Part shown: piece after piece, positions 1 through 64,000 of the stretch | Numbering within the stretch: the stretch's first letter is position 1 | Layout of the letters: each line of letters begins with the position of its first letter | Source of the DNA: Ichthyenterobacterium magnum | GTDB taxonomy: Bacteria > Bacteroidota > Bacteroidia > Flavobacteriales > Flavobacteriaceae | Reading direction: 5' to 3' | Assembly: GCF_003610635.1 (NCBI RefSeq) | Contig: NZ_RAQJ01000001.1 | Location: 1,054,474 to 1,118,473 of the forward strand | Length of the DNA: 64,000 nt | Made by a program: the position numbers and the translations under genes | Notes under the pieces: generated by a model | Told to the model about the DNA's origin: nothing | Seen by the model: the letters and a program-made list of their open reading frames with translations, nothing else | Databases searched by the model: none

Positions 1-179
1 TATATAGTTTTTTGTTTGATTATAAAATGGAAGTAGCCAGAAAACTTTTAGAATCTGGTGAGCATAATGTAAATGAAGTTGGATTAAAAGTGGGTTATAG
101 CACATCTAGCCATTTTATTGCAGCATTTAAAAAGAAGTATGGCACAACGCCTAAAAAATATTTAATGTCATTGACTTAA
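1..179 (+). CDS. AraC-family regulator, C-terminal fragment (cut by window edge)
   Basis: The reading frame is open from base 3 to the TAA at 177-179 and gives the last 58 residues of a helix-turn-helix protein. The pattern KMEVARKLL, then VGYSTSSHFIAAFKKKYG and TPKKYL, is the second helix-turn-helix of AraC/XylS regulators, whose recognition helix carries the S-x-F-x-x-x-F-K-x-x-x-G-x-x-P signature. The N-terminal sensing part lies outside the window, so the effector is unknown. The gene ends 9 bp before hemH on the same strand, so a link to haem synthesis is possible but unproven. Confidence 0.85.
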   Translation, partial: YSFLFDYKMEVARKLLESGEHNVNEVGLKVGYSTSSHFIAAFKKKYGTTPKKYLMSLT

Positions 180-188
180 TTAAATTAG

Positions 189-1217
189 ATGAAAGGAATT
201 TTACTTGTAAACCTTGGTTCTCCAGATAGCCCAAGCCCTAAAGATGTAAAAAAATATTTAGGTGAATTTTTAATGGACGAACGTGTTATTGATATTCCGT
301 TAGTAGCAAGAACAGCCTTAGTAAAAGGAATCATTTTAAATACACGCCCAAAGCAATCGGCTGCTGCATATAAAAAAATATGGTGGAAAGAAGGTTCTCC
401 GTTAATTGTTATTTCTGAAAGGCTTAAAAAAAGCATTCAAAAACAAGTAGAAGTTCCTGTAGCTTTAGCAATGCGTTATGGTAGTATGACGATTAAAAAG
501 GGGTTGCAAGAATTAGTAGATAAAGGCGTAGATGAGGTTTTACTTTTTCCTTTATATCCGCAGTTTGCAATGGCAACAACAGAAACGATAACTGTTTTAG
601 CAGAAGAAATTCGTCAGGAAAGTTTTCCTAATTTAAAAATTGAATCTGTTCCAGCATTTTATAACAAACCAGATTATATTGAAGTGCTAAGTCATTCTAT
701 TTCTGAAAGCCTAAAAGATAAGCCTTACGATCATTTATTGTTTTCATATCATGGTGTACCAGAACGACATATAAGAAAAAGCGATGTTACAAAATCACAT
801 TGTAAAATTGATGGTAGTTGTTGCGAAACACCATCTAAAGCACACAAGTTTTGTTATAGACATCAGTGTTTAGAGGTTACAAGACTTGTTAGTGAACGAT
901 TGGGGCTGAAGAAAGGAAGTTTCTCAACGTCCTTTCAATCTCGTTTAGGTTTTGATCCATGGTTGTTGCCATATACAGACAGAACAATTGAACGTTTAGG
1001 AAAAGAAGGTGTAAAAAACATGGCTATTGTAACACCAGCTTTTGTAAGTGATTGTTTAGAAACCCTAGAAGAAATTGCAATGGAAGGCCAAGAAATTTTC
1101 CACGAAATGGGAGGAAATAACTTTCACACAATCCCATGTTTAAATGATGATAAACCTTTTGTAAACTTACTTTCTAATTGGATAAATGCGTGGAGTAAAC
1201 AATCTGTTATAGTATAA
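189..1217 (+). CDS. hemH: Ferrochelatase
   Basis: Inserts Fe2+ into protoporphyrin IX, the last step of haem b synthesis. The 342 residues match the family length. Visible marks are the N-terminal LLVNLGSPDSP motif, HGVPERH with the metal-binding His188, SFQSRLGFDPWLLPYTD near 249-264 and the SDCLETLEEI block with the acidic catalytic position near Glu291. A cysteine cluster at 205, 211, 212, 222 and 227 stands where some bacterial ferrochelatases carry a [2Fe-2S] cluster; that function here is an inference. The ATG at 189 is the only good start and lacks a Shine-Dalgarno sequence, as is usual in Bacteroidota. It is followed after 4 bp by hemJ, so the two haem genes form one operon. Confidence 0.96.
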   Translation: MKGILLVNLGSPDSPSPKDVKKYLGEFLMDERVIDIPLVARTALVKGIILNTRPKQSAAAYKKIWWKEGSPLIVISERLKKSIQKQVEVPVALAMRYGSMTIKKGLQELVDKGVDEVLLFPLYPQFAMATTETITVLAEEIRQESFPNLKIESVPAFYNKPDYIEVLSHSISESLKDKPYDHLLFSYHGVPERHIRKSDVTKSHCKIDGSCCETPSKAHKFCYRHQCLEVTRLVSERLGLKKGSFSTSFQSRLGFDPWLLPYTDRTIERLGKEGVKNMAIVTPAFVSDCLETLEEIAMEGQEIFHEMGGNNFHTIPCLNDDKPFVNLLSNWINAWSKQSVIV

Positions 1218-1221
1218 TTTT

Positions 1222-1770
1222 ATGGAATATTACAATTATATAAAAGCGTTACACCTCATTTTTGTTATCACATGGTTTGCTGGATTATTTTACATACCTA
1301 GATTGTTTGTATATCAAATAGAAGCTTTTCATAAGCCATCTCCAGAAAAAGAAATTTTAGGAAAACAACTAAAATTAATGGCTAAACGGTTATGGACAAT
1401 TATTACATGGCCGTCAGCTATTTTAGCAACAGGTTTTGCTATATGGTTACTTATTTTACAGCCTATTTGGTTACAACAACCATGGATGCATGTAAAACTA
1501 GCTTTTGTAGTATTACTTATTTTATATCATTTAAAAACACATCAGTTTTATAAACAACTTCAAAAAAATGTGGTAAATAAAACATCAAGCTTTATGCGTA
1601 TCTGGAACGAAGGCGCAACATTTATTTTATTTGCTGTTGTGTTTTTAGTCATTTTAAAAAGCAGTATTAATTGGATTTTTGGAGTAATTGGCATTATTGT
1701 TTTAGGCGTGCTTTTAATGTTAGGTTTTAAGCTTTATAAAAATATTAGGTCTAAAAACCCTGAAGCATAA
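1222..1770 (+). CDS. hemJ: HemJ-type protoporphyrinogen oxidase
   Basis: Integral membrane protein of 182 residues that oxidises protoporphyrinogen IX, the step just before ferrochelatase. The N-terminus has the family signature ALHLIFVITWFAGLFYIPRL with the conserved His11, and WMHVKLAF carries Lys92 in the second conserved block; both residues are known to matter in HemJ. Four to five hydrophobic segments are visible, the last near 150-170 forming a C-terminal extension beyond the roughly 150-residue core. Its position 4 bp behind hemH supports the call, because HemJ supplies the substrate of HemH. No HemG or HemY is seen nearby. Confidence 0.88.
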   Translation: MEYYNYIKALHLIFVITWFAGLFYIPRLFVYQIEAFHKPSPEKEILGKQLKLMAKRLWTIITWPSAILATGFAIWLLILQPIWLQQPWMHVKLAFVVLLILYHLKTHQFYKQLQKNVVNKTSSFMRIWNEGATFILFAVVFLVILKSSINWIFGVIGIIVLGVLLMLGFKLYKNIRSKNPEA

Positions 1771-1911
1771 TTGTTGGTGTGATTATTGTTATATTTAGTC
1801 AAATATAAAAGCGTTATAACATTGCAAGAAACATTCGTAACCATTAGTTAGATACTTGAAAGAATGATTATATGAATGCTACATGTTGCCTAAAAAAATG
1901 ATAAAATTCAC

Positions 1912-3366
1912 ATGAAATTAAAAACCCTGTCTTTAAGAGTCCGCATTTTTATTGCAATGATTTTATTAGTTTTAATTGCATCAGTGCTAATCGCAGGAGT
2001 TACAGTTTATCAATATAACGAAGAGGCAAGAGACTATCATAGAGAACGATTAGAACGTAAAGAAGAAAACATTAAAGAGCAGATTAATTATGTACTTCGC
2101 GAAACAACCTATCCCGTAACTACTGAAAATATTCCTCTTATTTTTAAGGATAAAATTTATGAAATGGCTTCAATTCATAAACTTCCTATTAATTTTTATG
2201 ACTTAGAAGGTAGTTTATTAAAATCCTCAAAAGTAAGTATAGAGGTAGATACACTTTCAAAATGCTTAGATGCAGAGATTTTAAATGCAATTTTAAATAC
2301 AGCCGAGCATCGATATGTAAGTAGTAATATTGAAAATAAAGAGAGTTCACAGTCATCATACACATATATTACAGACCAAAAATTTAAGCCATTAGCAATC
2401 TTAAACTTACCGTATTTAGAAAATGATGATTTTTTAAATAAAGAATTAAAAGAATTTTTGGTACGATTAGGTTTTGCGTATTTAGCAATGATTTTTGCAG
2501 CCATTGTTTTTGCTTATTTTATATCTAAATACATAACAAAATCACTAAAAACAATTAGTGATAAAATGAACGAAACACGCCTTGAAAAACGAAATAAAAA
2601 GATTGATATAGAGTCATCAAGTGGCGAGATATACGCTTTAGTAAACTCATATAATAGTATGATAGATGAGCTAGAAGCAAGTGCAGTGCAATTAGCAACA
2701 AGCGAACGAGAGCAAGCATGGCGTGAAATGGCAAAACAAGTAGCCCATGAGATTAAAAACCCATTAACACCAATGCGATTGAGTGTACAGAGTTTTCAAA
2801 GAAAGTTTGATCCTAGTGATGATAACATTCACCAAAAAGTAGATGAGTACAGTAAAACCCTCATTCAGCAAATAGATACTATGAGTTCTATTGCATCGGC
2901 TTTTTCAAATTTCGCAAAAATGCCAGCGCAACAAAAAGAAACTTTAAATGTTGTTAATATTGTAAAACTAGGACTCGACATTTTTAGTGAAGGTTATATT
3001 ACATTCAATTCTGAAGAAAAAGAAATACTCGCAAATTTTGATCGAACACAACTCATTAGAGTAGTAACTAATTTAGTGAAAAACGGAATTCAAGCCATTC
3101 CCAAAGAAGCCACAAACCCTAAAATTGAAGTTAATGTCTCAGCAAAGAATAATAATGTAAACATCACAGTTTATGATAACGGAATAGGCATTTCTGAAGA
3201 CAATAAATTAAAAGTGTTTGAGCCTAAATTTACAACAAAAACTAGCGGAATGGGATTAGGCTTAGCCATGGTAAAAAATATTGTGGAAACTTATAAAGGA
3301 AGTATTACCTTTACATCTCAAGAAGGCGAAGGCACACTATTTACAGTTACTTTCCCTAAAGAATAG
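1912..3366 (+). CDS. NtrY-like membrane sensor histidine kinase
   Basis: A 484-residue kinase: a first membrane helix at about 12-33, a periplasmic or extracytoplasmic region of about 150 residues, a second helix near 184-206, a HAMP linker to about 255, then a HisKA domain with the phosphorylated His279 in VAHEIKNPLTPM. The ATPase domain shows the N box (NLVKNGIQAI), the G1 box (DNGIGI) and the G2 box (GMGLGLAMV). The HEIKNPLTP box places it in the NtrY group. No response regulator is adjacent, so the partner is unknown. The segment 1771-1911 separates it from hemJ, which suggests its own promoter. Confidence 0.9.
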   Translation: MKLKTLSLRVRIFIAMILLVLIASVLIAGVTVYQYNEEARDYHRERLERKEENIKEQINYVLRETTYPVTTENIPLIFKDKIYEMASIHKLPINFYDLEGSLLKSSKVSIEVDTLSKCLDAEILNAILNTAEHRYVSSNIENKESSQSSYTYITDQKFKPLAILNLPYLENDDFLNKELKEFLVRLGFAYLAMIFAAIVFAYFISKYITKSLKTISDKMNETRLEKRNKKIDIESSSGEIYALVNSYNSMIDELEASAVQLATSEREQAWREMAKQVAHEIKNPLTPMRLSVQSFQRKFDPSDDNIHQKVDEYSKTLIQQIDTMSSIASAFSNFAKMPAQQKETLNVVNIVKLGLDIFSEGYITFNSEEKEILANFDRTQLIRVVTNLVKNGIQAIPKEATNPKIEVNVSAKNNNVNITVYDNGIGISEDNKLKVFEPKFTTKTSGMGLGLAMVKNIVETYKGSITFTSQEGEGTLFTVTFPKE

Positions 3367-3367
3367 A

Positions 3368-3388
3368 ATTCCTTGCGTAGGCAGGAAT
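3368..3388. repeat. REP-like palindrome behind the kinase gene
   Basis: An imperfect palindrome starts 2 bp after the kinase stop codon: ATTCCT at 3368-3373 pairs with AGGAAT at 3383-3388 around a TTGCGTAGGC core. The same core (CCTGC...GGCAGGAAT) recurs inside the ATPase gene at 44794-44813. Short palindromes of this shape are common dispersed repeats in Flavobacteriaceae (from memory). It lacks a T run, so it is not a standard terminator. Confidence 0.5.
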
Positions 3389-3464
3389 CTCTTAATAAAT
3401 AAGGGAATAGCATAGTTTAAGAATAACACTGTTCTAAAGTGCTTTAACACATATAATAATTAGT

Positions 3465-3482
3465 TTCCCACTTTTGTGGGAA
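3465..3482 (+). other. Stem-loop in the leader of the crotonase gene
   Basis: TTCCCAC (3465-3471) and GTGGGAA (3476-3482) form a perfect 7-bp stem with a TTTT loop, ending 16 bp before the ATG at 3499. No T run follows, so termination is unlikely. It may shape translation or mRNA stability; this is inference. Confidence 0.4.
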
Positions 3483-3498
3483 TAAAAACCACGTTTTT

Positions 3499-4281
3499 AT
3501 GAATTACGAAAACATTCTGTCTAATACTCAAAACGGACTTACAACAATAACGATTAACAGACCTAAAAAATTAAATGCATTAAATATTGAGACCATTCAA
3601 GAATTGCATGATGCATTAGATGCTGCAAACAAAGACAAAAACACCAAAGTTATACTAGTAACAGGAAGCGGAGAAAAAGCTTTTGTTGCTGGTGCAGATA
3701 TAAGTGAATTTGCAGATTTTGATGTTGAAGAAGGACGCAAATTAGCTGCTAATGGGCAAGAATTATTATTTGATTTTGTCGAAAATTTAGCAACTCCAGT
3801 TATTGCCGCTGTTAATGGCTTTGCACTTGGTGGTGGTTTAGAGTTGGCAATGGCATGTCACTTTAGAGTAGCCAGTGATAATGCAAAAATGGGATTACCA
3901 GAAGTGTCTTTAGGTGTTATTCCTGGTTATGGAGGCACACAACGTTTGCCTCAATTAGTAGGTAAAGGACGTGCTATGGAAATGGTTATGACGGCAGGAA
4001 TGATTGATGCACAAACCGCCAAAGATTATGGTTTAGTAAATCATGTAGTAAGTCAAGAGGAATTATTACCACTAGCCGAAAAGATTGCAAGTAAAATTAT
4101 GCGAAACTCATCTGTAGCAATTAAAAGTGCCATAAAAGCTATTAATGCTAATTATAAAGATGGTGTAAATGGCTATAAAACCGAAGTTAAACAATTTGGA
4201 AAATGCTTTGGAACCAAAGATTTTACTGAAGGTACAACAGCCTTTTTAGAAAAACGTAAGGCTGACTTTCCTGGCGAATAA
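3499..4281 (+). CDS. Enoyl-CoA hydratase/isomerase (crotonase) family
   Basis: Cytosolic 260-residue crotonase-fold enzyme, probably hydrating 2-enoyl-CoA in fatty-acid oxidation. The oxyanion-hole segments AFVAGADI (about 61-68) and ALGGGLELAMA (about 109-119) are intact. Both acid/base glutamates of the hydratases are present, Glu115 in GLELAMA and Glu135 in GLPEVSLGVIPGYGGTQRL, so hydration is more likely than a pure isomerase reaction. The full family length is present. It stands alone between the kinase and a convergent serine hydrolase; a stem-loop lies in its leader. The exact chain-length specificity cannot be read from the sequence. Confidence 0.92.
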   Translation: MNYENILSNTQNGLTTITINRPKKLNALNIETIQELHDALDAANKDKNTKVILVTGSGEKAFVAGADISEFADFDVEEGRKLAANGQELLFDFVENLATPVIAAVNGFALGGGLELAMACHFRVASDNAKMGLPEVSLGVIPGYGGTQRLPQLVGKGRAMEMVMTAGMIDAQTAKDYGLVNHVVSQEELLPLAEKIASKIMRNSSVAIKSAIKAINANYKDGVNGYKTEVKQFGKCFGTKDFTEGTTAFLEKRKADFPGE

Positions 4282-4316
4282 AATGGCTTGAATTAATAAT
4301 GTTAGTTAGTGACTGA

Positions 4317-5345
4317 TTAGCTTTTATTTCTGATTATATTTCTAATTCTTTTATTTATAATTTCTGACAAGTTCCAATTGTACAGTTTAGCATCAGTTGT
4401 ACTGTAGAATTGCACAACTACAGTATCAAGGTCTTTGTAGTATTTGGCAAAACTCTGATATCCTGGAACCCAACCAGAATGTTCATATTCATATATAGAA
4501 GCATATATCTCCTTTTCTCCCTGTTCAAATAACGAGCCGTCATTCAAAGCTCTTAAGAATGTACCAACGTCTTCTGCAGTAGCAATGATGCCACGTTCAT
4601 CTTCCTTTAAATCATTAGGGTATCCAACATGATAACCACTCATTACGTTGTCTATATTTACTTCGCTTAACGAGCTGAAAGTATTGTTAAGATTTAATGG
4701 AATAAGAACTTCTTCTTGAATGAATTGAAAATTACTATAGCCTAAAACATCATCCATTATCTTGTTGATTAGGAGGTAATTCGTATTACAATACTCATAG
4801 TCTTCTCCAGGTTCAAAATTGGCTGGTTTATCAATAATCAATGCAAGACTTTCTTCATAAGTTTCCGTTGGGTTTGCCCAAAAATTTGGAGCATTTGTAA
4901 AATTTGGAATACCACTTCTATGTTGTATCAATAACTTCAAGGTTATTTTTTCAGCGTTTTCAATTCTTCCTTCAAGTTCTGGTAAATAATCAGTTATTGT
5001 TTTATTTAATGAAAGCTTTCCATCACTAACTAGTTTGGTAACAGCTACAGCATCATACAATTTACTAATACTGGCAATTTTAAATAGTGCATCTGGTTTA
5101 GCGAGTATCTTAGATTCTTTATTGTGCCAACCAGAAGCAAAAAACTGAGGTGGCATGTTTGCTTGGTCTACATAAACAACTATCCCATCAAATCCATGAC
5201 CAATGGCTTCATCTAATTGTTCCTGAACCGTACCGGGAAGAGGAAGCATCCAAGCTTTTACCAATAGCCATGGAACAAAGAACAATGAGGTTATTGTTCC
5301 AACAAGTAAAATTACTTTAAGTATTATGGGTTTTCGTTTATTCAT
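4317..5345 (-). CDS. Serine hydrolase, class C beta-lactamase / DD-peptidase fold
   Basis: A 342-residue penicillin-binding-like enzyme anchored by an N-terminal membrane segment at about 8-28. It has the catalytic triad motifs of the family: S-x-x-K as Ser92-Ile-Ser-Lys95, Y-x-N as Tyr185-Cys-Asn187, and HSG near 289, which replaces the KTG box. Family members include esterases, D-aminopeptidases and class C beta-lactamases, so the substrate is open; resistance cannot be claimed. It converges on the crotonase gene and is divergent from the radical SAM gene, with a 366-bp spacer upstream. Confidence 0.85.
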   Translation of the reverse strand: MNKRKPIILKVILLVGTITSLFFVPWLLVKAWMLPLPGTVQEQLDEAIGHGFDGIVVYVDQANMPPQFFASGWHNKESKILAKPDALFKIASISKLYDAVAVTKLVSDGKLSLNKTITDYLPELEGRIENAEKITLKLLIQHRSGIPNFTNAPNFWANPTETYEESLALIIDKPANFEPGEDYEYCNTNYLLINKIMDDVLGYSNFQFIQEEVLIPLNLNNTFSSLSEVNIDNVMSGYHVGYPNDLKEDERGIIATAEDVGTFLRALNDGSLFEQGEKEIYASIYEYEHSGWVPGYQSFAKYYKDLDTVVVQFYSTTDAKLYNWNLSEIINKRIRNIIRNKS

Positions 5346-5711
5346 TATGATACTTGCTTATTATGTATAGATATAACACTTGCAAAAGTCTTTTTATATT
5401 TTAAGAATTGGAATTTTTAATCTCTGAATCGTTTAATATTAGAGACAGAATGTAATATGATTTTAATAGTTTACTCAAATTGCACACAACGACCTGATAA
5501 AAATCTTCTTAAATTATTTATATCAGGTCGTAAACGAAGTTCGCCTTTTTATTTCATAAAGTCAAGTTTAAAAAGACACTGTTTTTAAAATTAAATCTCG
5601 ATTTATCGAGTTTGTTAATAACCTAAAATTCTTTTAACAGTTTTGCCTTAAAATAATATCTAATTTTAAAGAGCTACTTACACAAGTATTCACTCTTTAT
5701 TTTTTAGTATT
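5346..5711. other. Divergent intergenic region with an 11-bp inverted repeat
   Basis: No gene is seen in these 366 bases between two divergent genes. The clear structure is a perfect inverted repeat, ACGACCTGATA at 5489-5499 and TATCAGGTCGT at 5521-5531, with a 21-base A/T-rich spacer. A smaller perfect one, CTCGA (5597-5601) / TCGAG (5606-5610), follows. No T run follows either, so regulator sites or a structured leader are more likely than terminators. Confidence 0.5.
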
Positions 5712-6785
5712 ATGAACCCTAAGTCTATTATAAAAGGACGAGGTGCACAACTTAATGTACACAATCGTTTCTTCGAGTTAAGTCACGAACAGCGAGACGA
5801 TTTTCTAGAATTTTGCCATATAGAAGGCGAAGAACCAGATAAAAACAAAACACAGTATCTTTCTGTTTTTCCAAAAACCATAGTCAATAAAGTGACGAGT
5901 CCAGATGTTGGTATGATGTATTCTATGAACATGTACCAAGGCTGTGAACACGGTTGTATTTATTGCTATGCGCGCAATAGTCATGAGTTTTGGGGTTATA
6001 GTGCTGGATTAGATTTTGAACGAAAAATTCTAGTAAAAAAAGAGGCTCCAAAATTATTAGAGCAATTGCTTAAAAAGAAATCATGGCAAGCACATACAAT
6101 AGTTATGTCTGGTAATACAGATTGCTATCAACCAGCTGAAAAACAATTTAAAATAACTAGAGATTGCTTAAATGTGTTTTTAAAGTATAAACATCCAGTA
6201 GGTATAATAACAAAAAACGCCTTAATACTTCGTGACTTAGATATTTTAAAAGAGTTAGCAAAAGATAATTTAGTGGCAGTTAATATTTCAATAACATCGT
6301 TATCAGAAAAAACTAGACAAATTTTAGAACCAAGAACAGCAACAATTAAAAAGCGATTAAAAACAGTGGAGGTTTTAAGTAAAAATGATATTCCTGTAAA
6401 TGTCATGTTGGCGCCTATAATTCCGTCAATAAACAGTCATGAAATTTTGCCATTAGCCAAAGCAGTATCAGAAGCTGGCGCATTAAGTATTGGTCATACC
6501 ATTGTGAGATTAAATGGAGCTATTGGTGAGATTTTTACCGATTGGATTAAAAAAGCACTTCCAGATAGAGCAGAAAAAGTATTGCACCAAATAGAAAATT
6601 GCCATGGAGGAACACTAAACGAAAGCCGTTTTGGTAAACGTATGCGAGGCGAAGGCGAAATTGCAAAACAGATTAATGATTTGGTAAAGCTCGCTAAATT
6701 AAAATACTTTAAAAACAAAACTATGGTTAAGTTGAATACCTCATTACACAAAACGTATAAAGATGGACAATTAAAATTATTTTAG
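5712..6785 (+). CDS. PA0069-family radical SAM protein
   Basis: A 357-residue iron-sulfur enzyme. NMYQGCEHGCIYCYARN holds the radical SAM cluster ligands Cys78, Cys82 and Cys85 in the C-x3-C-x2-C spacing, followed by an HEFWGYSAGLDFE block and GNTDCYQPAEK typical of the PA0069 / Rv2578c group. These are distant relatives of spore photoproduct lyase and are often placed near DNA repair functions, but the reaction is not established. The C-terminal half (MLAPIIPSINSHEI) matches the family too. It appears to be a single-gene unit. Confidence 0.9.
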   Translation: MNPKSIIKGRGAQLNVHNRFFELSHEQRDDFLEFCHIEGEEPDKNKTQYLSVFPKTIVNKVTSPDVGMMYSMNMYQGCEHGCIYCYARNSHEFWGYSAGLDFERKILVKKEAPKLLEQLLKKKSWQAHTIVMSGNTDCYQPAEKQFKITRDCLNVFLKYKHPVGIITKNALILRDLDILKELAKDNLVAVNISITSLSEKTRQILEPRTATIKKRLKTVEVLSKNDIPVNVMLAPIIPSINSHEILPLAKAVSEAGALSIGHTIVRLNGAIGEIFTDWIKKALPDRAEKVLHQIENCHGGTLNESRFGKRMRGEGEIAKQINDLVKLAKLKYFKNKTMVKLNTSLHKTYKDGQLKLF

Positions 6786-6872
6786 TTAGTAAATATGTAA
6801 GATTTTTCTTTTTAAAATGCTGATTTTTTTTACTTTAGCAAATTGAAAATTAACTTAAATCTCAAATTATTT

Positions 6873-7643
6873 ATGAAACTTAAATTTTTATCAATCTTAT
6901 GTTTAATCTTAATTGCAGCTACAAGTTGTGATGATTCAACATCTAATGAATTTATGGATGCAAATCCAGATGCAGTTGCTAGGTATATAAAAACAATCAC
7001 TATTGTATCTGCCCAAGACAATGAAGAAGACACAACAATCACTATTAATTATGATGATAATGATAGAGTGAGTAGTATTACAGACGGAACAGAAACAAGC
7101 CTTTTTGTATATGAAAACAATCAACTTTCTAATGTAACAGATGGTGGAGAAACTATGAGTGTAGAAGAATTGTATGAGTCTCCCTATGATGCTTTTGAAA
7201 CAGGAGAAGTTATTAATTATGATAATAATGGAAACCCTCAAAATTTAAAGTTTTACGAAACAGAATATGATTGGCAATCTAATAGCGAAGTAACTACTGA
7301 GTATAGAGCAGAAATTATTTATGATGCTAAGCCAAACCCATATTTTTATACATTACAAGCAGCAGGAGCAATTCATGTAATGGATAATGTTGATTTAAAT
7401 TTTGGTATGAATGGCGTTGCAGATATTGTTCAAGCAAGAATGCTTTTTCCTTTAAATAATATTACAAAAATTAACTACAGAGACTTAAATGGTAATTTAC
7501 TTTCTGATGTTACTGCAGATTTTGTATATAACTCAGATAATTATCCAACATCAGCTACAGTTACAGGTGTAAATTATGATGAAGTAGAAGGTAATGAAAC
7601 TAGCGTTTATGCAATAACATACACGTATAGACCAATCAATTAA
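6873..7643 (+). CDS. Putative lipoprotein of unknown function
   Basis: A 256-residue exported protein. I chose the ATG at 6873 because the signal peptide MKLKFLSILCLILIAATSC then starts cleanly with Lys residues and ends in a lipobox with Cys19; a TTG start at 6843 would add ten residues and is not needed. The following DD pair suggests a surface or outer membrane lipoprotein. The body is rich in short strand-like repeats such as ITINYDDNDRVSSITDG and VINYDNNGNPQNL, reminiscent of RHS/YD-like or DUF4595 beta proteins. A near-consensus -7 element TACTTTAG lies at 6831-6838. A strong terminator follows. Confidence 0.82.
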   Translation: MKLKFLSILCLILIAATSCDDSTSNEFMDANPDAVARYIKTITIVSAQDNEEDTTITINYDDNDRVSSITDGTETSLFVYENNQLSNVTDGGETMSVEELYESPYDAFETGEVINYDNNGNPQNLKFYETEYDWQSNSEVTTEYRAEIIYDAKPNPYFYTLQAAGAIHVMDNVDLNFGMNGVADIVQARMLFPLNNITKINYRDLNGNLLSDVTADFVYNSDNYPTSATVTGVNYDEVEGNETSVYAITYTYRPIN

Positions 7644-7660
7644 ATTCTTTTAATTTTAAA

Positions 7661-7689
7661 AAATGCCTCATTTATGAGGCATTTTTTTT
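7661..7689 (+). terminator. Rho-independent terminator of the lipoprotein gene
   Basis: A perfect 10-bp stem (AAATGCCTCA 7661-7670, TGAGGCATTT 7675-7684) with a TTTA loop is followed by a T run to 7689. Confidence 0.9.
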
Positions 7690-7747
7690 ACCTTCAATTC
7701 TAATTTATTACGCAAGATTATTGTTGTATAGGTTCAAATTCTTAAAG

Positions 7748-8137
7748 ATGAAAAAATCAGTACTAGTATTAATTATTTTGTTATTTATGCACAAGATGGA
7801 GAAGCAGATATTCCTGTTGAAGTTAAAATGACTGAAGTGTTTAAAGACAAACAAAAATTCACTAGTCTAGCGTTCTCTACAGAAGATGGTAATGGAGGTG
7901 TCTTTATAGGACGGAACGACGTTATAAAAAGGATATTATATTGAGCATTACGATAGTAATATAAACCTAATTAAAAGTAATGATTTTGAAGTAGATAAGT
8001 ACTGTGGTGTAATTACTGAAGCCTTTATAAGTGGAAAAGATTTTTTTTAAAAAATAGAGTATTTATACAACAAGAAATCAAAAAAATTAGAATATTATAC
8101 ACATAAGTCATCTAAAGATAGGTTTTCATTTAAATGA
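7748..8137 (+). pseudogene. Frameshifted secreted-protein gene
   Basis: The ATG at 7748 opens a signal peptide (MKKSVLVLIILLF), but the reading frame then jumps. YAQDGEADIPVEVKMTEVF onward continues in the second frame to GRNDVIK; GYYIEHYDSNINLIKSND continues in the third; IEYLYNKKSKKLEYYTHK needs one more shift and ends at the TGA 8135-8137. At least three frameshifts are needed to rebuild one protein of about 130 residues, so this is a dead gene unless the sequence is wrong. The reconstructed protein has strand-rich segments and no family that I can name. A hairpin-plus-T terminator closes it. Confidence 0.75.
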
Positions 8138-8147
8138 AGCCTTTTTT
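8121..8147 (+). terminator. Terminator of the pseudogene, ending in the duplication junction
   Basis: GGTTTTCATTT (8121-8131) pairs with AAATGAAGCC (8132-8141), allowing one G-T pair and one bulge, followed by six T. The T run overlaps the left edge (8144) of the duplicated HD segment. Confidence 0.6.
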
Positions 8148-8799
8148 ATTTTTCGCCATCCCACTCAGCATAAAATTGTTCAAGAAATTGCTCCATGTAT
8201 TTGTGTCTTTCTAAGGCAATTTTTCTTCCAGACGCTGTATTCATTCTATCTTTGAGTAACAATAATTTTTCATAAAAATGATTAATTGTTGGAGCTGTTG
8301 ATGCTTTGTATTCCTCTTTGTTCATTTTTAGATTTGGAGAAACAGAAGGATCAAAAAGCTTTCGGTTTTTAAAGCCTCCATAGTTAAAGCAACGTGCTAT
8401 ACCAATAGCGCCAATAGCGTCCAATCGATCAGCATCTTGAATAATATCTAACTCTGGAGATTTAAAATTTTGCACTTCATTACCGCCTTTAAATGAAATG
8501 TTTTTTATGATATTAACAACATGCTCAATAGTTAATGAGTCTACATTTAGATTGAATAAAAACTCTCGAGCTACATTTGGACCAACGGTTTCATCTCCAT
8601 CATGAAACTTACTATCAGCAATATCATGTAACAAGGCTCCTAAAGATACTATAAACACATCAACATTTTCAGATTTAGAGATAAGCAATGCGTTGTTAAA
8701 AACCCTTTGTACGTGAAACCAATCATGTCCGCCTTCTGCATTTTTTAAAGCTTGTTTTACAAATGCTTTTGTTTTCTGTATAATAACATCATTATTCAT
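8146..8799 (-). CDS. HD-domain phosphohydrolase, copy 1
   Basis: A 217-residue HD-superfamily hydrolase identical in protein sequence to the gene at 35751-36404. The metal ligands are in place: His29 within GGHDWFHVQRV, His58-Asp59 in LLHDIAD, and the acidic residues of QDADRLDAIG at 121-130. The arrangement resembles the YpgQ/YedJ group, some members of which hydrolyse nucleoside triphosphates; the substrate here is inferred only. The gene appears intact, but its upstream context is foreign: an orphan terminator and then a truncated signal-peptide gene, so its expression is uncertain. Confidence 0.88.
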   Translation of the reverse strand: MNNDVIIQKTKAFVKQALKNAEGGHDWFHVQRVFNNALLISKSENVDVFIVSLGALLHDIADSKFHDGDETVGPNVAREFLFNLNVDSLTIEHVVNIIKNISFKGGNEVQNFKSPELDIIQDADRLDAIGAIGIARCFNYGGFKNRKLFDPSVSPNLKMNKEEYKASTAPTINHFYEKLLLLKDRMNTASGRKIALERHKYMEQFLEQFYAEWDGEK

Positions 8800-8808
8800 A
8801 AGCTAAAA

Positions 8809-8835
8809 TTAAAAACTCCTTCTAAAAGCAGAAGG
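8809..8835 (-). terminator. Orphan copy of the desaturase terminator
   Basis: CCTTCT / AGAAGG stem with a T run on the minus strand, the duplicate of the hairpin at 36414-36440. It now lies between the truncated secreted gene and HD copy 1 and may reduce read-through into the hydrolase gene. Confidence 0.7.
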
Positions 8836-8920
8836 GATTTGAATATAAATCTAAAGTGTGTGCGTTAATTATAGAAAATGCAAATAATACAAGTGCAGTA
8901 ATTGTAATCTTAAGTTTCAT
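8822..8920 (-). pseudogene. Secreted-protein gene cut after its signal peptide
   Basis: The ATG at 8920 (minus strand) starts a clean export signal, MKLKITITALVLFAFSIINA, but after it the frame enters the duplicated segment at 8862 and stops within 12 codons (TAG at 8822-8824), giving 32 residues. The remaining body of the gene is not found nearby. The simplest reading is that the HD segment arrived here and the rest of this gene was lost. The original function cannot be told. Confidence 0.65.
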
Positions 8921-8926
8921 TAATAG

Positions 8927-9065
8927 TATTAGTTTTTGTCGCTGCAAATAACCAACTCTAATGTTAACTTAATGTTTCCTAACTATTAAATTTTAGATAC
9001 AAAAAAACTGCCTTGGCCAGAGGCAGTCATTAGAATTCATGATAAATAGTCGACAAAAACTAATA
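8927..9065. repeat. 15-bp inverted repeats 109 bp apart, flanking an internal terminator
   Basis: TATTAGTTTTTGTCG (8927-8941) is the exact reverse complement of CGACAAAAACTAATA (9051-9065). Between them lies a minus-strand terminator (9001-9027). The repeats could be the ends of a small non-autonomous element or the outer stem of an attenuator-like leader for the gene starting at 8920. No protein is encoded inside. Confidence 0.6.
9001..9027 (-). terminator. Minus-strand terminator inside the inverted-repeat element
   Basis: ACTGCCT (9007-9013) pairs with AGGCAGT (9021-9027) around a 7-base loop; on the minus strand it is followed by seven T. No minus-strand gene is seen upstream of it up to 9290, so it may end a small RNA or act as an attenuator before 8920. 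Confidence 0.7.
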
Positions 9066-9186
9066 GATTATACGAAACTAATATGTTTTATAAAACAGTA
9101 ACAAATTTATGCATGATGCTTTATATTAATGTAACCCTAATATTAACTAATTATTAAGTTTTTATACATCAATTAAATAGCTAATT

Positions 9187-9252
9187 GTTAATGGGTTATA
9201 GTTGTAATGTAAATTTAATGTTAAGTAAATGTTGCTTAAATGTTATTGAATT
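9187..9252 (+). promoter_or_regulatory. Array of six 11-bp repeats, likely response-regulator operator
   Basis: Six consecutive 11-base units start at 9187, 9198, 9209, 9220, 9231 and 9242; five begin with GT, most read GTTA or a one-base variant, and four end in AAT. Examples are GTTAAGTAAAT and GTTATTGAATT. The array ends 2 bp before the -7 element of the next gene. An 11-bp direct-repeat period is the hallmark of OmpR/PhoB-type activators. A similar array is at 13852-13917. Confidence 0.6.
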
Positions 9253-9262
9253 TTTATCTTTG
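9232..9262 (+). promoter_or_regulatory. Flavobacterial promoter of the MORN-like gene
   Basis: TTG at 9232-9234, a 20-base spacer and a perfect -7 element TATCTTTG at 9255-9262, about 30 bp before the ATG at 9293. The -33 element lies within the 11-bp repeat array. Confidence 0.7.
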
Positions 9263-9292
9263 ATATATTAAGTAATTTTAAAACCCATAATT

Positions 9293-9652
9293 ATGAAGAA
9301 AAACATGTTGTTTTTATTTGCTTTATTAATCAGTGTGGTTTCTTTTGCTCAGCAAGAGAGAGAATTAAAACTTAACAATGACACCAATTTAATTGATGTT
9401 ACTTATTATCACGACAATGGAGTTGTAAGCCAAACAGGTGCTTATACTTTAGATGGTAAGTTACAAGGTGAATGGTTGAGTTTTAATACTGATGGGAATA
9501 AAGTAGTTTCTGCGAATTATGATAATGGGAAAAAAGTCGGCAAGTGGTTTTATTGGAATGATAAGACTTTAAAAGAAGTAGATTATACAAATAATACGAT
9601 TGTGAGTATTAATAATTGGACTGATAGTTCAGCTGTGGCACAACGCAATTAG
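9293..9652 (+). CDS. Secreted MORN/YwqK-like repeat protein
   Basis: A 119-residue exported protein: signal peptide MKKNMLFLFALLISVVSFAQ, then tandem strand pairs of the MORN/YwqK kind (DVTYYHDNGVVSQTGAYTL, GKLQGEWLSF, GKKVGKWFYW). In Bacteroidota such proteins are often labelled YwqK-type antitoxins, but with a signal peptide and no toxin nearby that label does not fit; it is more likely an envelope protein of unknown role. The ATG at 9293 follows a textbook promoter and an array of 11-bp repeats, so the gene is probably strongly regulated. It ends at a bidirectional terminator. Confidence 0.8.
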   Translation: MKKNMLFLFALLISVVSFAQQERELKLNNDTNLIDVTYYHDNGVVSQTGAYTLDGKLQGEWLSFNTDGNKVVSANYDNGKKVGKWFYWNDKTLKEVDYTNNTIVSINNWTDSSAVAQRN

Positions 9653-9671
9653 TTTTATAGATTTAACTAAT

Positions 9672-9704
9672 AAAAAAGCATCCTAAAACTTAGGATGCTT
9701 TTTT
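9672..9704. terminator. Bidirectional terminator between convergent genes
   Basis: AGCATCCTAA (9677-9686) and TTAGGATGCT (9690-9699) form a perfect stem with a 3-base loop, flanked by A5 on the left and T5 on the right. It serves both the MORN-like gene and the lipoprotein gene that ends at 9723 on the other strand. Confidence 0.92.
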
Positions 9705-9722
9705 GTTTAAAAAAAGTTTTTA

Positions 9723-10916
9723 TTATAATATAGTCCAGTTTGCTCCCCAAGTTGTATAGTCTGTAGCTGTTGCATTCCCATCACCAGAAATAAAGTCTTC
9801 CTCGGTGAATGTGTCTCCTGTATCGTTTTTCATTTTTGTTATAACATCAACAAAAGTAACATCTGTAACGCTTAAATCACCATTTAAAACACCAGTTCCT
9901 GTTGGGTTATTACTGGTTGCTCCAGCATCACCATCTAAGTCGAAACCTTCTTCAAAGCCTTCAATATATACATTAGAGAAAATACCTTGTGTGCCTGCGC
10001 GTAAACGTATAGCTTCGTTACCAGTTGCAGATCCATTACCAATAATTGTTAAGTTATTTACGGTTGGTTTAGACCAAAATAATGGTGATGAATTGTTTCC
10101 TATATCTGTATTGTAACCATCAGCTTCAACACCTTTGTCATGCTCAGCACCATGTTTTACATATGCATTTGTAATTGTTCCTGAGTAACCTTCAGTCCAA
10201 TCGATAGAGTCGTCTTGAGCATTTACAACTGAAACGAAATTTACATTAACCGTTCCTCCAAAAAACTCAACACCATCATCTTTACCTTCAAATGCTTGAA
10301 TATATTCTACGATAGTTTCATTGCCAACTCCATAAAATGAAAAACCATTGTTTTCAGACTGTCCATCGGCAGCACCACCCGAATAATCAACACGTACATA
10401 ACGTATAATTCCTGAATCATCATTAGCATCTGTTCCGCCATAAGGTAAACTTGCAATTTCTGAAGTTGAGGTTGCAGAACCAGAAACCGAATTAATAGGC
10501 GCTTTTCCTAAAATAATTAATCCACCCCAATCACCAGCAGCGGGATCTGAAGCATTAGACGTTAAAATAATAGGGTTATCAGCAGTACCATTAGCAATAA
10601 TTTTAGCACCTTGAGAAATAGCAATATAAACATTAGAGCCAGCTGCTAAAGCTTCGATAGTCATTCCTGCAGGAATGGTTAATGTTGTTCCAGTTGCCAT
10701 TATTAATGAGCCGTTTAAAACATACTCTGTGTTAGCATCTAAAGTTAAATCTGTAGTATAAGTTCCTGATAAAAACTCTATATCAGGGTTGTTGTTTCCA
10801 TTTCCATTATTGGTTACACTGTTGTCATTAATAATAATGTCTGCAGTATCATCTGTTGTACATGAGCTAAATAGTAAAGCTACTATTGTAAAAGCTAAGA
10901 ATAAATTAGTTTTCAT
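9723..10916 (-). CDS. Right-handed beta-helix lipoprotein, partner of the TonB receptor
   Basis: A 397-residue lipoprotein with lipobox Cys19 (LLFSSC) followed by acidic residues. After a low-complexity Asn/Gly linker (about 30-45) the chain is built from pectate-lyase-like rungs: LTIPAGMTIEALA, NPIILTSNA, GDWGGLIILGKAP, IRYVRVDYSGG, DDGVEFFGG, DDSIDWTEGYSG, EGFDLDGD. Such proteins are found in many flavobacteria just behind TonB receptors and probably sit on the outer surface. Automatic labels such as multidrug transporter have no support here. It follows the receptor gene by 47 bp on the same strand and probably shares its transcript. Ligand unknown. Confidence 0.8.
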   Translation of the reverse strand: MKTNLFLAFTIVALLFSSCTTDDTADIIINDNSVTNNGNGNNNPDIEFLSGTYTTDLTLDANTEYVLNGSLIMATGTTLTIPAGMTIEALAAGSNVYIAISQGAKIIANGTADNPIILTSNASDPAAGDWGGLIILGKAPINSVSGSATSTSEIASLPYGGTDANDDSGIIRYVRVDYSGGAADGQSENNGFSFYGVGNETIVEYIQAFEGKDDGVEFFGGTVNVNFVSVVNAQDDSIDWTEGYSGTITNAYVKHGAEHDKGVEADGYNTDIGNNSSPLFWSKPTVNNLTIIGNGSATGNEAIRLRAGTQGIFSNVYIEGFEEGFDLDGDAGATSNNPTGTGVLNGDLSVTDVTFVDVITKMKNDTGDTFTEEDFISGDGNATATDYTTWGANWTIL

Positions 10917-10963
10917 TGTTTTGATTTTTAATTTGATGTTTTTTTTTTTGATTTGTTATTATG

Positions 10964-13810
10964 TTAAAACTTGTATTTTAATTGAAACCCTATATCAATT
11001 CCTCTTTTATAGTTTGAAACACCTTTTGCGTTTGGTGAGGTTACAATAACTTCTCCTACAGCTGTATTTCTAACATATTTGATGGTTGGATTTAAAATAT
11101 TTTTGATTCCGAAATCGAGGTCTATATTTTTAGATAATTTGTTTTTAAGAATAAAATCTAAGGTTGGTATGCCTTTTTCAATAACATTTTGTAATTGACC
11201 AGAACCTAAAGCATCAATCCTATCTGAGAAATAAGAAAATACTAAGTTTGCTGTTGGCTTATAGTTCCCGAATGTTGGAGAATAATTAATATCTGCGTTA
11301 ATAAGAATTGGAGATGCGCCTTGTAGTTTTTCCTTTTCGTTTCTAAAGCTTACACTATAAGTTCCAGATATGTTTTTATACAAATCCTGTTCTGTATGCA
11401 TATAAGTAAAGTTTAATCCTCCAGAAAGTTTTGCTTTATCATCTTCATCTAGAATGAAATTTTTTCTAATTTCAGCTTCAAACCCAAGAATTCTTGCTTC
11501 ATCACCAGTTCTAAAATAGCGTTGTGTTCCTGTAGCATCGAAAGCTACGACCTGATTTACTGGGTCTTTAATTTGCTTATAGAATACACCAAAGGATAAT
11601 AGTTCAGACTTACTAATAAACCATTCGTACTTAAGATCTAAGTTTAATATTTTTGAATAGGAAACATCTTTTACATTGGTGTAATTTATGCCTGCTTTTG
11701 TGCCTAATAAATCTGGGTTACCTCCAATACGTTGCGAAATACTTTCGTAAACAAATGGTGCAACCTCTTTAAATTCTGGAAGTGAAATTGTTTGACTTGC
11801 TGAGAAGCGCAGATTTTGTGCTTTGGTTAATCCATATTTTACACTTAAGCTAGGAAGCGCAATAGTTTCTGAAGATGAATTACTATCTACACCTGAGTTT
11901 CCTAAATTAATAACATTATAATCTATAGTTTGCTTAATAGATTCTAATCTTACTCCAGGAACAATTAGCCATTTGTTATTATCTGCTTTTATTTCAGCAT
12001 TAAAATAACCTGCATAGATATCTAGCTGACCATTATATGTGTTTTCTGGTAAACCAGGTCTGTTAGTATTGGTTTGTCCAGGAATACTGTTAATTACTTT
12101 TATTTCGTAAAGACCGTTTTGATTTGAACTCGTATTTAAGTTGTTTAATGAAAATATATTATTAAAGTCATTAATATTTTCTACTTCAATATTGCTGTTT
12201 ACTAAGTCGTAACCATATCTAATATTGTCGAAACTACGTTCTTTAGCTCTTCCGTTATAACCAAAGTTTAGTTTGAAGTTTTCTAAAACTTTATAGGCAA
12301 TATTTAATCTGCCGTTTAATTCTGAATCTTTTATATTTTGAAAATAACGCTGGTTATCGAAAGCTACATTGCTATAAAAAGTAGGGTTTGTTGTACTATC
12401 ATTATCAAGCGCAAATTGATATTTTTCTAAAGTAATACGTTTTCTGTCTGGCTCATGAGCATTAACAAGATTGTAACCAATTCCCCAATCTACAATCCAT
12501 TTATCATAATTATGTTTTCCTAAAAACTGATTAACATAAGTAAGGTTTTGATTAAACTTTACTTCTATTTGATAAAACCCTTCGTCTGTATTTGCAATGG
12601 CATCTCTACTACGTCCTTTACCATCAATTCCAAAACGCCCTACAACATCAGATGAGTTATTAATAAACAGTGAGTTAAATTTAAAAGAGTTATTACTATC
12701 TAATTTATAATTTACAACAGCCATTGCTGTTGTTTTTGTGCCATATTCAAATTCTTCAGAAACCTCAAAAGACTTCTTTTCAACATTAGTATAATCTGTT
12801 GCTTCTCCTTTTCTGTATTCAAAAGTATTTCCAAAAGAACCAGTTGCATAAAAACTTAGTTTACTTCCGTTTTCAAAATTGAACGACTTCCCAAACGAAC
12901 CACCAAAATCTATAGCAATTGGCGTGTTAAGTTCTACCGGATCAAAACCATGAGACAATACAACTGCAAATGGGTTGTTGTCATATCTATTGTAATATCC
13001 AAAATAGCTAGTGCCTTCACTTTTTATAAAAGTTTTGTCAGCCGCATTTGTGTTTATTGATGAACCTATGAAAGAATTGAAAAACCCTTTGCCTTTATAA
13101 TCTTTAGAAGAAACATCTACATTACCTGCAGCAAAATCTCCGTAAAAGCGTGATGCATATGCTTTACTTATTGAGACATTTTCAATAATATCTGAAGCAA
13201 ATAGATTGAGGTCAATATTTTTCTTATTAACATCGTTTGATGGTAGAGCTAAACCATTAAGCGTAGTATTTAAATAACGATCCCCTAAACCTCTTACATA
13301 AACATTGCTTGAACCTTCTTGTTTAGATACACCAGATATTTTAGCAACTGCTCCAGCTGCATTACTAACCCCTTTTCTTGATAGCTCTTCAGCGCCAATA
13401 CTTTGTTTTATTTCTGTTGCCTTTTTCTGGTCTAATAATAAAGCAACTTCGCTTTCTCTTTTAGTGGTTGTTGTAATAACAACTTCATCAAGTGATGCCG
13501 CACTTGCAGACATTATTACATTTAGTTCTGTGTTTTTTCCACCAGTAACTTCGGTAATTATTTCTTGTGTTTCATACCCAACAAAACTGAAAACAATAGT
13601 GTAAGTTCCTGGTTTTAATTCTTCAAAAAGATATAATCCATCAAAATCTGATGTTACGCCAGTTGTAGTTCCTTTTATTAAAACATTTGCAAATGCTAAA
13701 GGCTCATTATTATATTCTTTATCAGTAAGTTTTCCAGAGATTGAACCTGCATTTTGTGCAAAAGAAATCGTTGATGTTACTAGTAAAAAAAGTAATGTAA
13801 ATAGTCTCAT
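10964..13810 (-). CDS. TonB-dependent outer membrane receptor
   Basis: A 948-residue receptor: signal peptide (about 1-18), a carboxypeptidase-regulatory-like domain at about 23-108 (ISGKLTDKEYNNEPLAFANVLIKGTTTG), a plug at about 130-240 (SNVYVRGLGDRYLNTTLNG), then a 22-strand-type barrel ending in Phe948 as outer membrane proteins do. The pre-domain is shared with SusC proteins, but no SusD is next to it; the partner is the beta-helix lipoprotein downstream. The substrate is unknown. Upstream lie a weak -7 element (minus strand 13841-13834, TTTCTTTG) and an array of six 11-bp repeats, which point to control by a PhoB/OmpR-type activator, possibly phosphate-related (inference). Confidence 0.9.
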   Translation of the reverse strand: MRLFTLLFLLVTSTISFAQNAGSISGKLTDKEYNNEPLAFANVLIKGTTTGVTSDFDGLYLFEELKPGTYTIVFSFVGYETQEIITEVTGGKNTELNVIMSASAASLDEVVITTTTKRESEVALLLDQKKATEIKQSIGAEELSRKGVSNAAGAVAKISGVSKQEGSSNVYVRGLGDRYLNTTLNGLALPSNDVNKKNIDLNLFASDIIENVSISKAYASRFYGDFAAGNVDVSSKDYKGKGFFNSFIGSSINTNAADKTFIKSEGTSYFGYYNRYDNNPFAVVLSHGFDPVELNTPIAIDFGGSFGKSFNFENGSKLSFYATGSFGNTFEYRKGEATDYTNVEKKSFEVSEEFEYGTKTTAMAVVNYKLDSNNSFKFNSLFINNSSDVVGRFGIDGKGRSRDAIANTDEGFYQIEVKFNQNLTYVNQFLGKHNYDKWIVDWGIGYNLVNAHEPDRKRITLEKYQFALDNDSTTNPTFYSNVAFDNQRYFQNIKDSELNGRLNIAYKVLENFKLNFGYNGRAKERSFDNIRYGYDLVNSNIEVENINDFNNIFSLNNLNTSSNQNGLYEIKVINSIPGQTNTNRPGLPENTYNGQLDIYAGYFNAEIKADNNKWLIVPGVRLESIKQTIDYNVINLGNSGVDSNSSSETIALPSLSVKYGLTKAQNLRFSASQTISLPEFKEVAPFVYESISQRIGGNPDLLGTKAGINYTNVKDVSYSKILNLDLKYEWFISKSELLSFGVFYKQIKDPVNQVVAFDATGTQRYFRTGDEARILGFEAEIRKNFILDEDDKAKLSGGLNFTYMHTEQDLYKNISGTYSVSFRNEKEKLQGASPILINADINYSPTFGNYKPTANLVFSYFSDRIDALGSGQLQNVIEKGIPTLDFILKNKLSKNIDLDFGIKNILNPTIKYVRNTAVGEVIVTSPNAKGVSNYKRGIDIGFQLKYKF

Positions 13811-13851
13811 TAGTTATTCTAAATTATTTTCAGCAAAGAAACTATTGAAGT

Positions 13852-13917
13852 GTAAAGTCAAGGTTAAGCAGAAGTTAAAACTAAGTCATAAAAAAGTTAG
13901 GATAACGTTATGTAATT
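13852..13917. promoter_or_regulatory. Second array of six 11-bp repeats
   Basis: Units start at 13852, 13863, 13874, 13885, 13896 and 13907, all beginning GT and four beginning GTTA (for example GTTAAAACTAA). It has the same length (66 bp), period and leading letters as the array at 9187-9252. It ends 10 bp from a near-consensus -7 element of the TonB receptor gene; relative to that gene the units run in the opposite direction to those at 9187. dgt, on the other side, is the alternative target. Confidence 0.6.
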
Positions 13918-13991
13918 TTGGTTTTATTTATTTGAAGGAAACAATAATTTAACATTGAAATAGCTATCTTGCAGCTGCTTAAATTTTTACT

Positions 13992-15335
13992 ATGAATTGG
14001 GAACAATTACTCTCATTAAAACGTTTTGGAGATACACATAAACGTTTAAGAAAGGAACAAGATGAAACTCGTTTGGGTTTTGAAGTAGATTATGATCGTG
14101 TTATATTTTCTTCTGAATTTAGAAGTCTTCAAGATAAAACTCAAGTGATACCATTATCACAAACAGATTTTGTTCACACAAGATTGACGCATAGTTTAGA
14201 AGTAAGCGTTGTAGGTCGTACTTTGGGGCGACGAGTTGGCCAAAAACTATTAGAAAAGTATCCGCATTTAAAAGATACTTACGGTTATCAAGTAAATGAT
14301 TTTGGTGCTATTGTAGCTGCTTCTGCATTGGCACACGATATTGGAAATCCACCATTTGGGCATAGTGGAGAAAAAGCTATAGGCGAGTTTTTTAAAACAG
14401 GAAACGGAAAAAGATTTAAAGACCAATTAACTGATAAAGAATATCAAGATTTATGTGATTTTGAAGGAAATGCAAATGGTTTTAAAATTTTAACCGAGAG
14501 CAGAGAAGGTAGAGAAGGTGGTTTACGATTAAGTTACGCTACGCTTGGCGCTTTTATGAAATACCCTAAAGAATCATTACCCAAAAAACCTACAAATCAT
14601 ATTGCAGATAAGAAATATGGTTTTTTTCAAAGTGAAAAACAAGCGTTTATTGATGTTGCTGAAGAATTAGGATTGCTAAAACGTGGTGAAGGTAAAGATT
14701 TGAGTTACTCAAGACATCCTTTGGCTTATTTGGTTGAAGCAGCTGATGATATTTGTTATACGATTATAGATTTTGAAGATGGAATTAATTTAGGATTAAT
14801 TCAAGAAGAGTATGCGTTAGAATATCTTATAAATCTTGTGAGAGACTCAATTAATACAGAAAAATACCATTCACTTAAAAATACTCAAGATAGAGTTAGT
14901 TACTTAAGAGCATTAGCCATTAATACACTTATCAATGAGGCTGTAGATTTATTTATGACACATGAAGAAGCTATCTTAAATGGCACATTTTCAAAAGCGT
15001 TATTAGACAATAGTAAATATGAAGCTCAAATTAAAGATATTATTAAAGTAAGTATTGAGAACGTCTATCAATCTGCTGAGGTTATAGATAAAGAAATTGC
15101 AGGTTATGAAGTCATTAATAAACTTCTAAACACCTTTACTTCTGCTATTTGTAATCATTTTTCAGGAAATGCTTTAAATTATGATAAACTAATTTTAAAA
15201 TCATTACCAAAAAATATAAATATCAACCAAGAAAGTTTATATGATAGTTTGGCTTTGGTTTGTTTTTATATATCAAAGTTATCAGATAGTAATGCAATTC
15301 TTGCATACAGAAAATTAAAAGGGAATCATTTATAG
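13992..15335 (+). CDS. dgt: dGTP triphosphohydrolase-like HD protein
   Basis: Hydrolyses dNTPs, classically dGTP to deoxyguanosine and triphosphate, in the cytosol. The 447 residues carry the full HD set: His67 in RLTHSLEV, His115-Asp116 in LAHDIGNPPFGHSGE and the later Asp in EAADDICYTIID. The N-terminal block SSEFRSLQDKTQVIPLSQTDFVHTR is typical of Dgt. Members of this group in Bacteroidota can be broad dNTPases, so the exact substrate is not certain. The gene is divergent from the TonB receptor gene; a weak -7 element (TATCTTGC) lies near 13965. Confidence 0.92.
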   Translation: MNWEQLLSLKRFGDTHKRLRKEQDETRLGFEVDYDRVIFSSEFRSLQDKTQVIPLSQTDFVHTRLTHSLEVSVVGRTLGRRVGQKLLEKYPHLKDTYGYQVNDFGAIVAASALAHDIGNPPFGHSGEKAIGEFFKTGNGKRFKDQLTDKEYQDLCDFEGNANGFKILTESREGREGGLRLSYATLGAFMKYPKESLPKKPTNHIADKKYGFFQSEKQAFIDVAEELGLLKRGEGKDLSYSRHPLAYLVEAADDICYTIIDFEDGINLGLIQEEYALEYLINLVRDSINTEKYHSLKNTQDRVSYLRALAINTLINEAVDLFMTHEEAILNGTFSKALLDNSKYEAQIKDIIKVSIENVYQSAEVIDKEIAGYEVINKLLNTFTSAICNHFSGNALNYDKLILKSLPKNININQESLYDSLALVCFYISKLSDSNAILAYRKLKGNHL

Positions 15336-15504
15336 GCAGAAAATTTGATCTTAAGCTTTAGTATGCTTGTATTGTTAATATTGCTGTTAATAATTATTCC
15401 TGATTATAAAATAATTTAGTGAAATAAGCACAATATTTGTCGGCAAGAAAAGAGAACGTTTTTTAGAAATTCTCTTATTAATAAATGCATTTTGTCGAAT
15501 AAAT

Positions 15505-15534
15505 TTGGTTTTAAACGATGTTTCGTTATATTTG
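15505..15534 (+). promoter_or_regulatory. Promoter of the 56-residue membrane peptide gene
   Basis: TTG at 15505-15507, a 19-base spacer and a perfect TATATTTG at 15527-15534, giving a leader of about 25 bases before the ATG at 15564. Confidence 0.75.
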
Positions 15535-15563
15535 TTTAACCATAATCTATTAAACCTACTATC

Positions 15564-15734
15564 ATGAGAAAGAAAATTCTTGGAGCAATCGTAATCTTTT
15601 TTGTCACTTTAGCAATCTTATTAATGATTGATGACATTTCTAATACAACAAACTCACAGCTAAGAGAAAACGTTCAAATGTATGATACTAACGAAGAGCC
15701 AGAATTAGCTACTGTAGATAGAGAAGAAGATTAA
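15564..15734 (+). CDS. Small membrane-anchored acidic protein (56 residues)
   Basis: A short gene supported by a consensus promoter and a coherent protein: a basic start (MRKK), one membrane helix at about 5-21 (ILGAIVIFFVTLAILLM) and a soluble acidic tail ending EEPELATVDREED. It would sit in the inner membrane with the tail outside, or be an uncleaved signal-anchor protein. Its stop codon overlaps the stop of dxs on the other strand by a few bases. I do not recognise a family. The region 15336-15500 before it holds no other gene that I can support. Confidence 0.7.
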   Translation: MRKKILGAIVIFFVTLAILLMIDDISNTTNSQLRENVQMYDTNEEPELATVDREED

Positions 15735-17491
15735 ATATTCTCAATTAAATTTATTAAACTTTTCACATCAATTTTTGCAATAGACTGTAGTTCGCCTACA
15801 CGACCTTGTTCAATGAATTTATCAGGAATTCCTAATACTTTTATGTTGTTTTTGTAATTGTGCTTTGAAGCAAATTCTAATATTTCGCTTCCAAATCCAC
15901 CTTTAATGGTGCCATCTTCTATAGTAAATATTGTAGTGTAAGACTTAAATATAGAATGTAGCAAGCTTTCATCTAAAGGCTTAACAAATCGCATATCGTA
16001 ATGCGCAACATCATTTGAGTTGCTACTGTTTTCTATAGCTTCAGTTACATTATTGGCAATAAAACCAATGCTCAATATTGCTAGTTTTGTGCCTGATTTT
16101 AGTTGAACACCAGATCCAATTTTAATTTTTGAAAACGGTTGTTTCCAGTCTATAGTAACACCTTTCCCTCTAGGATAACGAATAGCTATTGGTTGTTTTA
16201 AACCTAATTGTGCTGTATACATAATATCTCGTAATTCAATCTCATTTCTTGGAGAAAAAATGATGAGGTTTGGTATGCATCGTAAGTATGTTAAATCAAA
16301 AACGCCATGATGTGTTGCACCATCTTCACCTACTAAACCAGCACGATCTAAACAAAAAATAACCGGAAGGTTTTGTAGTGCAACATCATGTATAACTTGA
16401 TCGTAGGCACGTTGTAAAAAGGTTGAATAAATATTGCAAAACGGAATTAAACCCTGAGTTGCCATTCCTGCAGCTAAGGTTACTGCATGTTGTTCGGCAA
16501 TACCTACATCAAAAGCTCTATCCGGAATTTCTTCCATCATATATTTTAAAGAGCTTCCCGTTGGCATTGCTGGTGTTATACCTATTATATTTGAGTTTAG
16601 CTTAGCCAATTCAACAAGTGTATGTCCAAAAACATCTTGAAACTTAGGTGGCTGCCTATAGGCAGATTTGGCATAAATTTCTCCAGTCTTCGCGTCGAAT
16701 TTGCCTGGAGCATGATATTTAACTTGATTATCTTCAGCTTGTTTTAAGCCTTTTCCTTTGGTAGTTATTACATGTAAAAACTTTGGGCCTTTAACTGTTT
16801 TTAGTCGTTCTAATTCTGAAATAACTTTGTTTATATCATGACCGTCAATTGGTCCAGAATAATTAAAATTTAAAGCTTCAAAAATATTATCTTGTTTTTG
16901 AGTTCCTTTTTTTACATTAGTCAAGTATTGCTTTAAAGCTCCAACACTTGGGTCAATACCAATGGCATTATCGTTAAGTATTACTAATAGGTTGGCATCA
17001 GTAACGCCGGCGTGATTTAAGCCTTCAAAAGCCATTCCGCTAGCCATTGAAGCATCTCCAATAACGGCAATATGATGTTTATCATCACCTTTTAGTTGTG
17101 ACGCAATTGCCATACCTAAAGCTGCAGAAATTGAGGTTGATGAGTGTCCAACACCAAAGGCATCATATTCACTTTCATCTCGTTTTGGGAAACCGCTAAT
17201 ACCATTAAGCTGCCTATTGGTATGAAATATATCTTTTCGGCCTGTTATTATTTTGTGTCCATAAGCTTGATGACCAACATCCCAAATTAATAAATCTTCA
17301 GGTGTATTAAATACGTAATGTAGAGCAAGAGTTAATTCTACAACACCAAGACTTGCTCCTAAATGACCTTCTTTAGTTGCAACTATATTAATGATAAACT
17401 CGCGTAACTCTTTAGCGAGTTGAGGCAGTTCGTCAATTGGTAATTGACGTAATTCCTTAGGCGAATAAATACGATTTAATAGATTACTCAT
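15731..17491 (-). CDS. dxs: 1-deoxy-D-xylulose-5-phosphate synthase
   Basis: First enzyme of the MEP isoprenoid pathway: pyruvate plus glyceraldehyde 3-phosphate to DXP, thiamine diphosphate dependent. The 586 residues are a little shorter than the usual 620. The TPP-binding stretch runs from GDASMASG (145) to NDN (173); His43 stands in the conserved GHLGASLG, and the transketolase pyrimidine domain shows DRAGLVGEDGATHHGVFDL. The ATG at 17491 lies only 7 bases after a consensus -7 element, so the mRNA may be leaderless. Divergent from tadA. Confidence 0.96.
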   Translation of the reverse strand: MSNLLNRIYSPKELRQLPIDELPQLAKELREFIINIVATKEGHLGASLGVVELTLALHYVFNTPEDLLIWDVGHQAYGHKIITGRKDIFHTNRQLNGISGFPKRDESEYDAFGVGHSSTSISAALGMAIASQLKGDDKHHIAVIGDASMASGMAFEGLNHAGVTDANLLVILNDNAIGIDPSVGALKQYLTNVKKGTQKQDNIFEALNFNYSGPIDGHDINKVISELERLKTVKGPKFLHVITTKGKGLKQAEDNQVKYHAPGKFDAKTGEIYAKSAYRQPPKFQDVFGHTLVELAKLNSNIIGITPAMPTGSSLKYMMEEIPDRAFDVGIAEQHAVTLAAGMATQGLIPFCNIYSTFLQRAYDQVIHDVALQNLPVIFCLDRAGLVGEDGATHHGVFDLTYLRCIPNLIIFSPRNEIELRDIMYTAQLGLKQPIAIRYPRGKGVTIDWKQPFSKIKIGSGVQLKSGTKLAILSIGFIANNVTEAIENSSNSNDVAHYDMRFVKPLDESLLHSIFKSYTTIFTIEDGTIKGGFGSEILEFASKHNYKNNIKVLGIPDKFIEQGRVGELQSIAKIDVKSLINLIENI

Positions 17492-17498
17492 GTAATTA

Positions 17499-17528
17499 CA
17501 AATGTACTATTTGAAATGCCATAAACAA
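17499..17528 (-). promoter_or_regulatory. dxs promoter (near-leaderless)
   Basis: On the minus strand TTG (17528-17526), a 19-base spacer and TACATTTG (17506-17499). Transcription should start within about 3 bases of the dxs ATG at 17491. Confidence 0.65.
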
Positions 17529-17563
17529 CAAATATTAGCTGATGAAATTGTATTTTTACAATT

Positions 17564-18013
17564 ATGGAAAACCCTTTTGATGATACTTATTTTATGAAAA
17601 AAGCCTTGCAAGAGGCAGAAGAAGCTTTTGATAAAGGAGAAATTCCTGTTGGAGCTGTTATTGTTATTGATAATAGAATAATTGCAAGAGCACATAATTT
17701 AACCGAATTACTTAATGATGTAACAGCACATGCCGAAATGCAAGCCATTACTGCTGCTGCAAATTTTTTAGGCGGAAAGTACTTAGTAAATTGCACTCTA
17801 TATGTTACCTTAGAACCTTGTCAAATGTGTGCTGGTGCTTTGTATTGGAGTCAGATTTCTAAAATTGTTTATGGCGCAAGAGATGAAAAAAGGGGTTGCA
17901 TTGCTTTAAACACAAAGCTACATCCAAAAACAAAACTTGAAGGAGGCGTTTTAGCCGATGAAGCTTCAGATTTATTAAAACGCTTTTTTATTGAAAAGCG
18001 AAACTTAAATTGA
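17564..18013 (+). CDS. tadA: tRNA(Arg) adenosine-34 deaminase
   Basis: Converts A34 of tRNA-Arg(ACG) to inosine. The 149 residues contain the zinc deaminase signature: His56-Ala-Glu58 in TAHAEMQAI and P-C-x-x-C at 85-89 in LEPCQMCAGAL. The N-terminal MKKALQEAEEAFDKGEIPVGAVIV is typical of TadA rather than of cytosine deaminases. The ATG at 17564 gives the usual start about ten residues before the first helix. It is divergent from dxs and converges on the cold-shock gene. Confidence 0.95.
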   Translation: MENPFDDTYFMKKALQEAEEAFDKGEIPVGAVIVIDNRIIARAHNLTELLNDVTAHAEMQAITAAANFLGGKYLVNCTLYVTLEPCQMCAGALYWSQISKIVYGARDEKRGCIALNTKLHPKTKLEGGVLADEASDLLKRFFIEKRNLN

Positions 18014-18017
18014 TTAA

Positions 18018-18047
18018 ATAAAAAACGCTCAGCAATTGCTGAGCGTT
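18018..18047 (-). terminator. Terminator of the cold-shock gene
   Basis: A perfect 24-bp palindrome at 18024-18047 is followed on the minus strand by a T-rich run. It lies 10 bp after the tadA stop and may act on both strands, though the T run favours the cold-shock transcript. Confidence 0.85.
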
Positions 18048-18070
18048 GAAACTGTAATAAAGTATATCTC

Positions 18071-18262
18071 TTAGAGAACTTGCACATTAGCGGCAACTAA
18101 CCCTTTTCTTCCTTCTTCTTCTGTGTACTCTACATTATCGCCTTCACGTAATTCAACACCATTAAGGTTTGATACGTGTACGAAAATGTCTTTTCCTGTT
18201 TCGTCGTTGGTAATGAATCCAAATCCTTTTGAATCATTAAAAAATTTAACTGTTCCAGTCAT
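18071..18262 (-). CDS. Cold-shock domain protein
   Basis: A 63-residue single cold-shock domain. The two RNA-binding motifs are exact: GFGFIT (RNP1 region, about 13-18) and DIFVHVS (RNP2, about 25-31), with the start MTGTVKFFND. It binds single-stranded nucleic acid as an RNA chaperone. A consensus -7 element TACCTTTG is on the minus strand at 18299-18292, leaving a leader of about 30 bases, shorter than in E. coli cspA. Cannot be assigned to CspA, B or C on sequence alone. Confidence 0.95.
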   Translation of the reverse strand: MTGTVKFFNDSKGFGFITNDETGKDIFVHVSNLNGVELREGDNVEYTEEEGRKGLVAANVQVL

Positions 18263-18354
18263 TGTAATAATATATTATAAAAATTAAAGAGCAAAGGTAG
18301 TCTTTTAACTAATGCGGCGTGTTAATTAATTGTAATTTTTTAAAATATTGAAAA

Positions 18355-18615
18355 TCAGTACTTTTTGTCTTTTTGATTTTTCCTCATTTTATCTAGATTT
18401 TCTTTAGTAAGCATATAGTCTCTAAGGTTTTTATTTTTCCATCTGTGATAAGAAAATAATGGAAATACAATTAAAAATAAACCAACTACACCAAAACCAA
18501 TTAACTTTTGTGAGTAAGCGGTTTCTAAAAAGTAACCACATAAAATACTTCCAAGACATGCTAAAAAAACGATAAGGATTATATATTTCATTAGAGGAGA
18601 GTTATTGTCAAACAC
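18355..18615 (-). CDS. Small two-helix membrane protein
   Basis: An 86-residue protein with two membrane helices (about 9-28 and 36-54) and a long basic tail (KENLDKMRKNQKDKKY). It starts 10 bp after the ClC gene on the same strand and is probably co-transcribed with it, which decides the start at 18615 over an internal Met at residue 9. I do not recognise a characterised family; similar short proteins are common in Flavobacteriaceae. Confidence 0.75.
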   Translation of the reverse strand: MFDNNSPLMKYIILIVFLACLGSILCGYFLETAYSQKLIGFGVVGLFLIVFPLFSYHRWKNKNLRDYMLTKENLDKMRKNQKDKKY

Positions 18616-18625
18616 TTGTTATAGT

Positions 18626-20404
18626 TTAAGTTGTAAAGTTAATTAATTCACGCCTGTAAGCCGTAAGTAATTTAGATTTTGAAACAAAACCATGGTAAGT
18701 TCCGTTTTTGATAACTGGTAGATTCCAAGCACCAGAATCTTGAAATTTTTTCATTACTTTTTGCATAGAATCTTTTTCATAATCAATACAATCTGGAGGA
18801 TTTTGCATAAAGGTTTCTACAGAAGTTGTTTGGTAAAGTGTTTGGTCAAACATTACATTTCTAATATCATCTAAAAGAATGATACCAACTAAACGGTTTA
18901 ACTCATCAACAACGGGAAATAAATTTCGACTAGATTTTGCGACTCCTTGATGCAGCATTTCACCAAGGGACATTTCTGTATTAAGAATAGTAAAGTTTTT
19001 TTCTATAACACTATCCAGTTTCATAAGTGTAAGTACGCTTTTATCTTTATCATGAGTTAACAGTGCGCCTTTCTCGGCAAGTTCTTTGGTGTAAATTGTA
19101 TGTTCAACAGCATTTTTTGTAATAATAAAAGACATAGAAACTGTAATCATTAACGGAACAAAAAGCTCATAACCACCAGTAATTTCTGCAATTAAAAATA
19201 TGGCTGTTAAAGGTGCGTGTAACACACCCGCAATTAAACCTGCCATGCCAATAAGCGTGAAATTTGCTTCAGAAACTTGAAAACCAAAACCTAAATTATT
19301 TATAACCTTTGCTACAACGTTACCTAGAGAACTTCCCATAACCATGGTTGGGATTATAATTCCGCCAGCGCCACCAGCAGCAAAAGTGGTAGTCATGGCG
19401 ACAGCTTTAAAAATGGTAATACCTATAAGTAAAGCGATAACAATCCAAATGTTATCTAGATAATTATCAAAAGGTGTTTTTCCTAATGCATGTAAATGAT
19501 TACCATCTAATAGATCATTTATAAAACCAAAACCTTCACCATATAATGGCGGAATAAAATAAAGCATAATACCAATAGCTAATCCACCAACAATTAATTT
19601 TTGACCATTCGTTTTAAAACGTTCAAAAAAGGCATAGACTGCAAAATAAATTTTTGAAAAATAGATGGATGCAATTCCGGTTCCAATTCCTAAAATGATA
19701 TAAAACAAAGTGTCTTTTATTGTAAACTTATCTGAAACATTAAAATTAAAAAGCACACCATCATCTACAAAAAAGTATGATGTTAGTATAGATGAAACGG
19801 AAGCAATTAAAAGCGGAAGTAATGATGCAAATGTTAAGTCTAAACTAAATACTTCTATAGCAAAAATAATGGCAGCTATTGGTGATTGAAATATGGATGC
19901 AATAGCACCAGCTGCAGCACAACCAATGAGTAAGGTTCTTGTTTTTCTGTCTATATGAAATAATTGCCCAATATTAGAACTAACAGCAGATGCAGAAGCA
20001 ATAGCAGGACCTAATAATCCAACCGAACCTCCAAAACCAACCGTTAAAGGTGCTGTGATAAGAGGTAAGTATATTTTACTACTTTTAATTAAGCCATTAT
20101 TTTTAGATAGTGAAAATAAAATTGATGGAATGGCGTGCTCTATAGGTTTTTTAGAAATATACTTGGCAAATAAGTAAACAAACCATATCCCTAAAATTGG
20201 CAGTATAAAATAAATGTTATTTTGAGTTAGGATAATGCTCTTTTCTAAAAACCACTGAATAAAATAGGTAATGTTTTTTATTGTTACAGAAATCAACCCA
20301 GCTAATAACCCAATTAGCACACTTAATAAAAGCACAAAGTTTTTTTGAGAGACGTATTTATATCTCAAAATGTGTAAACGTTTAATAAATGATTGTTTTG
20401 GCAT
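18626..20404 (-). CDS. ClC-family chloride channel or transporter with CBS domains
   Basis: A 592-residue membrane protein: a ClC core of about 430 residues and a pair of CBS domains at about 450-592 (MLHQGVAKSSRNLFPVVDELNRLVGIILLDDI and a second unit). The anion-path signature is GGSVGLLGP at 125-133; in E. coli ClC the matching GREGP carries the gating glutamate, here the position is Leu. That would suggest altered gating or channel-like behaviour (inference). The later AGGIIIPTMVMGSSLG matches the C-terminal selectivity loop. The CBS pair may sense a nucleotide. It follows aspS after a terminator and is followed by a small membrane protein gene. Confidence 0.9.
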   Translation of the reverse strand: MPKQSFIKRLHILRYKYVSQKNFVLLLSVLIGLLAGLISVTIKNITYFIQWFLEKSIILTQNNIYFILPILGIWFVYLFAKYISKKPIEHAIPSILFSLSKNNGLIKSSKIYLPLITAPLTVGFGGSVGLLGPAIASASAVSSNIGQLFHIDRKTRTLLIGCAAAGAIASIFQSPIAAIIFAIEVFSLDLTFASLLPLLIASVSSILTSYFFVDDGVLFNFNVSDKFTIKDTLFYIILGIGTGIASIYFSKIYFAVYAFFERFKTNGQKLIVGGLAIGIMLYFIPPLYGEGFGFINDLLDGNHLHALGKTPFDNYLDNIWIVIALLIGITIFKAVAMTTTFAAGGAGGIIIPTMVMGSSLGNVVAKVINNLGFGFQVSEANFTLIGMAGLIAGVLHAPLTAIFLIAEITGGYELFVPLMITVSMSFIITKNAVEHTIYTKELAEKGALLTHDKDKSVLTLMKLDSVIEKNFTILNTEMSLGEMLHQGVAKSSRNLFPVVDELNRLVGIILLDDIRNVMFDQTLYQTTSVETFMQNPPDCIDYEKDSMQKVMKKFQDSGAWNLPVIKNGTYHGFVSKSKLLTAYRRELINFTT

Positions 20405-20417
20405 TAGTTAAAACTAA

Positions 20418-20444
20418 TAAAAAAATCCTGCATAGAGCAGGATT
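20418..20444 (-). terminator. aspS terminator
   Basis: AATCCTGC (20424-20431) and GCAGGATT (20437-20444) form the stem; on the minus strand a T run follows. It separates aspS from the ClC gene. Confidence 0.88.
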
Positions 20445-20450
20445 ATAGTT

Positions 20451-22205
20451 TTATGATTTTAAATTAAGTTTTAAACTGAGCTCTGTTAATTGCTCATCAT
20501 CAATTGGAGCAGGCGCATCAATCATGACATCACGTCCAGAATTGTTTTTTGGAAAAGCAATAAAATCTCTAATGGTTTCTTGTCCGCCTAAAATAGCAAC
20601 CAATCGATCTAAACCAAAGGCAAGACCACCATGAGGAGGCGCGCCATACTCAAAAGCGTCCATTAAAAAGCCAAATTGAGCTTTAGCTTCTTCTTCTGTA
20701 AAGCCTAAATGCTTAAACATAATAGCTTGAGTTGCTTTATCGTGAATACGAATAGAACCACCACCAATTTCATTTCCGTTTAAAACTAAATCGTAAGCAT
20801 TAGCTTTTACTGCACCGGGATTAGAATCTAATAATTCTAACTGACCAGGTTTTGGAGATGTAAATGGATGGTGCATAGCATGATAATGACCAGTTTCTTC
20901 ATCTAGTTCTAGTAATGGGAAATCCATAACCCAAAGCGGAGCAAATACTTTAGGATCTCTCAAACCTAAACGCTCTGCTAATTCCATTCGTAAAGCACTT
21001 AATTGTGCTCTAACTTTAGATGCATCTCCAGAAAGTACGCAAACTAAATCGCCAGCTTTTGCACCTGTAACTTCTGCCCATTTTGCTAAATCGTCTTGGT
21101 CGTAAAACTTATCTACTGAAGATTTAAAACTTCCGTCATCATTACAGCGCGAGTACACCATGCCTTGAGCTCCAACTTGTGGGCGCTTGACCCAATCAAT
21201 AAGTTTATCAATTTCTTTTCTTGTATATTTATTTCCGCCAGGAACAGCAATACCAACGACTAATTCTGCAGAATTAAATACGTTGAATTCTTTGTGTTGC
21301 GCTACGGCGTTTAATTCTCCAAACTCCATTCCAAATCTAATATCTGGTTTGTCGTTTCCGTATAAACGCATAGCATCATCATATTGAATTCTTGGAAATT
21401 TATCTATTTCAACACCATTTACTTCTTTAAGTAAATGACGCGTTAAACCTTCAAAAACATTTAATATATCTTCTTGCTCGATAAACGCCATTTCACAATC
21501 TATTTGTGTGAATTCTGGTTGTCTATCTGCACGTAAATCTTCATCTCTAAAACATTTTACAATCTGAAAATATTTGTCCATGCCACCAACCATAAGCAAT
21601 TGCTTAAAGGTTTGTGGCGATTGCGGTAAGGCGTAAAACTGACCTTCGTTCATTCTGCTAGGTACAACAAAATCACGTGCACCTTCTGGTGTAGATTTTA
21701 TTAAGTAAGGTGTTTCAACTTCTATAAAATCATTTTTAGATAAATAGTTTCTTACTTCTTGAGTTACTTTAGCTCTAAAAATTAGATTGTCTTTAACTGG
21801 GTTACGACGAATATCAAGGTAACGATATTTCATGCGCAATTCTTCACCACCATCTGTATCATCTTCAATAGTAAAAGGAGGTGTGATTGCTTCATTTAAA
21901 ACTGTTAATTCTGAAACTAGTAACTCTATATCACCAGTTGGCATATTTGGATTTTTAGACGCACGTTCAATAACGATTCCTTTAACTTGTACAACAAATT
22001 CGCGACCAAGTTGTTGTGCTTGCTCCATCATTGATTTTGATGTACGTTCTTCATCAAAAACAAGTTGTGTAATACCATAGCGATCTCTTAAATCTACCCA
22101 AACAATAAATCCTTTATCGCGAGATTTTTGTACCCAACCTGATAAAGTTACTTCTGTATTGATATGCGATGCTCTTAATTCACCGCAATTATGACTTCTG
22201 TACAT
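20451..22205 (-). CDS. aspS: Aspartyl-tRNA synthetase
   Basis: Charges tRNA-Asp; class II synthetase. The 584 residues match the bacterial-type enzyme, with an N-terminal OB fold ([26 protein letters not shown]), motif 2 ([22 protein letters not shown]), the bacterial insertion domain, and motif 3 ([15 protein letters not shown]). No sign of a separate archaeal-type discriminating form. The tRNA-Asn gene in the window and the absence of gatCAB here leave open whether it also charges tRNA-Asn. Confidence 0.97.
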
Positions 22206-22256
22206 ATTCTAAATTTAGAGTTGCAAATTTAGTGAAGTTAAATGATTATAAAAATG

Positions 22257-22284
22257 AAAAGCCACAACAATTGTTGTGGCTTTT
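22257..22284. terminator. Terminator of the efflux operon
   Basis: A perfect 28-bp palindrome (AAAAGCCACAACAA followed by its reverse complement) between the RND permease gene and aspS. On the minus strand it ends in T4 and further T-rich sequence. Confidence 0.88.
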
Positions 22285-22389
22285 CTCGCTATTAATCAAC
22301 CCTTTTTAATTCCCTAAAGGGTTCTCATAAAACAACTTCAAAAAAGAAGCTGAGTCTTAATTAGAAATTAATCTAATCGTTTATCCATA

Positions 22390-25300
22390 TTAAATACTTC
22401 TTGAGGGATTTACTTCTTTTGTATTAGAAACTCGGTCTTTGTATAGCCACATTTTAAATTTAGTAACTAAATAGAATAGAATTGGCACAACAATTAGTGT
22501 TAAGAATGTTGCTATTAATAAACCGTAAATAACGGTCCATGCTAGTGGTCCCCAAAAAATAACATTATCTCCTCCCATATATATATGAGGATTGAACTCA
22601 CTAAATAGAGTAAAGAAGTTTATGTTTAATCCTGTTGCTAAAGGGATCAGTCCTAAAATGGTTGTAATTGCAGTTAACAAAACAGGTCGTAAACGCGCTT
22701 TTCCTCCTTTTATAATGGCATCTAATAAATCTTCATTAGCTAAATAAGTTTTTTCATCTAAATCATGTTCTACTTTTTTTCTATCAATAAGTAATTGCGT
22801 GTAATCTAATAATACTACACCATTATTAACAACAATACCAGCCAGTGAGATAATCCCCATCATAGTCATCATGATAACAAACGAACTACCAGTTGCTACA
22901 ATACCACCAAATACACCTATTAAACTCAAGAAAATAGCCAGCATAATAATTCCTGGTTTTGAAACAGAATTAAATTGGAATATTAAAATGAAGAAAATTA
23001 AACCTAAACCTGTAAAGAAAGCTCCCATTAAAAAAGCCATCTGTTTATTTTGTTCTTCAATCTGACCTGTATAATCAATTTTAACTGTGTCAGGTTTTTC
23101 GGTAAAAGATTGCATCTCATTTTGTATCTGTGATACAATAACTCCAGCATCTGTAAAACCTGGTGCTAATGCAGAGTACAGCGTTACTACACGTTTTACA
23201 TCTTTATGTTTTATAGCACTAAACCCCGAGTTATTGTTGTGTTTAGCAACTGCAGAAACAGGGATTTCTTTTATTTGGCCAGAAGCCATATCTCTAAATG
23301 TGATTTTCTGATTAAAAATAGCACTGGTGTTGTATCTGTTTTCTTCATTAAAACGTACATAAATATCATAATCTTCACCATCTTCTTTATAAATGCCTGC
23401 TTTTGCTCCAAAGATAGCGTTGCGTAATTGCTGCCCTACTTGTCCTGCATTAACACCTAATTCTCCAGATTTTTTTCTATCAACTAACACTTGCATTGTG
23501 GGCTTGGATTTGTTGACGTCAATTTTTAACTCATCTATACCTTGAATGTTTTTGGAGTTGATAAAATCGCGCATACTTTCAGCAGTTGCGATTAACTCAG
23601 AATAGTTATTCCCTTCTAATTCTACGTTAATTGGGTAACCAGCTGGCGGACCAACAGCATCTTTTTCTACAGAAATAGCTACACCTGGATAAATGTCTTT
23701 AAGTGACTCTTGTACTTTTTTAAGTAGCTCTTGACTATCTGCACCTTCTCTAAATTTATATTCACGCATGGTTGCAGTAATCTTTCCTCTATGTGGCATT
23801 TCTGCAGCAGAACCACCATCTGTTTGGGGGTTTCCTGCGCCTTCACCAACTTGGGATACAGCACTTTCTGTTAAAAAGTTAAACTCTCCATGTTTATAAG
23901 CTTCTTGATTTATGATATCGTAAAAACGTGTTTCAATTTCTTTAGTAATAGCGTTTGTTTTTTTAATATCTGTTCCTTCAGGATACTCAATGTATGCAAT
24001 AATTTGATTAGGTGTATTGTCTGGAAAAAACTCCACTTTTGTTCTTTGGCTTCCTACTGAAGCACCAAAACCAATAAAAGCAATAAATAATAAAACAAAA
24101 GTTCCAATGGTAATAAATATTGGCTTTCTACCTCCTAAAGCTGCTCGTAGTGTTTTTTCATAAAAACGCTCCCAACGTGGTAAGATTTTGTTTTGAAAAC
24201 CATTAGCCCATTTTCTCAACCATAATCTATAAATCCAAAGCATGATTGCTGTAAAAACCATTAATGTTCCTAAACCTTTATATGCACCACCAAAAATGAA
24301 AATTAGCACACCAATAATTGCAACAATTATAGATGTTTTAATAATTTGTTTTAACGGCATATTTTTATCTTCAGTTGTCATAAACTGCGATACTAATACA
24401 GAGTTAAAGAAGATAGCAACAAATAAAGAAGACCCTAAAACTACTGATAATGTAATTGGGAAATAAATCATGAATTGCCCCATCATTCCAGGCCATAACC
24501 CTAAAGGAACAAAAGCTGCCACTGTAGTTGCTGTTGATATAATAATAGGAAAGGCAATTTCTCCAATTCCTTTTTTAGCAGCCTCAATACGGCTCATGCC
24601 TTCATCATCCATTAATCGATACACATTTTCAACCACTACAATACCATTATCTACAAGCATACCTAGACCCATAATTAGCCCAAACAAAATCATGGTATTC
24701 ATGGTATAGCCTAACATGTTTAATATCATAAGAGACATAAACATGGACATTGGTATGGCAAACCCAACAAATAAGGCGTTTTTAAAGCCTAAAAAGAACA
24801 TTAAAACGGTTACTACGAGTATAATCCCAAAGATGATGTTGTTTACCAAATCGTCTACTTGCCCAATGGTTTTTGAAGACTGGTCGTTAGAAATGGTAAC
24901 TTTTAAATCTTGAGGGAAAACATTTTCGATAGCGTTATCTACAATAACTTGAATTTGGTCTGCTGCAGCGACCATGTTTTTTCCAGAACGTTTTTTTACA
25001 TCTAGCATCACCACTGGTGCCCCAAACTCTCTAGCGTAAGTGGTTTTGTCTTCGTCTTTAAAGGTTACTGTTGCAATATCTTTTAAATAAATAGGGTTAT
25101 TGTTTTCAGATTTTACAACAAAACTTTCTAATTCATTTGGCGTATCAATTTCTCCTATAACACGAATGGTACGGCGTTGCCCGCTTGTAATTAAATTACC
25201 GGCAGACATGGTCATGTTTTCTTTGCTAATGGTATTGATGACATCATCAAAACTCACTTGAGCTGCCATCATTTTATAAATATCGACTGCAACTTCTACT

Positions 25301-25893
25301 TCTTTTTCTTGAGCACCACGAATATCAACTTGCTTTATTTCCTGTAAGCTTTCAATTTCATCTTCAAGATATTCACCATATTCTTTTAACTTGTCTACTG
25401 GGTAATCTCCAGAGATATTAATATTGAGAATTGGGATTTCTTCAGACATACTCAAATCAAACACATTTGGTTCTACTTTTGCATTGTTGAATGTTGGCCA
25501 ATCTTCACTTGAAGTTTCAGAGTCTACCTCGTCTTTTACTTTTTGTTTTGCAGCTTCAACAGAAATGTGTTCATCAAACTCTACAATTACGATGGAATAA
25601 TCTTCTTGTGACGTTGAGGTGATTTCTACAACATTACTTACCGTTTTTAAGCGATCTTCAATAGGATCGGTAATTAGTTTCTCAATGTCTTCTGCTGTAT
25701 TTCCTGGATAGACAGAGCTAATATAAATTTTGGTTTCTTTTATTTCTGGAAAGTTTTCTCTAGGCATACTAAAATATGCTGAGGTACCAAGAAATAATAG
25801 CAGGGCAATTAAAACATACATTGTTGTTTTATTGTTGATTGCCCATGATGATAATCCAAACTCCTTATTTACTTTTTTATTTTTATCAGTCAT
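22390..25893 (-). CDS. RND efflux permease (AcrB-like family)
   Basis: A 1167-residue inner-membrane pump, probably proton driven, exporting drugs or other small molecules. It has the twin RND repeats: TM1 near 18-38, a periplasmic porter region, TM2-6 at about 340-500 with LVDNGIVVVENVYRLMDDEG (the TM4 proton-relay helix, with one Asp where AcrB has two), and the second half ending in the TM10-12 block with SLAGIVVNNGVVLLDY. It is about 120 residues longer than AcrB because of a loop around 500-580. It is the last gene of the TetR-TolC-adaptor-permease unit, but separated from the adaptor by an inserted four-helix-bundle cassette that ends directly before this ATG. Confidence 0.93.
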   Translation of the reverse strand: MTDKNKKVNKEFGLSSWAINNKTTMYVLIALLLFLGTSAYFSMPRENFPEIKETKIYISSVYPGNTAEDIEKLITDPIEDRLKTVSNVVEITSTSQEDYSIVIVEFDEHISVEAAKQKVKDEVDSETSSEDWPTFNNAKVEPNVFDLSMSEEIPILNINISGDYPVDKLKEYGEYLEDEIESLQEIKQVDIRGAQEKEVEVAVDIYKMMAAQVSFDDVINTISKENMTMSAGNLITSGQRRTIRVIGEIDTPNELESFVVKSENNNPIYLKDIATVTFKDEDKTTYAREFGAPVVMLDVKKRSGKNMVAAADQIQVIVDNAIENVFPQDLKVTISNDQSSKTIGQVDDLVNNIIFGIILVVTVLMFFLGFKNALFVGFAIPMSMFMSLMILNMLGYTMNTMILFGLIMGLGMLVDNGIVVVENVYRLMDDEGMSRIEAAKKGIGEIAFPIIISTATTVAAFVPLGLWPGMMGQFMIYFPITLSVVLGSSLFVAIFFNSVLVSQFMTTEDKNMPLKQIIKTSIIVAIIGVLIFIFGGAYKGLGTLMVFTAIMLWIYRLWLRKWANGFQNKILPRWERFYEKTLRAALGGRKPIFITIGTFVLLFIAFIGFGASVGSQRTKVEFFPDNTPNQIIAYIEYPEGTDIKKTNAITKEIETRFYDIINQEAYKHGEFNFLTESAVSQVGEGAGNPQTDGGSAAEMPHRGKITATMREYKFREGADSQELLKKVQESLKDIYPGVAISVEKDAVGPPAGYPINVELEGNNYSELIATAESMRDFINSKNIQGIDELKIDVNKSKPTMQVLVDRKKSGELGVNAGQVGQQLRNAIFGAKAGIYKEDGEDYDIYVRFNEENRYNTSAIFNQKITFRDMASGQIKEIPVSAVAKHNNNSGFSAIKHKDVKRVVTLYSALAPGFTDAGVIVSQIQNEMQSFTEKPDTVKIDYTGQIEEQNKQMAFLMGAFFTGLGLIFFILIFQFNSVSKPGIIMLAIFLSLIGVFGGIVATGSSFVIMMTMMGIISLAGIVVNNGVVLLDYTQLLIDRKKVEHDLDEKTYLANEDLLDAIIKGGKARLRPVLLTAITTILGLIPLATGLNINFFTLFSEFNPHIYMGGDNVIFWGPLAWTVIYGLLIATFLTLIVVPILFYLVTKFKMWLYKDRVSNTKEVNPSRSI

Positions 25894-26332
25894 TAGTTAT
25901 TAGTCTTTAGTCGTTAGTGTTTTTGTCATTAGACTTTAGGTATTTTTGAAGACCTGATGTCATTTTTGACAATTCTTCAAGTTGTAACCTATTGTTGTAA
26001 TCATCATCTTCACTTAGATAATTTAACCTTTTAGCAATAGTTGAGCAGACAACACATTCTTTTATGGAGCCATTGGAAATATTCAAAAACCTATTGAATT
26101 GGGCATTGGTGTCTCCTGAACCTTCTGCAATATTCAACGCAATAGAAACTGATGCTCTTTTAAATTGAGAACTTAAGGCATAATCTTCATTTTTAGGAAA
26201 ATTATTTGTTGCCTTATATGTGAGGTCAATAAAATCTAATGCTTTTTGATATACTTTTAAATCTTCGAAGCTGAATTTAATCTCTTTCATAAATTTTAAT
26301 ATTTTTTTCTACAGACTAATGTCTAATAACTA
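25894..26332. mobile_element. Four-helix-bundle cassette A with terminal inverted repeats
   Basis: Ends: TAGTTATTAGTCTTTAGTC at 25894-25912 and the reverse complement of TAGTTATTAGACATTAGTC at 26314-26332, 17 of 19 positions matching. The cassette fills exactly the space between the adaptor gene, whose TAG stop is its first codon, and the permease ATG, and carries one gene. The same arrangement exists at 43637-44069. That it is mobile is inference from the repeats and the two unrelated host operons. Confidence 0.55.
25907..26290 (-). CDS. Four-helix-bundle protein (S23/IVS family), cassette A
   Basis: A 127-residue all-helical protein. FEDLKVYQKALDF near the start and YALSSQFKRASVSIALNIAEGSG in the middle are the signature of the family first seen as ORFs in intervening sequences of 23S rRNA genes, and related to the Avd accessory protein of diversity-generating retroelements. 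Here it is neither in an rRNA gene nor next to a reverse transcriptase. It lies between two efflux genes that are normally adjacent, so it does not look like part of the pump. It matches the protein at 43650-44024 at roughly two thirds of positions by eye. Molecular role unknown; nucleic-acid binding is known for Avd. Confidence 0.9.
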   Translation of the reverse strand: MKEIKFSFEDLKVYQKALDFIDLTYKATNNFPKNEDYALSSQFKRASVSIALNIAEGSGDTNAQFNRFLNISNGSIKECVVCSTIAKRLNYLSEDDDYNNRLQLEELSKMTSGLQKYLKSNDKNTND

Positions 26333-27496
26333 TTCACTTATCAGGATTTTAACTTCTTGACCGTCTTTAACACTACGCGCCCCTTCTTTAATAATCTCAT
26401 CGCCATTTTTTAAGCCCGAAAGCACTTCTATATCATCGCCTTGTGTTTTACCAGTGGTAATAATAACACGTTTGGCTTTTGCTTTGTTATCAGTTTTATC
26501 TGTTATAGTATAAACATACTGTTCGCCTTTAGCGTTTTCTGAAATAATACTTTGCGGAATTAGAATGGCATTGTCGTTTGTGTAATCGTTTATTTTAAGT
26601 TTAGCAGTAAGGTTAGGCTTAATTGTGTTGTCTTTGTTTGGTACTGCAACTTCTACTTTAAAAGTTCTATTTGCAGGATTTATAAAATTACCAGCTTGAC
26701 GGATTTTTCCGTTCATAGATTTACCAAGAATGGGAAACTCTACTTGTACATTTTTACCTGGAGTAACATTTGTAATGTAACGTTCAGGCACATCCGTTTC
26801 AATATACATGTCTTTTAAATTTACAATTCTGAACAATTGCGATTGTCCTGGAGCAACAACACTTCCTTGGTCTGTAATTACATCATCAATAGTTCCTGTA
26901 AAAGGAGCGCGAACTATGGTTTTACCAACTTGTTGTTGCAATTGATTGACTGCTTTTTGTTGTGCTTCATAATTAGATTTTGCTTGAAGGTATTGAATTT
27001 CACTACCAATTTTTTGATTCCATAAACGCTCTTGTCGTTCAAATGTAGTTTTTGCCAAATCGGCTTGAATTTGTAATTGAGCTACTTGCTGACTTAAACC
27101 GCCATCATCTATTTTGGCCAATATTTGTCCTTTTTTTACTTTTTGACCTTCTTTAACATAAACGCGAGTTAAAATTCCAGAATACTCAGGGAAAATTACT
27201 AAATTTTGTTTTGTGCTAACATTTCCTTGAAGCTCTACATAATGGTTAAAAACAGATGCTTTGGCATCAAAAGTTGTGATTAAAGGCACTCTTTCTTGTG
27301 GGTCGAGCTCTTTAATTTTAGCGTCAAGTTGCTTAAGTTGAGCTGCAATAGCTTGTTGCTCGCCATCCAATTGTGTTTTGCGCTTTCTAATTTGTTCTAA
27401 ATTATTTGTGTCTAAAATATCTTCTACAGATTGCTCTTTGTTTCCACAAGAAGCTAAAAGAAGTGCTATTATTGTTATTGATATTATATGTTTCAT
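26330..27496 (-). CDS. Periplasmic adaptor subunit of RND efflux pump
   Basis: A 388-residue membrane-fusion lipoprotein (lipobox Cys17, LLLASC) linking the RND permease to TolC. A coiled-coil at about 30-65 (LEQIRKRKTQLDGEQQAIAAQLKQLDAKIKELD) lies before the lipoyl half-motifs (GILTRVYVKEGQKVKKGQILAKID and GTIDDVITDQGSVVAPG) that flank a helical hairpin; a beta-barrel and membrane-proximal domain follow. Its TAG stop codon is the first codon of cassette A, so the insertion may have set its C-terminus (KILISE). Gap of 33 bp from the TolC gene. Confidence 0.93.
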   Translation of the reverse strand: MKHIISITIIALLLASCGNKEQSVEDILDTNNLEQIRKRKTQLDGEQQAIAAQLKQLDAKIKELDPQERVPLITTFDAKASVFNHYVELQGNVSTKQNLVIFPEYSGILTRVYVKEGQKVKKGQILAKIDDGGLSQQVAQLQIQADLAKTTFERQERLWNQKIGSEIQYLQAKSNYEAQQKAVNQLQQQVGKTIVRAPFTGTIDDVITDQGSVVAPGQSQLFRIVNLKDMYIETDVPERYITNVTPGKNVQVEFPILGKSMNGKIRQAGNFINPANRTFKVEVAVPNKDNTIKPNLTAKLKINDYTNDNAILIPQSIISENAKGEQYVYTITDKTDNKAKAKRVIITTGKTQGDDIEVLSGLKNGDEIIKEGARSVKDGQEVKILISE

Positions 27497-27529
27497 TGTA
27501 TGATGAGTTTTAGTGTTTTTTTTGATTGA

Positions 27530-28855
27530 TTAGTTGTCTTGAGTTTTATTAAGTACAGTTTCTAACTCTGCTTTTTTATTGATGACGTCAAGCATGGCTT
27601 GTAAAAATTCTTGTTGTGAGCTGTATAACTGTGTTTGTGCTTGGCGCAATTCAAAACTAGAGGCAATACCTTCAAAAAATTTGGTTTGGTTTTTTTTCTC
27701 AATGCGTTCTGCTAAGTTTAAGTTTTGTTTTTTATTGTCATAATCTTCAATTGCAAACTTATAGTCGCTTTTTGCAGAGGCGATTTGTAATTTTAGTTTT
27801 TGCTCAGTTTCGGTTAAATCATCTTTAGATTTTTCTAGATTTATACGGGCACGTTGTGTAGCAGCACTTCGCATACCTGAACTGAATAACGGAATTTTTA
27901 AACTAACCCCAAAAGCAGATGTTCCTGCCCAAGGTTGATTGTTATTTGCAAAAGTAAACGACTCACTATTGCCTATATAGCTGCCATTTAAAAAAGCATT
28001 TAGCGTCGGCAAGGCTTTACTTTTTTCAAGCTTTACTAAAAGTTCTTTAGATTTTTTGTCGTTTTCTGCAATTCTGTAATCAATGTTATTTTCAATATTG
28101 TCTTCTTTATTTAATATATCTAGACTCATGTTTTTTATAGCAAGAGTTTCTAAAGTATCGGTTAAAGAACTAGGCGAGTTTAAATCTAAACCAATAGTAA
28201 TGTTAAACATTTGGTAAGCTAAATCTTTTAAACGTGTTGTATTACTTAAATTACTCTCTACGCCAGATAAAGTAATTTGAAGCTGTTCAACACTTTCTTC
28301 TTCTTCTAAACCATTTTCATATATTTTTGTAGTTTCGTTTAGATTTTTTTGTAGAACATCAATATTGCGTTGTAATATTTTAATACTTTCTTGAGCTAAT
28401 AGTACATTGCCATAAGCATTGATGACTGCTTTTCTAACTTCTAAATCTGTTTTTTCTTTAGCGTTTTTTGAGATTTCTAAAAAGACTTTTGCTGATTGTA
28501 AGCCAACTAAATAGGAGCCATCAAATATTTTTTGATTAAGCGAAGCTGCTGCAGTCATATTCTGTTTCGCTCCAAAATCGATAATACCATCATTATTAAA
28601 ATCGATACCATCAAATTGTTGTTTTAGATTGTTGATATAATCTACAGAAGCACTAATTTGTGGTAAACCAGTTGCTGTCGTTTCCCATTTTTGTTTTTTG
28701 GCGGCCTCAATATCGCGAGCAGCATTTTTTGATGTTCTATTATTTTCTAAAGCAAAATCTATGGCTTCTTGAAGCGTAAAACTTTTTGTATCTTTCTGAG
28801 AAAACGCTAGAGAAGCGATTAATAAACTTGTTAATAGTATGAGCGTATGTCTCAT
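27530..28855 (-). CDS. TolC-family outer membrane efflux protein
   Basis: A 441-residue outer membrane channel: signal peptide with cleavage near residue 19 (LAFSQ), then the two OEP repeats with long helices (LQEAIDFALENNRTSKNAARDIEAAKKQKWETTATGLPQISA and the second half with RARINLEKSKDDLTETEQKLKLQIASAKSDYKFAIEDYD). It provides the exit duct for the adaptor and RND permease encoded downstream. It starts 3 bp after the TetR gene, showing a common transcript. Confidence 0.92.
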   Translation of the reverse strand: MRHTLILLTSLLIASLAFSQKDTKSFTLQEAIDFALENNRTSKNAARDIEAAKKQKWETTATGLPQISASVDYINNLKQQFDGIDFNNDGIIDFGAKQNMTAAASLNQKIFDGSYLVGLQSAKVFLEISKNAKEKTDLEVRKAVINAYGNVLLAQESIKILQRNIDVLQKNLNETTKIYENGLEEEESVEQLQITLSGVESNLSNTTRLKDLAYQMFNITIGLDLNSPSSLTDTLETLAIKNMSLDILNKEDNIENNIDYRIAENDKKSKELLVKLEKSKALPTLNAFLNGSYIGNSESFTFANNNQPWAGTSAFGVSLKIPLFSSGMRSAATQRARINLEKSKDDLTETEQKLKLQIASAKSDYKFAIEDYDNKKQNLNLAERIEKKNQTKFFEGIASSFELRQAQTQLYSSQQEFLQAMLDVINKKAELETVLNKTQDN

Positions 28856-28858
28856 AAG

Positions 28859-29464
28859 TTATGATTGATTTTTTATTATAAATTGATTTAATATTTTAAA
28901 GCCTTTTTCTGTTACAATGGCTCTTAAGTGGTACTCTAAATAACTCTCCATTAAGTACTCCATAGCAAATTTCTCTTTAGGAAAAATGGCGTTATCTTTA
29001 ATACCTGACATTCCGTTAAAATACATTCGAGAAATAAAGTCTACGTCAATGGTTGATCTAAATAAACCAGTATTTATACCTTTTTGAAGGCTTTCTTGTA
29101 CAGATTCGTGCATTTTGGCAAATTGCTTTAAACGTAGTACGTCGTAAATGTGCGGATAATACTTTTTAAGCTGATGTTGTGGTGATGTTTTTTCATTTTT
29201 TAGATGATGCATTACAAACATTTTAATGTCGTATAGCTCTTCAATGGGGTTGTTAGAGGCTTCACAAATACCATCAATACCATCACAAATAGTTTCAAAT
29301 AACTCAAATGTTACTGCTTCTACCAGTTTAGTCTTGTTTGAAAAATGCACGTAAATGGTTTTTTTAGAAATTCCCATTTCTTTAGCTATATCATCCATAG
29401 TAACACTTTTAAAGCCAAGTGTTAGAAACAATTCTGCCGATTTATGTATTATTTTATCTCTCAT
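28859..29464 (-). CDS. TetR/AcrR-family repressor of the efflux operon
   Basis: About 201 residues. The N-terminal helix-turn-helix is clear: SAELFLTLGFKSVTMDDIAKEMGISKKTIYVHFSNKTKLVEAV. The C-terminal ligand domain is diverged as usual. I prefer the ATG at 29464 (MRDKIIHKS) to the one four codons upstream because the family starts just before the first helix. A perfect 14-bp-arm inverted repeat lies 16 bp upstream and is very likely its operator, giving autoregulation and ligand-induced expression of the pump. Heads the unit TetR-TolC-adaptor-(cassette)-RND. Confidence 0.92.
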   Translation of the reverse strand: MRDKIIHKSAELFLTLGFKSVTMDDIAKEMGISKKTIYVHFSNKTKLVEAVTFELFETICDGIDGICEASNNPIEELYDIKMFVMHHLKNEKTSPQHQLKKYYPHIYDVLRLKQFAKMHESVQESLQKGINTGLFRSTIDVDFISRMYFNGMSGIKDNAIFPKEKFAMEYLMESYLEYHLRAIVTEKGFKILNQFIIKNQS

Positions 29465-29480
29465 AATGAAGCGCAAAAAT

Positions 29481-29518
29481 ACTTAGGAAACTTTAAAAAC
29501 AAAAAAAGTTTCCTAAGT
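29481..29518. promoter_or_regulatory. Palindromic operator of the TetR regulator
   Basis: ACTTAGGAAACTTT (29481-29494) and its exact reverse complement (29505-29518) with a 10-base A-rich spacer, in the divergent region between the repressor gene and the polyprenyl synthase gene. Arm length and position fit a TetR-family site controlling the efflux operon. Confidence 0.8.
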
Positions 29519-29587
29519 TTAATGATTTTTTAACATTTCATTTACATATAGATTTTTAAATGTTATGATTTGGTTTATTTTTGCGCC

Positions 29588-30562
29588 ATGCTATCTACAG
29601 AGAACTACCGCAAAGCTTTTATTGAGTATTTAGATGAATATTCTGAAAAAAAAGAACCACGAAATCTTTATGAACCTATTGAGTATATTTTAAGGTTAGG
29701 AGGTAAACGTTTGCGTCCAGTTTTAACTTTAATGACAGCTGAGATTTTTGAAGGCAATTATAACAAGGCTTTAAATGCGGCTTTGGCAGTTGAGGTTTTT
29801 CATAACTTCTCACTCGTTCATGATGATATTATGGATGATGCACCTTTACGACGAGGCAAAGAAACGGTACACGAAAAATGGGATTTAAATACTGGAATTC
29901 TTTCTGGAGATACAATGCTCATAATGGCATATCAGCTATTTGAAACTTACGAACCAAAAATATTTCAAGCCTTAGCTAAACTATTTAGTAAAACGGCACT
30001 TGAGGTTTGTGAAGGACAACAGTACGATGTTGATTTTGAAACTAGAGACGATGTTACTATTGCTGAGTATTTAAAAATGATTGAGTATAAAACAGCTGTT
30101 TTGGTTGGCGCTGCCATGCAAATGGGAGCAATAGTGGCAGAAGCATCACAAGAGTGTCAAACTGCAATTTATGAGTTTGGTAAAAACTTAGGAATTGCTT
30201 TTCAGCTGCAAGATGATTATCTCGATGCTTTTGGAGACCCTAAAACATTTGGTAAGCAAGTTGGAGGAGATATTATTGAAAATAAAAAGACATATTTATA
30301 TTTAAAAGCTCTTGAATTTTCTAATGAAGATGATCAGCAACAATTACAGCATCTATTTAGTGTAAGTCCTACTGATACTTCAGATAAAATAGAAACTGTT
30401 AAACAGTTTTTTGTTTCAACAGGTTCGGCTGAAGCAACTAAAAAAGCTATAGAAACTTATACTAATAAAGCCTTTTCTCTTTTAGAAGATTTAAAAGTTT
30501 CTGAAGAAAGTAAATCTATGTTAAAACAGTTTGGTGAAACGTTAATGAATAGAAATGTTTAA
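29588..30562 (+). CDS. Polyprenyl synthetase (trans-isoprenyl diphosphate synthase)
   Basis: Extends allylic diphosphates with isopentenyl diphosphate, probably for the menaquinone side chain or related polyprenyls. The 324 residues contain the first Asp-rich motif DDIMDDAPLRRG and the second LQDDYLDAFGD, with GGKRLRP near the N-terminus. The ATG at 29588 is chosen over a TTG at 29570; the -7 element TATTTTTG at 29576-29583 puts the transcription start at about this ATG, so the mRNA may be leaderless. The chain length of the product cannot be settled by eye. Overlaps the next gene by one base. Confidence 0.92.
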   Translation: MLSTENYRKAFIEYLDEYSEKKEPRNLYEPIEYILRLGGKRLRPVLTLMTAEIFEGNYNKALNAALAVEVFHNFSLVHDDIMDDAPLRRGKETVHEKWDLNTGILSGDTMLIMAYQLFETYEPKIFQALAKLFSKTALEVCEGQQYDVDFETRDDVTIAEYLKMIEYKTAVLVGAAMQMGAIVAEASQECQTAIYEFGKNLGIAFQLQDDYLDAFGDPKTFGKQVGGDIIENKKTYLYLKALEFSNEDDQQQLQHLFSVSPTDTSDKIETVKQFFVSTGSAEATKKAIETYTNKAFSLLEDLKVSEESKSMLKQFGETLMNRNV

Positions 30563-30909
30563 TGAAGTTAGTAACCTCGTTTAGTGAATTGGTTGAAGAA
30601 GCAACACAGTTAGATTTATATAAAAAACTAATACAACAACTCAATAAAGATTTTCTTCTAGCGAATATAAACTTAGATTTTCATGAAGACATATTGCCTT
30701 CAAGTTTAAAGTTAATATTGCATGAAACTATGTATAAGCTTATTCAAGAAAAATTTGCAGAATACCTTAACTTGCTTTATATCATTGATGTTTCTGAAGA
30801 AAAAGTTAGACAATTAGATGGTAGTGACACATTAAAACTTTCTGAAGATGTGACTTTTTTAATTTTAAAGCGTGAGTGGCAAAAGGTGTGGTTTAAGAAT
30901 AACTATTAA
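30562..30909 (+). CDS. Conserved hypothetical protein behind polyprenyl synthase
   Basis: A 115-residue soluble protein that overlaps the upstream stop codon (TAATG), so it is translationally coupled to the polyprenyl synthetase. Predicted mostly helical, with HETMYKLIQEKFAEYLNLLYIIDVSEE in the middle. No motif, signal peptide or membrane helix is visible, and I do not recognise the family. The coupling hints at a shared role in isoprenoid or quinone metabolism but is only context. Confidence 0.8.
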   Translation: MKLVTSFSELVEEATQLDLYKKLIQQLNKDFLLANINLDFHEDILPSSLKLILHETMYKLIQEKFAEYLNLLYIIDVSEEKVRQLDGSDTLKLSEDVTFLILKREWQKVWFKNNY

Positions 30910-30941
30910 AAATTTATACCAGATGGTTGTGCGTATCGAAA

Positions 30942-31481
30942 CTAAAAATAAACTCTAAAAAAAGGAATCCAAGGATTTGCGTAAATACTTTTTGATTCAT
31001 CATATAAAACATCATATCTAATACCAAAAGTGATATTGTTACTTCTATAACCAGCGCCAATAAATAAGGCAGGATACCAATAGTTTTCATCTTCAATAGC
31101 TGTGTTATCCCATTTTCTGTTCACATTAAGTTCTTCAAATTCGGCAGATAATTGAATTTCATCAACAACATTAAATAAGCCAAGTACGCTTCCGCCTAAA
31201 ATGGTAGATTTATAAAAGTTTTTTCGTTTGTTATAAGTTCCATTCAATCCAACGCCTAAAGCAAATTGGTCATTAAATTCATAAATAGCACTTGGAGCAA
31301 TAGTGCCACTAAAAAAACCATCACCAAAGCTTAACCCAACGCCTCCTCCAAAACGGACATTATTCCAAAAACCGCTATCATTTGTAGTTGTATTTGTTTG
31401 TGAAATAGCTAATGAAGTGCTTAAACATAAAATAATACCAAACACTATAATTTTTGTATTATTTAAGATGTTGAGTTTCAT
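30942..31481 (-). CDS. Secreted outer-membrane beta-barrel-like protein
   Basis: A 179-residue protein. I start it at 31481 because the signal peptide MKLNILNNTKIIVFGIILCLSTSLAISQ then begins correctly; a longer frame from 31535 would put 18 odd residues before it. The mature part alternates short strands with Gly/Asn turns (VRFGGGVGLSFGDGFFSGTIAPSAIYEFNDQFALGVGLNGTYN) and ends in Phe (VYF), as expected for a small outer membrane barrel of about 8 strands. Divergent from sucA. Function unknown. Confidence 0.82.
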   Translation of the reverse strand: MKLNILNNTKIIVFGIILCLSTSLAISQTNTTTNDSGFWNNVRFGGGVGLSFGDGFFSGTIAPSAIYEFNDQFALGVGLNGTYNKRKNFYKSTILGGSVLGLFNVVDEIQLSAEFEELNVNRKWDNTAIEDENYWYPALFIGAGYRSNNITFGIRYDVLYDESKSIYANPWIPFFRVYF

Positions 31482-31597
31482 GTTATTTAAAAAATAAAAA
31501 CGTGTTCTATAAATATAATAAAAACAGAAGCTCAATTTTGCTAAAAGTTGTATTTTTGAAGAAATTTTGTTGAAGCGAACACGTCTTATACATTATA

Positions 31598-34354
31598 ATG
31601 GATAAATATTCCTTTTTAAACGCAGCACATACAGCATACTTTGCTGATTTATACGACCAATATTTAAATAATCCTGATTCAGTAGAACCAAGTTGGAGAG
31701 CCTTTTTTCAAGGTTACGATTTTGGAAGTGAGAGTTATGGAATGGAAGGAGAAATTATTGAAGGTGTTTCTGCTCAGATTCCAGAACAAGTTCAAAAAGA
31801 ATTTCAGGTTGTAAAACTTATAGATGGTTACAGAACCAGAGGTCATTTGTTTACTAAAACAAATCCAGTAAGAGCAAGGAGAAAATATGCACCTACGTTA
31901 GAAATAGAAAACTTTGGTTTATCTCAAAATGATTTAGATACTGTTTTTTCTGCAGGTGATATATTAGGAATTGGAGCTCAAACACTTCGTGAAATAAGAG
32001 ATCATTTAGAAGCAATTTATTGTAACTCTATTGGAGTTGAATATATGTATATTAGAAAACCTGAAGAAATTAAATGGATTCAGGATAAACTTAATATTAA
32101 TGATAATCAACCAAAGTTTTCTTCAGAAGAAAAAAAATACATTCTTAAAAAATTAAACGAAGCAGTATCGTTTGAAAGCTTTTTACACACAAAATATGTT
32201 GGGCAAAAACGCTTCTCTTTAGAAGGCGGAGAATCTTTAATTCCTGGTCTAGATGCTTTAATAGAAAAAGCTGCTGAATATGATGTTAAAGAATTTGTTA
32301 TGGGAATGGCACATCGTGGTCGTTTAAGTACGTTAACAAATATCTTTGGAAAATCTGCAAAAGACATTTTTAGTGAATTTGATGGTAAAGATTATGAACA
32401 GGAAGTATTTGATGGCGATGTAAAATACCATTTAGGATGGACAAGTGATCGTATTACAAATACAGGCAAAAAGATAAACTTAAATATTGCACCAAACCCA
32501 TCACATCTTGAAACAGTTGGAGCAGTAGTTGAAGGTATTGCAAGAGCAAAACAAGATGGTAAATATACTGATAATCCATCTCAAGTTTTACCAATAATTG
32601 TGCATGGTGATGCTGCAATTGCTGGTCAAGGTTTAGTATATGAGCTAGTACAAATGGCTCAGTTAGATGGTTATAAAACAAACGGAACAATACATATTGT
32701 TGTTAACAATCAAATAGGGTTTACAACTAATTATTTAGATGCAAGATCAAGTACGTATTGTACAGATGTTGGTAAAGTAACATTATCTCCAGTATTGCAT
32801 GTAAATGCTGATGATGCTGAAGCTGTAGTACATGCTATGTCTTTTGCACTTCATTTTAGAATGAAATTTAAGCGTGATGTTTTTATAGATTTATTAGGCT
32901 ATAGAAAATATGGACATAACGAAGGTGATGAACCACGTTTTACGCAACCTAAATTATACAAGGCAATTGCTAAGCATAAAAACCCAAGAGATATTTATGC
33001 CGAGAAGTTAATTGCTGAAGGTGTAATAGATTCAAAATATGTATCTCAATTAGAGAAAGATTATAAGGATGCTCTTGAAGAAAAACTTGTAGATTCTCGT
33101 AAAATTGAAAAAACTGAAATCACACCATTTATGCAAAGTGAATGGGTCGATTATAATACAGTTGAGGAAGATAAAATGATGAAAGCTATTGATACTAAGT
33201 ATCCAAAAGAAAGGCTTTCAAAAATTACAGATGTTATTTCTAATCTCCCAAAAGACAAAAAATTTATTCGCAAGATTGAACGTTTAATCCAGTCGAGAAA
33301 AGCAATGTTCGATGAGAATAGATTAGATTGGGCAATGGCAGAACATTTAGCATATGGAACTTTATTAGAAGAAGGTTTTGATGTTCGTATATCTGGTCAA
33401 GATGTAGAGCGAGGAACATTCTCTCATAGACATGCGGTAGTAAAAGTTGAAGATAGCGAAGAAGAAATTTTATTGCTTAACCAGATTAGTGATAAGCAAG
33501 GACAGTTTTATATATATAATTCTCTGCTTTCAGAGTATGGCGTTGTAGGTTTTGATTATGGTTATGCAATGGCTAAACCTAAAACCCTAACCATTTGGGA
33601 AGCACAATTTGGTGATTTTAGTAATGGAGCCCAAATTATGCTAGATCAATATATTTCAGCAGCAGAAGATAAATGGAAGCTTCAAAATGGTTTGGTAATG
33701 TTATTACCACATGGTTATGAAGGTCAAGGCGCAGAGCATTCATCTGCACGTATGGAACGCTATTTACAGCTTTGTGCAAAAGACAACATGTTTGTTGTAG
33801 ACTGTACAACACCTGCAAACATGTACCATTTGTTACGTAAGCAAATGAAAGCAGATTTTAGAAAACCATTAATTGTATTTACACCAAAAAGCTTATTACG
33901 TCATCCATTAGTTGTATCATCTGTTGATGAGTTTGCTAACGGAAGTTTTCAAATGCTAATTGATGATAAAAAAGCAAAAGCAGATAAAATTAAAACACTG
34001 GTTTTTGTAACAGGGAAATTCTATTACGATTTACTTGACGAACAAGAAAAATTAGGAAGAGAAGATGTTGCTTTAGTTCGTATAGAACAATTATTTCCTT
34101 TACCAATAGAAGCTATAAAAACAGTTTTAAGCAAGTACAAAAATGCAAATGATATAGTTTGGGCTCAAGAAGAACCAAGAAACATGGGAGCTTATAGTCA
34201 TATGTTAATGCATTTAGAAGAAGCTAAAACATTTAGAGCAGTCACACGTCGACCATATGGAGCGCCAGCTGCCGGAAGTAGTGTACGTTCAAAAATTCGC
34301 CATCAAGAAGTTATAGATTTCGTTTTTGATATAACAAAAAACAACCAACGATAA
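31598..34354 (+). CDS. sucA: 2-oxoglutarate dehydrogenase E1 component
   Basis: The thiamine-diphosphate decarboxylase of the TCA-cycle 2-oxoglutarate dehydrogenase complex. The 918 residues begin with the E1o assembly motif (YSFLNAAHTAYFADLYDQYLNNPDSVEPSWRAFF) and contain MGMAHRGRLSTLTN, HGDAAIAGQGLVYE with the TPP/Mg site, the GYRKYGHNEGDEP block, and the C-terminal transketolase part with GDFSNGAQIMLDQYISAAEDKW. A -7 element TATTTTTG stands at 31551-31558. sucB follows after 35 bp, so E1 and E2 are co-expressed. Confidence 0.97.
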   Translation: MDKYSFLNAAHTAYFADLYDQYLNNPDSVEPSWRAFFQGYDFGSESYGMEGEIIEGVSAQIPEQVQKEFQVVKLIDGYRTRGHLFTKTNPVRARRKYAPTLEIENFGLSQNDLDTVFSAGDILGIGAQTLREIRDHLEAIYCNSIGVEYMYIRKPEEIKWIQDKLNINDNQPKFSSEEKKYILKKLNEAVSFESFLHTKYVGQKRFSLEGGESLIPGLDALIEKAAEYDVKEFVMGMAHRGRLSTLTNIFGKSAKDIFSEFDGKDYEQEVFDGDVKYHLGWTSDRITNTGKKINLNIAPNPSHLETVGAVVEGIARAKQDGKYTDNPSQVLPIIVHGDAAIAGQGLVYELVQMAQLDGYKTNGTIHIVVNNQIGFTTNYLDARSSTYCTDVGKVTLSPVLHVNADDAEAVVHAMSFALHFRMKFKRDVFIDLLGYRKYGHNEGDEPRFTQPKLYKAIAKHKNPRDIYAEKLIAEGVIDSKYVSQLEKDYKDALEEKLVDSRKIEKTEITPFMQSEWVDYNTVEEDKMMKAIDTKYPKERLSKITDVISNLPKDKKFIRKIERLIQSRKAMFDENRLDWAMAEHLAYGTLLEEGFDVRISGQDVERGTFSHRHAVVKVEDSEEEILLLNQISDKQGQFYIYNSLLSEYGVVGFDYGYAMAKPKTLTIWEAQFGDFSNGAQIMLDQYISAAEDKWKLQNGLVMLLPHGYEGQGAEHSSARMERYLQLCAKDNMFVVDCTTPANMYHLLRKQMKADFRKPLIVFTPKSLLRHPLVVSSVDEFANGSFQMLIDDKKAKADKIKTLVFVTGKFYYDLLDEQEKLGREDVALVRIEQLFPLPIEAIKTVLSKYKNANDIVWAQEEPRNMGAYSHMLMHLEEAKTFRAVTRRPYGAPAAGSSVRSKIRHQEVIDFVFDITKNNQR

Positions 34355-34389
34355 TAGTTAAATAAAGAATACAACTAAAATAGGATAAA

Positions 34390-35610
34390 ATGATTTTAGA
34401 AATGAAAGTTCCTTCGCCAGGAGAATCAATCACAGAAGTAGAAATTGCAGAATGGTTAGTTGCAGATGGCGATTACGTAGAAAAAGATCAAGCCATTGCT
34501 GAAGTAGATAGCGATAAAGCAACTTTAGAATTACCAGCAGAAGCTAGCGGAACAATTACATTAAAAGCAGAAGAAGGTGATGCTGTTGAAGTAGGCGCAA
34601 TTGTTTGTTTGATTGACACAAGTGCTGAAAAACCAGCTGGCAGTGAACAGTCTACAGAGAGCAGTCCAAAAAAAGTTGAAGAAAAGAAAACTGAGCAAGT
34701 TGTCAGTTCGAGCGCAGTCGAGAACAAGACGTATGCAACAGGTACTGCAAGTCCAGCAGCAAAAAAGATTTTATCTGAAAAAGGTATGGAGGCTTCATCA
34801 ATCTCTGGAACAGGAAAAGATGGACGCATAACTAAAGAAGATGCTGTAAATGCTGTGCCTAGTATGGGAACTCCAACTGGTGGTAATCGCGGAACATCTC
34901 ATAGTAAAATGTCTATGTTACGTCGTAAAGTAGCAGAACGTTTAGTTGAAGCAAAAAATACAACAGCAATGTTGACGACTTTTAACGAAGTAGATATGTC
35001 TCCAATTTTTGCTTTACGTAAAGAGTATAAAGAAACATTTAAAGCAAAACATGGTGTTAGTTTAGGTTTCATGTCTTTCTTTTCGTTAGCTGTTGTAAGA
35101 GCATTAAAATTATATCCTGCTGTTAACTCAATGATTGATGGTAAGCAAATGTTAAGCTATGATTTTGTTGATATTTCTATAGCTGTTTCTGGTCCAAAAG
35201 GACTAATGGTTCCAGTAATTAGAAATGCTGAAAATTTAAGTTTTAGAGGTGTTGAAGCTGAAGTTAAACGATTAGCTATTAGAGCACGAGACGGACAAAT
35301 AACTGTTGATGAAATGACAGGAGGAACATTTACCATTTCTAATGGAGGTGTTTTTGGTAGTATGTTATCTACGCCTATTATAAATCCACCACAAAGTGGG
35401 ATTTTAGGAATGCATAATATTGTAGAACGTCCTGTAGCTATAGATGGTAAAGTTGAAATTAGGCCAATTATGTATGTTGCCTTATCATATGATCATAGAA
35501 TTATTGATGGTAAAGAAAGTGTTGGCTTTTTAGTTGCAGTAAAAGAAGCTTTAGAAAATCCTACAGAATTATTAATGGATAATAATATTAAGAAAGCTTT
35601 AGAGTTATAG
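34390..35610 (+). CDS. sucB: 2-oxoglutarate dehydrogenase E2 (dihydrolipoyl succinyltransferase)
   Basis: Core of the same complex. The 406 residues show one lipoyl domain with the lipoylated Lys43 in [11 protein letters not shown], a Glu/Lys-rich linker, a peripheral subunit-binding domain near 120-155 ([33 protein letters not shown]) and the acyltransferase domain with the catalytic His369 and Asp373 in [10 protein letters not shown]. Pairing with sucA fixes the substrate as succinyl rather than acetyl. It converges on HD hydrolase copy 2; no clear terminator is visible in 35611-35748. Confidence 0.96.
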
Positions 35611-35750
35611 AGATTTAATTTTTTATATTTTTTATGATGTTTTTGTTGGTAAACTAAATTTCAATGCTGTAAACTAAGATTAGGGTGATGTATTGGTTTT
35701 GTTTAATTATTTAAGTAATTGATTTAGTTGTATTTTGTAATTTAATCATT

Positions 35751-36404
35751 TTATTTTTCGCCATCCCACTCAGCATAAAATTGTTCAAGAAATTGCTCCA
35801 TGTATTTGTGTCTTTCTAAGGCAATTTTTCTTCCAGACGCTGTATTCATTCTATCTTTGAGTAACAATAATTTTTCATAAAAATGATTAATTGTTGGAGC
35901 TGTTGATGCTTTGTATTCCTCTTTGTTCATTTTTAGATTTGGAGAAACAGAAGGATCAAAAAGCTTTCGGTTTTTAAAGCCTCCATAGTTAAAGCAACGT
36001 GCTATACCAATAGCGCCAATAGCGTCCAATCGATCAGCATCTTGAATAATATCTAACTCTGGAGATTTAAAATTTTGCACTTCATTACCGCCTTTAAATG
36101 AAATGTTTTTTATGATATTAACAACATGCTCAATAGTTAATGAGTCTACATTTAGATTGAATAAAAACTCTCGAGCTACATTTGGACCAACGGTTTCATC
36201 TCCATCATGAAACTTACTATCAGCAATATCATGTAACAAGGCTCCTAAAGATACTATAAACACATCAACATTTTCAGATTTAGAGATAAGCAATGCGTTG
36301 TTAAAAACCCTTTGTACGTGAAACCAATCATGTCCGCCTTCTGCATTTTTTAAAGCTTGTTTTACAAATGCTTTTGTTTTCTGTATAATAACATCATTAT
36401 TCAT
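35751..36404 (-). CDS. HD-domain phosphohydrolase, copy 2
   Basis: Same 217-residue protein as at 8146-8799, with His29, His58-Asp59 and QDADRLDAIG intact. In this position the gene follows the desaturase gene and its terminator on the same strand and converges on sucB. The perfect protein identity means either copy could supply the function; here the flanking order looks natural. YpgQ/YedJ-like nucleotide pyrophosphatase activity is a family-based guess. Confidence 0.9.
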   Translation of the reverse strand: MNNDVIIQKTKAFVKQALKNAEGGHDWFHVQRVFNNALLISKSENVDVFIVSLGALLHDIADSKFHDGDETVGPNVAREFLFNLNVDSLTIEHVVNIIKNISFKGGNEVQNFKSPELDIIQDADRLDAIGAIGIARCFNYGGFKNRKLFDPSVSPNLKMNKEEYKASTAPTINHFYEKLLLLKDRMNTASGRKIALERHKYMEQFLEQFYAEWDGEK

Positions 36405-36413
36405 AAGCTAAAA

Positions 36414-36440
36414 TTAAAAACTCCTTCTAAAAGCAGAAGG
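36414..36440 (-). terminator. Desaturase terminator
   Basis: AGAAGG / CCTTCT stem (36435-36440 and 36423-36428) followed on the minus strand by a T-rich run, just after the desaturase gene and before the HD gene. Confidence 0.75.
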
Positions 36441-36467
36441 AATTTGAATATAAATCTAAAGTGTGTG

Positions 36468-37457
36468 TTATTTTATAACAGCAGGTTCAACCCATTTAAA
36501 CTGAAAAGAATTTTCAGGAATATTAATGCGTTCTGCTAAACGCATCATTCTAGATGGTAACTTCATTAAATAATCTCTAGCTCTTTCTGCCTCATCATTA
36601 AGATTTGTAATTTTATCAATTTCCCAACGTTTAATAAGTTTGTCTAATATATCTACATAATCAGCAGATGTATAAACACCAATACGTTGTGCAGTATTAG
36701 AAAATTCTTCAAAAGCAGTGCCAATTTTATTTCCAGACTCTCTTAAAAAATGAGCAGGCATTGCTATTTTTTGTTTCATCATATAATGAAAAGCCATCAT
36801 CATTTGGTTAGGATCAACAGCAAATATGCGTTCAACAAATTCTGAATAAGCATGATGGTGTCTCATCTCATCTCCAGAAATGATTTTACACATTTTACTT
36901 AATTGTTTATTGCCTTTATCTTTTGCAATTTTAGCAACACGATTATGTGAAATATAAGTCGCTAGTTCTTGAAAACTTGTATACACAAAGTTTTTGTATG
37001 GGTCTCTATCTGTACCAAGATCAAAACCATCAGCAATTAAATATTGTGTTGTTTTTTCAATTTCACGCATATTTACTCGTCCTGAAAGATATAGGTATTT
37101 GTTTAATACATCGCCATGTCTATTTTCTTCAGCTGTCCAATGTTGCACCCATTTTGACCATCCATTACGTTCGATTTGTTCGACACCTTCAACATCCATA
37201 AGCCATGATTCGTAACTTGGCAAAGCTTCTTCGGTAATCATATCTCCTACTAAAACGACCCAAAAGTCGTAGGGCAATTCTTTCGAAAGCTCTCTAATTT
37301 CTTTAACTTCATCAAAGAAAGTTGAATCTTCTGAGTTAGGTAAAAAATCTGATGGTTGCCAAATTTTTTCAATAGGGATTAAGTATTTTTCAATTAAGGT
37401 GTTTACATCTTTTTCTAAGAACTGCATTACTTCTAATCTTACGTTTTTCAAAGACAT
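36468..37457 (-). CDS. Acyl-ACP desaturase (ferritin-like di-iron enzyme)
   Basis: A 329-residue soluble desaturase that would introduce a cis double bond into acyl-ACP, useful for membrane fluidity in the cold. The two di-iron motifs are visible: EENRH at 110-114 and DEMRHH near 198-203, each in a ferritin-like helix. It groups with the FAB2/DesA1 type rather than membrane desaturases. The neighbouring plsC gene, 9 bp upstream on the same strand, fits a joint role in phospholipid supply. Confidence 0.9.
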   Translation of the reverse strand: MSLKNVRLEVMQFLEKDVNTLIEKYLIPIEKIWQPSDFLPNSEDSTFFDEVKEIRELSKELPYDFWVVLVGDMITEEALPSYESWLMDVEGVEQIERNGWSKWVQHWTAEENRHGDVLNKYLYLSGRVNMREIEKTTQYLIADGFDLGTDRDPYKNFVYTSFQELATYISHNRVAKIAKDKGNKQLSKMCKIISGDEMRHHHAYSEFVERIFAVDPNQMMMAFHYMMKQKIAMPAHFLRESGNKIGTAFEEFSNTAQRIGVYTSADYVDILDKLIKRWEIDKITNLNDEAERARDYLMKLPSRMMRLAERINIPENSFQFKWVEPAVIK

Positions 37458-37466
37458 AAACTAAAT

Positions 37467-38204
37467 TTAAGGGTGTATACTTGAAATAATTATAGTTTCT
37501 ATACTAGTAATTAATTCTTTGTGGTTTGTAAAGTTAGCTAATTCTAAAGGTTTATGGACAGTAAATTTGATATGATTTCCTATTCCCATAGGAAATTTAC
37601 CATAACGTTGCATTTTCCATGAATTATTTATGGTTATTGGAAGAATAATTGCTGATGGTATTTTTTTGAATAATATTTCTAGTCCTTTGGTTTGAAATGG
37701 CTTTGGAGCTCCTGTTTTACTTCGCGTACCTTCAGGGAAGATAACTGCAGTACGACTTGTGCGTTCAATATATTCTCCAAATTTCATTATTTCAGGTAAA
37801 GACTGTCGAGGATTTTTTCTGTCTATTAGAGCCGAACCACCATGGCGTAAACTATAAGAAACACTAGGAATCCCTTTTCCAAGCTCTTTTTTACTAATAA
37901 ATTTTACGTGATGCTCGCGTAAATGCCACATAATAGGAGAAATATCATACATACTTTGATGGTTTGAAACAACAATTAAAGGGCGATTAATGTCTAAAAT
38001 GTAGGGATTATTAAACGTAAAACGTGTGCCTAAAAGATTTTGGCAGCGCATTAAAAAAAATTGAAGCCAATCTACACTAATTTTATGAGCTTTATAACCA
38101 AAGCCATTTAAACAAATCCATTGTACAGGATGAAAAATAATCAAGGTTATTCCAAATGCTATAAAATACAAGACTGTTAATGGATATGCTAAAAGTTTTC
38201 TCAT
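37467..38204 (-). CDS. plsC: 1-acyl-sn-glycerol-3-phosphate acyltransferase
   Basis: Transfers an acyl group to lysophosphatidic acid at the inner membrane. With the start at 38204 the protein has 245 residues, an N-terminal membrane helix (LAYPLTVLYFIAFGITLIIF) and the acyltransferase motifs NHQSMYD (His82, Asp87) and FPEGTRSKTG. A longer frame runs to 38285, but the bacilliredoxin terminator at 38226-38252 lies in that part, which argues for the 38204 start. Upstream of and co-directional with the desaturase gene. Confidence 0.92.
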   Translation of the reverse strand: MRKLLAYPLTVLYFIAFGITLIIFHPVQWICLNGFGYKAHKISVDWLQFFLMRCQNLLGTRFTFNNPYILDINRPLIVVSNHQSMYDISPIMWHLREHHVKFISKKELGKGIPSVSYSLRHGGSALIDRKNPRQSLPEIMKFGEYIERTSRTAVIFPEGTRSKTGAPKPFQTKGLEILFKKIPSAIILPITINNSWKMQRYGKFPMGIGNHIKFTVHKPLELANFTNHKELITSIETIIISSIHP

Positions 38205-38225
38205 AAAGCAAAAATAATAAAGCAT

Positions 38226-38252
38226 AAAAAAACCACGATTATATCGTGGTTT
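38226..38252 (-). terminator. Bacilliredoxin terminator
   Basis: AACCACGAT (38231-38239) and ATCGTGGTT (38243-38251) with a 3-base loop; a T7 run follows on the minus strand. Confidence 0.9.
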
Positions 38253-38278
38253 AATTTTTATAAAATGTGATTTTGTTT

Positions 38279-38689
38279 TTAGCAATGCTCATTATAAGCA
38301 TCCATAAGGTTTTCTGCAATCATTTCTGCTGGACGACCTTCAATATGATGACGTTCTAACATGTGCACCAATTCTCCATCTTTAAACAAAGCCATACTTG
38401 GTGAACTTGGAGGAAAAGGAATCATATAATCTCTTGCTTTATTTGTAGCATCTTTATCTACACCTGCAAAAACGGTTACTAAATTAGTAGGGCGTTTAGC
38501 ATTTTGTAAACTCATACGAGCTCCAGGACGAGCATTTGCTGCTGCACATCCACAAACCGAATTTACAACAACTAAAGTAGTTCCTTTTTTTGCTATTGCT
38601 ATGTCTACTGCATCTGCGGTATGTAATTCTTCAAAACCTACGTTGGTTAAATCCTCACGCATTGGTTTTACTAATTCTGCTGGGTACAT
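38279..38689 (-). CDS. BrxA/BrxB-family bacilliredoxin
   Basis: A 136-residue thioredoxin-fold protein that removes bacillithiol from S-bacillithiolated proteins. The active site is Cys46-Gly-Cys48 in VNSVCGCAAANARPG, unique to this family. The body (VTVFAGVDKDATNKARDYMIPFPPSSPSMALFKDGELVHMLERHHIEG) matches full length. It implies that the cell uses bacillithiol, as many Flavobacteriia do. A consensus -7 TATCTTTG is on the minus strand at 38731-38724, about 35 bp upstream. Confidence 0.94.
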   Translation of the reverse strand: MYPAELVKPMREDLTNVGFEELHTADAVDIAIAKKGTTLVVVNSVCGCAAANARPGARMSLQNAKRPTNLVTVFAGVDKDATNKARDYMIPFPPSSPSMALFKDGELVHMLERHHIEGRPAEMIAENLMDAYNEHC

Positions 38690-38823
38690 ATTTTTATGTT
38701 TTAATTAATCTAGATTCGAAATGCAAAGATAATGAAAATAAGTCGGTAGCACACAGCCTTCAGTAGGCAGATTGAATTGTGGTATTTGGGATTTCAATAG
38801 TAAGAAAATCTATAAAATAAAAA

Positions 38824-39225
38824 TTATCTACTAAATGTGAGCAGAAAACCATCTACAGCAATACCTTGATCTAATATTAACTCTGTGTCTGTTAAGACCG
38901 TAATATTGAAAGATGAGTTTTCAATATTTAAGGTTTGTGGATTACTATTAGCATTAATAGTATAATTTTAAGTACCATTTGCTAAACCATCATAAACAAC
39001 AAGTTCTACATTTAAATTAGAAACGACAACTTGAGATGTTTCGGTATTAAAAGTCCAGGTTATAATACCTGTTTCATAATCATCATCTAACCCTACAAGC
39101 CCACCAGAAATGTTGACTAAAGACCAAGATTCGTTGAGTGTTGGTTCGTTGTTTTGTTGTGCATCATCATTATTACAACTAAATAAAAAAAGCACTAAGA
39201 TTAAAGTGTAAAATGGGGTTTTCAT
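38824..39225 (-). pseudogene. Lipoprotein gene interrupted by an in-frame TAA
   Basis: The ATG at 39225 opens a lipoprotein (lipobox Cys17, LFLFSC) of the short DUF/META-like kind common in flavobacteria. The frame meets TAA at 38968-38970 after 85 codons, yet the same frame continues in convincing protein sequence (NYTINANSNPQTLNIENSSF, then TDTELILDQ) to a second TAA at 38824-38826. A one-base change to TAT or TAC (Tyr) would restore 133 residues. It is a recent nonsense mutation, a sequence error or, less likely, a shortened functional protein. Confidence 0.75.
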
Positions 39226-39356
39226 AAATATTATAGTATGAGCTGTATATAGTAGATACTATTAAAAGAAAAAGGTTGCGTATCAATCGTAACAAATTAC
39301 ATTTTTAAGCCACTAACAAATAGTATATTTACCTTTAATTAAAAATAATAATATAA

Positions 39357-40133
39357 ATGAGCATATCAAAATGGATAGGAGCTTCATTAGGATGGTCGTT
39401 TGGAGGACCAATTGGAGCCATAATAGGTTTGGCTTTAGGAAGCGTTATAGACGCCATGGCAGATGGAAACAAAACTCCTTTTATCGGACAAGGACGTCCC
39501 AGCCAACAGCAACGGCAAACAACATATAAAACTAGATCACAAAGGCCTCAAACACAATCTGGTGATTTTGAAGTAAGCTTACTAATCTTAGCCTCTGTAA
39601 TTATAAAAGCAGATGGAAAACAGGACCAACGCGAATTAGATTTTGTAAGACAACAATTTACTAATATGTATGGTAAGCAAAGAGCTAATCATGCCTTTAA
39701 GTTATTTAAAAACATTAGCAAACAACAAGTTTCTACACGTCAGGTTTGTTTACAAATAAGACAGATGATGGATCACCCATCACGTTTACAGCTTATGCAT
39801 TTTCTCTTCGGAATTGCTAAAGCAGATGGATTGGTAACCAAAGATGAAATTAAGCAGATATATACTATTTCTGGGTATTTAGGAATTAGCAACCGTGATT
39901 ACGAAAGTATAAAAGCGATGTTTTATAGTAGTAGTGATAATGCATATAAAATTTTAGAAATCACAAAAAATGCTACAGATGATGAGGTTAAAAAAGCATA
40001 TCGAAAAATGGCTAAAAAGTACCATCCCGATAAAGTAATTCATTTAGGAAAAGAACATCAAAAAGGTGCTGAAGAAAAATTTAGACAAGTGCAAGAAGCT
40101 TATGAACACATTCAGAAAGAACGCGGATTTTAA
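39357..40133 (+). CDS. DjlA-like TerB/DnaJ-domain co-chaperone
   Basis: A 258-residue protein. Residues 1-33 form a Gly-rich membrane-associated segment ([26 protein letters not shown]), 65-175 a TerB-like helical domain ([25 protein letters not shown]), and the C-terminus a J domain with the His-Pro-Asp motif in KYHPDKV. The order membrane segment, TerB, J is that of DjlA, which recruits DnaK at the membrane. Two short membrane protein genes follow on the same strand. Confidence 0.9.
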
Positions 40134-40143
40134 ACTCTAATAT

Positions 40144-40335
40144 ATGTATTGGATTATTGGAACAGCAGTCATATTTATAGTAGCTTTTATCATTATAAAG
40201 CTTACAATAAACACAAAGAAAAACCCAGACTCAAACCTCGGTATTTTAGATCACCCAAGTACTTACAAAAGACAGAATGTTGAGATGGTAGATGAGAGTC
40301 TTAAAGAGAATACAGACTTTAGCAATATGCATTAA
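40144..40335 (+). CDS. Short single-helix membrane protein
   Basis: A 63-residue protein with one N-terminal membrane helix (YWIIGTAVIFIVAFIIIKLT) and a polar tail. It starts 10 bp behind the DjlA-like gene and so probably shares its transcript. No family recognised; the spacing and membrane helix support a real gene. Confidence 0.65.
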   Translation: MYWIIGTAVIFIVAFIIIKLTINTKKNPDSNLGILDHPSTYKRQNVEMVDESLKENTDFSNMH

Positions 40336-40357
40336 AACTAACTAAACAGAAACTATT

Positions 40358-41050
40358 GTGATTAAATTTTTTCGTTCTATTCGTAAAAATCTTCTTTCAG
40401 AAGGGAACACTAAAAGCTATTTTAAGTATGCTATTGGTGAAATTGTACTTGTAGTTATAGGCATCCTTATTGCATTAAGCATAAACAATTGGAGTGCAAA
40501 CAAAAAATCTAGTCATGATAAAGAGGTTGTCATTTCTAAAATTAAAGACGAAATTTTTAACAATAGCGAGCAATTAGATTTAGCAATGCTTGTTAATCAT
40601 AGAATTTTAAAAGCATATAAAGATTATAAAACAATCTATAATGGTGATTTATCTGAGTTGATTACTACTCCTAAGAAATTAGCAAAGTTTCAAAAAAATT
40701 ACCCTAAATTTTTTAGGATTAAAGATTCTATTCAATTAGACAATGGTCTCTACCATTATTCTGGAGGAACTTTTGTAGAGCTAGAAATACCAGATATTAC
40801 TTCTATTGCTTGGGAAACCACTAGAACAATCAACATTACTAATGAGTTTGATTATAATTGTTTATATCAATTAGAAAGTATGTACAATCTACAAGAGAGA
40901 TTACAAAGAGAAGTAGATAAAGCTGCGGAAGCTTTACAGAGAGAAGAAATGGAAGACCTTATTAGAATCTTAGAGATTATGAGTCAATTGGATTTACAAT
41001 TAAAAACGAATTATGATGAAATGCTTCAAACCATAAATAATTGTAAGTAA
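40358..41050 (+). CDS. DUF6090-type membrane protein
   Basis: A 230-residue protein starting at a GTG codon (40358). The head MIKFFRSIRKNLLSEGNTKSYFKYAIGEIVLVVIGILIALSINNW is the hallmark of the DUF6090 group found in many Bacteroidota: a basic cytoplasmic start, then one membrane helix at about 26-45. The rest is a helical, probably coiled-coil extracytoplasmic part (QERLQREVDKAAEALQREEMEDLIRILEIM). Function unknown. Its stop codon lies 1 bp before the next, broken, gene. Confidence 0.8.
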   Translation: MIKFFRSIRKNLLSEGNTKSYFKYAIGEIVLVVIGILIALSINNWSANKKSSHDKEVVISKIKDEIFNNSEQLDLAMLVNHRILKAYKDYKTIYNGDLSELITTPKKLAKFQKNYPKFFRIKDSIQLDNGLYHYSGGTFVELEIPDITSIAWETTRTINITNEFDYNCLYQLESMYNLQERLQREVDKAAEALQREEMEDLIRILEIMSQLDLQLKTNYDEMLQTINNCK

Positions 41051-41051
41051 T

Positions 41052-41336
41052 ATGGATAAAGAAGCTATTAAAACAAAACTATTAGAAGAAATAGAAACTA
41101 CCAAAAAATCGATTTCAGACTAAAAAGAACTTACAAAGCCAATCTCTCCAAATGACGCTATTGGTCGTGTAAGTAGAATGGATGCCATAAACAATAAAAG
41201 TGTTAACGAAGCTTCATTAAGGCAAGCACAAATTAAATTAGGGAACCTAGAACGAGTTTTAGACAGATTTGAAACAGAAGATTTCGGAATTTTAATTAGA
41301 CCCGAAAGCTTATTGTGTGTTAATTGTGCTAGATAA
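41052..41336 (+). pseudogene. DksA/TraR-like gene with in-frame TAA and lost half zinc finger
   Basis: The ATG at 41052 starts MDKEAIKTKLLEEIETTKKSISD, then TAA at 41121-41123, after which the same frame continues as KELTKPISPNDAIGRVSRMDAIN through LRQAQIKLGNLERVLDRF to TAA 41334-41336. This is the helical hairpin of small DksA/TraR-type proteins. The C4 zinc finger should read FGIC-x2-C...C-x2-C; here FGI is joined directly to LIRPESLLCVNC, so the first Cys pair is missing. Two independent lesions make this a dead gene rather than a sequence error. Confidence 0.72.
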
Positions 41337-41355
41337 ATTTTTGAATTAACTTATT

Positions 41356-42519
41356 TTATCCTCTAAACAAAAAGAAATCATCTTTCATACCTTCAATTTG
41401 TGAATCTTCATTAGTGATGATATAATCAATGGCTTGTGTGGTAAATAATGTCCCTTTTTTTGTTAAGGACACAATATCATTGTTTATTACAATCATATTG
41501 TTTTTAAGCGCTAATTCTAAAACGGTTTTAGAACGTACTTTTTGCCAATTAATATGCTCGTTGAGGTGATTTACATGTCGTTCGTTTTCTTCACTATGAT
41601 TTCTTAAGTGTAATAAAAAAGTGAGTAATGACACTTCAGTGCGTTGTTGCTTTTCACGATACAACACAGCGATAACGCCTTTGCTTGGTGCAAACAAGTA
41701 CACGACTAAAAATAGTAAACCCAAAACTGTTGTAATTGACCCAGCAATTGATGCATCTAACCAGTGCGCAACCCAATAACCAGCAATCGCACTAAAAACG
41801 CCAAACCCAATAGCTAGACCTAACATTTTCTTTAAATCTGTAGTTAATAAATACGCTGTTGCAGCTGGAGCAATCATGAGCGCAACAACCAAAATAGCAC
41901 CAACAGCATCAAAAGCACCAACAGTAGTCACTGAAGAGACAGACATTAAACCATAATGAATAATTGCTGGAGAAAAACCAAGTGAAGCAGCAAGACCTTT
42001 ATCAAATGTGCTCACTTTTAATTCTTTAAAAAATGCTAGTAATAAACCAATGGTTATTATTAAAATAATACCAATAACCCATAATGACTTAGGTCCAACA
42101 TCAACACCAGAAATAAGTAATCTATCAAAAGGTGCAAATGCTAACTCACCAAGTAAAACAGCATCAACATCTAGATGCACATCATTTGCATTTTTAGCAA
42201 TTAAAATAACGCCTATACTAAACAACGCAGGAAACACTAAGCCTATCGCTGTATCTTCCTTTACCAATCCAGTTTTCTGGATATATTCGACCAGCACAAC
42301 TGTTATAATTCCTGTTAAAGCGGCTAAAAAAATAAGTAACGGCGAGTTGAGGTCTTGAGTGATAAAAAAACCAACTACAATTCCGGGCAAAATAGAATGG
42401 CTTATCGCATCGCTAATCATTGCCATTTTGCGTAATACTAAAAATGTTCCTGGAATTGCACATGCAATTGCCACCAAACTAGCAATAAGCTGTATTTCTA
42501 TTTGTGCGCTACTCATCAC
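41356..42519 (-). CDS. Metal ABC transporter permease with C-terminal winged-helix-like tail (second)
   Basis: A 387-residue ABC-3 permease for Mn, Zn or Fe. Eight to nine membrane helices occupy residues 1-280, with the family stretch ISDAISHSILPGIVVGF and GAFDAVGAILVVALMIAPAATAYLL. The last 100 residues are soluble: LLTFLLHLRNHSEENERHVNHLNEHINWQKVRSKTVLELALKNNMIVINNDIVSLTKKG resembles a winged-helix regulator domain, not part of the usual permease. It overlaps the preceding permease gene by 11 bp. Last gene of the operon; nothing like a terminator is seen behind it. Confidence 0.9.
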   Translation of the reverse strand: MMSSAQIEIQLIASLVAIACAIPGTFLVLRKMAMISDAISHSILPGIVVGFFITQDLNSPLLIFLAALTGIITVVLVEYIQKTGLVKEDTAIGLVFPALFSIGVILIAKNANDVHLDVDAVLLGELAFAPFDRLLISGVDVGPKSLWVIGIILIITIGLLLAFFKELKVSTFDKGLAASLGFSPAIIHYGLMSVSSVTTVGAFDAVGAILVVALMIAPAATAYLLTTDLKKMLGLAIGFGVFSAIAGYWVAHWLDASIAGSITTVLGLLFLVVYLFAPSKGVIAVLYREKQQRTEVSLLTFLLHLRNHSEENERHVNHLNEHINWQKVRSKTVLELALKNNMIVINNDIVSLTKKGTLFTTQAIDYIITNEDSQIEGMKDDFFLFRG

Positions 42520-43636
42520 CTTTAGTTAATTGGTTATACAAATTAGAAGCCGTAATAAAACCTTCTTCTGTTAAACTCCACATATTGCCTTGAAGGATAA
42601 CATAGTTTTTATCTACTAGCTTTTGAAGTGTTCCTCTAGTATATCCTTGAAAATTATTCAATATTTTTATAGTATGTGGGTGCGTAATATCTTCATGCGT
42701 TTTAGCAATATTATACATAAACGCCAAAGTCTTATGTAGTTGTAAATCACGTCTGTTTTTTATGAATCTAATCTGTTTGAATAAGAGACCGCGACTTGGT
42801 GAGAACACAAAAGAAAACACTACAAAAACTGCAGCGACAAGAACAATAACTGGACCCGTTGAAAGATTATTTTGACTAGCACTTATAGCGGTGCCAAAAA
42901 CGCCAGAAAAAGCTCCAAATAAGGCAGCTAAAAACACCATAATACTAAGGCTGTTTGTCCATTGTCTTGCTGCTGCTGCTGGTGCTAATAACATGGCACT
43001 CATAAGTACAACACCAACTGTTTGAAGTCCTAAAACAATAGCCAAAACAATAAATGATGTGATTAAAATATCAATAAATTTGGTGTTAAAACCAAGAGTT
43101 TTTGTATAATCAGCATCAAACAAAAGCATTTTAAATTCTTTCCAAAAGATGAGCATGACTAATAAACAAATTCCTGTTACAATAGCCATTAACCAAACGT
43201 CACTTTCAACCAAAGTTGCTGCTTGTCCAAATAGATATTTATCTAATCCAGCTTGATTGGCATTGGGTTGCTTTTGGATAAATGTTAAGAGTAGCATTCC
43301 AAAACCAAAAAACAAAGAAAGTATTAACCCTAAAGCGGTATCAGATTTGAGGTGCGTTTTTGTAATAATTCCTCTTATCCAAAATGTACCAATTAACCCA
43401 CTAACTAATGCGCCTAAAAGTAATGTGTTACTATCTTTTGCTCCTGTAATTAAAAAGGCAATTGCTATTCCAGGTAATGCCGCATGAGAAATAGCATCAC
43501 CAAGTAAACTCTGTTTTCTAAGCACCGCAAAACTACCAAGCATACCACAAACAGCACCAAGAATTGCTGTGCCGAGTGTAATGGTTCTAAGCGTGTAATC
43601 TGTAAAGACGAGTTGTATGTATTCTATAAAGTCTAT
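42509..43636 (-). CDS. Metal ABC transporter permease with C-terminal winged helix (first); unusual start
   Basis: ABC-3 permease; about 375 residues if the start is at 43636. The frame contains a full family N-terminus (DFIEYIQLVFTDYTLRTITLGTAILGAVCG) before the first ATG at 43543, so starting there would remove most of TM1. Upstream of 43543 the open frame has no ATG, GTG or TTG; the codon at the expected place is ATA (43636-43634), 13 bases behind the four-helix gene stop, exactly as the ATG of the RND permease stands behind cassette A. Either ATA is used or the insertion harmed the start. The C-terminal 90 residues (TLAFMYNIAK...NMWSLTEEGF) form a winged-helix-like domain. Confidence 0.8.
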   Translation of the reverse strand: MDFIEYIQLVFTDYTLRTITLGTAILGAVCGMLGSFAVLRKQSLLGDAISHAALPGIAIAFLITGAKDSNTLLLGALVSGLIGTFWIRGIITKTHLKSDTALGLILSLFFGFGMLLLTFIQKQPNANQAGLDKYLFGQAATLVESDVWLMAIVTGICLLVMLIFWKEFKMLLFDADYTKTLGFNTKFIDILITSFIVLAIVLGLQTVGVVLMSAMLLAPAAAARQWTNSLSIMVFLAALFGAFSGVFGTAISASQNNLSTGPVIVLVAAVFVVFSFVFSPSRGLLFKQIRFIKNRRDLQLHKTLAFMYNIAKTHEDITHPHTIKILNNFQGYTRGTLQKLVDKNYVILQGNMWSLTEEGFITASNLYNQLTKGDE

Positions 43637-44069
43637 TAGTCTGTAGTTTTTAGTGGTTAGTTTTTGTTTTAAGATATTTTTGAAGACTAGTTATCATTTT
43701 TGATAATTCTACCAGTTTTTTCCTTAAATCATTATTAGTTTCAGAAGTAATAAAACCTTGCCTTTGGGCAATGGTTGAGCAAACCACACATTCATTTAAA
43801 GAATCTAAAGCCATTTGTAAAAATCTATTGAATTGCTTATCAGTATCAGATGAGCCTTCTGCAATATTTAATGCGATAGAAACTGCTGCTCTTGTAAATT
43901 GAGATGAAAGGGCATAACGTTCTGTTTTTGGGAAATTGTCACAAGTTTTGTATGCTAAATCAACAAAGTCTAAAGCTTTATTATAGACTTTTAAATCTTC
44001 AAATTTGAATTTAGTTTCTTTCATAACTTTTAATTTTCTACAAGGCTAATCTCTATAGACTAAAGACTA
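43637..44069. mobile_element. Four-helix-bundle cassette B with terminal inverted repeats
   Basis: Ends: TAGTCTGTAGTT at 43637-43648 and the reverse complement of TAGTCTTTAGTC at 44058-44069 (10 of 12 match). As in cassette A, the first TAG is the stop codon of the upstream gene (the ATPase) and the last CTA abuts the start of the downstream gene. It is 433 bp against 439 bp for A, with the same gene and orientation. Confidence 0.5.
43650..44024 (-). CDS. Four-helix-bundle protein (S23/IVS family), cassette B
   Basis: A 124-residue paralogue of the protein at 25907-26290, sharing KFEDLKVY, YALSSQF-RA-VSIALNIAEGS and ECVVCSTIA. It lies between the ATPase and first permease of a metal ABC operon, genes that are normally directly adjacent, so it is an insertion into the operon, not a transporter part. 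No rRNA or reverse transcriptase is near. Divergence between A and B shows that they are not a very recent copy of each other. Function unknown. Confidence 0.9.
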   Translation of the reverse strand: MKETKFKFEDLKVYNKALDFVDLAYKTCDNFPKTERYALSSQFTRAAVSIALNIAEGSSDTDKQFNRFLQMALDSLNECVVCSTIAQRQGFITSETNNDLRKKLVELSKMITSLQKYLKTKTNH

Positions 44070-44840
44070 TTCCTGTATACTTACTTTATAATTAATTCCG
44101 TAGGTTTTAGTTAAATTATCATCATTAAAAATATCTTTTACAGGTCCAGTTGCAATTTTCTTCACATTCAAGAACGTTACCCAATCAAAATATTCTGGAA
44201 CAGTTTGCAAATCATGATGCACTACAATAACCGTTTTTCTTGCTTTTCGTAATTCTTTTAAAATATTAATAATTGCAATTTCTGTTGTGGCATCTACACC
44301 TTGAAAAGGTTCGTCCATAAAATAAATTGATGCGTTTTGAACCAATGCTCTTGCTAAGAAAATACGTTGTTGCTGCCCGCCAGACAACTGACTTATTTGC
44401 CTGTTTTTAAAAGGAAGCATCCCAACTTTTTCAAGTGCTTCTAGAGCTGCTTTCTTTTCTTTTTGACGTGGTCGTTTTATCCAACCTAAACTACCATAAG
44501 TTCCCATCATAACAACATCTAATGCTGTTGTTGGAAAATCCCAATCGACACTTCCTTTTTGAGGTACATATGCCACAAGTGAACGTTGTTTTTTATATGA
44601 TTTACCATAGATACTTACACTACCAGCTATTGGTTTTAAAATGCCGAGAATAGATTTAATAAGTGTTGATTTTCCTGCGCCATTTGGCCCAACAATAGCC
44701 ATTAAAACACCTTCGGGAATTTCTAAATCAATATCCCAAAGTACAGGTTTGTAATTGTATGCAACGGTTAAATCGTCTACTTGAACAGCAATATTTCCTG
44801 CGGAGGCAGGAATCTTATTTTTGTTTGTTTGTTCCTTCAT
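44067..44840 (-). CDS. Metal ABC transporter ATP-binding protein
   Basis: About 257 residues, the ATPase of the Mn/Zn/Fe importer: Walker A in [13 protein letters not shown], the Q-loop in [13 protein letters not shown], signature LSGGQQQR, Walker B in IYFMDEP, and the His switch in VVHHD. The frame is open up to 44921, but the N-terminal region is built from repeat DNA (the REP-like palindrome at 44794-44813 encodes KIPASAG), so I prefer the ATG at 44840. Conserved sequence begins at [19 protein letters not shown]. Its TAG stop is the first codon of cassette B. Confidence 0.9.
44794..44813. repeat. REP-like palindrome inside the ATPase coding start
   Basis: TTTCCTGC (44794-44801) and GCAGGAAT (44806-44813) form a nearly perfect stem around a GGAG loop. 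The core matches the repeat at 3368-3388. It is translated in frame as part of the N-terminal extension of the ATPase. Confidence 0.55.
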
Positions 44841-45117
44841 AATTTTATTTCTATTCATTTTGTCTTGATACAAAACGAACCAAAAAATCATATCAAAATT
44901 AGGAAATTGCAATAGCACCATTTGCTTTCAAGATACCGTGCTTGAAGCTATGCTTTGCATCTTTATCTCTTCGCTCGTTATTTCTGAATTTTGACTTCTC
45001 TGACCTTGCCAGAATTTCAAGTTCAATTTATATTTTTTGTTTTCATTAGTGTTTTTAAACTAACTAATGTTTTATCAATTCGTATAAAACAGCAAACTGT
45101 AACTGAATACTATAGAC
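44841..45117. other. Repeat-like spacer between the ATPase and solute-binding protein genes
   Basis: No gene is supported. The part from about 44860 to 45025 has words unlike the rest of the window and contains a stem-loop, GCTTTCAAG (44924-44932) / CTTGAAGC (44941-44948). On the minus strand a startless frame of about 40 codons (RSEKSKFRNNERRDKDAKHS) crosses it. It looks like a dispersed repeat, which cannot be confirmed from one copy. Confidence 0.35.
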
Positions 45118-46020
45118 TTACTTAAGTGCGTTTACAATAGTATTCACATTGTATTCAAACATACCAATATATGTTCCTTCAACAGTTCCAGCATTTCCTA
45201 ATGCATCAGAATATAAAGTGCCTCCAATAACAACTTCATGACCTTTAGATTTTACTGCAGCTTGTAAAGCTTCAATAGTTCGTTTAGGAACCGAGCTCTC
45301 AATAAAAATTGCTTTTACGTCTTTTTCTATAATAAAAGCTGCTAATTTTTGTACATCTTGAACACCTGCTTCAGTTGCCGTTGACAAGCCTTGTAAGCCT
45401 ACAACTTCAAACCCATAATTTTTTCCGAAATAGTTAAAAGCATCATGAGCTGTAACTAAAATACGTTTGTCTTTTGGAAGCATTTCAATAGTAGCATTTA
45501 TTTTCTTTTGAAGCGTATCTAGTTTTGCTAAATATTTAGCTTTGTTTTCAATATAATTCGCAGAATTTTCAGGATCTTTATCAGATAAAATTTGCGTTAC
45601 TTTTTTAGCAAATAGTTTAAAGTAATCAATATTAAACCATACATGTGGATCATAATTTGAAGCAAAATAATCTGAACCAATTAAAGTTGTTTTATCTAAT
45701 TCTTCGGCTAAAGCGACAGGTGTTTTATTAGTCATTTTTTCAAAAACCTCAACAAGTTTCCCTTCTAGATGAAGCCCATTAAAGAAGATAATATCAGCAT
45801 CAACTAATTTTGTAACATCACCTTCGCTTGCTTTATATAAATGCGGATCAACTCCGCTTCCCATCAAACCCTGAACATTGATTAAATCGCCACCAATGTT
45901 TTTTACCAAGTCGGTAATCATGGTTGTAGTTGTAACAACATTTAATTTACCGTTAGTTTGTTTGTCTTGTTTACAACTAACGGTTAAAATAATAGCTAAT
46001 AATAGTATCGTCTTTTTCAT
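45118..46020 (-). CDS. Metal ABC transporter solute-binding lipoprotein (ZnuA/MntA type)
   Basis: A 300-residue cluster A-I binding protein, lipid-anchored through Cys16 (LTVSC). The metal ligands appear in the expected order: His in GVDPHLYKASEGD, His in YDPHVWFNIDYF, the AHDAFNYFGKNYG block, and the acidic residue in IFIESSVPKRTIEAL. There is no His-rich loop, so Mn2+ or Fe2+ fits better than Zn2+; this is inference, supported by the DtxR-type regulator in the operon. It follows the OM protein gene by 4 bp. Confidence 0.93.
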   Translation of the reverse strand: MKKTILLLAIILTVSCKQDKQTNGKLNVVTTTTMITDLVKNIGGDLINVQGLMGSGVDPHLYKASEGDVTKLVDADIIFFNGLHLEGKLVEVFEKMTNKTPVALAEELDKTTLIGSDYFASNYDPHVWFNIDYFKLFAKKVTQILSDKDPENSANYIENKAKYLAKLDTLQKKINATIEMLPKDKRILVTAHDAFNYFGKNYGFEVVGLQGLSTATEAGVQDVQKLAAFIIEKDVKAIFIESSVPKRTIEALQAAVKSKGHEVVIGGTLYSDALGNAGTVEGTYIGMFEYNVNTIVNALK

Positions 46021-46024
46021 GATT

Positions 46025-46816
46025 TTATTTTTTTAAAATTCTATAACTTGCTCCTATTCCTACTAGTAAGTCTTGTCCTTTAGTTATACTTGTACCAACA
46101 TAAGCATCTAATTGTAAATCGTTAGATACGAGATATGTAAATCCAGCATCCCAATAATGATTGGCAGAACTATCTTCTGGAAGGTCACCGTAAAGTTCAG
46201 CATAAAAACCAAACTTATCTGATATACTATAGCCATAAGCTACAGTGTAAATAGCTGCAGCTTCTGGAGAGTCATTTCCCCATTCACCTCCAAGATTATA
46301 GCCTAAACTTGACTTTTCACTTAACGTATGCGAAAAAGAAAACCTAAAATCTATTGCTGTAGATTCTGGTCTGTAATCTTGTGAAGCACTAAAAAGAGGA
46401 AAAACATGACCGATTAATGCAATTTCTGGCATGACTCCTTTTTCTTCGGCAATATCAACTTTTACGCCTAATAATAATGGAGAAAAGCCGCTGGTAACAT
46501 TATTTAGTTTATTACCATTTACTTTAGTTGTTCCTTCTACAAAATCCCAACCTAAACGTAATTCCATATTGTCTAAAATTCCGTAACGAATTAAGGTTGT
46601 GTTGTATGTGTAATTTTCAGATTTAATAGTATTGTCTTCAAACGATTCGTATAAACCACCAGTTTCAATTTGTAGATTACCTTTACCCACAGTTGAAGAT
46701 GCTTCGGTTGCATCTGGTCTATCTGTAACCAATGCTTCAGTATCATTCTGCTCTTGAGAATAGGTTAAACTCGTAAATAATAGTATAAATAAACAGATGT
46801 AATTTTTAGTTTTCAT
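46025..46816 (-). CDS. Outer-membrane beta-barrel protein of the metal operon
   Basis: A 263-residue protein with a signal peptide (about 1-20, LTYSQ) and a body of amphipathic strands starting VTDRPDATEASSTVGKGNLQIETGGLYE, the pattern of the MetA-pathway phenol-degradation-like (transporter) barrels. Its start overlaps the DtxR gene by 11 bp and it is followed by the solute-binding protein after 4 bp, so it may be the outer-membrane entry or exit for the metal. The role is inferred from context only. Confidence 0.82.
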   Translation of the reverse strand: MKTKNYICLFILLFTSLTYSQEQNDTEALVTDRPDATEASSTVGKGNLQIETGGLYESFEDNTIKSENYTYNTTLIRYGILDNMELRLGWDFVEGTTKVNGNKLNNVTSGFSPLLLGVKVDIAEEKGVMPEIALIGHVFPLFSASQDYRPESTAIDFRFSFSHTLSEKSSLGYNLGGEWGNDSPEAAAIYTVAYGYSISDKFGFYAELYGDLPEDSSANHYWDAGFTYLVSNDLQLDAYVGTSITKGQDLLVGIGASYRILKK

Positions 46817-47462
46817 TGATATAAATAATGTTTGTAAAATCTTCGTTTAAGAGAATTGTATTAGTGTTTATAGTGATTTGGGTCATTTTGTTTTTAGTGA
46901 ACTGTTTTGAAACTAAAATAGTGTTTCCGTATTTCAATCCGTTTTGCGCACAAAAATCAAAAAATTCTTTATCGTCACTCATTAAGCGAGATATGATATA
47001 TGTTTTCCCTTCTTTGGCTTTAGATAAAGAAATAGATGTATCTTCTGTAGTGATTTCACCATTAGCATTTGGAATTGGGTCTCCGTGAGGATCAAACTTT
47101 GGGTGTCCTAAGTATTCGCTTATTTTTTCAGCTAATAAATCTGATGTCTGATGTTCTAGTAATTCTGCTTCTTTATGAATATCATGTAAAGACATATCAA
47201 ACATTTTAAACAAGAAGGCTTCCCAAAGGCGATGCTTTCTAACAACATTTAATGCCATTTTGGTCCCTTTTTTAGTAAGCCGTAATTTTTGATACTTTTC
47301 GTAATGCAATAAATCTTTAGTTGCTAATTTTTTAGCCATATCTGTTGCTGCAGCATTAGATATGCCAAGTTTTTTTGCAATGTTACCTGGCTTGGTATCA
47401 TTAATATCATGCTTGTCGTTTTTGTAAATTGCTTTTACAAAGTTTTCAATAGCTATAGACAT
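46806..47462 (-). CDS. DtxR/MntR-family metal-dependent repressor
   Basis: A 218-residue regulator and first gene of the metal operon. The N-terminal winged helix is clear (NIAKKLGISNAAATDMAKKLATKDLLHYEKYQKLRLTKKG), followed by the dimerisation and metal-binding helices (RKHRLWEAFLFKMFDMSLHDIHKEAELLEHQTSD, with ligands such as the His and Glu there) and GHPKFDPHGDPIP. A C-terminal FeoA/SH3-like domain fills 145-218. With a 16-bp palindrome at the transcription start it probably represses its own operon when Mn2+ or Fe2+ is plentiful. Confidence 0.93.
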   Translation of the reverse strand: MSIAIENFVKAIYKNDKHDINDTKPGNIAKKLGISNAAATDMAKKLATKDLLHYEKYQKLRLTKKGTKMALNVVRKHRLWEAFLFKMFDMSLHDIHKEAELLEHQTSDLLAEKISEYLGHPKFDPHGDPIPNANGEITTEDTSISLSKAKEGKTYIISRLMSDDKEFFDFCAQNGLKYGNTILVSKQFTKNKMTQITINTNTILLNEDFTNIIYINEN

Positions 47463-47483
47463 TTTTAATTGCTTTAATTAATT

Positions 47484-47499
47484 TTTAAGCTTGCTTAAA
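47484..47499. promoter_or_regulatory. Probable DtxR-family operator
   Basis: TTTAAGCTTGCTTAAA: arms TTTAAGC and GCTTAAA around TT. It covers about +3 to +18 of the transcript from the promoter at 47514-47507, 22 bp before the repressor ATG, a position that fits autorepression. Confidence 0.65.
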
Positions 47500-47506
47500 T
47501 ATTTTA

Positions 47507-47514
47507 CAAATGTA
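47507..47514 (-). promoter_or_regulatory. -7 element of the metal operon promoter
   Basis: TACATTTG on the minus strand, a perfect TAnnTTTG. No convincing TTG is seen at -33, in keeping with a regulated promoter. Confidence 0.6.
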
Positions 47515-47582
47515 ACTAAAAAATTTAACTATGAACTACGTTTTATAATTGTTAACTTTCGCCTTTAATCAAAAATTGACCT

Positions 47583-49619
47583 ATGAATCGTTTTATTGTC
47601 GCCCTAATTTCAATAGTTTTTTTTCAAACACTATCTAGTCAAAACAAAAATTTACCCTTTCAACCTTTAGATGTTTTTGAGTTAGAATGGGCTTCTAGTC
47701 CAGAGATTTCTCCTAAAGGTGATCAAATTATATATAGAAGAACTGGTTTTGATATTATGAAAGATGCTTCTAAAGGGAACCTATGGATTATTAATACCGA
47801 TGGATCTAACAATAGAAAACTAACTTCAAGAGAGGTTAATGAATATCAAGCAAAATGGTCACCAGATGGTAACAGAATTGCATTTGTGAGCTCTACAGAC
47901 GAAGGCTCTGAGTTATATATGTATTGGATAAAAACAGGGCAGATTGCTAAGTTATCTCAGCTTGAAAAATCACCAAGCTCAATAACATGGTCTCCAGATG
48001 GCAAGCATATTGCATTTACAATGTTTGTTTCAGAAAAACCACCAGTTGTAGCAAAAATGCCTTTAAAACCTAAAGGTGCAAAATGGGCTAAGCCAGCAAG
48101 AATAACCGATCGCTTAAAGCATGAAAGAGATGGTGGTGGTTATATGCAACCTGGATTTACTCATGTTTTTATAATGCCTTCAGAAGGAGGATCTCCTAGA
48201 CAGATTACTAGTGGAAATTACAGTCATGGTGGAAGTTTATCATTTTCGCCAGATGGAAGAGCAATTTATTTTTCAGCTAATAGAAGTGAAAATTGGGAAT
48301 ATGAATTTAGAAACAGCGAAGTTTATAAAGTTAATATCGACTCAAAAAAAATCACAGCATTAACCTCTCAAAATGGACCAGATTATGCTCCTAAAGTTTC
48401 ACCTAACGGAAAAACTATTGCATTTCTTGGTTATAAAGATAAAGTGCAAGCATATCAAAATACGGTTTTAAGCCTTATAGATGCTAACGGAAAAAACCAA
48501 AGAATTCTATCTTCAAAATTAGATAGAAGCATTTCAGATATGTCTTGGGATAATTCAGGAAAAGGCTTATACATTACTTATGACGACAGAGGAAATACAA
48601 AAATAGCTCATATCAATCTAAACGGAACTATAACTAAACTTGCTGATAATTTGGGTGGTACCACTATTGGTCGTCCTTATGGTGGCGGATCGTATTCTGT
48701 TTCAAAAAACGGAACATTGGTTTATACTTATACGCGACCTGAACATCCATCAGATATTGCTGTATTACAACCAAAACAAAAGCAGCCTAAATTAATTACT
48801 CATTTAAACGCAGATATTTTAGATTATAGAACTTTAGGTAATGTTGAAGAGGTTTGGTATAAGTCTACTTACGACAATCGTGATATCCAAGGTTGGATTG
48901 TAAAACCTCCATTTTATGACGCTTCAAAAAAGTATTCTTTATTAGTTGAAAACCATGGTGGACCAATTTCTAATTATGGTGATCGTTTTTCTCCAGAAAT
49001 GCAACTTTATGCTGCAGATGGTTATGTGGTGTTTTATCCAAACCCAAGAGGAAGTACAAGTTATGGTGAAGAATTTGCAAATCTTTTATACAACAATTAT
49101 CCTGGACAAGATTATAATGATGTTATGGATGGTGTTGAGTATTTAATAAAAAAAGGGATTGTTGATAATGACAACTTATTTGTTACAGGCGGAAGTGCTG
49201 GTGGTATTATGACGGCTTGGATTATTGGAAAAACAAACCGATTTAAAGCAGCAGCTGTGCACAAACCTGTTATTAATTGGATTAGTAAAACCTTGGTGGC
49301 AGATAATTATTATGGTTATGCTAATTCGCGTTATTCAGGACAGCCTTGGGAAAATTTTGAAACCTATTGGAAATTTTCGCCAATCTCATTAGTTGGAAAC
49401 GTTGAAACACCAACAATGGTTATTGTTGGGATGAACGACTTAAGAACACCACCAAGTGAAGCCAAACAGTTTTACCATGCTTTAAAATTGCGTAAGATTG
49501 AAACCGTATTGGTTGAGTTACCTGATGCATCACATGGTATTAATAAAAAACCGAGTAATTTAATTAGTAAAGTAGCTCATACTTTGGCATGGTTTAGAAA
49601 ATATAATATCGAAGATTAA
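47583..49619 (+). CDS. S9-family prolyl oligopeptidase-like peptidase
   Basis: A 678-residue exported serine peptidase: signal peptide (about 1-19), a WD40-like beta-propeller (PD40 repeats such as KWSPDGNRIAFVSS, TWSPDGKHIAFTM, SFSPDGRAIYFSA, KVSPNGKTIAFLG) and an alpha/beta-hydrolase domain with the nucleophile Ser538 in TGGSAGG, Asp in VGMNDLRTPPSEA and His in DASHG. It is likely to cleave peptides in the periplasm for nutrition. Divergent from the metal operon; no consensus promoter found. Confidence 0.92.
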   Translation: MNRFIVALISIVFFQTLSSQNKNLPFQPLDVFELEWASSPEISPKGDQIIYRRTGFDIMKDASKGNLWIINTDGSNNRKLTSREVNEYQAKWSPDGNRIAFVSSTDEGSELYMYWIKTGQIAKLSQLEKSPSSITWSPDGKHIAFTMFVSEKPPVVAKMPLKPKGAKWAKPARITDRLKHERDGGGYMQPGFTHVFIMPSEGGSPRQITSGNYSHGGSLSFSPDGRAIYFSANRSENWEYEFRNSEVYKVNIDSKKITALTSQNGPDYAPKVSPNGKTIAFLGYKDKVQAYQNTVLSLIDANGKNQRILSSKLDRSISDMSWDNSGKGLYITYDDRGNTKIAHINLNGTITKLADNLGGTTIGRPYGGGSYSVSKNGTLVYTYTRPEHPSDIAVLQPKQKQPKLITHLNADILDYRTLGNVEEVWYKSTYDNRDIQGWIVKPPFYDASKKYSLLVENHGGPISNYGDRFSPEMQLYAADGYVVFYPNPRGSTSYGEEFANLLYNNYPGQDYNDVMDGVEYLIKKGIVDNDNLFVTGGSAGGIMTAWIIGKTNRFKAAAVHKPVINWISKTLVADNYYGYANSRYSGQPWENFETYWKFSPISLVGNVETPTMVIVGMNDLRTPPSEAKQFYHALKLRKIETVLVELPDASHGINKKPSNLISKVAHTLAWFRKYNIED

Positions 49620-49753
49620 TCACAACCACAACCTGAAGACCCACAACTTTTGTTTGATTCTTTTTTAGGTTTTAACACAAACTTCTTAGCTAAGTAAACT
49701 AATGCTAAACTCACTGTGATAATAACTAATATGGTTTGAATGGTTGTATTCAT
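49616..49753 (-). CDS. FeoB-associated Cys-rich membrane protein
   Basis: A 45-residue gene too short for normal gene finders: MNTTIQTILVIITVSLALVYLAKKF, one membrane helix, then a basic linker and the tail SCGSSGCGCD. This layout (helix, Lys-rich linker, Cys cluster) is the FeoB-associated Cys-rich family, thought to replace FeoC in Bacteroidota. It lies 32 bp behind feoB on the same strand. Its stop overlaps the stop of the convergent S9 peptidase gene. The cysteines may bind iron or sense redox state (inference). Confidence 0.88.
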   Translation of the reverse strand: MNTTIQTILVIITVSLALVYLAKKFVLKPKKESNKSCGSSGCGCD

Positions 49754-49785
49754 AAAGTTGTTAAGTTGTATAAATGTACAAAAGA

Positions 49786-51882
49786 TTACTTAATAAATTG
49801 AAAAGCAATTAATGCAGCAACGTAAGCAATAACTGTCATGCTTGCTAATTGAATCATAGGCCATTTCCAGCTATTGGTTTCCCGTTTAACAATAGCTAAT
49901 GTGCTCATACATTGCATTGCAAAAGCATAAAACAATAATAGGGATATTCCTGAGGCCAATGTAAAAACCTTTTTGCCATTGCTATGTACTTCAGCTGCCA
50001 TTTTACTTTTAATAGTGTCTTCATCTTCTCCTGCGCTACCAACACTATAAATGGTTGCTAAAGTTCCTACAAATACTTCTCTAGCGGCAAAAGATGTAAC
50101 AACACCAATACCAATTTTCCAGTCATAACCTAAAGGTTTAATGGCAGGTTCTATTGCTTTTCCAACAATACCGATATAACTATGCTCTAATTTGTGTGCA
50201 GCAATTTTATCTTCTAATGCCTCCTCAGTAAGTGATGTATGTTCTGTTCTTACAATTGTTTCGGCATTATTAAATTGTTCTCCAGGACCATAAGAGGCTA
50301 AAACCCAAAGCACAATAGATATGGCTAGAATAATTCTACCAGCTTCAAATACAAAAGTCTTAGTCTTTTCTATAACAGTTAAAGCCACATTTTTAAACAA
50401 CGGAACTTTATAACTAGGCATTTCTACAACAAAAAAGGACTTACTTTTAATTTTTAAAATTCTATTTAATAAATATGCTGAGAAAACAGCCATTAAAAAC
50501 CCAAGTAAGTATAGAAGCATAAGTGTTAAGGCTTGATAGCTTAAACCGAAAAAACGACCTTCAGGAATAACTAAAGCAATAATAATAAGATAAACAGGCA
50601 AACGAGCAGAACATGTTGTAAATGGCGTTACAAGAATAGTAATTAAACGCTCTTTCCAATTCTCAATATTTCGAGTTGCCATAATTGCTGGAATAGCGCA
50701 TGCTGTACCAGAAATAAGAGGCACAACACTTTTTCCGCTTAATCCAAAACGTCTCATTACGCGATCCATTAAAAACACAACGCGACTCATATAGCCACTT
50801 TCTTCAAGTATGGCTATAAATAAAAACAAGAAGGCAATTTGCGGAATAAATATAACAACACCTCCAATTCCTGCAATAATACCTTCGGCTAACAAATTAG
50901 TAAAAGCACCTTCAGGAAGTACGCTTTTTACCCATTCACTTAATGAAGCAAAAGAACTATCTATAAAATCCATTGGTACACTAGACCAATCGTAGATAGC
51001 TTGAAAAATTGTTAAAAGAATAATTCCAAAAATAGCATAACCCCAAACTTTATGAGTTAGAATTCTATCCAGTTTTATACGTAAATCTGTGGCATTTTTT
51101 AAGTCTATGGTCTGTCCTTTTTTAAGAACATTATTTATAAACTGATAGCGCTTAATGGTTTCTTTTTGTTGCAAACGCTTTAAATCTCCAGGCTTTTTTG
51201 TTTTAAAATTATTTACAGCATCAATTGTTTTTCTATCTGTTTTACCAAAATTTACATCTTGAGTAATTACTAGCCAAAGCTTGTATAATAATTGATTAGG
51301 AAATGCTTTTCTGAGGTTATTAAAATAGGCGATATCAATTTCTGAAGCATTTAAACAAGGCTTTATAGAGAGCTCTTTGTAGTTAGAAATAAGCTGCTTT
51401 AAATCTTGAATTCCTTTATTTTTTCTAGTGCTTATGAGCGCTATTTTGGTTTCAAGATGTTGTTCTAAATAGTCTATATCTAAAGAAATACCTTTGCGTT
51501 GCATTCTGTCAGACATATTAATCGCAAGAATTACAGGAATTTCTAAATCTTTAATTTGAGTAAATAAAAGTAGGTTTCGCTTTAAGTTTTCAACATCACT
51601 AACAACAACTGCTACATCAGGAAAATCTTTATCGTTTTTGTTTAAAAGAAGCTCAATAACTACATTCTCATCAAGAGACGAAGCGTTTAAACTATAAGTT
51701 CCTGGTAAATCTATAATATGAGCTTTTACGCCACGATGTAGTTTACAAAGCCCTTCTTTTTTTTCAACCGTAATCCCAGGATAATTACCAACTTTTTGAT
51801 TTAAACCGGTAAGTGCATTAAAAACAGATGTTTTTCCAGTATTTGGATTTCCTATTAAAGCTACATTTATCTGTTTACTCAT
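49786..51882 (-). CDS. feoB: Ferrous iron transporter FeoB
   Basis: A 698-residue Fe2+ importer of the inner membrane. An N-terminal G domain shows G1 GNPNTGKTS (11-19), G3 DLPGTYSL and G4 NMSD; a linker domain follows to about 270; the membrane part carries the two Gate motifs, including LVTPFTTCSARLPVY with its conserved Cys and the later FAAREVFVGTLATIYSVG. Preceded by feoA with an 8-bp overlap and followed by the Cys-rich protein, completing a three-gene Feo operon. Confidence 0.96.
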   Translation of the reverse strand: MSKQINVALIGNPNTGKTSVFNALTGLNQKVGNYPGITVEKKEGLCKLHRGVKAHIIDLPGTYSLNASSLDENVVIELLLNKNDKDFPDVAVVVSDVENLKRNLLLFTQIKDLEIPVILAINMSDRMQRKGISLDIDYLEQHLETKIALISTRKNKGIQDLKQLISNYKELSIKPCLNASEIDIAYFNNLRKAFPNQLLYKLWLVITQDVNFGKTDRKTIDAVNNFKTKKPGDLKRLQQKETIKRYQFINNVLKKGQTIDLKNATDLRIKLDRILTHKVWGYAIFGIILLTIFQAIYDWSSVPMDFIDSSFASLSEWVKSVLPEGAFTNLLAEGIIAGIGGVVIFIPQIAFLFLFIAILEESGYMSRVVFLMDRVMRRFGLSGKSVVPLISGTACAIPAIMATRNIENWKERLITILVTPFTTCSARLPVYLIIIALVIPEGRFFGLSYQALTLMLLYLLGFLMAVFSAYLLNRILKIKSKSFFVVEMPSYKVPLFKNVALTVIEKTKTFVFEAGRIILAISIVLWVLASYGPGEQFNNAETIVRTEHTSLTEEALEDKIAAHKLEHSYIGIVGKAIEPAIKPLGYDWKIGIGVVTSFAAREVFVGTLATIYSVGSAGEDEDTIKSKMAAEVHSNGKKVFTLASGISLLLFYAFAMQCMSTLAIVKRETNSWKWPMIQLASMTVIAYVAALIAFQFIK

Positions 51883-52108
51883 TTGTAATTTCTATTTGAA
51901 TATGAATAGCAGTCTCTTTTCTTATAGCTAAATGAGTTCCATTTATATTTAGATACATTGGATCTGCAAAAGGAGCGACTTGTACAAGCTCTACGTTGTT
52001 ACCAGGTAAACAACCCATTTCTAGTAATTTTAAAGGAATATGATAAGATGATACATCTATAATTATCCCACGTTCACCGCGTTTTAAATGTGCTAAAGTT
52101 GTTTGCAA
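51875..52108 (-). CDS. feoA: FeoA-type SH3-like iron transport protein
   Basis: A 77-residue cytosolic SH3-like protein that supports FeoB. TTLAHLKRGERGIIIDVS, LLEMGCLPGNNVELVQVAPFADP and GTHLAIRKE are the usual FeoA blocks. The only usable start is TTG at 52108, since the frame is closed just upstream. A -7 element TATTTTTG is on the minus strand at 52142-52135. The 8-base overlap with feoB indicates coupled translation. Confidence 0.92.
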   Translation of the reverse strand: MQTTLAHLKRGERGIIIDVSSYHIPLKLLEMGCLPGNNVELVQVAPFADPMYLNINGTHLAIRKETAIHIQIEITNE

Positions 52109-52180
52109 GCTTATTTAGATTGATTTTAAAGAAGCAAAAATAACGTAAAATTATAGGGTAAAAAAATTGTAGCTTAAAAA

Positions 52181-52852
52181 CTATTGGTATTCTTTTTTTA
52201 GGGTTTTTATGTCTTCCAATAATGTTGTTATATCTTCAGGATTAGTGCCATCATAAAAGCCTCTAATTTGTCTTTTTTTATCGATAAGCATAAAGTTTTC
52301 TGTATGTATCATATCATACGCATCGCCATTTCCAAAGTCTTTTACGGCTAAATAACTTTTTCTTGCCAAATCATAGATTTGTTTTTTATCGCCAGTGACT
52401 AAATTCCATTTTTTATCATTGACTCCCTTTTTTTTGGCGTAGCGTTTAAGCTGCTCTACAGAATCTATTTTAGGAGTTACAGAATGCGATAAAAGTAAAA
52501 CCTCATCATCATTTAATATTTCTTTTTGTATTTCATACATATGATCTGTCATGATAGGACAAATAGTAGCACATGTAGTAAAAAAGAAATCTGCCACATA
52601 AATTTTATCTTTATAATCATCTTGAGTTATGGTTTTTCCGTTTTGATTTTGTAAACTAAAATCTGCTATATGATGATACCTTTTTTTATGCTGAATTGTA
52701 CTATCTACCATCTCAGCATTAACCATGGCTGGTTGATATATGGGTAGTACTTTAGTGGGTTTTAAAATGGAGTAAAAAACAGAAATGATTATTACAGAAA
52801 GAATCAGTAAAACAATTCCGAAATATTTATAGTCTTTAAAAAAGGAGAGCAT
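52181..52852 (-). CDS. SCO1/SenC-family protein
   Basis: A 223-residue thioredoxin-like membrane-anchored protein (helix at about 9-29) that delivers copper or reduces thiols for the CuA site of cytochrome c oxidase. The copper-binding Cys94 and Cys98 are in FFTTCATICPIM, and the third ligand His is in YDMIHTENFMLID near 184. The family fold is complete (HIADFSLQNQNGKTITQDDYKDKIYVADFF). It is a single gene between the Feo operon and the M1 peptidase gene. Confidence 0.92.
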   Translation of the reverse strand: MLSFFKDYKYFGIVLLILSVIIISVFYSILKPTKVLPIYQPAMVNAEMVDSTIQHKKRYHHIADFSLQNQNGKTITQDDYKDKIYVADFFFTTCATICPIMTDHMYEIQKEILNDDEVLLLSHSVTPKIDSVEQLKRYAKKKGVNDKKWNLVTGDKKQIYDLARKSYLAVKDFGNGDAYDMIHTENFMLIDKKRQIRGFYDGTNPEDITTLLEDIKTLKKEYQ

Positions 52853-52979
52853 TTACTTGTTTTTAGGTCTTAAACGTAAGATTTGAGGGCAAAAATACGA
52901 CAGATTTACTATAAAATAAGTATTTTTAACACGCTAAATTACTCAACCTCGAGTAGTTGAAAAGAAAAATCACACACTA

Positions 52980-54920
52980 ATGAAAGCACTTCTATCTTTT
53001 GCCTTCTGCATTTTTAGCATAGGCTTATTTGCTCAAGATTTTAATGAAACTTTAAATACCATTAGAGAAGCCGAAGCTAAATCTGCATTAAATCAGATTA
53101 TGTATCGTGCAAATTTAAATACAGGAAACTACGATTTAAAGTATCATCGTTTAGAGCTTAATGTAGATCCAGCTGTTGCATTTATTTCTGGTGATGTTAC
53201 AACCTATTTTGAAGCTAAAGAAAATTTATCTCAAGTTACTTTTGACTTAACTGATAATATGGTTGTGTCTCAAGTACTACAGAGAGGCAATCCGCTTTCA
53301 TTTACCCAAAATACAGATGATGAGTTGGTAATTACTTTAGCCCAAACTCAAAACACAGGTGTTTTAGACTCTTTAACAATAAGTTATTCAGGGAATCCAA
53401 TAAGTTCTGGTTTTGGTTCTTTTGAACAAACGACTCATAATGGCGACCCAATTATTTGGACACTATCAGAGCCTTATGGAGCAAAAGGTTGGTGGCCTTG
53501 TAAGCAAGATTTAAATGATAAAGCAGACTCATTAGATGTGCTTTTAACAACACCTAGATTTAACCCATCTGCAGAACCTTATGTGGCGGTTTCTAACGGA
53601 TTAGAAATAAACCAAACCATAGATGGTGATGATTTAACAACTCATTTTAAACACAGACATGCAATACCTGCTTATTTGGTTGCCATAGCCGTAACTAATT
53701 ATGAAATCTATACACATCAATATCCAAACGAGACAAATCCGTTATTTGATATTGTAAATTATGTATATCCTGAAAGCTTAGCAACAGCTCAAACAAGCAC
53801 ACCAATAACAGTAGATATCATGAATTTATTTTCTACATTATTTGAAGAATATCCTTATGCAGATGAAAAATATGGTCATGCTCAATTTGGTTGGGGCGGA
53901 GGCATGGAACATACAACAGTGTCTTTTATGGGAAGCTTTAACAGAAACCTTATTGCTCACGAATTAGCGCATCAATGGTTTGGAGATAAAATAACCTGCG
54001 GAAGTTGGAAAGATATTTGGCTAAATGAAGGTTTTGCTACTTATTTATCAGGCATAACAATAGACCACTTAGATGGTAGTGATGCTTTTAGAACATGGCG
54101 AAACGAACGTAACAATTCAATTACATCGCAATCAGGTGGCTCGGTTTATCTAACAGATCAAGACACAACCAGTGTGAGCCGCATCTTTAGTGGACGATTA
54201 TCTTACAACAAAGGCGCAATGGTATTACATATGTTACGTAAAAAGTTGGGTGATACAGATTTTTTTCAAGGTTTAAAAAACTACTTAAGTGATGAAGACC
54301 ATGCATTTGATTATGCAAAAACTCCAGATTTTATAGCAATTATGGAAATTACTAGCGGACAAAACCTGACTGAGTTTTTTAGTGATTGGTTATACAATCA
54401 AGGATATCCTAGTTATACAATTAGCTGGAATCAACCAACAAGTGATAATGTGAGAATTGAAATTTCTCAAACCCAAAGTGATGCTTCAGTATCTTATTTT
54501 GAAGCACCTGTTCCGTTAAGACTTCTAGGAACACAAGGTGAAGTTTTAGATATCGTGCTAGACAACACTATAAATGAAGAAGCATTTTTTAGACCAGTTA
54601 ATTTTACTGTAGATACTATATTATTTGACCCAGAAATAGATTTAATTTCAAAGAACAACACCATTCTTTTAGGAACCTACGAGCCCGATTTAGACCAAGA
54701 ACTTGTAATATATCCTAGTCCAACATCAAATACTTTTACAATTAAAAAACCTGAAAGTTTAGAGGTTAGTGAGATTAGAATTTTTAATGCACTAGGTCAA
54801 CTATTATATAAAAACAATTGGTCATCTGTAGTAAATGTTTCCTCATTATCTTCAGGGATACTTTTTCTTCAACTAGACACCAATCAAGGCACAATTAATA
54901 AATCCTTGTTAAAAAACTAA
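52980..54920 (+). CDS. M1-family metallopeptidase with T9SS sorting tail
   Basis: A 646-residue secreted zinc aminopeptidase. Signal peptide ends at FAQ (about 19). The active site is HELAHQWFGDKITC (His327, Glu328, His331) with the third ligand Glu350 in WLNEGFATYL, and GWGGGMEHTT upstream is the GxMEN-like aminopeptidase site, here GGMEH. The C-terminal 75 residues (VIYPSPTSNTFTIKK...GQLLYKN...LSSGILFLQL) are a type A sorting domain of the type IX secretion system, so the enzyme is exported to the cell surface or medium. Confidence 0.94.
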   Translation: MKALLSFAFCIFSIGLFAQDFNETLNTIREAEAKSALNQIMYRANLNTGNYDLKYHRLELNVDPAVAFISGDVTTYFEAKENLSQVTFDLTDNMVVSQVLQRGNPLSFTQNTDDELVITLAQTQNTGVLDSLTISYSGNPISSGFGSFEQTTHNGDPIIWTLSEPYGAKGWWPCKQDLNDKADSLDVLLTTPRFNPSAEPYVAVSNGLEINQTIDGDDLTTHFKHRHAIPAYLVAIAVTNYEIYTHQYPNETNPLFDIVNYVYPESLATAQTSTPITVDIMNLFSTLFEEYPYADEKYGHAQFGWGGGMEHTTVSFMGSFNRNLIAHELAHQWFGDKITCGSWKDIWLNEGFATYLSGITIDHLDGSDAFRTWRNERNNSITSQSGGSVYLTDQDTTSVSRIFSGRLSYNKGAMVLHMLRKKLGDTDFFQGLKNYLSDEDHAFDYAKTPDFIAIMEITSGQNLTEFFSDWLYNQGYPSYTISWNQPTSDNVRIEISQTQSDASVSYFEAPVPLRLLGTQGEVLDIVLDNTINEEAFFRPVNFTVDTILFDPEIDLISKNNTILLGTYEPDLDQELVIYPSPTSNTFTIKKPESLEVSEIRIFNALGQLLYKNNWSSVVNVSSLSSGILFLQLDTNQGTINKSLLKN

Positions 54921-54997
54921 GGTAAAATCTACTTAATGTTTTCTAAATGCTGCTAAAAGGTTACTTTTGTGCCTTATAAAATTTTGACAAGAAATAC

Positions 54998-56338
54998 ATG
55001 GAGTTTGTAATAAAAATATCTCAATTTTTATTGAGTCTTTCACTGCTAATCGTCTTACATGAATTAGGGCACTTTATACCAGCAAAACTATTTAAAACTA
55101 GAGTAGAAAAGTTTTACTTGTTTTTTGATGTTAAATATTCATTATTTAAAAAGAAAATTGGCGAAACCGTTTACGGTATTGGTTGGTTGCCACTTGGCGG
55201 TTATGTGAAAATTGCAGGAATGATTGATGAAAGTATGGATAAAGAGCAAATGGCACAAGAGCCTCAGCCATGGGAGTTTCGTTCTAAGCCAGCTTGGCAA
55301 CGGTTGATTATTATGCTAGGTGGTGTAACTGTTAATTTTATTTTAGCCTATGTTATCTATGTATTTATCTCTTTTGCTTATGGCGATTCTGATATTGCGT
55401 CTAATAGTATTAAAGATGGCTATTGGATAGAAAACCCAGTACTAAAAGATTTAGGTTTTAAAACTGGTGATAAGATTTTAGCTATTAATGATTATAAAAT
55501 AGTTAATGATTCTGATATAGGAGGAAACATTATTGGCGCCGAAAACATAACTATAAATAGAGATGGTAAAGAGCAAGTAATTGATTTACCAGAAGATTTT
55601 CTCGGACAATTGTCTTCAGGAAAAATAAGAGGTTTATTTAATCTTAGAATTCCTTTTATGATTGCTGAGGTTTCAGATTCTTCATTAAATAAGTCTTTAG
55701 ATATTAAAGAAGGCGATGTTATTACATCTATTAATGGGAAAGAGCTTAAATATTTTGACCAACTAGACGAAGTTATGTCTGGGTTAGAAAACCAAAAAGT
55801 CAACACGACTATTTTAAGAGGAAATGAAACCTTAACAAAAGAACTTAGCGTAGATAAAAATGGTAAGCTTGGCTTTAGACCAGGAGGAAGCACAAAACGA
55901 TTTGAAGAATTAGGTTACTTTAAAATCACTAGAAAAGAATATGGATTTGGTGAGAGTTTTGTAGTTGGATGGCAAAAGTTTACAAAAACATTAAGCTCTT
56001 ATGGTGGTCAATTAAAAGCTATTTTTAACCCAAAAACTGGAGCTTATAAAGGCGTTGGTGGTTTTAAAGCCATTTTTGATGTCTTTCAACCCGTATGGAG
56101 TTGGGAAGCTTTTTGGGGAATTACAGCCTTTTTATCTATAATGTTAGCAGTACTTAACCTATTACCAATTCCTGCATTAGATGGTGGTCATGTTATGTTT
56201 ACATTATATGAAATGGTTTCAGGACGCAAGCCAAGTGAGAAGTTTTTAGAACGTGCTCAAATGGTTGGTTTTGTTATTCTTATAGCATTAGTGCTATTTG
56301 CAAACGGGAATGACATTTTTAAAGCATTCTCTAATTAA
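54998..56338 (+). CDS. rseP: RseP-like site-2 protease
   Basis: A 446-residue intramembrane zinc metalloprotease that cleaves membrane-bound anti-sigma factors or signal-peptide remnants. HELGH at 21-25 in the first helix and LLPIPALDGGHV near the C-terminus form the zinc site. Between them lie PDZ-like domains (IAEVSDSSLNKSLDIKEGDVITSINGKEL). A -7 element TACTTTTG is at 54962-54969, about 29 bp before the ATG. The sigma-factor partner is not in the window. Confidence 0.94.
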   Translation: MEFVIKISQFLLSLSLLIVLHELGHFIPAKLFKTRVEKFYLFFDVKYSLFKKKIGETVYGIGWLPLGGYVKIAGMIDESMDKEQMAQEPQPWEFRSKPAWQRLIIMLGGVTVNFILAYVIYVFISFAYGDSDIASNSIKDGYWIENPVLKDLGFKTGDKILAINDYKIVNDSDIGGNIIGAENITINRDGKEQVIDLPEDFLGQLSSGKIRGLFNLRIPFMIAEVSDSSLNKSLDIKEGDVITSINGKELKYFDQLDEVMSGLENQKVNTTILRGNETLTKELSVDKNGKLGFRPGGSTKRFEELGYFKITRKEYGFGESFVVGWQKFTKTLSSYGGQLKAIFNPKTGAYKGVGGFKAIFDVFQPVWSWEAFWGITAFLSIMLAVLNLLPIPALDGGHVMFTLYEMVSGRKPSEKFLERAQMVGFVILIALVLFANGNDIFKAFSN

Positions 56339-56357
56339 AATTAATTTTTAAAAAAGT

Positions 56358-56387
56358 TTGTTGAAAATAAAAAATACCATATATTTG
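56358..56387 (+). promoter_or_regulatory. tRNA-Asn promoter
   Basis: TTG at 56358-56360, a 19-base spacer and TATATTTG at 56380-56387, about 20 bases before the tRNA. A model example of the flavobacterial promoter. Confidence 0.82.
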
Positions 56388-56409
56388 CGCTCGCAAAAGC
56401 GATTAACAC

Positions 56410-56483
56410 TCCTTCTTAGCTCAGTTGGTTAGAGCATCTGACTGTTAATCAGAGGGTCCTTGGTTCGAGCCCAAGAGAAGGAG
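56410..56483 (+). tRNA. tRNA-Asn (GTT)
   Basis: A complete 74-base cloverleaf. The acceptor stem pairs TCCTTCT (56410-56416) with AGAAGGA (56476-56482), discriminator G. The D arm has AGCTCAGTTGGTTAGAGC; the anticodon stem TCTGA/TCAGA encloses CTGTTAA with anticodon GTT (Asn); the T arm has GGTTCGAGCC. The 3' CCA is not encoded (CAA follows), so it is added after transcription. It stands alone, with its own promoter and terminator. Confidence 0.97.
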
Positions 56484-56494
56484 CAAGATTAGAC

Positions 56495-56520
56495 AAGCCA
56501 CTAGAAATAGTGGCTTTTTT
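56495..56520 (+). terminator. tRNA-Asn terminator
   Basis: AAGCCACTA (56495-56503), GAAA tetraloop, TAGTGGCTT (56508-56516), then T's. It also overlaps the end of the convergent kinase gene (56519). Confidence 0.9.
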
Positions 56521-57895
56521 AGTTTTTAAATATTAGTGAAAACGTAGTCTGTACTCCAGGAATAGAACTCACTAATAAATTTCCATCATGTTTTTTCATA
56601 ATACTTTTAGATAAGCTTAATCCAATACCGGAACCATTTTTTTTAGTAGTGAAAAAAGGAATAAAGATTTGATTTATAATTTGCTCTTCAATTCCTTTGC
56701 CATTATCAGAAACAGAAATAATAGTTTTATTTTCTTCAATACTACAATCAATCTTAATTATAGGATTCTCTACACCTTTTAATGCATGAATACTATTATT
56801 AATCAAATTGATAAGCACTTGTTCAATAAGTTTTCCGTCTGCATTTATATTTGCATTAGCAGGAATTATGGCTAATTTTAAATTAATAGATTGAGCCTCA
56901 GCCAAAGGAGACATTAGCAAGTTGATGTTAGATAAAAATTGCTTTATATTAACTAACTTCTTTTGTGGTATTGGAACATTAGAAATCGTTCTATAATCAT
57001 TCACAAAAACCAACAAACCATCAGAACGTTTTTTTATAGTTGAAGCTGCAATATTAATATCATGTATATCATCTTGCTCAAACTCATGCGAAGCCAATAA
57101 TTTACCATTATCATCTTCTGTAATAGATTTTATAGTTGCTGCTAAAGAACTTACAGGTGTAAAAGAATTAAGCATTTCGTGTGCTAAAATACGAATAACA
57201 TTATGCCAGGCTTCTACTTCTTTTTGTTCAATTTCAGACTTTATATCTTGAAATGTAATAATAAGATAAGTCGAATTTAAAAGTTGCAAAGGAATCACCT
57301 CTAATGATAATTGTTTTTGTTCAATTTCATCACCAAAATCAACTAATGTTTTTCCACCTTCTGCAATCTCTTTAATTTTGTTTACAAGCCATGGTGTGTG
57401 GTTTGCCAAACGATGCCAATATTTATGTTTTGGAGATTTTAAAATAGTGCAAGCTGCCTTATTTAAAAAGAGTAACTCTTCATTAGATTCATCATTATAT
57501 AGGTCATCTTTTTTTATAGATATAATCCCTAGATTAACATGTTCTAAAATGTATTTAAAGTATTTATGCTGAGCTTCTTTTTCAATTTTATTTCGTTTAA
57601 AAATTTTAATAATTAAATTAAAGTCTTCAAAAACTTTTGCAAAAGAATCTCCTTTTTTTGAAGGTGAAAAATAAACAGAATAGTCTTCGTTTTTTAAGGC
57701 ATCTAAAAATTTCACCAAAGAGTAATTAGTGTTATTTACATACTTAATTAAAAAAATAACTTGTACTATAATTAGTAAGCCAACTCCTGCCGAACTAAAC
57801 CATAAGTTTTTGATTAAAAAATACGACAATAGCACACAAAAACACACAATTATTAATATGCGTGTGGCTACTTGTAGTGTAAAACGTTTTATCAT
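56519..57895 (-). CDS. Sensor histidine kinase of the exporter module
   Basis: A 458-residue kinase. Two membrane helices at about 11-28 and 32-51 with almost no loop between them mean that it senses within the membrane, like many antimicrobial-peptide or envelope-stress kinases. A PAS-like region spans about 110-215. His239 in RILAHEMLNSFTPVSSL is the phosphorylation site; NLINNSIHAL, DNGKGI and GSGIGLSLSKSI are the ATPase boxes. It follows the response regulator gene after 3 bp, so they form one pair. Confidence 0.92.
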   Translation of the reverse strand: MIKRFTLQVATRILIIVCFCVLLSYFLIKNLWFSSAGVGLLIIVQVIFLIKYVNNTNYSLVKFLDALKNEDYSVYFSPSKKGDSFAKVFEDFNLIIKIFKRNKIEKEAQHKYFKYILEHVNLGIISIKKDDLYNDESNEELLFLNKAACTILKSPKHKYWHRLANHTPWLVNKIKEIAEGGKTLVDFGDEIEQKQLSLEVIPLQLLNSTYLIITFQDIKSEIEQKEVEAWHNVIRILAHEMLNSFTPVSSLAATIKSITEDDNGKLLASHEFEQDDIHDINIAASTIKKRSDGLLVFVNDYRTISNVPIPQKKLVNIKQFLSNINLLMSPLAEAQSINLKLAIIPANANINADGKLIEQVLINLINNSIHALKGVENPIIKIDCSIEENKTIISVSDNGKGIEEQIINQIFIPFFTTKKNGSGIGLSLSKSIMKKHDGNLLVSSIPGVQTTFSLIFKN

Positions 57896-57898
57896 ATG

Positions 57899-59281
57899 TT
57901 AGATATCAAATTTTTCTAAACGTCTGTATAAAGCGGCACGTGTTAAGCCTAAATCTTTTGCGGCTTTAGATATATTTCCTTTGTGCTTGTCTAAAGCTTT
58001 TTGTACGAGGAGTTTTTCTACTTCCTGAAGGTTTAAACTATCAAATTCTGAATTATCAGAATTTGATACAGAAGCTAGACTCACAAGATTAAAATCTGAT
58101 GGCGTTATTTCATGACCATCAGACATGATCACGCCTCTTTCAATCGTGTGTTGAATCTCTCTAACATTACCAGGCCAATGATGCGTTTTAAGTTCTTTTA
58201 ATGCTTCAGAAGAGAGCTTTAAATGTGCTTTATGATACTTAGATTTAAAAATATTAAAAAAGTAATTTACAAAATCTATAATATCATCTGGGCGATTTCT
58301 TAAAGGAGGAATTTCAATTTCTACTGTGTTTATTCTAAACAGTAAATCTTGTCTAAACTTGCCTTCCGTTACCCATTGATTAATAGGTGCATTAGTAGCA
58401 AACAATAGCCTAGCATTAAATGATCGCTCAATACCTTCTCCCAATCGAGATACTTTTTTGTCCTGAATAACAGTTAACAATTTTGATTGCAGATTTATAG
58501 GCAAATTCCCAATTTCATCTAAAAACAAGGTGCCATTTTCAGCCATTTCAAAACGTCCTGGTTTGTCTTCAAAAGCATCAGTAAAAGCTCCTTTTTTATG
58601 ACCAAAAAGTTCGCTTTCAAAAAGAGATTCAGATAGAGAGCCTAAATCAACATGAATAAACGGTCCATTTTTTTGATTAGATCTTTTATGAATTTCTCTA
58701 GCTAAATGTTGCTTGCCTGTTCCGTTTTCTCCTAAAATTAAAACATTTGCATCTGTAGCACTTACCTTATCTACAATTGTCATAAGTTGTTTAATCTCAT
58801 TAGAATTACCGATTATAGGCCCAAATTTTTCGTCTATATTTTTTTGCAATGCAGCATTTGTAGATTTTAAAATAGATATTTTATGGTTCGACTTACTTAA
58901 TTCTAAACCTGCATTTATGGTAGCTAAAAACTTTTCATTAGACCACGGTTTTAAAATAAAATCAAATGCACCTAGTTTAATTGAGTTTACTGCCAATTCT
59001 ATTTCACCATAAGCCGTCATTAAAATCACAATCATATTTTTATTAATGCTTAAAATATGTTTAAGCCAATAAAAACCTTCTTTTCCATCATTAAAACCAA
59101 TTCTATAATTCATATCCAAAATAATAACATCAATGTTTTCTTTAGAAATGAGTTGATTTATTTCTTTTGGACTAGACTTGGTGATAACGGTTTCATATTT
59201 TTTTTTCAACAATAATTTTGCAGACAAGAGTACATCTTCATCATCATCAATAATCAATATAGTTGCTTTAATTTTTGTCAT
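57899..59281 (-). CDS. NtrC-type sigma-54 response regulator
   Basis: A 460-residue activator: receiver domain with phospho-Asp56 (IILDMN) and the acidic pair at 12-14, AAA+ domain at about 155-385 with Walker A GENGTGK (184-190), the sigma-54 contact loop GAFTDA at 231-236 (GAFTGA in E. coli NtrC; Asp replaces Gly), and a Fis-type helix-turn-helix at the C-terminus (VQKALDKHKGNISKAAKDLGLTRAALYRRLEKF). It lies divergent from the exporter operon, whose sigma-54 promoter and paired palindromes are its likely target. Confidence 0.94.
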   Translation of the reverse strand: MTKIKATILIIDDDEDVLLSAKLLLKKKYETVITKSSPKEINQLISKENIDVIILDMNYRIGFNDGKEGFYWLKHILSINKNMIVILMTAYGEIELAVNSIKLGAFDFILKPWSNEKFLATINAGLELSKSNHKISILKSTNAALQKNIDEKFGPIIGNSNEIKQLMTIVDKVSATDANVLILGENGTGKQHLAREIHKRSNQKNGPFIHVDLGSLSESLFESELFGHKKGAFTDAFEDKPGRFEMAENGTLFLDEIGNLPINLQSKLLTVIQDKKVSRLGEGIERSFNARLLFATNAPINQWVTEGKFRQDLLFRINTVEIEIPPLRNRPDDIIDFVNYFFNIFKSKYHKAHLKLSSEALKELKTHHWPGNVREIQHTIERGVIMSDGHEITPSDFNLVSLASVSNSDNSEFDSLNLQEVEKLLVQKALDKHKGNISKAAKDLGLTRAALYRRLEKFDI

Positions 59282-59319
59282 ATAAGGTTGTAATCTATAA
59301 TTAGGTCTAAAATACGAAA

Positions 59320-59357
59320 TGTTCGTTATCGAACAATAAAATGTTCATTATCGAACA
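59320..59357. promoter_or_regulatory. Two palindromic activator sites
   Basis: TGTTCGTTATCGAACA (59320-59335) and TGTTCATTATCGAACA (59342-59357), 22 bp apart, that is two helical turns. They lie about 100 and 120 bp upstream of the expected start of the sigma-54 promoter, the usual distance for an NtrC-type enhancer, and just upstream of the activator gene, which they may also control. Confidence 0.8.
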
Positions 59358-59421
59358 CGTGTTTTTATTTCGTACAAGAGTAATGAACTGATAATCATAA
59401 GGTTGACAATTTGTTTTTTTA

Positions 59422-59437
59422 TGGTATAAGCATTGCT
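59422..59437 (+). promoter_or_regulatory. Sigma-54 (-24/-12) promoter of the exporter operon
   Basis: TGGTATAAGCATTGCT keeps GG and GC exactly 10 bases apart and fits TGGCAC-N5-TTGCT with two mismatches. The start would be near 59448, ahead of the small ORF at 59472 and the adaptor gene. Confidence 0.78.
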
Positions 59438-59471
59438 CATACATAAGCACATCAATCAAAAAACGAACATT

Positions 59472-59537
59472 ATGATACAATTAATTATTTCAATTACAGA
59501 GTTTATAGCAAACGTGATAATTACTTTTTTCTTTTAA
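59472..59537 (+). CDS. Possible 21-residue hydrophobic leader peptide
   Basis: MIQLIISITEFIANVIITFFF, an almost wholly hydrophobic peptide between the sigma-54 promoter and the adaptor gene, ending 30 bp before it. It could be a small membrane protein tuning the exporter or kinase, or a chance ORF; its location inside the leader transcript is what makes it worth listing. Confidence 0.35.
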   Translation: MIQLIISITEFIANVIITFFF

Positions 59538-59567
59538 TTATAAGAAATTGAAAGCATAATTTTTGTT

Positions 59568-60827
59568 ATGAAACAACTAGGAATGGATAAACGAATAGAA
59601 AAAAAGAAATGGAGCAAAACAAAGGTTTTGTATCTAGTAGGCATATGTGTTTTTGTAATACTTTCATTCTTTGGCTTTAAAGCTATAAACAAAAAAGTGT
59701 ATAAAGTAGACGCCACAAAAATCTCTATTAAAAATGTAACTCAAGGAGATTTTCAAGATGTTATTTTAATTGATGGAGATGTAGAACCAATTAATTTAGT
59801 TTTAGTCAATACGATAGAAGGTGGCAACGTTGAAGAGATTTTTAGTGAAGATGGTATTTTAGTTACTAAAGGAACACCTCTAGTAAAACTTAGCAATCCT
59901 TCAGCTACATTAAATTATATGAATCAAGAGACTGCTATTATTGAGCAGATAAATAATTTAAGAAGTCTAAAGTTATCTTTAGAAAAAGATCAAAGAGATT
60001 TATCAGAGTCACTTATAGATAGCGAAAATAGTTTAGCAGATGTTGAACGTAATTATAAAGTTGATTCGGTATTATATTCTAAAGATATAATTGCAAGAAA
60101 CGATTTTACAGATGTAACAGAATCTTATAAATATCAACAAAAGAAGCGTGATTTTATGAATAAGAATGTTACCAAAAGCAGGCAGAATAATAAAATACAG
60201 TTGCAACAAATCAATACATCTATCTCTCTAATGCAACGTAATTTAGAGTTTATTCACGAAAGCTTAGAAAAAATGTTGGTCCGTGCTCCAGTTACAGGAA
60301 TGCTTTCATCATTTAATCCAGTAATTGGAGAATCATATACTAGAAATCAAACTGTAGCAAAAATCGATATTCAATCGGGATTCAAAATTAAAGGTCAAGT
60401 AGATGAATATTATTTAAGTATGGTAAAACCAGGGCAGTTAGCACGTTTCTCTTTTGATGGAAAGCTTATCGATTTAAAAGTAAAAAAAGTTTTGCCAGAA
60501 GTCGTAAATAGACGTTTTGAAATAGAGCTTGTTTTTGTTAGTGAAGCTCCAAAATCTGTAACTATTGGTCAATCTTTACAAGTACGTTTAGAACTCTCAA
60601 AAGCACAAAAATCTTTATTAATACCAAGAGGAAGCTACTTTCAGTCTTCTGGCGGACAATATGTTTTTGTTGTAAATGAAGATGGAGAAGCTCATAAACG
60701 CTATATAAAGCTAGGAAGTCAAAACCCTAGCTATTACCAAGTATTAGAAGGTCTTGAAGAAGGCGAAAAAATCATTGTATCATCATATGATGCCTATAAA
60801 AATTACGAATCAATCAAAATCAATTAA
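59568..60827 (+). CDS. Membrane-fusion (HlyD/MacA-like) adaptor of ABC exporter
   Basis: A 419-residue adaptor with one membrane helix at about 24-41. A lipoyl half-motif (VNTIEGGNVEEIFSEDGILVTKGTPLVKLSN) precedes a long coiled-coil hairpin (about 110-230), the second half-motif (LVRAPVTGMLSSFNPVIGESYT), then barrel and membrane-proximal parts. No lipobox, so it is anchored by the helix. It would join the ATPase and permease encoded next to an outer-membrane channel encoded elsewhere. Start at 59568, or 59583 (MDKRIEKKKW). Confidence 0.9.
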   Translation: MKQLGMDKRIEKKKWSKTKVLYLVGICVFVILSFFGFKAINKKVYKVDATKISIKNVTQGDFQDVILIDGDVEPINLVLVNTIEGGNVEEIFSEDGILVTKGTPLVKLSNPSATLNYMNQETAIIEQINNLRSLKLSLEKDQRDLSESLIDSENSLADVERNYKVDSVLYSKDIIARNDFTDVTESYKYQQKKRDFMNKNVTKSRQNNKIQLQQINTSISLMQRNLEFIHESLEKMLVRAPVTGMLSSFNPVIGESYTRNQTVAKIDIQSGFKIKGQVDEYYLSMVKPGQLARFSFDGKLIDLKVKKVLPEVVNRRFEIELVFVSEAPKSVTIGQSLQVRLELSKAQKSLLIPRGSYFQSSGGQYVFVVNEDGEAHKRYIKLGSQNPSYYQVLEGLEEGEKIIVSSYDAYKNYESIKIN

Positions 60828-60838
60828 AAAACGAAATC

Positions 60839-61534
60839 ATGATTAAATTAAACAAGCTTACAAAAGTATACAGGACAGATGAAATTGAATCAACTGCCTT
60901 AAACGAAGTATCATTTGAAATAAACCAAGGAGAATTTGTTTCTATTATGGGACCTTCAGGTTGTGGTAAATCGACACTACTAAACATTTTAGGAATGTTA
61001 GATAAACCTGAAAACGGAAGCTATAAGTTTTTAGGAAACGAAGTAGGTCATCTCAATGAGAAAGGTCGCTCTGATGTTAGAAAAAAGAACATTGGATTTA
61101 TTTTTCAGAACTTTAATTTAATTGACGAACTAACGGTTTTTGAAAATGTTGAATTGCCTTTATTATATAATAAAGTACCAGCATCAGAACGTAAGCAACG
61201 TGTTAACGAGCTTATTGAAAAAATTGGTATCGGTCATCGCGCTAACCATTTTCCGCAACAGCTTTCTGGTGGTCAACAGCAACGTGTTGCAGTTGCAAGA
61301 GCATTAATAACAAAGCCTCCTTTAATTTTAGCCGATGAGCCAACAGGAAATTTAGATAGCTCTCATGGTAACGAAGTAATGGAGTTAATGTGTGAACTTC
61401 ATGAAGCAGGAACGACAATTGTAATGGTAACGCATTCATCTCACGATGCTAGTTATTCAGGTAGAATTATCAATTTGTTAGATGGTCAAATTGTTTCAGA
61501 AAAAAGAAATAAGCTTAGTTCGGCTGCAGTATAA
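60839..61534 (+). CDS. MacB/LolD-type ABC ATPase
   Basis: A 231-residue stand-alone ATPase: Walker A GPSGCGKSTLLN (about 38-49), Q-loop FIFQNFNLIDELTV, signature [15 protein letters not shown], Walker B LILADEPTGNLDS, His switch MVTHS. The IGFIFQNFNLI and GNLDS details are those of the MacB/LolD/FtsE group that powers FtsX-like permeases. It stands 11 bp behind the adaptor gene and 18 bp before the permease gene. Confidence 0.94.
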   Translation: MIKLNKLTKVYRTDEIESTALNEVSFEINQGEFVSIMGPSGCGKSTLLNILGMLDKPENGSYKFLGNEVGHLNEKGRSDVRKKNIGFIFQNFNLIDELTVFENVELPLLYNKVPASERKQRVNELIEKIGIGHRANHFPQQLSGGQQQRVAVARALITKPPLILADEPTGNLDSSHGNEVMELMCELHEAGTTIVMVTHSSHDASYSGRIINLLDGQIVSEKRNKLSSAAV

Positions 61535-61552
61535 TTTTAAAATTCAGAAATC

Positions 61553-63958
61553 ATGTTTAAAAATTATATAAAAGTAGCCTTTAGAACTCTAAATAAAAAT
61601 AGAGTTTATGCGACTATAAATATTTTAGGGCTAGCATTAGGCTTAACAGTTACAATATTGGTGTTTCTTTTCATTAAAGATGAAACCAGTTACGAAAAAC
61701 ACTGGGATGGTTATGAACGCATATACAGAACAGGAATAAAAGCTGATATGATGGGGCAAAAAATGAATGCTCCAGTATCATGTAGCCCAATGGCAAATGC
61801 CTTCAGAACCGAGTTTACTGATGTCGAAACTGCCACGCGCGTTCAAACTATTAATCAAGAAATTTTAATGCGTCATGAGCAAAACAAAGTGTATATACAA
61901 AAAGGAGCGAGAGTTGACAGCACCTTTTTTAAGGTGTTTGACTACGAGTTTATTCATGGAAATGCAGATGCAGCTTTAAAAGAAACTAATGCAATTGTGC
62001 TTACCGAAGAAAGCGCTCGTAAACTATTTGGTGATAAAAATGCTTTAGGAGAAATAGTAAACTATGATAATAGGCAAGATTATGTTGTAAGAGGTGTCGT
62101 TAAAGACCCTAAAGGACATGCGCATTTTCAGTTTGATATGTTTTTAGCAGATCATCAATATCAAAACATCTGGATGAACAATGGATGGTATACATATGTG
62201 AAACTGAAAGAAGATGCAAGTTTTGATGCATTTAAAGCAGAAATGACACGAAACTTCATGAAAAAAATTGAACCAGATGTCGAGCGTTTTCTAAAGATTA
62301 CCGCTGAAGAATTTTTTGCGCAAGGCAATGCATTTGAGTATCAATTACAACCATTAAAAGATATTCATTTGCATTCAAAAATGGATTTTGAAATAAAGCA
62401 AAATGGTGACATTATTTACATCTACGTATTTATTGGTATTGCGTTGTTAGTTATTTTAATAGCAGGTATAAATTTTATGAATTTATCAACTGCAAGATCA
62501 GGTAAGCGCGCAAAAGAAGTTGGTGTTCGTAAAGTTTCTGGAGCTTCCAGAAAAATGCTAATTACTCAGTTTTTAACTGAGTCTGTAATTCAAAGCTTTA
62601 TTGCGCTTTTTTTAGCATTCATTCTTGTAGAGTTGTTTTTACCTGGTTTTAATAATATCATGGAAACCAACATAACACTCTTCAATGATTATTTAGGAAA
62701 AACCGTTTTATTTGCGCTTTTAGTAACTTTAGTTTATGGGTTGTTTGCTGGTAGTTATCCTGCATTTTTCTTGTCTGCTTTTCAGCCAATTTCGGTATTA
62801 AAAGGAGACCTCACAAAAACAAAAGGAGGCGCTTTATTAAGGAAAGCTCTAGTTATAATTCAATTTACGGCTTCTACCATCTTAATTATTGGAATGATTA
62901 TTATTTTTAAACAAATCTCTTTTTTACATAATAAAGATATAGGCTTTAAAGGTGATCAAGTTATTGTTGTTCCTCTTCAAACGGACCCAATGACAGAAAA
63001 TTTCAGAAATTATAAAGACATCTTTTTAAAAAACAGTAATGTATTAAGTGTAACAAGAGCTTCATATTATCCTGGTGATAATCCAAACCAAAGTATGTTC
63101 GCTTTAGAAGGAAGAGAAGAGCAATTACCATTATGGAATATGGAAGTCGATTATGACTTTTTTAAGACTTTAGATATCGAGCTTCTTGAAGGGCGTAAGT
63201 TTGAAATAGAAAAAGAGTCAGACTCTATACCTTACTTTATTTTAAATGAAACAGCTGTTAAAAATTTGAATATTGAAAATGCAGTTGGAAGACGTTTAGG
63301 GCGTTACACAGGAAATGATGGTAGCTTACAATATGGAAACATTATTGGTATTGTAAAAGATTTTCATATCGAAGGATTTAATCAACCAATTCGCCCAATG
63401 ATTCTTACAATAGAAAAAAATGTTTGGTTTGCATCATTTAAAATTGCGAAAAATGATATGAACGCTACCATAGATTATATAGAAACAGAATGGAACAAAC
63501 TAGAACCAACACATCCGTTTAGATATACGTTTTTAGATCAAAAATTTGGAGCTTTATTAAGGCAGCAAGAAAACTTTGGAACCATGTTTTTATTTCTTAC
63601 CATTCTTGCTATCATAATTTCAGCTATGGGTTTATATGGATTAGCGTCTTACACCGCAGAGCAAAGAACAAAAGAAATTGGTATACGAAAAGTATTAGGA
63701 GCTTCTGTATCTCAAATTATGAATATGCTTACTAAAGATTTTATAAAATTAGTTTTAGTAGCTAATATCTTTGCGTGGCCTATAACATATCTCTTAGCTA
63801 AAAATTGGTTATCTAATTTTTCATATCAAATAGACATGCCACTATTACCTTATGTTTTTGCAACATTACTGGCGTTAATAATTGCATTGATTACTGTAAG
63901 TTTTCAGGCATATCAATCTGCAAATTCAGATCCAGTTGATGCTTTAAAATATGAATAA
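61553..63958 (+). CDS. FtsX/MacB-type ABC transporter permease
   Basis: An 801-residue permease with two MacB_PCD periplasmic domains and two FtsX blocks. TM1 is at about 21-43; TM2-4 at about 288-405 (IYVYVFIGIALLVILIAGINFMNLSTARSGKRAKEVGVRKVSGASR); TM5 near 433-452; TM6-8 at about 680-790 (TILAIIISAMGLYGLASYTAEQRTKEIGIRKVLGAS). Such mechanotransmitting exporters move antimicrobial peptides, lipids or signal molecules; the substrate is unknown. The doubled architecture is usual in Bacteroidota. The stop is 42 bp from the window end, so the operon may continue. Confidence 0.93.
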   Translation: MFKNYIKVAFRTLNKNRVYATINILGLALGLTVTILVFLFIKDETSYEKHWDGYERIYRTGIKADMMGQKMNAPVSCSPMANAFRTEFTDVETATRVQTINQEILMRHEQNKVYIQKGARVDSTFFKVFDYEFIHGNADAALKETNAIVLTEESARKLFGDKNALGEIVNYDNRQDYVVRGVVKDPKGHAHFQFDMFLADHQYQNIWMNNGWYTYVKLKEDASFDAFKAEMTRNFMKKIEPDVERFLKITAEEFFAQGNAFEYQLQPLKDIHLHSKMDFEIKQNGDIIYIYVFIGIALLVILIAGINFMNLSTARSGKRAKEVGVRKVSGASRKMLITQFLTESVIQSFIALFLAFILVELFLPGFNNIMETNITLFNDYLGKTVLFALLVTLVYGLFAGSYPAFFLSAFQPISVLKGDLTKTKGGALLRKALVIIQFTASTILIIGMIIIFKQISFLHNKDIGFKGDQVIVVPLQTDPMTENFRNYKDIFLKNSNVLSVTRASYYPGDNPNQSMFALEGREEQLPLWNMEVDYDFFKTLDIELLEGRKFEIEKESDSIPYFILNETAVKNLNIENAVGRRLGRYTGNDGSLQYGNIIGIVKDFHIEGFNQPIRPMILTIEKNVWFASFKIAKNDMNATIDYIETEWNKLEPTHPFRYTFLDQKFGALLRQQENFGTMFLFLTILAIIISAMGLYGLASYTAEQRTKEIGIRKVLGASVSQIMNMLTKDFIKLVLVANIFAWPITYLLAKNWLSNFSYQIDMPLLPYVFATLLALIIALITVSFQAYQSANSDPVDALKYE

Positions 63959-64000
63959 CAATAAATGAGTTTAAATAAAAAAGGCTTACGATTATTGTAA

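Follow-up and report, generated by a model that had tools for sequence, protein, structure and literature searches.

An S23-family gene with heptad-repeat arms at an efflux-operon joint of Ichthyenterobacterium magnum, and its likeness to the ORF-bearing intervening sequences of 23S rRNA

What is a gene of the S23 family, known from insertions in 23S rRNA, doing between two protein genes of an efflux operon? In the window analysed here (64,000 nt of Ichthyenterobacterium magnum contig NZ_RAQJ01000001.1), the operon runs on the minus strand from an outer-membrane efflux protein of the OEP/TolC type (27530-28855), the first efflux-operon gene shown, through an RND adaptor of the HlyD/CusB type (26330-27496) to an RND permease (ACR_tran; 22390-25893), all three recognised by Pfam. 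The initial annotation, made from the letters alone, had placed a four-helix-bundle gene precisely at the adaptor/permease joint, and profile searches bear this out: the gene at 25907-26290, on the same strand as both host genes, encodes 127 aa matching PF05635 at 109.7 bits (cut-off 33.8) and TIGR02436 (S23, 23S-IVP) at 102.2 bits (cut-off 24). The related small four-helix-bundle protein Avd of diversity-generating retroelements is matched weakly and below cut-off (Avd model, 26.6 bits against 80; bAvd, PF22296, 23.5 bits against 40), and, unlike the setting of Avd, the genome yields no match to a reverse transcriptase (RVT_1). With dN/dS of 0.03-0.07, similar to that of the permease, the encoded protein is under strong purifying selection and, on that evidence, functional.

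The gene is framed by two arms on the minus strand, each with a 19-nt core (5' copy 26314-26332; 3' copy 25895-25913). That these cores form an inverted repeat matching at 17 of 19 positions had been proposed at the outset and was confirmed on re-reading the sequence; none of 1000 dinucleotide-preserving shuffles of both flanks reached 17, the best giving 15. The proposed edges were likewise found as described: in the direction of transcription the cassette starts with the adaptor TAG (26332-26330) and ends at 25894, abutting the permease ATG. In a repeat search the arms reach 33 nt (25885-25917 and 26309-26341, 79% complementary). Each arm is a 7-nt periodic array: the 5' array (26309-26343, p=0.003) covers the last adaptor codons and provides their stop, whilst the 3' array (25885-25918, p=0.001) starts at the end of the gene, crosses the permease ATG and reaches into the opening permease codons. 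The arms of this copy are short; both folds predicted for the transcript, MFE and centroid, pair them (z=-3.33, every shuffle being less stable), and the predicted arm duplex at this RND joint is weak, with a mean of -8.4 kcal/mol, no stronger than that of swapped arms (n=3). Gene and arms together support the view of the insert as a cassette. Three features do not figure in the initial annotation: the 7- or 8-nt period, a G/C asymmetry between the arms, and an architecture identical to that of the ORF-bearing intervening sequences (IVSs) of 23S rRNA.

Across 195 unique intact copies of PF05635 genes, it is this architecture that is shared, and not the sequence, the arm word varying by locus. 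At least one arm holds a significant 7- or 8-nt array in 86% of them, in keeping with the expectation that other family members would bear end repeats, and where both arms are significant the period is equal in 92 of 96 copies (64 at 7 nt, 28 at 8 nt); in all such tests of arms and periods, related sequences are taken as they are, uncorrected for phylogeny. Over about 1 Mb of flanking sequence, arrays of 7 or 8 nt are 42-fold denser within 200 nt of PF05635 genes than elsewhere, and the enrichment is almost confined to these two lengths, windows with periods of 5, 6 or 9-12 being rare or absent. Matches within 5' arms reach 0.46, 0.43 and 0.40 at lags of 7, 14 and 21 against a baseline near 0.29, a pattern missing from control gaps. 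Composition is equally polarised: among 88 copies, 5' arms contain 21% G and 9% C, and 3' arms 9% G and 20% C (skews of +0.40 and -0.39), with no skew in 29 ordinary co-directional gaps (-0.04).

Pairing between the arms outlasts changes in their sequence. Judged against mismatched arms taken from other copies, the control relied on here, the arms of a single copy form predicted RNA duplexes with a median of -21.4 kcal/mol as opposed to -10.6 kcal/mol. At the best-sampled joint, in fatty-acid oxidation operons, the word has changed several times among 29 orthologues with arm pairing kept (own arms -20.1, swapped arms -14.1; 0 of 20000 permutations, p<5e-5), and only here is co-variation significant, small joints of 3-8 copies giving no signal. 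Period, in turn, follows the protein: pairs of proteins at 60-70% identity share it in 95% of cases and those at 40-50% in 57%, with 58% expected by chance, kinship being uncorrected. Pairs at different joints still agree in 91% of cases at 60-70% identity, and where the nearest neighbour lies below 60% identity its period is still the right guess in 87% of cases, the base rate being 70%, again with kinship uncorrected. Word similarity has mostly decayed in pairs that keep the period; repeat length is therefore more conserved than repeat sequence. Because the word varies between loci, the TTAGTC-rich repeats first proposed as the mark of the element cannot serve as its signature, and are local to the cassette A family (that of the efflux joint) and to a second copy in the window, cassette B.

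Cassette B is a PF05635 gene (43650-44024, minus strand) between a znuC-like ABC ATPase (44067-44921) and its permease, and its protein is 65% identical to that of cassette A. Its 5' arm holds a periodic segment of TTAGTC words at 44053-44069 (p=0.014) and its 3' arm another at 43637-43661 (p=0.022), both on the minus strand. The I. magnum genome as a whole (3.0 Mb, 16 contigs) carries six PF05635 genes, all six at co-directional joints, which we take from recognition of the sequences, except where Pfam was run, to be folE/cysS, hemD/hemE, thiolase/acyl-CoA dehydrogenase, adaptor/permease, znuC-like ATPase/permease and dihydropyrimidinase/C-N hydrolase. Flanking repeats are visible at most of these joints, and the repeated word is specific to each, TTAGTC being common to the adaptor/permease and ABC joints only. 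The sixth protein (L006, G000:C2:119945-120256) is very divergent, sitting on the longest branch of the tree, and neither of its arms shows significant periodicity. Elsewhere in the genome, a solo TTAGTC array resembling a 3' arm abuts a ksgA-like start codon where no PF05635 gene is present (L008:1480-1525, G000:C1 near 731486), and is likely a cassette scar.

PF05635 genes are widespread, occurring in 112 of 149 sampled flavobacterial genera with up to 16 copies per genome, and they are strongly concentrated where the initial annotation supposed, at intercistronic joints: both neighbours are co-directional in 118 of the 122 distinct flavobacterial copies with readable context, as compared with 32% of window genes, and in 172 of the 195 copies overall. 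Empty orthologous sites, which had been suggested as a check, proved common. Among the best 30 orthologues of the efflux joint, 26 are empty and 4 occupied (the window's own included, and that of G121 decayed); in 80 named genomes the joint is filled in 7 (L152; L156, Hyunsoonleella pacifica; L160; L186; L195, Flagellimonas beolgyonensis; L202, Aestuariivivens insulae; L214, Wocania ichthyoenteri) and has only a short gap in 73. Filled and empty species coexist in Hyunsoonleella, Flagellimonas and Aestuariivivens. The copies of L186 and L202 are of a different subfamily, one whose closest kin, at identities of up to about 73%, lie at tolC/adaptor and other joints; the efflux joint has therefore been occupied independently. 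One efflux operon (L120 and L065, genome G138) holds two cassettes of different subfamilies, at its tolC/adaptor and adaptor/permease joints.

Emptiness at this joint need not mean that the site was never filled. Significant 7-nt periodicity is found at 16 of 72 'empty' efflux joints where about 1.7 would be expected, and many retain a piece resembling a 3' arm; in four Flagellimonas (L201, L205, L209, L218) a conserved adaptor/permease gap of 42-46 nt has its match in the 3' arm of L195, where the joint is filled. Such remnants indicate that absence is often loss, the 3' arm perhaps surviving the gene because it had joined the downstream leader. Most clades, moreover, follow a joint, which points to a predominance of vertical descent with loss: copies are mostly inherited by joint, have sometimes jumped between joints on an evolutionary time scale, and are often lost. 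A recent landing at the RND joint is accordingly not supported. The cassette there looks old and is held by purifying selection, with inheritance as the main route and loss on repeated occasions; the case for recent insertion is weakened both by the 3'-arm scars in many 'empty' relatives and by host-like divergence in most pairs. The pair with Wocania is an exception to that host-like divergence.

The same anatomy recurs far beyond the Flavobacteria. Skew and period are seen again in a phylum-wide sample of Bacteroidota, a copy in Gemmatirosa (Gemmatimonadota) has the same heptad arms, and on cyanobacterial plasmids PF05635 genes lie between cas6 and cas4, between cas10 and cmr3, and between ribonucleotide reductase genes, most of them between arms of clean heptamers (GGGAGTA / TCCCTAC, for example). 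Two plasmid copies, in Nostoc (L290) and Calothrix (L291), lie antisense between two operon genes, so that expression by read-through is not universal; even in L290, with its antisense orientation relative to the host operon, the arm 5' of the PF05635 gene is the G-rich one. Most telling is a copy on Azospirillum lipoferum 4B plasmid p2 (L304; NC_016586.1, about 14401-14730), which sits inside a plasmid-borne 23S rRNA gene, as judged by an LSU model match across the locus. It is a typical ORF-bearing IVS. Both arms are heptad arrays (p=0.002 each), predicted to form a duplex with 31 consecutive pairs at -62 kcal/mol, and their position within 23S rRNA decisively places the architecture described here with the IVS type.

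IVSs interrupt 23S rRNA genes at helix 9, 25 or 45 and are excised from the transcript by RNase III, the fragments remaining unligated, and ORF-bearing forms are known in Leptospira and Coxiella. The window copy has in common with them complementary termini (the repeat and predicted stem described above), a PF05635 ORF in the loop and the sense orientation of that S23/IVP ORF. In Coxiella the ORF is likewise in the sense direction, GACAGAT heptamers lie just 5' of it and an RNase III processing site falls at the first heptamer repeat (PMC4990558); the purine-rich heptad 5' arm is another point of likeness (GACAGAT in Coxiella, PMC4990558; GAGGACG-type in L304). In its anatomy the window cassette agrees with an ORF-bearing IVS on all points that can be tested but one, its location, since it lies not in a 23S rRNA gene but between two protein genes. 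The wider class differs from IVSs in the same way, with mRNA as host, many subfamilies and joints per genome, and excision as a prediction.

Taken together, these observations make it reasonably probable, in our judgement, that the window holds an intervening-sequence-like cassette residing in mRNA instead of rRNA, which is transcribed by read-through, paired into a stem by its arms and cut by RNase III. Read-through from the host operon would transcribe the cassette, and the arms are modelled to pair as a long-range stem in the mRNA around the ORF. By analogy with 23S intervening sequences, RNase III would then cut that stem. Just as rRNA tolerates fragmentation, so the host mRNA would tolerate a cut that divides it between its cistrons without disrupting it, which would make joints the tolerated sites. 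More speculatively, a pentameric protein may bind the arms through their 7/8-nt register: cassette A protein matches PDB 2gsc (E=2.5e-16), a homologue structure with five chains, and the title of the structure paper, as cited in PMC3936711, names five four-helix bundles.

One must consider whether the same facts could be explained by a conventional DNA element, whose inverted arms would be terminal repeats read by a transposase or by the four-helix-bundle protein, and whose insertion would prefer joints. Inverted ends are what such an element would have, and there is evidence of movement: sister members of a subfamily occupy different joints; two 85%-identical copies in one genome share their arm words although their joints are unrelated, and their homology stops at the flanking stop and start codons; and in the cassette shared with Wocania, which coincides with the block of high identity, dS is 0.45 as against about 1.2 in both flanking genes, a single case that suggests horizontal exchange at the same joint. 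A transposase acting in trans, however, would need arm sequence to be kept from copy to copy, which it is not; instead of the conserved terminal repeats of insertion sequences and MITEs, only period, skew and complementarity are common to them. Nor is a target-site duplication apparent, the closest filled/empty pairs differing by about 8-16% in flanking DNA; no transposase is encoded within the cassette, and a resident enzyme, whether reverse transcriptase or Y1/RAYT transposase, was rejected as the agent of mobilisation in trans, the genome having neither (no match to Y1_Tnp). With most copies also clustering by joint, a DNA element of this kind seems quite unlikely. Two Calothrix plasmid copies considered as a possible jump proved to lie on a stretch of plasmid that both have in common, gene order included.

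Purifying selection, joint-specific orthologues such as the 29 in fatty-acid oxidation, a period that tracks the protein and a homologue with five chains would all suit a resident autoregulatory gene, in which a TRAP-like RNA-binding protein uses the flanking repeats as its own regulatory sites, is inherited vertically and serves its host. Against this, 125 copies are spread over 57 unrelated joints, the settings of the family extend to operons for cas, conjugation and ribonucleotide reductase as well as to 23S rRNA, the gene is frequently absent or lost, and different subfamilies occur at the same joint; we consider this explanation unlikely. As for the arrays themselves, they might be incidental microsatellites without function, lengthened by a slipping polymerase wherever the spacer tolerated it; slippage of heptamers in bacteria has been suggested before (PMC4692102), and in one pair of loci (L251 and L253) arrays do differ by whole units between close species. 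Slippage alone leads one to expect neither a 42-fold enrichment beside one family nor equal periods, opposite G/C skew and pairing between arms, and is very improbable as a full account.

The preferred reading, a cassette akin to the 23S IVSs, invites a bolder extension that we put forward tentatively and think rather doubtful as a whole: that PF05635 proteins bind nucleic acid and recognise their own genes by the 7/8-nt spacing, and not the letters, of the arrays around them, one word per protomer of the pentamer; that, of the heptamer arrays still unexplained in Cyanobacteria, Xanthomonas and Bacteroidota, many are their living or decayed footprints; and that ORF-bearing 23S IVSs are a minor branch of the whole. 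Were spacing read instead of letters, arms could drift in sequence and still keep pairing and period. A repeat length that is conserved while its sequence drifts, and that is tied to protein clade, makes the function of S23/IVP proteins directly testable. In the open-licence part of PMC, no paper was found that describes PF05635 cassettes with period-matched arms in protein operons, or that links repeats to PF05635 outside 23S rRNA. On the reading preferred here, ORF-bearing intervening sequences would no longer be just a rare curiosity of rRNA, for their reach would take in a class of cassettes widespread among mRNA operons.

Earlier reports take on a different aspect in this light. PF05635 genes found with cas4 and cas6, and between cmr2 and cmr3, were read as having a CRISPR-associated function (PMC3936711); such joints are seen here too (L293, L296, L299), but their arms and context suggest inserted cassettes, and the presence of PF05635 in cas or other functional clusters need not imply a shared function. 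Heptameric simple repeats (GGGAATC, GGGGATT) have been described in Xanthomonas and Nostoc, many as convergent pairs, without explanation and at 70-75 convergent pairs per Xanthomonas genome (PMC4692102), and TAACTGA heptamer arrays have been reported elsewhere (PMC4679880). Both resemble the present arms as intergenic 7-nt arrays of variable copy number, and both differ in having been reported without a tie to PF05635 genes (PMC4692102, PMC4679880). The cassettes may explain these long-puzzling 7-letter repeats of bacterial genomes, and offer a testable origin for intergenic heptamers reported for years without one; the link between array and cassette is established for cyanobacterial plasmids, and is extended to the remainder by inference. 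In a few copies (L019, L096, L104, L260, L262), some arms hold their word in forward and reversed orientation alike, an arrangement that looks like a stem-loop without a gene lodged inside the arm, and these resemble the convergent pairs of Xanthomonas.
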